Source of the DNA: a virus
IMG/VR virus record: IMGVR_UViG_3300021963_000836
Coordinates: 1-20,072 of that record
Strand: one strand, 5' to 3'
Length of the DNA stretch: 20,072 nt
The notes below the pieces were generated by a model. That model was given only the letters and a program-made list of their open reading frames with translations, ran no database searches and was not told where the DNA came from. The position numbers and the translations under genes were made by a program. Below are positions 1-20,072 of this stretch, piece after piece. Each line of letters opens with the position of its first letter. Position 1 is the first letter of the stretch.

Positions 1-19
1 TTCTTTTAAAAATATATTT

Positions 20-50
20 TAGCAAAAATAGCATTTGCCAGCATTTGCTA
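20..50. repeat. Inverted repeat with internal direct repeat
   Basis: The arms tagcaaa (20-26) and tttgcta (44-50) are reverse complements. Between them the octamer gcatttgc occurs at 31-38 and again at 41-48, one helical turn apart. This could be a protein-binding site, or a weak hairpin ending an upstream gene that lies outside the window. There is no T-tract typical of an intrinsic terminator directly after it. Confidence 0.45.
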
Positions 51-61
51 TAAATAGAAAT

Positions 62-117
62 TAAGTTTACATAATCTTTTATTGAAATAATTTATTGACA
101 AAATAAGTTTACATAAT
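62..117. repeat. 14-bp direct repeat pair, 42 bp apart
   Basis: The sequence taagtttacataat occurs exactly at 62-75 and 104-117. The 42-bp centre-to-centre distance is close to four helical turns, so a protein bound to both copies would sit on the same DNA face. It may be an operator or terminase recognition element; that is inference from position. Confidence 0.55.
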
Positions 118-131
118 TAACTTGAAAAAGA

Positions 132-178
132 TTGATTTATTTAGTAAGTTGATTTATTTAGATAAGTTAGATAAGTTA
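132..178. repeat. Short tandem repeats (TTGATTTATTTAG and GATAAGTTA)
   Basis: ttgatttatttag occurs at 132-144 and 149-161. The downstream copy runs into two perfect tandem 9-mers gataagtta at 161-169 and 170-178. These iterated units look like binding sites for a DNA-binding protein such as the terminase small subunit, but no factor can be named from sequence. Confidence 0.5.
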
Positions 179-206
179 ATTTATCGTTGCTATCTCTAAA
201 TATCAC

Positions 207-230
207 ACGCGCGCGTTAACTAATTGTTAA
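207..230. promoter_or_regulatory. GC palindrome and inverted repeat just before terS start
   Basis: acgcgcgcgt at 207-216 is a perfect palindrome of alternating C and G in a region that is otherwise almost all A and T. Immediately after it lies an inverted repeat ttaac (216-220) / gttaa (226-230), ending four bases before the ATG at 235. Possible roles are an operator for the first late gene, a terminase nicking or binding site, or a nucleoid-protein boundary. The function is not established. Confidence 0.4.
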
Positions 231-234
231 AAAA

Positions 235-714
235 ATGCATGATTTAAAAGAAATAAAAAAAAAGGAATTATCAAAAGCTGATTCATTCGAATTGCTCGAA
301 AAAAATATTGATTATGTATTAAATAAGATAAGCAGTAATATTAGTTATGCTTCTATAGCTAAAGAATTCAACATTAATGTAGCTAATCTTTGCTTCTTTC
401 TCAATCAAGATCAAATAAAAGAAAAAAAAGAATTAGCACTTCAACTAGCTTCATACATACAAATTGAAGAAGCTAAGCAACATCTTGAATCGATAGACGC
501 TGATGATACGAACGCAAGTGTTCGCAAGAAATGCGAATTATCACAATTTGCAACATATTTGGCAAAAGTTAAGAATAGAAAAGAATTTGATTTAAATTAT
601 AAGTCTCAAGAATCACTGACAAACAATAATAATATTATTACTCCGCAACTTACGCTTAAAGTTGTTAATAATTCCGAAAATCAATTAAAAATCACAAATG
701 AAGAAAGTAACTAA
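235..714 (+). CDS. terS: Probable terminase small subunit
   Basis: This 159-residue, mainly helical, charged protein lies directly upstream of the large terminase. That position and size fit a small terminase subunit, which recognises viral DNA and starts packaging into the prohead. Residues 38-57 (YASIAKEFNINVANLCFFLN) look like a helix-turn-helix, in the place where small terminases carry their DNA-binding domain. Residues 95-120, basic and helical, resemble the oligomerisation segment of this family. The tail from about 125 on is Asn-rich and probably disordered. The ATG at 235 is the first in frame and has no Shine-Dalgarno sequence. The 3' end overlaps the next small ORF by 17 bases. The call rests on context and the helix-turn-helix, not on a diagnostic motif. 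Confidence 0.65.
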   Translation: MHDLKEIKKKELSKADSFELLEKNIDYVLNKISSNISYASIAKEFNINVANLCFFLNQDQIKEKKELALQLASYIQIEEAKQHLESIDADDTNASVRKKCELSQFATYLAKVKNRKEFDLNYKSQESLTNNNNIITPQLTLKVVNNSENQLKITNEESN

Positions 715-856
715 AATATCATTATTCTTATTAATTCTACTAATTTCTAATAATAGCTTCGCAACGTGTCGCTGTGTCTGTATCAACCGCCAATCAATGC
801 AAATGTGTGATTTAGCTTACGACTTCCCCGCAAATTGCACGCTTAATAGATGCTAA
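698..856 (+). CDS. Small secreted cysteine-rich peptide (52 aa)
   Basis: A complete 52-codon ORF fills the otherwise empty gap between the two terminase genes. It starts with ATG at 698 inside the terS 3' end and stops at TAA 854-856 inside the first codons of terL, so it is coupled to both. The N-terminus is a textbook signal peptide: MKK, a hydrophobic core of Leu/Ile at about residues 8-16, then SNNSFA as a likely cleavage site after residue 22. The predicted mature peptide is only about 30 residues and holds six cysteines (24, 26, 28, 37, 47, 52), beginning TCRCVC. An even number of cysteines in an exported peptide suggests disulfide bonds in the periplasm. From memory, short signal-peptide proteins with a C-R-C-V core occur in other phage late regions, but I know of no proven function. 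Confidence 0.72.
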   Translation: MKKVTKISLFLLILLISNNSFATCRCVCINRQSMQMCDLAYDFPANCTLNRC

Positions 857-2322
857 ATGTTGTAAATTTCGAACTGCAAGAAAAACAATCTATTTGTTGG
901 ACTTCGCCAGCAACTGAAATTCTTTATGGCGGTAGTGCTGGCGGGGGTAAGTCTCACGCCATGCGAGTAATTGCAATAATGCTTGCTTTTAGTGTTCCAA
1001 ATATTCAAATTTATTTATTTCGTCGAGTGTTCGCTGACCTGCTCAAAAATCATGTTGAAGGCTCTTCGGGGTTTCGTGCGTTGCTTGCTCCGTGGATTAA
1101 AGAAAAATTTGTAAAAATCACTGAAGAGGAAATAACGTTCCAAAATGGTGCAAAAATTTATTTGTGCCATTGCCAGCATGAGAAGGACGTGTACAAATAT
1201 CAAGGGGCTGAAATGCAAGTGATTTTGATTGATGAGTTGACGCATTTTAGCGAGAAAATTTACAAATTCTTAAGAGGTAGAGCAAGGCTTGGCGGTGTTG
1301 AAGTGCCAGAGCATTTAAAACATAAACTCCCGCTTATCTTGTGCGGTAGCAACCCCGGGGGAATTGGTCATGAATTTGTTAAACAAATGTTTATTGATAA
1401 CTGCAAACCCTTTGAGCTTAGAAAAATGAGCGTTGAAGATGGTGGAATGATTAGACAATATATCCCCGCAAGACTTAGTGATAATGAAGTATTGATGCGT
1501 AATGATCCGAATTATGCTGACAAACTGATGGGCTTAGGCGGTGCATTAGCAAAAGCAATGTTAGACGGAGATTGGGACGCTATTGAAGGGGCTTATTTTG
1601 ACAATTTTGACGCAAAAAAACATGTTATTGATTATGTCAATGTTCCGCATACTTGGCACAAGATAAGAGCTTTTGACTGGGGCTATTCTCGCCCATTTTG
1701 TGTGCTTTGGGGTGCAGTGTCGGACGGCTCGCTTGTTGATTGCGGAGGCATTAAGCGTAGTTTTGCAAGAGGCGCAATCATTGTTTATCGTGAATTCTAT
1801 GGTTGCACTGGCAAAGCAAACGAAGGCTTAAAAATGAATGTTCCCGAAATCGCTAAGACAATTAAAGAATTGCAGATGGGGGAAAAAATGGATGCAATGG
1901 TTGCTGACCCTGCAATATTTGATGTTTCAAGCGGGGAATCAATCGCTAATCAATTTGAGAAGCAAGGAATTGGCTGGCTTCCTGCTGATAATAAACGGGT
2001 TAATGGTTGGCAACAAATAAGAGCAAGGTTTACTGGTAATGAAGATGAGCAACCACTTCTTTACATAACTTCTAATTGCAAGAATCTACTACGCACGATT
2101 CCACTTATGCAATATGATAATTCTAAGCCTGAGGATTTAAACACAGATTTAGAAGATCATGCAGTTGATACTTTACGCTATTTGTGCATGAGTCGCCCGA
2201 TTATTCCAGCTGAAATTAAAAAACCAATGACAATGCAGGAATCAATAAATAAACAATTTGAAGTGCAAAGGTTAATTGATGAAATAAAAAAACAAAATGA
2301 ACTATTGACAAAAAGAAAGTAA
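850..2322 (+). CDS. terL: Terminase large subunit (DNA-packaging ATPase/nuclease)
   Basis: The 490-residue protein has the two-domain plan of a large terminase, the motor that pumps DNA into the prohead through the portal and cuts it. In the ATPase domain, Walker A is GGSAGGGKS (27-35, Lys34), Walker B with catalytic Glu is VILIDE (124-129), and the coupling motif is GSNPGG (166-171). The RNase H-like nuclease domain starts near AFDWGYSRP (274-282). Candidate metal-binding acidic residues are Asp276, Asp353 (VADPA) and Asp436/Asp440 (EDHAVD). The 5' end carries FELQEKQ, resembling the adenine-binding segment before Walker A. The ATG at 850 overlaps the preceding small ORF by 7 bases, which suggests translational coupling. 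The gene looks full length and intact. Confidence 0.96.
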   Translation: MLNVVNFELQEKQSICWTSPATEILYGGSAGGGKSHAMRVIAIMLAFSVPNIQIYLFRRVFADLLKNHVEGSSGFRALLAPWIKEKFVKITEEEITFQNGAKIYLCHCQHEKDVYKYQGAEMQVILIDELTHFSEKIYKFLRGRARLGGVEVPEHLKHKLPLILCGSNPGGIGHEFVKQMFIDNCKPFELRKMSVEDGGMIRQYIPARLSDNEVLMRNDPNYADKLMGLGGALAKAMLDGDWDAIEGAYFDNFDAKKHVIDYVNVPHTWHKIRAFDWGYSRPFCVLWGAVSDGSLVDCGGIKRSFARGAIIVYREFYGCTGKANEGLKMNVPEIAKTIKELQMGEKMDAMVADPAIFDVSSGESIANQFEKQGIGWLPADNKRVNGWQQIRARFTGNEDEQPLLYITSNCKNLLRTIPLMQYDNSKPEDLNTDLEDHAVDTLRYLCMSRPIIPAEIKKPMTMQESINKQFEVQRLIDEIKKQNELLTKRK

Positions 2323-2341
2323 TAAATAATATAAAAAAAAT

Positions 2342-4600
2342 ATGAGCATGAACCAAATTGAAACACAAGACGAATTATCATCATTCACAGGCGAGCAAAG
2401 GCTTGTTGATATTTGGCGTCGTGAAATTGACAACGCTAAAAAATATCACGAAAAATCAAAAGAAATCGCTAAAAAATATCAGGAAATTTACGAATCCCAA
2501 GCGGAAGAAGCTGAATTACAATCAAATTTCCCAATATTTTGGAGCAATACACAAGTTTTAAGACCACTTCTATTTTCTAAGCTTCCCAAGGCAAATATTA
2601 CGCAATCTTTTTTTAATGACGATGAGATTTCAAGAATAGCTAGTGAATTAGTTGAAAGATTAATTACTTATTTGCTAAAAGAATCTGATGCAGAAAATCA
2701 AATTGAGAAAATAAGAGATGCTTATTTGGTTCAAGGCATTGGAATACCAAGAATTGTATTTATACCGCCTGAACCAATTGAAATTAAAACTAAAAAGAAA
2801 AAGAAAAAACAAAAGCCAGAAATGGAAGATGAAGGCGAATCTGAAAATGAAGATGAATCATCATCTAAGGATTATTCCGAAGATATGGCGGAAGGTGAAA
2901 CTGAAGACACAGAAGAAGAAACAACTTACGAAACTGATGAATCTAAAAAATCATTCACGATTGAATTTGTTGATTACCAAGATTTTCTTAAAAGCACAGA
3001 AAAAGAATGGAATAGGTTAAGATGGGTTGCGTTTAGAAAATATTATTCACGCAAAGAATTAATTGATTATTTTGGCAAGAAAGGTGAAAAAGTGCCAATG
3101 ACTAACAATAAATTTGAATATCTTGGTGAACAAGAAGAAGATCTATATAAACTATGCGAAGTTTGGGAAATTTGGGATAAGGAAAACAAAATGTGTCATT
3201 TTATCACTTTTGCTGGCGATGGTTATGTTTTAGATAGCCAAGAAGATGGTTATAATCTAAAAAATTTCTTCCCAATACCGATGCCGATGGGGCTTAATGA
3301 GTCTAAAAAGCTATTACCCGCCCCTTTATTTTCGAAGTATAAAAATTTATCCGAAGATTTAACTGAAATTCATGACAGAATTCAAAGCTTAATCAAGCAA
3401 GCTAAATTTACAGGTGCTTATACTTCATTTGCCGAGGAATCAGACATTCAAAATATAATGAATGGTAATGATGGCGAATTTAAACCACTTAAAACTACTG
3501 CAAATATTGATGATGCTAGAAAATTAGTTGTATTTAAACCCCTCAATGAAATTGTTAATACAATTACTGTTTTAAGAACTGAAAAGATGGCACTTAAGCA
3601 AGATATTCAGGAAATAACTGGTTTAAGTGATATCGTCCGCGGTTATAGTGTAGCAAGTGAAACCGCAACGGCTCAACAATTAAAAGGTAATTTTGCTATT
3701 AGCAGAATCCAACCATTACAAAAAGAGGTTGAGTTCACTATAAGAGACACAATAAGACTCTTGGCGGAGTTGGCAGTTGAAAAAATGTCTATTGATGAGA
3801 TAATTAAAATAACTGGCTTAAAAGTTGTTGATGTTGAATTAATAATGAAAAATGCTCGTCAATCTATTGAAATGGAAAAAAGGCACGCAATTTCATTATT
3901 AAAGCCCGAAGACCCCAATAATCAAGAAAAAATTATGATGTTGGAGCAACAAGCACAACTTGGCTTGCAAAAAACATTAAAAGATTTACAAGATCAGCTA
4001 AAAGGCTTTGTGATTCAATATAAAGACAAATATAAATTAGAAAAAACAATTAAAAACGATAAACTTCGTTGTATTTCTATTGATATTGAGACTGATAGCA
4101 CGGTAAAGATAGACCAAAACCAAGAAAAAATGGATAGAATGGAATATATTCGCACTATTGGCCAAACAATTCAATCTATGGTCCCAGCCGTTCAAACTAA
4201 TGTTATTTCTAAAGATGCACTCAATGAATTTGTAATTTTTGCCTCGAAACCATTTAAAGTTGGTAGAAACCTTGAAAATTATCTTAAAAATGAAGAGCCA
4301 ATTGAGGAAAAACCAGACCCGCAAGCAATGATAGCACAAGCTGAACTTGAAATGAAAAAACAAGAATTACAATTGAAAGCACAAGAAATAACTGGTAAAT
4401 TAGATTTAGAACAACAAAAAGTAAATGTTGATAAGGCTAAGGTTCTAAATGACCAGAATAAATTTGAGCAAAAACTAGAATTTGAAGATGCTAATAAACA
4501 AGCTGATAGAGAAAGCAAAAGACTTGATATGAAAGTTAAAGCTGGAACGGAACTTGTAAATGAGCAAATTCGTAATGCTAACCAACCAACGCAAATATAA
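2342..4600 (+). CDS. Portal protein
   Basis: This 752-residue protein directly after terL fits the large portal of podovirus-like phages, a dodecameric ring at one capsid vertex through which DNA enters and leaves. Residues 63-86 ([18 protein letters not shown], then LPKANI) match a conserved N-terminal block I associate with this portal family. Residues 150-205 form an unusual insert: a run of lysines followed by about 45 residues dominated by Glu, Asp and Ser. The end, from about 670, is Gln/Lys/Glu-rich and helical, as in portals with a C-terminal barrel. There is no Shine-Dalgarno sequence. A second ATG at 2348 (third codon) is an alternative start. The 19-base gap after terL contains A-rich sequence only. 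Confidence 0.88.
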
Positions 4601-4601
4601 T

Positions 4602-4736
4602 ATGCCATTAAAAAAAGGTTCATCAAATAAAGTTATTTCTGCTAACATTAAAAAAGAAATGAAAGCTGGCAAGCCACAAAGACAGGCAATCGCAATTGCC
4701 TTGTCTAATGCTGGTAAATCTAAAAAGAAAAAATAA
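4602..4736 (+). CDS. DUF6496-like small basic protein (44 aa)
   Basis: A 44-codon ORF starts one base after the portal stop and ends two bases before the next gene. It begins [10 protein letters not shown] and contains [16 protein letters not shown] (23-38) followed by a lysine-rich tail. The QAIAIALS-x-AG pattern is the signature I know from DUF6496 and related short phage proteins, which often lie near structural genes. Its function is unknown. About a third of the residues are lysine or arginine, so nucleic acid binding is possible but unproven. The start at 4602 is the only ATG giving this conserved N-terminus. Confidence 0.78.
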
Positions 4737-4738
4737 AT

Positions 4739-4897
4739 ATGAAAAAAGGTTTATATGCAAATATTCACGCTAAAAGAGCAAGAATTGAAGCTGGTTCAGG
4801 CGAGAAAATGAGAAAAGTAGGAACAAAAGGTGCTCCTACTGCTAAAAATTTTAAAGAAGCTAAAAAAACTGCTAAAAATGACAAAAAAAACAGTTAA
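4739..4897 (+). CDS. Small basic conserved phage protein, KKGLYANIHAKR type (52 aa)
   Basis: This 52-codon ORF encodes MKKGLYANIHAKRARIEAGS, then GEKMRKVGTKGAPTAKNF and a Lys-rich tail. The block from LYANIHAKR through GAPTA is strongly familiar from hypothetical proteins of cyanophages, marine phages and other environmental phages, so this is a real conserved gene although short. No function is known to me. It is rich in lysine, lacks cysteines and membrane segments, and looks soluble. It starts two bases after the previous stop, and its last 20 bases overlap the start of the following gene. It probably shares the portal-scaffold transcript. Confidence 0.78.
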   Translation: MKKGLYANIHAKRARIEAGSGEKMRKVGTKGAPTAKNFKEAKKTAKNDKKNS

Positions 4898-5144
4898 TTT
4901 AAGTATCGGGCGTGGTGAGAAGTCAAAAACAGGAGGACTTACCGCTAAAGGTAGAGAAAAATATAATAATGCAACTGGAAGTAATTTAAAACCACCAGTA
5001 AGTAGAGAACAAGCACAGAAAAGCCCAAAAGCGGCCGCTCGTAGAAAATCCTTTTGCGCTAGAATGTCAGGAGTTCCTGGTCCAACATCTAAAAATGGTA
5101 AACCAACTCGTAAAGGATTAGCATTAAAAAAATGGGATTGTTAA
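4878..5144 (+). CDS. DUF6321-like protein (88 aa)
   Basis: The reading frame is open from 4830, but conserved sequence begins at the ATG at 4878 (MTKKTVNLSIGRGEK), so that start is chosen; it overlaps the preceding gene by 20 bases. The protein is basic, with the order KSKTGGLTAKGREKYN (about 16-31), SNLKPPVS (35-42), KAAARRKSFCARMSG (51-65), GP (67-68) and GKPTRKGLALKKWDC at the C-terminus. This pattern is what I recognise as DUF6321, found in many environmental phages and of unknown function. Two cysteines, in SFCARM and at the terminal residue, are part of the conserved blocks. Its place between portal and scaffold is consistent with a minor head or DNA-associated role, but that is inference. 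Confidence 0.8.
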   Translation: MTKKTVNLSIGRGEKSKTGGLTAKGREKYNNATGSNLKPPVSREQAQKSPKAAARRKSFCARMSGVPGPTSKNGKPTRKGLALKKWDC

Positions 5145-5148
5145 ATGT

Positions 5149-5496
5149 ATGCTATTTAAATATTTATTTGATGATTCTTATATGGATTGCCGATTTAGAA
5201 CTAAAATAAGTCGTCAATTAACTTATTTAGAATATAAAACAAAAAATAAAATTATAAAAAGAATATTTAGTTTGCTTAGCAGTCTGCAAGAAAAAATATT
5301 ACCTATTCATTATAGCTTAAATTTAAAAAAAATAATCGAACCTATTTATATAGAAAAAAAAGAAGATTTAACGATTGACGGCTATATTAATAAATATGGC
5401 TCAATTTATAATCACGCTGATGGTAAGAATTACACTACAAAAAAATCTTATCTTGATGCCTTAAAAAAAACAGGACATCATATTAAAGATTATTAG
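5149..5496 (+). CDS. Hypothetical protein between DUF6321 gene and scaffold (115 aa)
   Basis: I do not recognise this gene with certainty. It is a basic protein of 115 residues with no membrane segment. The N-terminal 60 residues look helical. The C-terminal 40 (DGYINKYGSIYNHADGKNYTT then KKSYLDALKKTGHHIKDY) resemble a short module seen in small phage proteins next to portal genes, in which a phrase like GK.YT.KS..R..LK..G follows a Tyr/Gly stretch. Start choice: an ATG at 5145 opens only a four-codon frame, so ATG 5149 is used; it lies four bases after the preceding stop. There is no Shine-Dalgarno sequence. Gene order suggests co-transcription with portal and scaffold. Confidence 0.65.
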   Translation: MLFKYLFDDSYMDCRFRTKISRQLTYLEYKTKNKIIKRIFSLLSSLQEKILPIHYSLNLKKIIEPIYIEKKEDLTIDGYINKYGSIYNHADGKNYTTKKSYLDALKKTGHHIKDY

Positions 5497-5531
5497 CTAT
5501 TGACAATTATTATTAACCAACTATTTTGATT

Positions 5532-6479
5532 ATGGATACACAGGAAAACTACAAAAAAGAAATGCTTGATTTAATTAAGCAAAATACCGATTTACAAGAG
5601 CTCGAAGCTGTTGAAGAAAAGGTTGAAGAAGTAGCAACTGAAGAAATCCAAGATAAAGAAGAAACACCAAACGAAGAAGAAACCGAAAATAATGAGAGCG
5701 AGAACCAAGAAAAGGTTAAAATTGATAATGAAGTCAATATCGACAAAGAATTATCAGGTTTACCTAAAGAATTGGTAGAAGCTGTCAAAACTTTTAAAGA
5801 CCCTGAAGATAGGGAAAAAGCTATTAAAATTGCCAAAGAACAGCGTGCAAGAGAAGACAGGCTACATTTACAACTTGGCAATACTAAGAAAGAGCTTGAA
5901 AATGTAAGTGGATTATTAAGAAATTTAGAAACTAATCCTGCTGAAACTTTTAAAGCCTTAGCAAAACGAGTCAATTTTAATTTAAAACAAGTCGTAGATG
6001 AAGCTGTTTATGAAGATGAGTTATACCTCACTCCCGAAGAGCAAATCAAACGAGAAGCAGAAAATATCAAACAAAACTCTTATCAGTTATTACAAGCGGA
6101 AGTTAATAAACGAGAAGCTCAAGAGCTATTGGCAGAATTTTTAGAAGATTCATCTCATAAAGAGCAATTAATCGTAGAACATCAACAAGAATTTATTAGT
6201 TTTTACAATCAAGAATTAGTAAAAAATGGTGTAAAAGATTATTATCCTTTAAAAGATAGAAAAAAAGCAATGGAAACTGCTTATTTACGAATTGAAAGAT
6301 TGCAACCTGATTTTGAAGACAAAATTAGAGAAAAAATCTTAAAAGAAATAAACGAGCAAAAAAAAGAAAAATTTGATGAAGCTAAAAAGCAACAAAGAAT
6401 TTCAAAACCAGTTGCTAATGGAAACAAGCCTTTAACTTATAAAGAAGAACAACTCGCGTTAATACGCAAATATAGCTAG
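5532..6479 (+). CDS. Probable capsid scaffolding protein
   Basis: This protein of 315 residues lies immediately before the major capsid gene, the usual place for scaffold, which directs prohead assembly and is then removed. It is extremely charged: residues 22-65 are mostly Glu, Asn and Lys, and long coiled-coil or helical stretches occupy about 75-135 and 165-290. The basic end (ISKPVANGNKPLTYKEEQLALIRKYS, 290-315) fits a capsid-binding C-terminal tail. There are no cysteines. The frame is also open from a TTG at 5526, but ATG 5532 is the more likely start. No Shine-Dalgarno sequence is seen. The assignment rests on composition and position; no protease gene is present nearby. Confidence 0.78.
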   Translation: MDTQENYKKEMLDLIKQNTDLQELEAVEEKVEEVATEEIQDKEETPNEEETENNESENQEKVKIDNEVNIDKELSGLPKELVEAVKTFKDPEDREKAIKIAKEQRAREDRLHLQLGNTKKELENVSGLLRNLETNPAETFKALAKRVNFNLKQVVDEAVYEDELYLTPEEQIKREAENIKQNSYQLLQAEVNKREAQELLAEFLEDSSHKEQLIVEHQQEFISFYNQELVKNGVKDYYPLKDRKKAMETAYLRIERLQPDFEDKIREKILKEINEQKKEKFDEAKKQQRISKPVANGNKPLTYKEEQLALIRKYS

Positions 6480-6517
6480 ATAAGAATTAAATAACAAAAT
6501 TTAATTTTTATAATATT

Positions 6518-7483
6518 ATGGCTGGAAATCCAAATTATAGCTCATTAATTTCGTCTACATTAGACAAATTTATGAAAGAATCTGTTACGTCATCAGTAAT
6601 CGGTAATAATGCCCTACTTAAAGCTTTGCAAAACAAAGGCAGAATTATGCACGAATCTGGTGGTAGAAACTTTCAAGAAAACATTGCTTATGCAAGCAAT
6701 TCAACAGTTCAGTTCCAAAATCCAACTGATTTATTAAATACTACTCCTCAAGATGAGTTCACTTCTGCAATTTTTGCTCAAAAAATGCTTACAGGAACCG
6801 ATCAAATTTCTGAAAAAGAATTGTTGCAAAATGCTGGGGAAGCAAGAATTTTTAATCTTTTGGAAGGTAAAAGAAAAAACCTAATGGATTCTTTAAGAAA
6901 CCAATTGGGTTCTGCTCTTTTTTCTGACGGCACTGGTTCAGGTGGTTTAGAAATTGGCGGTTTGCAATTATTAGTTGCTGATGATCCAACAACTGGAACA
7001 GTAGGTGGAATTGACCGCTCAACTAATGCTTTCTGGAGAAACCAAGTTTATGACTTTTCAACTTCTGCTGGCGGTAACGCTTCTGCAAGCAATATCCAAG
7101 CTGGTATGAATAGTCTTTATTTAGCTTGTCAAGTTCAAGAAGGTTCTTATCCTGACTTGATTCTTGCTGATATAAACTATTATAGTTTCTTCGAAAATTC
7201 TTTACAGCAAATCCAAAGAATTACAACTACTGGTGAAGGTAAATTAGGATTCGAACAATTAGCTTATAAGTCATCTGCTGTTGTTTATGACCCAAATTGC
7301 CCTAGCAATCATATGTATTTCTTGAATACTGACTATGTAAAGTTCCAACACTTGAATAATCCTTTATTTACTAGAGGCGAAACTCAAAGACCTGTGAACC
7401 AATTATATTATGTAACTCCAGTATATCTATACGGAAACTTGACTATTAGCCTTGCTAGAGTTCATGGTGTTGCTAAAAACTAA
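6518..7483 (+). CDS. Major capsid protein (HK97-fold type)
   Basis: The 321-residue product forms the icosahedral shell. It resembles a common podovirus/siphovirus capsid family in three places: TTPQDEFTSAIFAQKMLTGT (75-94), where an E-loop-to-P-domain boundary is expected; NAGEARIFNLLEGK (105-118) preceding the long helix; and IGGLQLLVADDPTTGTVGGI (146-165) followed by DRSTNAFWRN. The combination of a GGLQ.LVAD block and GGIDR.T..FWRN is highly typical of this family. The N-terminus has no obvious propeptide, consistent with a scaffold removed without cleaving the capsid protein. The gene is preceded by scaffold and followed by a decoration protein. Despite an expected high expression level, no Shine-Dalgarno sequence precedes the ATG, only an A/T-only stretch. 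Confidence 0.93.
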   Translation: MAGNPNYSSLISSTLDKFMKESVTSSVIGNNALLKALQNKGRIMHESGGRNFQENIAYASNSTVQFQNPTDLLNTTPQDEFTSAIFAQKMLTGTDQISEKELLQNAGEARIFNLLEGKRKNLMDSLRNQLGSALFSDGTGSGGLEIGGLQLLVADDPTTGTVGGIDRSTNAFWRNQVYDFSTSAGGNASASNIQAGMNSLYLACQVQEGSYPDLILADINYYSFFENSLQQIQRITTTGEGKLGFEQLAYKSSAVVYDPNCPSNHMYFLNTDYVKFQHLNNPLFTRGETQRPVNQLYYVTPVYLYGNLTISLARVHGVAKN

Positions 7484-7488
7484 AATTT

Positions 7489-7494
7489 AAGGAG
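7489..7494 (+). promoter_or_regulatory. Strong ribosome binding site of the decoration gene
   Basis: AAGGAG ends eight bases before the ATG at 7503 and is the best Shine-Dalgarno match in the window. It stands out because most genes here, including the capsid gene before it, lack one. It suggests independent, high-level translation of the decoration protein. Confidence 0.75.
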
Positions 7495-7502
7495 AAATAA
7501 TT

Positions 7503-8006
7503 ATGTCTAATTTTATATCTGTTGAAGCTGATATTATCGTTCAAAAAATTAACGAGACATCAACTACCAAAAATCACTCTCTTGGCAAAATTATCCGTGC
7601 CGAAGATAAAGACACTACCAATTATGGTGCAGGTGAATTTATCTATTTAAAAGGTGTTGCTTCAACTGCTGTTGGTTCTTGGGTGCTTTATTCGCCCGAT
7701 GATTTTTCAACAAGCCTTTTAGCCGCTAATGATATTGGTTCAGTTGCAGTCGCAATGTCTGCTTGTGTTGCCGATAATTATGGTTGGTATCAAATTAAAG
7801 GTAAAGCAGTTGGTAAAGCTCTTGCAGGCTTTGTTGATAATGCAAATGTTTATTCTACTGCCACAGCTGGCTCGGTAGATGATGCAGTTGTTGCTGGTGA
7901 TAGAGTTAAAAACGCAAAAGGCGCTTCTGCGGTTGGAACTCCTTCAACTGGCTTAGCTGAGTTTGAAATCGACAGACCATTTGTTGATGATGGTTTAGCC
8001 GCTTAA
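7503..8006 (+). CDS. Probable capsid decoration (head) protein
   Basis: This is a 167-residue acidic, Gly/Ala/Ser/Val-rich, beta-type protein following the major capsid gene. The pattern SLGKIIRAEDKDTTNYGAGE (26-45), then FIYLKGVASTAVGSWVLY, YGWYQIKGKAVGKALAGFVD and GSVDDAVVAGDR matches a family that I know as the regular neighbour of this capsid type and that is often called head decoration protein. It would bind the outside of the shell at capsomer axes and stabilise it. It has no cysteine-rich, enzymatic or membrane features. It carries a strong ribosome binding site and is followed by a hairpin, consistent with a highly expressed structural protein. The decoration role itself is inferred. 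Confidence 0.75.
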   Translation: MSNFISVEADIIVQKINETSTTKNHSLGKIIRAEDKDTTNYGAGEFIYLKGVASTAVGSWVLYSPDDFSTSLLAANDIGSVAVAMSACVADNYGWYQIKGKAVGKALAGFVDNANVYSTATAGSVDDAVVAGDRVKNAKGASAVGTPSTGLAEFEIDRPFVDDGLAA

Positions 8007-8021
8007 TTAAACTAAATTTGG

Positions 8022-8045
8022 AGAGGGAGAGGATTCTCTCCCTCT
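8022..8045 (+). terminator. Hairpin after the capsid-decoration genes
   Basis: agagggagag (8022-8031) and ctctccctct (8036-8045) form a perfect 10-bp stem with a four-base loop GATT, ending 15 bases after the decoration stop codon. The stem is one of the few GC-containing structures in the window. It is followed by ttattaacc rather than a clean T-run, so termination is probably partial. It may act as an attenuator, or as a 3' end that stabilises the abundant capsid mRNA while letting tail genes be read at a lower level. Confidence 0.72.
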
Positions 8046-8067
8046 TATTAACCAATAAATAAAAATT

Positions 8068-8496
8068 ATGTCAAATATTATAGAACCAGTAAATCAATTC
8101 AGAGTAGAAGAAAAAAACGGATTATTTGTACAATTCTTCGATAAAAAAAGACAAAAAACTAATGAAGATTTAGAAACTATTGATATTTTAGATGAGTCTG
8201 GTAAGCCTATTTATGATTTATATGTAGAAATCTATAATAAAGATGATCCTTTTTCTATTGTTTGTAAAAAAGTAGAAGGAAATACTGTTTCTATTGTGTT
8301 GCCAAACGGCGTTAGAAAGCATTTTAAATATACTGAAGTTTATACAAAGGCTTTAGCTAAATATAATGAAAGAAAGGATGTTATTAATAAAGAAAATGAC
8401 AAAATTGAAAAGTTAAAATTTGAACTCGAAGATTTAAAAAAGAAAAATAAAATAAAAAAAGAAATTGAGATAAAAAATAACAATATTTTAGAATAA
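8068..8496 (+). CDS. Hypothetical protein with C-terminal coiled coil (142 aa)
   Basis: I do not recognise this gene. It encodes 142 residues: an N-terminal part (1-95) with alternating charged and beta-forming stretches (LFVQFFDKKRQ, TVSIVLPNGVRKHF), then a highly charged helix from about 96 to 138 rich in Lys, Glu, Asn and Ile that should form a coiled coil. It has only one cysteine and no membrane segment. It is the first gene after the capsid hairpin, and its stop overlaps the adaptor ATG by one base (TAATG), so it is translated together with the head-tail genes. A small head-completion or assembly role is possible, but nothing in the sequence proves it. Confidence 0.65.
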   Translation: MSNIIEPVNQFRVEEKNGLFVQFFDKKRQKTNEDLETIDILDESGKPIYDLYVEIYNKDDPFSIVCKKVEGNTVSIVLPNGVRKHFKYTEVYTKALAKYNERKDVINKENDKIEKLKFELEDLKKKNKIKKEIEIKNNNILE

Positions 8497-9197
8497 TGAG
8501 CTTATTAACCCTTTGCCAAGACATTTTAAAAGAAACTAAATCATCATTTATTCCCACTATTATTATTGGGAATAATGATGATGTAGCGCAACAAATTTTG
8601 CAGGCAGTAAAGGTTAGTATAACGGAATTATCAAGAAATTACGAATGGCAAGAACTTCAAAAGGAATATAGTTTTTCCAGTGTCATAGGTCAAGCAGAAT
8701 ATGATTTACCAACAGATTTTGATAGAATTGTAAATAATACATTTTGGAATGCCAGCCAAAACTGGGCTATGATTGGTGGTTTAACCCCTGAAAATTGGAG
8801 AGTTTTAAAAAACTCATTATTAACACAAGCCGAAACAGTTGAATATTATAGAATAAAAGGCAATCAAATAATTATTCATAGGACACCCTCTGCTGTTGAA
8901 AATTATGTTTATGAATATATTTCAAAATATATTGTTAAATCTTCTTCAGATGTAGAGCAAACGGGATTTTTAGCTGATTCTGATAATCCTGTTATTGATG
9001 ATTATATTTTAAGATTAGACACAACTTGGAGATGGTTGAAAAATAATGGTAGAGCTTACGCAGATGAAAAAGCTATTGCTGAAAAAGCTATTGCTGAAAG
9101 AGTAAAAGCGAATGGTTCAAGGGGGACAATAACCGCCGAACCAACATTAAAAATTTATAATTCAATGATAAGCGCTTATAAGCCTATTAATGTATGA
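8496..9197 (+). CDS. Head-tail adaptor protein (gp4/collar-like)
   Basis: This protein has 233 residues and the N-terminal plan of podovirus adaptor proteins that form a ring below the portal and seal packaged DNA: LLTLCQDILKET (3-14), then IIGNNDDVAQQILQAVK (23-39) and LSRNYEWQELQKEYSF (45-60). The following QAEYDLPTDFDRIVNNTFWN (71-90) is likewise a very typical family block. Residues 190-202 hold a perfect 15-bp tandem duplication (9066-9080 and 9081-9095) giving EKAIAEKAIAE, inside a helix. The gene overlaps its neighbours by one base upstream and four downstream (ATGA), so translation is coupled to the hub gene. The family assignment is good; the exact P22 gp4 equivalence is inferred. 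Confidence 0.84.
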   Translation: MSLLTLCQDILKETKSSFIPTIIIGNNDDVAQQILQAVKVSITELSRNYEWQELQKEYSFSSVIGQAEYDLPTDFDRIVNNTFWNASQNWAMIGGLTPENWRVLKNSLLTQAETVEYYRIKGNQIIIHRTPSAVENYVYEYISKYIVKSSSDVEQTGFLADSDNPVIDDYILRLDTTWRWLKNNGRAYADEKAIAEKAIAERVKANGSRGTITAEPTLKIYNSMISAYKPINV

Positions 9198-10720
9198 GAT
9201 TGGAAGTTAGAACCTCACCATCAGTTTTACAAGAAAGAAACGGGCAAGCAATGCGCGTTAATATCCCAGCACCTTATGGTGGTTTAAATACTAGAGACTC
9301 CGAAAGTAATATGGAGCCAACCGATGCAGTAGTATTAGAAAATTTTATACCTGAACAAGGTGCGGTAAAATCAAGAAATGGCTATACTGAATATTGCACT
9401 GGCCTTACTGGTAATGTTGAAACTTTAATCGAACATTATTCAGCAAGCACAAGAAAGTTTTTAGCTTGCCATGGTGGTAAAATTAGTGATATAACAATCC
9501 CATCAAGCATAACAGAATTAGGTACAGGATACACAAATAACAAATGGCAATATGTCGCTTTTAATGGCTATACTTTACTTGTCAATGGGCAAGATTCGCC
9601 TATTAAATATAACGGCTCAACCATTACAAGCAATTCTATAAACCCAACAGGAGGTACAGCTTCCACTTTAAATGGGATTAATATTTTTAAAAGCACAGTT
9701 TATGTTTGGGATACTAATTACCCTTATTTTTGGCACGGAGCAGTAAATGCAATAAGCGGAACATTTTCAAAGTTCGATTTATCTTATATTTGCCCCGATG
9801 GTGGTAATTTACTAAAAATGATAACAATCAGCCGTGATGGTGGAGCTGGTGTAGATGATTATTGCGCTTTTTTAATGTCAAATGGCTACGCTATTGTTTA
9901 TGAAGGCGATGACCCTAGTAAAGTAGCGCAATGGGCTTTAGTTGGTGTTTATAAAATAGGAAAACCAATAAGCATTCGTTCAACAATGAAAGTAGCTGGG
10001 GATGTTGCTATATTAACAAATCAGGATTTTATACTATTTTCAACCGCTTTACAAAATGAAGGACAAACAACTCAAAACACAAAATTAAGTGGTGCGGTTT
10101 TAAGTTCAATGCAAAATTACTCATCTAATTATGGATGGGAGGTTGTGTCTTACCCTAAAAAAGCTTTATTATTCTTTAATGTCCCAGTTTCAACCAATAG
10201 CACTTATTATCAATATGGATTTAACACAATTACAGGGGCAGGGTTTAAATTTACGGGTTTAAATGCTTTTACTTGGGGTTTGTATAATGATGATTTGTAT
10301 TTTGGTGGCAATGGTAAAGTTTATAAGGCAGATACGGATACAGATGATAATGGCAATTATATTTCTGTTAAAGCACAAAATGCTTATAGCAATTTAGGTT
10401 CGCCAGCCGAAAAAACAATTAATAGTTATAGAAATACTTTAAAAGTTGATGGTTCTGCAGTTGTTAATTCGATAGTGAATTTTGATTACGATAGAACTTC
10501 ATCAAAACAAACAAATTCTATTCAAGCAAGCGGTTCATTATGGGATGTTGCGTTATGGGATGTTGCTGAATGGAGCTCAGAAAATCAAACACAAAACAAA
10601 TTAGTTTATTCGTCAGGTCAAGGTGTTGATGTGTCTATGAGGATTGAAGCTAATTTAAAAGGTCAACAATTAAGCTGGTATCGCACAGATTACAGCGTTA
10701 ATATAAATAACATTTTATAA
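9194..10720 (+). CDS. Tail hub / packaged-DNA stabilisation protein (gp10-like)
   Basis: The 508-residue protein follows the adaptor gene, as expected for the next ring of a short tail (nozzle or plug). Near the N-terminus, IPAPYGGLNTRDS (24-36) with TDAVVLENFIPEQGAVKSRN (43-62) is the characteristic opening of this family. The middle is beta-rich with Trp/Gly/Tyr repeats. Near residues 449-458 a 14-bp repeat in 15-bp period (10538-10551 and 10553-10566) encodes LWDVA twice. ATG 9194 overlaps the adaptor stop as ATGA, which supports that start. An internal ATG at 9251, just before the conserved block, is an alternative. It probably completes the tail and keeps DNA inside. Confidence 0.8.
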   Translation: MRLEVRTSPSVLQERNGQAMRVNIPAPYGGLNTRDSESNMEPTDAVVLENFIPEQGAVKSRNGYTEYCTGLTGNVETLIEHYSASTRKFLACHGGKISDITIPSSITELGTGYTNNKWQYVAFNGYTLLVNGQDSPIKYNGSTITSNSINPTGGTASTLNGINIFKSTVYVWDTNYPYFWHGAVNAISGTFSKFDLSYICPDGGNLLKMITISRDGGAGVDDYCAFLMSNGYAIVYEGDDPSKVAQWALVGVYKIGKPISIRSTMKVAGDVAILTNQDFILFSTALQNEGQTTQNTKLSGAVLSSMQNYSSNYGWEVVSYPKKALLFFNVPVSTNSTYYQYGFNTITGAGFKFTGLNAFTWGLYNDDLYFGGNGKVYKADTDTDDNGNYISVKAQNAYSNLGSPAEKTINSYRNTLKVDGSAVVNSIVNFDYDRTSSKQTNSIQASGSLWDVALWDVAEWSSENQTQNKLVYSSGQGVDVSMRIEANLKGQQLSWYRTDYSVNINNIL

Positions 10721-10725
10721 AAATA

Positions 10726-12075
10726 ATGTCGTTGTCAAGTTTACTAAATGATCAAATATTATTTGGCATAGATCCACAATATAAAGATTGGGTGGAAGTT
10801 GGTGTTGCAAAAAATAAAGGAACATTAACTTCTGGTAAATCTTTTAATCAATTAACCGAAGAAGAAAAAACACAATATTTTCAGGACCCTAATCTTGCTG
10901 AAAAAATAGCTCCTTATTTTTGGTCTATGGGGGAATTACCTTTAGCTGAAAAACAACAAGTTGCACAAAATCAAATTAACGAATGGAAAGCATCGCTTCC
11001 AATGACTTATACTCCAACATATAATCCAGTTTATAATATGACAGATCCACAAACAAATGAAGATCCACAAACATATGATTTAAATAGATATGCTTTAGAC
11101 AAAAATAAAATGATTCCAATAAATTCTACTGGAGGACCTATGCCTTTGCAAAATTATAATGTTTTTGCAAAATTAAGCCCTACAGAACAAAAAGATGTTC
11201 TCATAAATAATCCAAATATTATAACTCCTGAAGGAGGGCAATATTATGATCCAACAACTAATACATTTAGATTGTTTGAATCAGATTTTACTAGAGGACA
11301 AAGATTAGACCAAGAAAGATTAGCAATGGAACTTTCAAGGGGATTATCAGGTAATTTACCTTCAACCGATAATGAAGCAGTAAGAAATACAACTTTTGAA
11401 TTAGGTAAAAGACAACTTGCCCCAGAATTTAAAAGTCAAAGAGAAGCTTTAGCAACTCAATTGGCTAATCAAGGAATACCTATAAATAGTGAAGCTTATA
11501 ACTCTGCCATGAATAGGTTAGAACGCTCACAAGGCGAACAATTAAATACTTTAAGTCTGCAAAGCCAATTACAAGGAATACAAACCGCAGAAGCTCAAAG
11601 ACAAGCAAGATTTAACGAAATATCATCTTTATTAGGTAGAAGCCAAGTGGGAACTGGTGCAAGTTTTGGTCAAATGCAATCAAATTATCAAGGTTTAGAT
11701 TTAATGGGCGCTGAACAAGCTAATTTAAATCGTTTATCTCAAGAAGCAATTGCTAGAAGACAAGCTAACGCAATGACAACCGCAGCAAGATGGCAATCTA
11801 TAGGTTCCGCAATTGGCGGAATTGCTGGAGGTTTAGGTGGTTTTTTTTCTGATATTACATTGAAAACTAATATTAAATTTGAAAATAAGTTTAAAAATAA
11901 CTTGCCTATTTATACATTTGAATATATAAATAAAAAACATGGAAATGGGCGTTATGAAGGTGTAATGGCTCAAGATGTGGAAAAAATTTATCCTGAAGCC
12001 GTCAGTATTAGTCCTGAGGGTTATAAAATGGTTCATTATTCAAAAATCAATGTTGATTTTAGGAGAATACAATAA
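10726..12075 (+). CDS. Structural protein with C-terminal S74 intramolecular chaperone domain
   Basis: Residues 1-240 of this 449-aa protein have no clear domain. Residues 240-350 form a helical region (ALATQLANQGIPINSEAYNS, then LERSQGEQLNTL) of a type common in podovirus virion proteins. A Gly-rich hydrophobic stretch (359-373) follows. The last 75 residues match the endosialidase-type chaperone (Peptidase_S74): SDITLKTNI (375-383), LPIYTFEYI (393-401), GVMAQDVEKIYPEAV (412-426) and a final GYKMVHYSKI. Ser375-Asp376 is at the place of the self-cleavage dyad in tail-fibre chaperones, so the C-terminus may be clipped off after trimerisation. The domain is shorter than in tailspikes. Its attachment to a non-fibre protein suggests a trimeric tail or ejection component. 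Confidence 0.75.
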   Translation: MSLSSLLNDQILFGIDPQYKDWVEVGVAKNKGTLTSGKSFNQLTEEEKTQYFQDPNLAEKIAPYFWSMGELPLAEKQQVAQNQINEWKASLPMTYTPTYNPVYNMTDPQTNEDPQTYDLNRYALDKNKMIPINSTGGPMPLQNYNVFAKLSPTEQKDVLINNPNIITPEGGQYYDPTTNTFRLFESDFTRGQRLDQERLAMELSRGLSGNLPSTDNEAVRNTTFELGKRQLAPEFKSQREALATQLANQGIPINSEAYNSAMNRLERSQGEQLNTLSLQSQLQGIQTAEAQRQARFNEISSLLGRSQVGTGASFGQMQSNYQGLDLMGAEQANLNRLSQEAIARRQANAMTTAARWQSIGSAIGGIAGGLGGFFSDITLKTNIKFENKFKNNLPIYTFEYINKKHGNGRYEGVMAQDVEKIYPEAVSISPEGYKMVHYSKINVDFRRIQ

Positions 12076-13133
12076 TGGCTATTAACACTGTTGGAAAAAC
12101 AACAAAAAGACAATTATTAGAAAACGCATTAGCTAGAAGTCAAGAATTACAACAATTTGCTTTTAACCCCCAAAACTTTGGTGGTGGATATGCAGGTGCT
12201 TTTGGTGCTATAGCGCAAGGTTTGACTGCTGGAATAGGGGCTTATGCCGAATATAAGCAAAGACAACAAATTGCACAATTAGAAGCTGACGATATTGCTA
12301 GATTTTCACAATTTGCAACAGAAAAAGGCGACACAGATCTTGCATCAATTGCTGGGCAATTAACCCCTGAAACAAGGCAAGCATATTACATGCAAAAAAC
12401 AGCACCTGAAATGATGGGTGCTTCTGGCGTTCAAGCTCCTGCATCTCAAAGAGAATACGAATATTTCCAAAAATTAGCTCCAGCTCAACAAGCTCAATAT
12501 TTAAATTTAAAAAGAAATATTGCTGGTGAAGGTGGAATTGTTAGAGAAACTGGTACAATCGATACATTACCAGGATACGGCGTTGCTGGTGCAAGAAGAA
12601 AAGGAATGGAACAAACCGCCCAGAATATTAGTGATTTAAATTACAAACCTGAAATAGCAAAAGAAACAACAAAACAAGAAGCAATAGGTAAAAAACAAGG
12701 TTCTGAAGCTGTTAATGTAATTAATGCATCTCAAACAAACGAAATCATTCAAGAAGTTAAAAAAATATTACCACAAGCAACAAGTGGGATTTTCCAAAGA
12801 GGAGTTAGTGGGTCAGCTTCTTTAGCAGGTATATCAACTTCAATGGACCAAGCTGATAGACAATTACAAATTTTAGGCGGTAAATTAACTTCATCTGTTC
12901 CAAGATTTGAAGGTCCACAATCAAATTATGATGTTGAGTTGTATAAAAAAATGGCAGGTGATATTGCTAATCCTAATGTTCCTTTTAAATCTAGGTTAGC
13001 CGCTGTAGAACAAATAGAAAAATTAAATAATAAATACATGAAAAAATCACCTGCTAAATCACAAGCACCAGCAGGACAAAATCAACCAATGCAAAAACCA
13101 GCGCAAGGTATTAAATTTTTAGGATTTGAATAA
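12075..13133 (+). CDS. Probable internal virion / ejection protein (352 aa)
   Basis: This 352-residue protein is Ala/Gln/Gly-rich and largely helical. A hydrophobic Gly/Ala stretch at about 36-58 (NFGGGYAGAFGAIAQGLTAG) could contact membranes. Gln-rich helices follow, with a low-complexity end of Pro, Gln and Lys before KFLGFE. No enzyme motif is visible. It lies between the S74 protein and a larger probable ejection protein, where podoviruses place the internal proteins injected with DNA. AGGAG at 12061-12065, nine bases before the ATG, and a one-base overlap (TAATG) with the preceding stop support the start. The role is inferred from location and composition. Confidence 0.62.
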   Translation: MAINTVGKTTKRQLLENALARSQELQQFAFNPQNFGGGYAGAFGAIAQGLTAGIGAYAEYKQRQQIAQLEADDIARFSQFATEKGDTDLASIAGQLTPETRQAYYMQKTAPEMMGASGVQAPASQREYEYFQKLAPAQQAQYLNLKRNIAGEGGIVRETGTIDTLPGYGVAGARRKGMEQTAQNISDLNYKPEIAKETTKQEAIGKKQGSEAVNVINASQTNEIIQEVKKILPQATSGIFQRGVSGSASLAGISTSMDQADRQLQILGGKLTSSVPRFEGPQSNYDVELYKKMAGDIANPNVPFKSRLAAVEQIEKLNNKYMKKSPAKSQAPAGQNQPMQKPAQGIKFLGFE

Positions 13134-15139
13134 TGCCAATAGCAAAAATACAATTACCAAACGGAAAAATAGCAAAATTTGAGGTAGAAGAAGGAACTAC
13201 TCCCGAACAAGTTATGGAATTTGCTAATCAACAATTTAGCAAATCAAGATTAATTGACGAACAACCCACGCCACAACAAGCACCAACTCAACCTATGCAA
13301 CAACCAAAAATGAATAGGTTGGAAGCTTTAGCAACTACCGCAACTAATGTTCCGTTTGCACCACGAATAAAAGCTGGTATTAGTGCTTTAACTGCAAAAT
13401 CAATGGGTGGTGATGAGTCAATAGGTCAATTTTATGATGAAGCTTTAAAAAACGAATTATCTAAACTTAGACAAGTAAGGCAACAATACCCTACGCAATC
13501 ATTTACTAGTCAATTAGCAACTGATATTATAGCTGGTGGTGCAGTTGGTAAATTGCTTGGTGTAAGTGGAACAACCGCAAAACAAGCTTTAACTAGTGGT
13601 ACTTTATTGGGCGCAACAACCTCTGCAGGTGAAACAGAGGCAGATTTAGCAAGCGGACAAGGTTTAGTCGATACTGCTAGTGGTGCTTTATATGGTGCTG
13701 GTGGCGGTTTAGTTGGGCAACAAATAGGAAAGGCAGTAGGAAAATCCGTTCCATTTGTAAAGCAAACTATACAAAATTTAAGAAAAAACACACCCGAATC
13801 CATTTTATCTAAAGTAGTTTCGCCAAAAGAAGCGAGCCAATTATCGCAAAAATTATCATCAAGAATTCAAGAAGGAAGAATTGCAACTTTGCCAGAAATG
13901 GGTGATGAAAATATTTTAGGATTTACTCGTTTACTAGGCAAAACACAAGGAAGTAATAAAATTATAACAAATTACATCAATAATAAAACCGCGAGCTCCG
14001 CAAAAAGAGTGGGTGAAATAATTAATAAAAATATTAGTGCTGAAGGTTTTTTTGATACATTAGATAATACAATAGCAAAAAGAAAAGAAATAGCAACACC
14101 ACTTTATAAACAAGCTTACAAAGAAGGCGATAATGCTTTAAAACAAGCAATGTCAATGCCATCTGCTGGAAACACTAAAGTCGGAAAAGTTAGAGAATTA
14201 ATAAATGATGATAGAATTAAAAGCGCAATCCAAATAGCAAGAAAAGATTATGGAATCAACCAAGAAGTGCCAGATATATCATTAGAAAGTTTACACGGAG
14301 CAAGACAAGTTGTGGATGATATTATTGGAAGCGCAAAAAGAGCTGGCGAAAATAACAAAGCAAGAAGTTATATAGATTTAAAAAATAAAATTAATAATGT
14401 TATTTATGATGTCGCCCCAACAATGAAAGAAGCAGACAAAACATTTTCGGGGTTTAGTGCTTTAAAAAACGCACAAGAAGAAGGTTTAAAATTTAATCAA
14501 TATCGCAATGGCGAAGAAGTTAAAAGAGCTTTTAGTAAATTAAGCGATGGAGAAAAAGAGACTTTTAGAATTGGTGTAAAAGATTATTTAATGGATAAAG
14601 TTGCAAAATCAAGCGACAAAAACCCTGCTAAAACTATTTTTGGCAATCAATTAGAAAGAAGGAAAATACAAGCTTTATTTGATAGCCCTAAACAATTTAA
14701 TGATTTTACTAAACGCCTTAATGATGAAATAAGAGTTTTTGATACTAAACAAAGAATTGTTGGAGGTTCAAGAACTGATTTTAATATAGAAGAACAATCA
14801 CAATTATTAGATAAAATTGCTAAAGGTGCAATATCTGCAAAAACTTTAGGAATAGCAGATGTATTATTGACAGCTAAAACAGCAATTCAAAAAAAATATT
14901 ATGGTTTAAATGAACAAACAGCAAAACAACTTGCTCAAATAATGATTGACCCCGAAAAATCGGTACAAACATTAAACAATATAGCAAAAAGAGTACAAAC
15001 AAACGCAGAAAAAAAATTGATACAAAGATTTACAGAAAATTTATCTAAAAAGAATTTTACGGGAGTTATTGCACCTTCTATGGGTAGGGCAATGGCAACA
15101 GAACAATTACAACAAGAGGACAATCAAAATGGCATTTAA
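13133..15139 (+). CDS. Probable DNA-ejection / internal virion protein (668 aa)
   Basis: This large helical protein starts with a small beta module, IAKIQLPNGKIAKFEVEEGT (3-22), followed by TPEQVMEFANQQF. I have seen that opening on many podovirus injection proteins. A Pro/Gln linker (44-59) follows. Residues 131-203 are rich in Gly, Ala, Leu and Thr with long weakly hydrophobic runs (IIAGGAVGKLLGVSG, ASGALYGAGGGLVGQQIG) that could insert in or cross the cell envelope during DNA delivery. From 210 on it is mostly charged helix, with no recognisable lysozyme or peptidase motif. It overlaps the upstream stop by one base (TAATG), and its 3' end overlaps the tail-fibre start by 11 bases. The ejection function is inferred. 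Confidence 0.68.
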   Translation: MPIAKIQLPNGKIAKFEVEEGTTPEQVMEFANQQFSKSRLIDEQPTPQQAPTQPMQQPKMNRLEALATTATNVPFAPRIKAGISALTAKSMGGDESIGQFYDEALKNELSKLRQVRQQYPTQSFTSQLATDIIAGGAVGKLLGVSGTTAKQALTSGTLLGATTSAGETEADLASGQGLVDTASGALYGAGGGLVGQQIGKAVGKSVPFVKQTIQNLRKNTPESILSKVVSPKEASQLSQKLSSRIQEGRIATLPEMGDENILGFTRLLGKTQGSNKIITNYINNKTASSAKRVGEIINKNISAEGFFDTLDNTIAKRKEIATPLYKQAYKEGDNALKQAMSMPSAGNTKVGKVRELINDDRIKSAIQIARKDYGINQEVPDISLESLHGARQVVDDIIGSAKRAGENNKARSYIDLKNKINNVIYDVAPTMKEADKTFSGFSALKNAQEEGLKFNQYRNGEEVKRAFSKLSDGEKETFRIGVKDYLMDKVAKSSDKNPAKTIFGNQLERRKIQALFDSPKQFNDFTKRLNDEIRVFDTKQRIVGGSRTDFNIEEQSQLLDKIAKGAISAKTLGIADVLLTAKTAIQKKYYGLNEQTAKQLAQIMIDPEKSVQTLNNIAKRVQTNAEKKLIQRFTENLSKKNFTGVIAPSMGRAMATEQLQQEDNQNGI

Positions 15140-16580
15140 TGGTTCAGGAACATTCACAAGAATTTATAATTGGGTAATAGATAAAGCAAATAGCATTCCA
15201 ATTACTGCAAGTCGTATGGATGGAGAACTTGATGGAATAGCTGCCGGTTTGTCAAATTGTATTACTAAAGACGGGCAAACAACAATAACCGCTAATATAC
15301 CATTTGCAAATTATAAAATTACTGGACTAGGTAATGGAACGACAAGAAGTGACGCAATTAATGCAGGACAAGTGCAAGATAATCAATTTTTATATTTAGG
15401 AACAACTAGTGGTAGTGCTGACGCCTACACATTAGCACCATCACCAGCAATTACAGCTTACGCAGCAACACAACAATTTACAGCTAAAATTAATGCAACA
15501 AACACTACAACAACACCATATTTACAATTATCCGGAATTGCTAATCCAACAACAACAGCGGTAATTAAAAAGTTAAGTGCTACCAAAACGGAAATTGCGG
15601 TTGCTATTGGTGATTTAGTAGCAAATGGAATTTATACATTTCAAAGAAACTCTGCTAATAACGCTTGGATTGTTTTAGAATTATCAAACCCAGCCACCAC
15701 CACAAGCCAAGGCGTAGCATATCTTTTACCAAATCGCAATATTTTAATCAATGGTGCAATGGCAATTGACCAAAGAAACGCAGGAGCAAGTCAAACTATT
15801 ACTGCTGGCTCGGCTTTAGCATATACCGTAGATAGATGGTATGCTTATTGCACAGGAGCAAATGCCACGGGACAAAGAGTAGCGGGAACTGCACCAAATC
15901 AATATAATTACAGATTTACTGGAGCTTCAAGCGTCACTAAAATTGGATTTGCTCAAAGAATAGAAGCAAGCAATTCACAACATTTAGCGGGTAAAACTGC
16001 AACATTAAGTGTTGACTTAGCAAATTCACTTTTAACAACTATTACTTGGACGGCTTGGTATGCAAATACAAGCGATACTTTTGGAACTCTTGCATCACCT
16101 ACTAGAACACAAATTGCAACCGGAACATTTACAGTTAACTCCACACTAACAAGATATTCAACATCTATTGCAATTCCCGCAGGGGCTACAACTGGCATTG
16201 AAATTGAATTAAGTGTCGGTGCTCAAACTTCGGGAACTTGGACAATTGGAAGGGCGCAATTAGAAGATACGCCAGAACAAACAACTTTTGAATATAGAAG
16301 CACTCAACACGAGTTGCTCTTGTGTCAAAGATATTATGAATACGGCATTACTTGGGGAGTTTCTTATGGTGCAAGCGCCTCATTTATTCAAAGATGTTTG
16401 TTTCCATATAAAGTAAATAAAAGAACATCAAATCCCTCAATTTCTGTAAGTGTTTTATCTGGCTTACTTACTTCGGCTGGTGTTGTTGATATAAATCAAT
16501 ATAATGCTTGGATTGGTTTTGCTAGTTCTGTTGCTGGTGCAGAGGGTAGTTTTGGTATAACAATTAATAGTGAGTTATAA
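15129..16580 (+). CDS. Tail fibre protein
   Basis: The frame is open from 15069, but the conserved N-terminus MAFNGSGTFTRIYN begins at ATG 15129, with GAGGA at 15116-15120 as ribosome binding site, so a 483-residue protein is called. Residues 1-85 are the virion-anchoring head of podovirus fibres, including TASRMDGELDGIAAGLSNC (26-44), ITKDGQTTITANIPFANYKI (45-64) and TGLG. A Thr/Ala-rich repeat region leads to the distal part. From 199 (LLPNRNILINGAMAIDQRN) it shows the beta-sandwich, carbohydrate-binding-like module, with AYTVDRWYAY, FAQRIEA and ending in TTFEYRSTQHELLLCQRYYE (385-404). The last 80 residues would be the receptor-binding tip. It has no S74 domain of its own; one sits on the protein three genes upstream. 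Confidence 0.88.
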   Translation: MAFNGSGTFTRIYNWVIDKANSIPITASRMDGELDGIAAGLSNCITKDGQTTITANIPFANYKITGLGNGTTRSDAINAGQVQDNQFLYLGTTSGSADAYTLAPSPAITAYAATQQFTAKINATNTTTTPYLQLSGIANPTTTAVIKKLSATKTEIAVAIGDLVANGIYTFQRNSANNAWIVLELSNPATTTSQGVAYLLPNRNILINGAMAIDQRNAGASQTITAGSALAYTVDRWYAYCTGANATGQRVAGTAPNQYNYRFTGASSVTKIGFAQRIEASNSQHLAGKTATLSVDLANSLLTTITWTAWYANTSDTFGTLASPTRTQIATGTFTVNSTLTRYSTSIAIPAGATTGIEIELSVGAQTSGTWTIGRAQLEDTPEQTTFEYRSTQHELLLCQRYYEYGITWGVSYGASASFIQRCLFPYKVNKRTSNPSISVSVLSGLLTSAGVVDINQYNAWIGFASSVAGAEGSFGITINSEL

Positions 16581-16582
16581 TT

Positions 16583-17221
16583 ATGACAATAGAAAAATAT
16601 AAAAATAATTACATTTATAATGGATTAACAATTCCAATAAGTGAATCAAATTCTGATTATTTAAATATAAAAGAAATGATTGCAAATGGAGCTAAAGTTA
16701 TTGATAAAACTTTAGATGAAGCAAAAGAAGCTAAACTTTTTGAATTAAAAATAAACTTTGACAATGCTTCAAAGAAACCTTTTGCCTTAAATGGAGTAAT
16801 TCAAATAGACAAGGACGGCAAACCAATTAAAAAAACCAATGCTTTTTACAACATTCAAGATGTTAATTCATTAACCGACTCTGCAAATATTATTTTTGCT
16901 GGTTCAATAATGAAAACACAAGCATTCTTAAAATTGCTTTGTGTTGCAATTGGAAAAGATTTTGACGCTATAAAAAATCAGGTCAATGCTTTGTCAGACA
17001 ACCCCACAACTGCAAGCATTGCTAATATTCCTTATACAACAAAAGATATTGACGGCAAAGAAATTAGAGTTTTATTATCTTTTCAAAAAATAGAAGAAAT
17101 TTTTGGACATGTTTTTAATAGAGTAGCCGATAAAGCAAAGGTGTTTAATATTATCGAACAACAAATATTGTCAGCTAAAACTATTGAAGAAGTTGATAAA
17201 ATTGACATTAATTTTCAATAA
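16583..17221 (+). CDS. DUF4376-like tail-fibre companion protein
   Basis: This protein of 212 residues lies two bases after the tail-fibre stop. The N-terminal 45 residues form a small module (IYNGLTIPISESNSDYLNIK). A charged helix, LDEAKEAKLFELKINFDN (44-61), then precedes NASKKPFALNGVIQIDKDG, and the C-terminal helix pair (164-212) contains FQKIEEIFGHVFNRVADKAK. This resembles the DUF4376 arrangement, in which a substrate-facing Asn/Gly hairpin lies between helices, found on fibre-associated or fibre-assembly proteins. A direct insertion of about 60 residues seems to split the usual domain. There are no membrane or export features. It may help fold, trim or attach the fibre; this is inferred from family and neighbour. 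Confidence 0.62.
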   Translation: MTIEKYKNNYIYNGLTIPISESNSDYLNIKEMIANGAKVIDKTLDEAKEAKLFELKINFDNASKKPFALNGVIQIDKDGKPIKKTNAFYNIQDVNSLTDSANIIFAGSIMKTQAFLKLLCVAIGKDFDAIKNQVNALSDNPTTASIANIPYTTKDIDGKEIRVLLSFQKIEEIFGHVFNRVADKAKVFNIIEQQILSAKTIEEVDKIDINFQ

Positions 17222-17224
17222 AAA

Positions 17225-17611
17225 ATGAACGCCTGCGAAATAAAATCAAAATTAATCTTTTCGGCCATAAAAAAAGATGTTTTTAAAGTCGAACAAGATT
17301 TTATTTATAAACACACCTTTGGCGGTCAAGAATTATCAAACTCTTACATTGTACCCGCTGGATTTATAACTAATGGTTTTAGCGTTCCTTGTATATTTAA
17401 ATCTATTTTCTCCGCAACTGATAAAGGGGTAGAAATTGCCGTTGTACATGATTTTTTATATAATAAATCTTGTCCTTTTGATATGCCCCGCCGTGATGCT
17501 GATTTTATCTTTTACGAAGGCTTAAGGTGCCTTAATGTTCCCACATGGAAAGCTAAAGCTATGTATATAGCGGTGGTTCTTTTTGGTGGTAGAAAATGGA
17601 GGAAAAAATAG
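17225..17611 (+). CDS. DUF1353 family protein
   Basis: The 128-residue sequence carries the DUF1353 signature in order: YIVPAGFITNGFSVPCIF (41-58), VVHDFLYN (73-80), then RRDADFIFYEGL (89-100) and a closing KAMYIAVVLFGGRKW (111-125). DUF1353 proteins are found in phages near the lysis or tail genes. Conserved His75, Asp76, Asp91 and Asp93 hint at an active or metal-binding site, but no activity is established to my knowledge. There is no signal peptide. It starts three bases after the preceding stop, and the TAG stop is followed one base later by the next ATG, so it belongs to the same transcript as the membrane proteins behind it. Confidence 0.85.
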   Translation: MNACEIKSKLIFSAIKKDVFKVEQDFIYKHTFGGQELSNSYIVPAGFITNGFSVPCIFKSIFSATDKGVEIAVVHDFLYNKSCPFDMPRRDADFIFYEGLRCLNVPTWKAKAMYIAVVLFGGRKWRKK

Positions 17612-17612
17612 T

Positions 17613-17846
17613 ATGGATTTCATCACAATCTTTAATTTAATGAAACAAGCGCCAGAATTTTCATTGTTATTTGTTTGTTTTTTTGTTTATCTAGCAATAC
17701 AGAACACGAAAAATTTTTTTAAACTAAAAGATTACGAAAACAAAGAAAACACCGCTATATTTGTTAAAAACGAAATTAATGCTTCTGAAAGAAGAATTAA
17801 AGAATACATTGACGAAAAATTTAACGCCTTAAAAAATGGACTTTAA
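17613..17846 (+). CDS. Small membrane protein with one TM helix and coiled coil (77 aa)
   Basis: The frame is open from an upstream GTG- or ATG-like position at 17583, but ATG 17613 with GGAGG at 17598-17602 is chosen; it lies one base after the preceding stop. Residues 17-30 (SLLFVCFFVYLAIQ) form a single membrane segment. They are followed by a basic stretch and a charged helix (46-75) that could form a coiled coil. This shape is common among small phage lysis-region proteins, including pinholin-like and spanin-like proteins, but the sequence matches no family I recognise. It is the first of four consecutive small membrane-protein genes. Confidence 0.6.
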   Translation: MDFITIFNLMKQAPEFSLLFVCFFVYLAIQNTKNFFKLKDYENKENTAIFVKNEINASERRIKEYIDEKFNALKNGL

Positions 17847-18153
17847 ATTTTTAGAATTTCTAAAACAAATCATAAGCGAAGGTTTTTACGCAATTGTTGT
17901 GAAATTAGTGATTGCTTTTGTTATCTTAAAAAAAGCAATACAACTATTGTACAAAACCAAAAAAACCAAAGATGAATATATAGATTTAAAAACAACTGTC
18001 GCTGATTTAAAAACAAAACTGGAAAATATGGATAAGGAAAATCAAAAAAGAGATTTAGATAACTTTGCGAAAATAACGCAGGTAAACCACAAGATTGACA
18101 ATGTTGTCAATTCTGTGGAATTAATTTTAAAAATTATGAAAAATGAAAAATAA
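17836..18153 (+). CDS. Small membrane protein with one TM helix and long coiled coil (105 aa)
   Basis: This is a 105-residue protein with an N-terminal amphipathic helix (MDFKFLEFLKQIIS), a membrane segment at about 17-33 (FYAIVVKLVIAFVILKK), a short Lys-rich turn, and a long Lys/Asp/Asn-rich helix to the end (45-105), probably coiled coil. It starts MDF like the previous protein and has the same plan, so the two may be distant duplicates. It overlaps the upstream gene by 11 bases and the downstream one by 11. A lysis-accessory or envelope-associated role is possible, but no motif proves it. Confidence 0.58.
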   Translation: MDFKFLEFLKQIISEGFYAIVVKLVIAFVILKKAIQLLYKTKKTKDEYIDLKTTVADLKTKLENMDKENQKRDLDNFAKITQVNHKIDNVVNSVELILKIMKNEK

Positions 18154-18373
18154 TCTTAAAATTGTTGGCTCAATAATATTATTTATACTAGCCTTATTAT
18201 ATGAAATTTTAGTATTGACAATAATTTTTAAGTTTTCTATGGTGCATGATGAAAAAATGGGAGAAGAAGTTGTGCGCCTAGTAGCAGGATTTATTCCTTT
18301 CGTTGCGGGCGTGCAACTTTCTATTTTAGGTGCAAATATTATTGATATAAAAGGATTATTTAATAAAAAATGA
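18143..18373 (+). CDS. Holin candidate, two membrane helices (76 aa)
   Basis: The 76-residue protein has two hydrophobic segments, about 8-30 (VGSIILFILALLYEILVLTI) and 46-66 (LVAGFIPFVAGVQLSILGAN), separated by a charged loop (VHDEKMGEE) and ending in a basic tail (GLFNKK). Size, topology and position immediately before a spanin pair fit a class II holin, which makes holes in the inner membrane to release endolysin. Holins are too diverse to assign by motif, and each of the two preceding membrane proteins is a rival candidate. The start overlaps the upstream stop; the stop overlaps the next start as ATGA. Confidence 0.58.
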   Translation: MKNNLKIVGSIILFILALLYEILVLTIIFKFSMVHDEKMGEEVVRLVAGFIPFVAGVQLSILGANIIDIKGLFNKK

Positions 18374-18648
18374 TAAATTTGATTTACAAACTAAAATACT
18401 TCTTTAATCAATATATTTTAATTGCTCTTATTACTTTATTAATTATGGCTTGCCTTCTGTTATATTGGAAAGGCAAAGAAGTTGAAAAACTTGTACAACA
18501 AATTGATGAATATAAAAAAATCGAGGAAGAAGTAAAAAATCAAAATTTAAATGTTAAACAAAATGTCGAAATTATTAAAAAAAGGATTGAGTCTAGCACT
18601 AATTATGATGACGATAGGTTGCTCAAACAAATATTTGGCGACAAATAA
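18370..18648 (+). CDS. Spanin inner-membrane subunit (Rz-like)
   Basis: This 92-residue protein has a basic N-terminus, one membrane segment (15-33, YILIALITLLIMACLLLYW), and then a charged helix from 34 to 78 with coiled-coil heptads (EVEKLVQQIDEYKKIEEEVK). This is the layout of an i-spanin. Spanins disrupt the outer membrane at the last step of Gram-negative lysis by joining inner and outer membranes. The last third of the gene overlaps, in another frame, a lipoprotein-like ORF, the classic Rz/Rz1 arrangement. The gene is translationally coupled to the holin candidate by ATGA. Confidence 0.72.
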   Translation: MINLIYKLKYFFNQYILIALITLLIMACLLLYWKGKEVEKLVQQIDEYKKIEEEVKNQNLNVKQNVEIIKKRIESSTNYDDDRLLKQIFGDK

Positions 18649-18838
18649 TTATTGTGAGAATTTGCCAGATATAACTTGGAAACACGCTGAGTTAGTATAT
18701 GGTAATCAAAAATTCAAACCAATAAAATTAATTTTAATACAAATACAATCTATTAAAGAGTGCGGGTGTATCGAATCCTCTTTGCAAACACAATGTTTTG
18801 AAAGGTTTAAATCAGAAAAAAATGTGGATTATAGATAA
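18551..18838 (+). CDS. Spanin outer-membrane lipoprotein (Rz1-like)
   Basis: The 95-residue frame starts within the i-spanin gene in the +1 frame and continues 190 bases beyond it. Residues 5-24 (MSKLLKKGLSLALIMMTIGC) look like a lipoprotein signal: basic start, hydrophobic core and a lipobox-like TIGC, with Cys24 as the predicted lipidated residue. Position -3 is Thr instead of the usual Leu, so the lipobox is imperfect. ATG 18563 is an equally good or better start. The mature part holds four more cysteines (35, 71, 73, 82), unlike the short proline-rich Rz1 of lambda. The overlap with a typical i-spanin is the strongest argument for the call. Confidence 0.68.
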   Translation: MLNKMSKLLKKGLSLALIMMTIGCSNKYLATNNYCENLPDITWKHAELVYGNQKFKPIKLILIQIQSIKECGCIESSLQTQCFERFKSEKNVDYR

Positions 18839-19352
18839 AATCAGAAAAAAATCACAACCGCTAGAATTTAACTTGTACAGGTTTTATACTGAACAAGGAA
18901 ATGATGCCACAATTGGAAGGCTTTATCAAAAAATTGAACACTACGAAAAACCAATTTGTTATACACTAGAAAGACCAAAATATTTCAATGGTTTGACAAA
19001 TTATAGCGACAAACCAAACACCACCATAAACGAATCTTGTTGCATTCCAGCGGGTCGTTATAAATGCGAAATGACCTATTCACCACGTTTTAAAAAAGAT
19101 TTGTATTTAGTATTAAAAATTAAAAATAGAGAAGGCGTAAGACTACACGCTGGAAATTCTATCAATGATATTGAAGGCTGTATTATTTTTGGAACAAGAC
19201 TTGTAAAAAACTTTAATGGTTTTAAATATTGGCTCGCTGATAGTACAAAGGCTTTTAATAATTTTTACAACATAACTCAAAAAAAGCCGATAATTTTAAA
19301 CATAATCGACAATGACCAAGAGTATATTTTATCCAAAATTACAATTGAATAA
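18822..19352 (+). CDS. DUF5675 family protein, candidate wall-active enzyme
   Basis: The frame extends to a TTG at 18798, but ATG 18822 gives the more plausible 176-residue protein; it overlaps the o-spanin gene by 17 bases. The DUF5675 signature is clear: ICYTLERPK (45-53), SCCIPAGRYKCEMTYSPRFK (72-91) and GVRLHAGNSINDIEGCIIFG (105-124). The HAGN...GC arrangement (His109, Cys120) faintly recalls the His/Cys motif of L,D-transpeptidases, but the spacing differs. DUF5675 function is unestablished to my knowledge. It sits directly after the spanins in a cassette where no lysozyme, amidase or transglycosylase gene can be seen, so a peptidoglycan-related lysis role is a reasonable hypothesis. There is no signal peptide, so a holin would be needed for exit. 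Confidence 0.82.
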   Translation: MWIIDKIRKKSQPLEFNLYRFYTEQGNDATIGRLYQKIEHYEKPICYTLERPKYFNGLTNYSDKPNTTINESCCIPAGRYKCEMTYSPRFKKDLYLVLKIKNREGVRLHAGNSINDIEGCIIFGTRLVKNFNGFKYWLADSTKAFNNFYNITQKKPIILNIIDNDQEYILSKITIE

Positions 19353-19353
19353 T

Positions 19354-19767
19354 ATGATTTTATTTTTTATTTTCTTACTATTAGTATCTCCCGCCAAAGC
19401 TGAAAATTATTTTATTGAAAAAGTAATTAGAGTTACTGATGGCGACACTTTTGTTATCGATACAAGCGAAAAATCAAATATCCTTAGAGAGTTAGGATTA
19501 AGTGTAAGAATCTTAGGTATAGATACGCCAGAAAAAAAGGGTAAATGTAAAAAAGAAAAAGATTTAGCTTTAAAAGCAACTGAATTAACAAAAAAACTTA
19601 TTGAAAATAAAATTATAAAAATAACCGATATTAAGTGGGATAAATACGGCGGTCGTATAGACGCTAAAGTATTTGTCAATGATTTAAATGTTGGTGATGA
19701 ATTAATTAAAAAAAATTTAGCAGTCCTTTATTTTGGCGACAAAAAAAATAAAAATTGGTGCAAATAG
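19354..19767 (+). CDS. Exported staphylococcal-nuclease-like (SNase) protein
   Basis: ATG 19354, one base after the previous stop, gives 137 residues starting with a signal peptide (MILFFIFLLLVSPAKA; likely cleavage after residue 16). An upstream in-frame ATG at 19312 would hide it, so 19354 is preferred. The mature protein shows the thermonuclease pattern: VTDGDTF (27-33), VRILGIDTPE (51-60) and KYGGRIDAKVFV (97-108). By comparison with staphylococcal nuclease, Asp31, Arg52, Asp57, Thr58, Glu60 and Arg101 match the calcium-binding and catalytic residues, so an active secreted DNA/RNA-cleaving enzyme is predicted. Possible roles include breaking down extracellular DNA after lysis or blocking entry of competing phage DNA in the periplasm. 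It could equally be a captured host gene. Confidence 0.85.
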   Translation: MILFFIFLLLVSPAKAENYFIEKVIRVTDGDTFVIDTSEKSNILRELGLSVRILGIDTPEKKGKCKKEKDLALKATELTKKLIENKIIKITDIKWDKYGGRIDAKVFVNDLNVGDELIKKNLAVLYFGDKKNKNWCK

Positions 19768-19810
19768 AGATTTACCACACTACCCTTTTATTAACAAATC
19801 ATAAAACAAA
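19768..19810 (+). other. Short intergenic gap before the last gene
   Basis: This 43-base gap is one of the few real breaks in the tightly packed gene array. It contains only a weak 5-bp inverted repeat (gattt 19769-19773 / aaatc 19796-19800). I see no convincing terminator, promoter or ribosome binding site. Confidence 0.4.
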
Positions 19811-20072
19811 ATGAAAAAAATATTTATTATACAATTATTATTATCTTTGCTTGCAATAAATTCTGCAAATGCAATCAATATAACTAAAGACTTTGATGTA
19901 AATTTTATGGTCTCTGGTCAATTATTGACACCAGACATTCAAGATCCTCAATTTATCACTGAAACTAAAACCTATTTTGATTTACAAACTGGTTTGCAAT
20001 TAAAAGTTGATAAATTTAATGTGATTGCTCAAACCAATAGAATTTTAAATAGACCTCAAACCGCTAACGTAT
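19811..20072 (+). CDS. Signal-peptide protein, truncated by window end
   Basis: An ATG at 19811 opens a frame that continues past the right edge, giving at least 87 residues. It begins with a signal peptide (MKKIFIIQLLLSLLAINSANA; likely cleavage after Ala21). The visible mature part (INITKDFDVNFMVSGQLLTP, then ITETKTYFDLQTGLQLKV) alternates hydrophobic and polar residues. That pattern is suggestive of beta-strands in an outer-membrane or periplasmic protein. No family is recognised from this fragment. It follows another exported protein after a 43-base gap. It could be a phage accessory gene that modifies the host envelope or, if this is a prophage edge, a host gene. Confidence 0.7.
   Translation, partial: MKKIFIIQLLLSLLAINSANAINITKDFDVNFMVSGQLLTPDIQDPQFITETKTYFDLQTGLQLKVDKFNVIAQTNRILNRPQTANV

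What the first reader, a model, noticed from the sequence alone, without database searches (positions are those of the whole stretch)
698..856. Six-cysteine secreted mini-protein embedded between terS and terL
A complete 52-codon ORF with a textbook signal peptide and a roughly 30-residue mature part holding six cysteines exactly fills the gap between the terminase genes and overlaps both of them. Seen directly: length, signal peptide features, cysteine positions 24, 26, 28, 37, 47 and 52, and the overlaps. Inference: the product is exported and disulfide-bonded, perhaps acting on the host envelope or a periplasmic enzyme. From memory, short exported peptides with a C-R-C-V core occur in other phage late regions, but I know of no proven role. 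It is too short for most gene callers and may be missed widely.
Basis: partly seen in the sequence, partly recalled or inferred. Interest (0 to 1): 0.72.

Follow-up and report, generated by a model that had tools for sequence, protein, structure and literature searches.

The report
Secreted six-cysteine phage mini-protein gene
Between the two DNA-packaging genes of this uncultivated phage sits a real but optional 52-codon gene for a tiny exported protein with six conserved cysteines, a short form of an unnamed secreted protein family also found in bacterial chromosomes; its job is unknown, most likely in the host cell envelope.

Summary
The ORF at 698-856 is as described: 52 codons, a signal-peptide-like start, a 30-residue mature part with cysteines 24, 26, 28, 37, 47 and 52, and overlaps of 17 nt with terS and 7 nt with terL. 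It is a real gene. About a dozen homologues lie between terS and terL in related uncultivated phages, four upstream of terS, one elsewhere. All six cysteines and the Ala before the predicted cleavage site are invariant in 17 sequences; substitutions concentrate at codon position 3 (dN/dS 0.06 against the nearest same-length homologue). The gene is optional: a 38-kb relative with 94% identical TerL lacks only this gene, and three relatives keep decayed copies. It matches no Pfam, PHROG, NCBIfam, PADLOC or PDB entry. It corresponds to the N-terminal module of ~95-residue exported eight-cysteine proteins found in one phage contig and in about 1-2% of sampled Pseudomonadota genomes; in two bacteria that gene sits among Adhesin_E-type genes. 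Export and disulfides are inferred. Best-supported role: an accessory envelope effector, for example superinfection exclusion or interference with a host surface factor; that specific role is weakly supported.

The parts
235..714 (+). putative small terminase subunit (terS), 159 aa, overlaps the mini-gene by 17 nt
   Evidence: ORF; position directly upstream of terL; same-size homologues in L002, L006, L009 etc.; no Pfam hit at 1e-3
698..856 (+). gene for the exported six-cysteine mini-protein, 52 aa precursor
698..763 (+). predicted signal peptide, residues 1-22 (two Lys after Met, hydrophobic core about residues 8-17, SFA before the cut)
   Evidence: hydropathy peak 3.06 at residues 7-17; -1 Ala 17/17 and -3 Ala/Ser 17/17 in homologues. 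SignalP not available
764..853 (+). predicted mature peptide, 30 residues, 3474 Da, six cysteines (TCRCVCINRQSMQMCDLAYDFPANCTLNRC)
   Evidence: six Cys invariant in 17 sequences; predicted beta-hairpin, pLDDT 83, pTM 0.39
850..2322 (+). large terminase subunit (terL), 490 aa, start overlaps the mini-gene stop by 7 nt
   Evidence: Pfam Terminase_6N 4e-8, Terminase_3 7e-7; PHROG terminase large subunit 3e-38

Best explanation
A real, selectively maintained but dispensable phage accessory gene for a tiny exported protein. Shown by sequence comparison: coding constraint, invariant six-Cys pattern, conserved SPase-I-type signal region, repeated loss between close relatives, and correspondence to the N-terminal module of a longer exported eight-Cys family in Pseudomonadota chromosomes. 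Inferred: it is made with the packaging genes (overlapping reading frames), exported by Sec, cut after Ala22, and closed by three disulfides around a Cys-rich beta-hairpin. Inferred and least certain: in the periplasm or at the surface it acts as an envelope effector, copying or interfering with a host surface factor of the same family, most plausibly to exclude superinfecting phages or otherwise change the infected cell's surface. I put the gene and its export at about 0.9 and superinfection exclusion or surface alteration at about 0.3.
For: Gene reality: homologues in the same slot in L006, L008, L009, L010, L011, L012/L016, L018, L086 and L121-L123; upstream of terS in L034, L048, L094, L095. 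Constraint: window vs L009 has 22 of 40 differences at codon position 3, Fisher p = 6e-10, other frames full of stops. Export: conserved [AS]xA|X-C with no lipobox. Dispensable: L002 lacks only this gene; stubs in L013 and L014 and a frameshifted, truncated copy in L100; at least 5 gain/loss changes forced on the TerL tree. Host kin: L101, L102, L126-L133 with eight or more Cys in most; in L142 and L143 the long form sits among Adhesin_E-type genes (Pfam run on L142).
Against: No transcript, translation or proteomic evidence. No obvious Shine-Dalgarno sequence in the window copy. A position among packaging genes is less usual for superinfection exclusion genes, which are often expressed early or from prophages (general knowledge). 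The bacterial homologues are uncharacterised, so the envelope role rests on predicted export and one kind of neighbourhood. The link between short and long forms rests on a ~30-residue module, mainly Cys spacing, though the profile search finds long forms readily.
Confidence: 0.5

Rival explanations
1. A lysis-related periplasmic factor: it tunes lysis (for example by binding or inhibiting an envelope protease or the endolysin) rather than excluding other phages.
For: Predicted to be exported and encoded among structural genes; small Cys-rich exported proteins are often enzyme inhibitors (general knowledge).
Against: A spanin-like pair already sits at 18370-18648 / 18551-18838 (weak Rz-like hit), far from this gene; relatives with near-identical TerL do without the mini-gene.
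Confidence: 0.15
2. A metal-binding (zinc, copper or iron) periplasmic peptide, the CxCxC cluster being a metal site rather than half of three disulfides.
For: Three closely spaced CxCxC cysteines; sub-threshold match of one homologue to Phage_zn_bind PF23895 (E 0.23) and phrog_2306 (E 0.27).
Against: Predicted export to the oxidising periplasm; even Cys number in the mature relatives inspected (6, 8, 10); the zinc-family score is far below cut-off (12 against 27 bits) and for one homologue only.
Confidence: 0.12
3. A secreted toxin-like, bacteriocin-like or signalling peptide released to neighbouring cells.
For: Size and Cys content resemble secreted peptides; one long homologue gave a sub-threshold hit to a sactipeptide family (14.9 bits against a cut-off of 60).
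Against: No maturation, immunity or dedicated export gene next to it in the phages seen; in bacteria the long form lies in unrelated neighbourhoods.
Confidence: 0.08
4. A passenger: a captured fragment of a host secreted gene with no benefit to the phage.
For: Short form of a host family; decayed copies exist.
Against: Strong purifying selection over many synonymous changes and invariant cysteines across divergent phages.
Confidence: 0.04

Closest known systems
Unnamed exported eight-Cys protein family of Pseudomonadota chromosomes (for example L101 Sulfuricaulis MAG, L102 Gallionella MAG, L126, L130)
   Same: Signal peptide followed by A-x-C-x-C-x-C-[VIM]-[ND]-x(n)-C-x(n)-C-x(n)-C; long forms found by profile searches
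   Different: Bacterial forms add a Pro-rich linker and a C-terminal hairpin with two more Cys (about 95 aa); the phage short form ends at or just after the sixth Cys
Phage_zn_bind (PF23895 / phrog_2306)
   Same: Small phage protein with Cys residues; sub-threshold hit of one homologue
   Different: Far below the family cut-off; no hit for the window protein itself
Small exported superinfection-exclusion proteins of phages (T5 Llp, N15 Cor; from memory)
   Same: Small phage-encoded exported envelope proteins, dispensable accessory genes
   Different: No sequence relation found; T5 Llp is a lipoprotein, there is no lipobox here; no exclusion activity tested
Adhesin_E (PF16747)
   Same: Neighbour of the chromosomal long form in an AT-rich genome (L142), with similar neighbours in L143
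   Different: Neighbour only; no homology to the mini-protein

Membership tests
Unnamed exported Cys-rich family of Pseudomonadota | six-Cys N-terminal module CxCxC...C...C...C after a signal peptide | tested here: met
   (17 sequences, six Cys invariant); joint alignment with the long forms
Unnamed exported Cys-rich family of Pseudomonadota | Pro-rich linker and C-terminal Cys-closed hairpin | tested here: not met
   absent from the window protein and all phage short forms; present in phage contig L098. It is a short form of the family, not a full member
Phage_zn_bind PF23895 / phrog_2306 | profile score above the curated cut-off | tested here: not met
   no hit for the window protein; L006 homologue 12.0 bits against 27
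Rz1-type outer spanin | lipobox and pairing or embedding with an inner-membrane spanin gene | tested here: not met
   residue before Cys24 is T/S/K/M/E/D/I in homologues and -3 is A/S, no lipobox; gene lies between terS and terL
Superinfection exclusion protein | blocks adsorption or DNA entry of related phages | not testable with these tools
   needs an isolate or heterologous expression
Known anti-phage defence proteins (PADLOC) | profile match | tested here: not met
   no hit for four family members
Disulfide-rich miniproteins of known fold | sequence or fold match in PDB | tested here: not met
   no sequence hit for the short-form profile, no Foldseek hit for the short model; long-form model only hits at E of 4 or more
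Disulfide-bonded exported peptide | oxidised cysteines outside the cytoplasm | not testable with these tools
   only indirect: signal peptide, invariant and even Cys count

The most novel reading that the evidence does not exclude
Phages have taken the N-terminal module of a host surface or periplasmic protein and use it as a miniature secreted decoy or dominant-negative that changes the infected cell's envelope: a hitherto unnamed class of phage-encoded exported six-Cys effectors carried as a mobile cargo gene at the packaging locus.
Probability: 0.2. Interest if true: 0.72.

Novelty: new variant of a known kind. Interest (0 to 1): 0.45.

Why it matters
Small exported phage proteins are easily missed: this one has no entry in Pfam, PHROGs, NCBIfam or PADLOC and no match in the phage and plasmid record collections searched, yet it is under clear purifying selection. 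If it acts on the host envelope it offers a compact, testable model for how phages remodel the infected cell. Close relatives with and without the gene (window clade vs L002) make the question testable once a host is cultivated, and the bacterial long form gives a cultivable entry point.

Tried and rejected
Family searches of the window protein and homologues in Pfam, PHROGs, NCBIfam and PADLOC gave only sub-threshold hits. tblastn of family members against phage or plasmid records gave no convincing match; short Cys-rich queries are hard for tblastn, so this is weak evidence of absence. The first genome-contig scan used a pattern inside the signal peptide and failed; a mature-part alignment worked. 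PDB sequence and fold searches found nothing useful. Rfam: nothing in the window; promoter and terminator scans no better than shuffles. Literature searches found no paper describing this gene. Considered and rejected: outer spanin (no lipobox, a spanin-like pair lies elsewhere), chance ORF (constraint), RNA element (no Rfam hit, coding signature). L001, 100% identical in TerL, looked as if it lacked the gene, but its first 68 nt are a chimeric join and the end of the gene is present. The phage host was not identified.

Full report
Observation. The ORF at 698-856 is present as described: ATG at 698, TAA at 854-856, 52 codons, Cys at 24, 26, 28, 37, 47 and 52, a 17-nt overlap with the upstream ORF (235-714) and a 7-nt overlap with terL (850-2322). 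terL is confirmed by Pfam and PHROG profiles; the upstream ORF is terS by position and size only. Downstream genes match portal and major head protein PHROGs, so this is a tailed-phage structural region. The window's record is a 20-kb virus record.

Is it a gene? Searching IMG/VR with TerL gave 80 related loci. Reading the terS-terL junctions and searching with peptide alignments gave homologues in the same slot in L006, L008, L009, L010, L011, L012/L016, L018, L086 and L121-L123, and upstream of terS in L034, L048, L094 and L095. L097 has one away from, and on the opposite strand to, its terminase genes. In an alignment of 17 mature sequences the six Cys and the Ala before the cut are invariant while mean column identity is 47%. 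Nei-Gojobori counts in the window clade show many synonymous changes (pS 0.37-0.83) with fewer replacements; window vs L009 gives dN/dS 0.06 and Fisher p 6e-10. A few pairs are higher (L010-L012 0.91) and synonymous sites are near saturation, so single ratios are rough. A simpler count over 15 pairs of the mature part gives differences of 102:102:234 at codon positions 1, 2 and 3, and the other two frames hold several stops. Chance and non-coding readings are excluded.

Export. All 17 phage homologues have Ala at -1 and Ala or Ser at -3, behind a basic start and a hydrophobic core. The residue before the first Cys varies (T, S, K, M, E, D, I), which rules out a lipobox. This fits SPase I cleavage and a soluble peptide of 30 residues, 3474 Da. 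SignalP was not available, so this is a reasoned inference. Disulfides are inferred from export, invariance and an even Cys count in the mature relatives inspected (6 in short forms, 8 in most long forms, 10 in L128).

Optional and repeatedly lost. L002, 94% identical in TerL on a 38-kb contig, aligns to window 196-680 and 856-4629 and lacks only this gene; a whole-record profile search finds no copy elsewhere in it. L013 and L014 keep only a signal-peptide stub, and L100 has a frameshifted, truncated copy just upstream of terS. On a TerL tree the 'between' state needs 6 changes, at least 5 forced by well-supported branches. 'Absent' there means absent from the sequenced stretch around terL; nine longer records were searched whole and had none.

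Wider family. A phage contig (L098) and another IMG/VR contig of uncertain viral status (L090) carry forms of about 92-94 aa with the same N-terminal module, a Pro-rich linker and a C-terminal Cys-closed hairpin. Searches of bacterial genomes found long forms in MAGs named Sulfuricaulis and Gallionella, in 3 of 369 sampled genomes of the class of the first, 4 of 399 of the phylum and 8 of 399 of the order of the second, the starting genome included each time and some hits weak. Neighbourhoods differ, but in two AT-rich genomes (L142, L143) the long gene lies in a run of similar genes, three of which in L142 are Adhesin_E (PF16747) members. The family has no match in Pfam, PHROGs, NCBIfam or PADLOC above cut-off and none in the phage or plasmid record collections.

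Structure. AlphaFold2 on the mature alignment gives a tiny model (31 residues, pLDDT 83, pTM 0.39) with one beta-hairpin; the long form shows two hairpins with low overall confidence. There is no useful PDB relative by sequence or fold.

Mechanism. Best reading: an accessory envelope effector, made alongside the packaging genes, exported, and acting at the host surface or in the periplasm, perhaps by copying or interfering with the host's own longer protein. The parts about coding, maintenance and export are well supported; the specific target (superinfection exclusion being the leading guess) is not. Rivals are listed with tests.

Verdict. Interest is moderate: a clean, testable example of an overlooked small exported phage protein family with no proven function.

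Noticed in passing
window 18370-18648 and 18551-18838: Overlapping pair that looks like an inner-membrane spanin and a lipoprotein outer spanin (lipobox-like MTIGC; weak Rz-like PHROG hit at E 0.059).
   Followed up: no
window 18798-19352: DUF5675 protein (Pfam PF18925, E 5.5e-26), overlapping its neighbours.
   Followed up: no
window 19312-19767: Predicted staphylococcal-nuclease-like protein (PF00565, E 3e-11) with a hydrophobic, signal-like N-terminus.
   Followed up: no
L001 1-68: Contig start matches window 4607-4541 in reverse orientation: likely an assembly chimera in IMGVR_UViG_3300020043_004541.
   Followed up: partly
L142 3504-5062, L143 3271-4900: The chromosomal long-form gene lies among Adhesin_E-type genes in two AT-rich genomes of the same order as the Gallionella MAG.
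   Followed up: partly
L107, L135, L136: Distant chromosomal relatives in which the CxCxC core is replaced by a C-R-x-x-Q-V-C-D-D-x-G-x-N-C type start; a possible sister family.
   Followed up: no
L105: Chromosomal long form that keeps the rest of the protein but lacks the CxCxC start in its open frame, perhaps a degraded gene.
   Followed up: no
L002-L005, L007 upstream of terL: At least two clearly different terS types occur next to near-identical terL genes, so the terS side of the junction also recombines.
   Followed up: no
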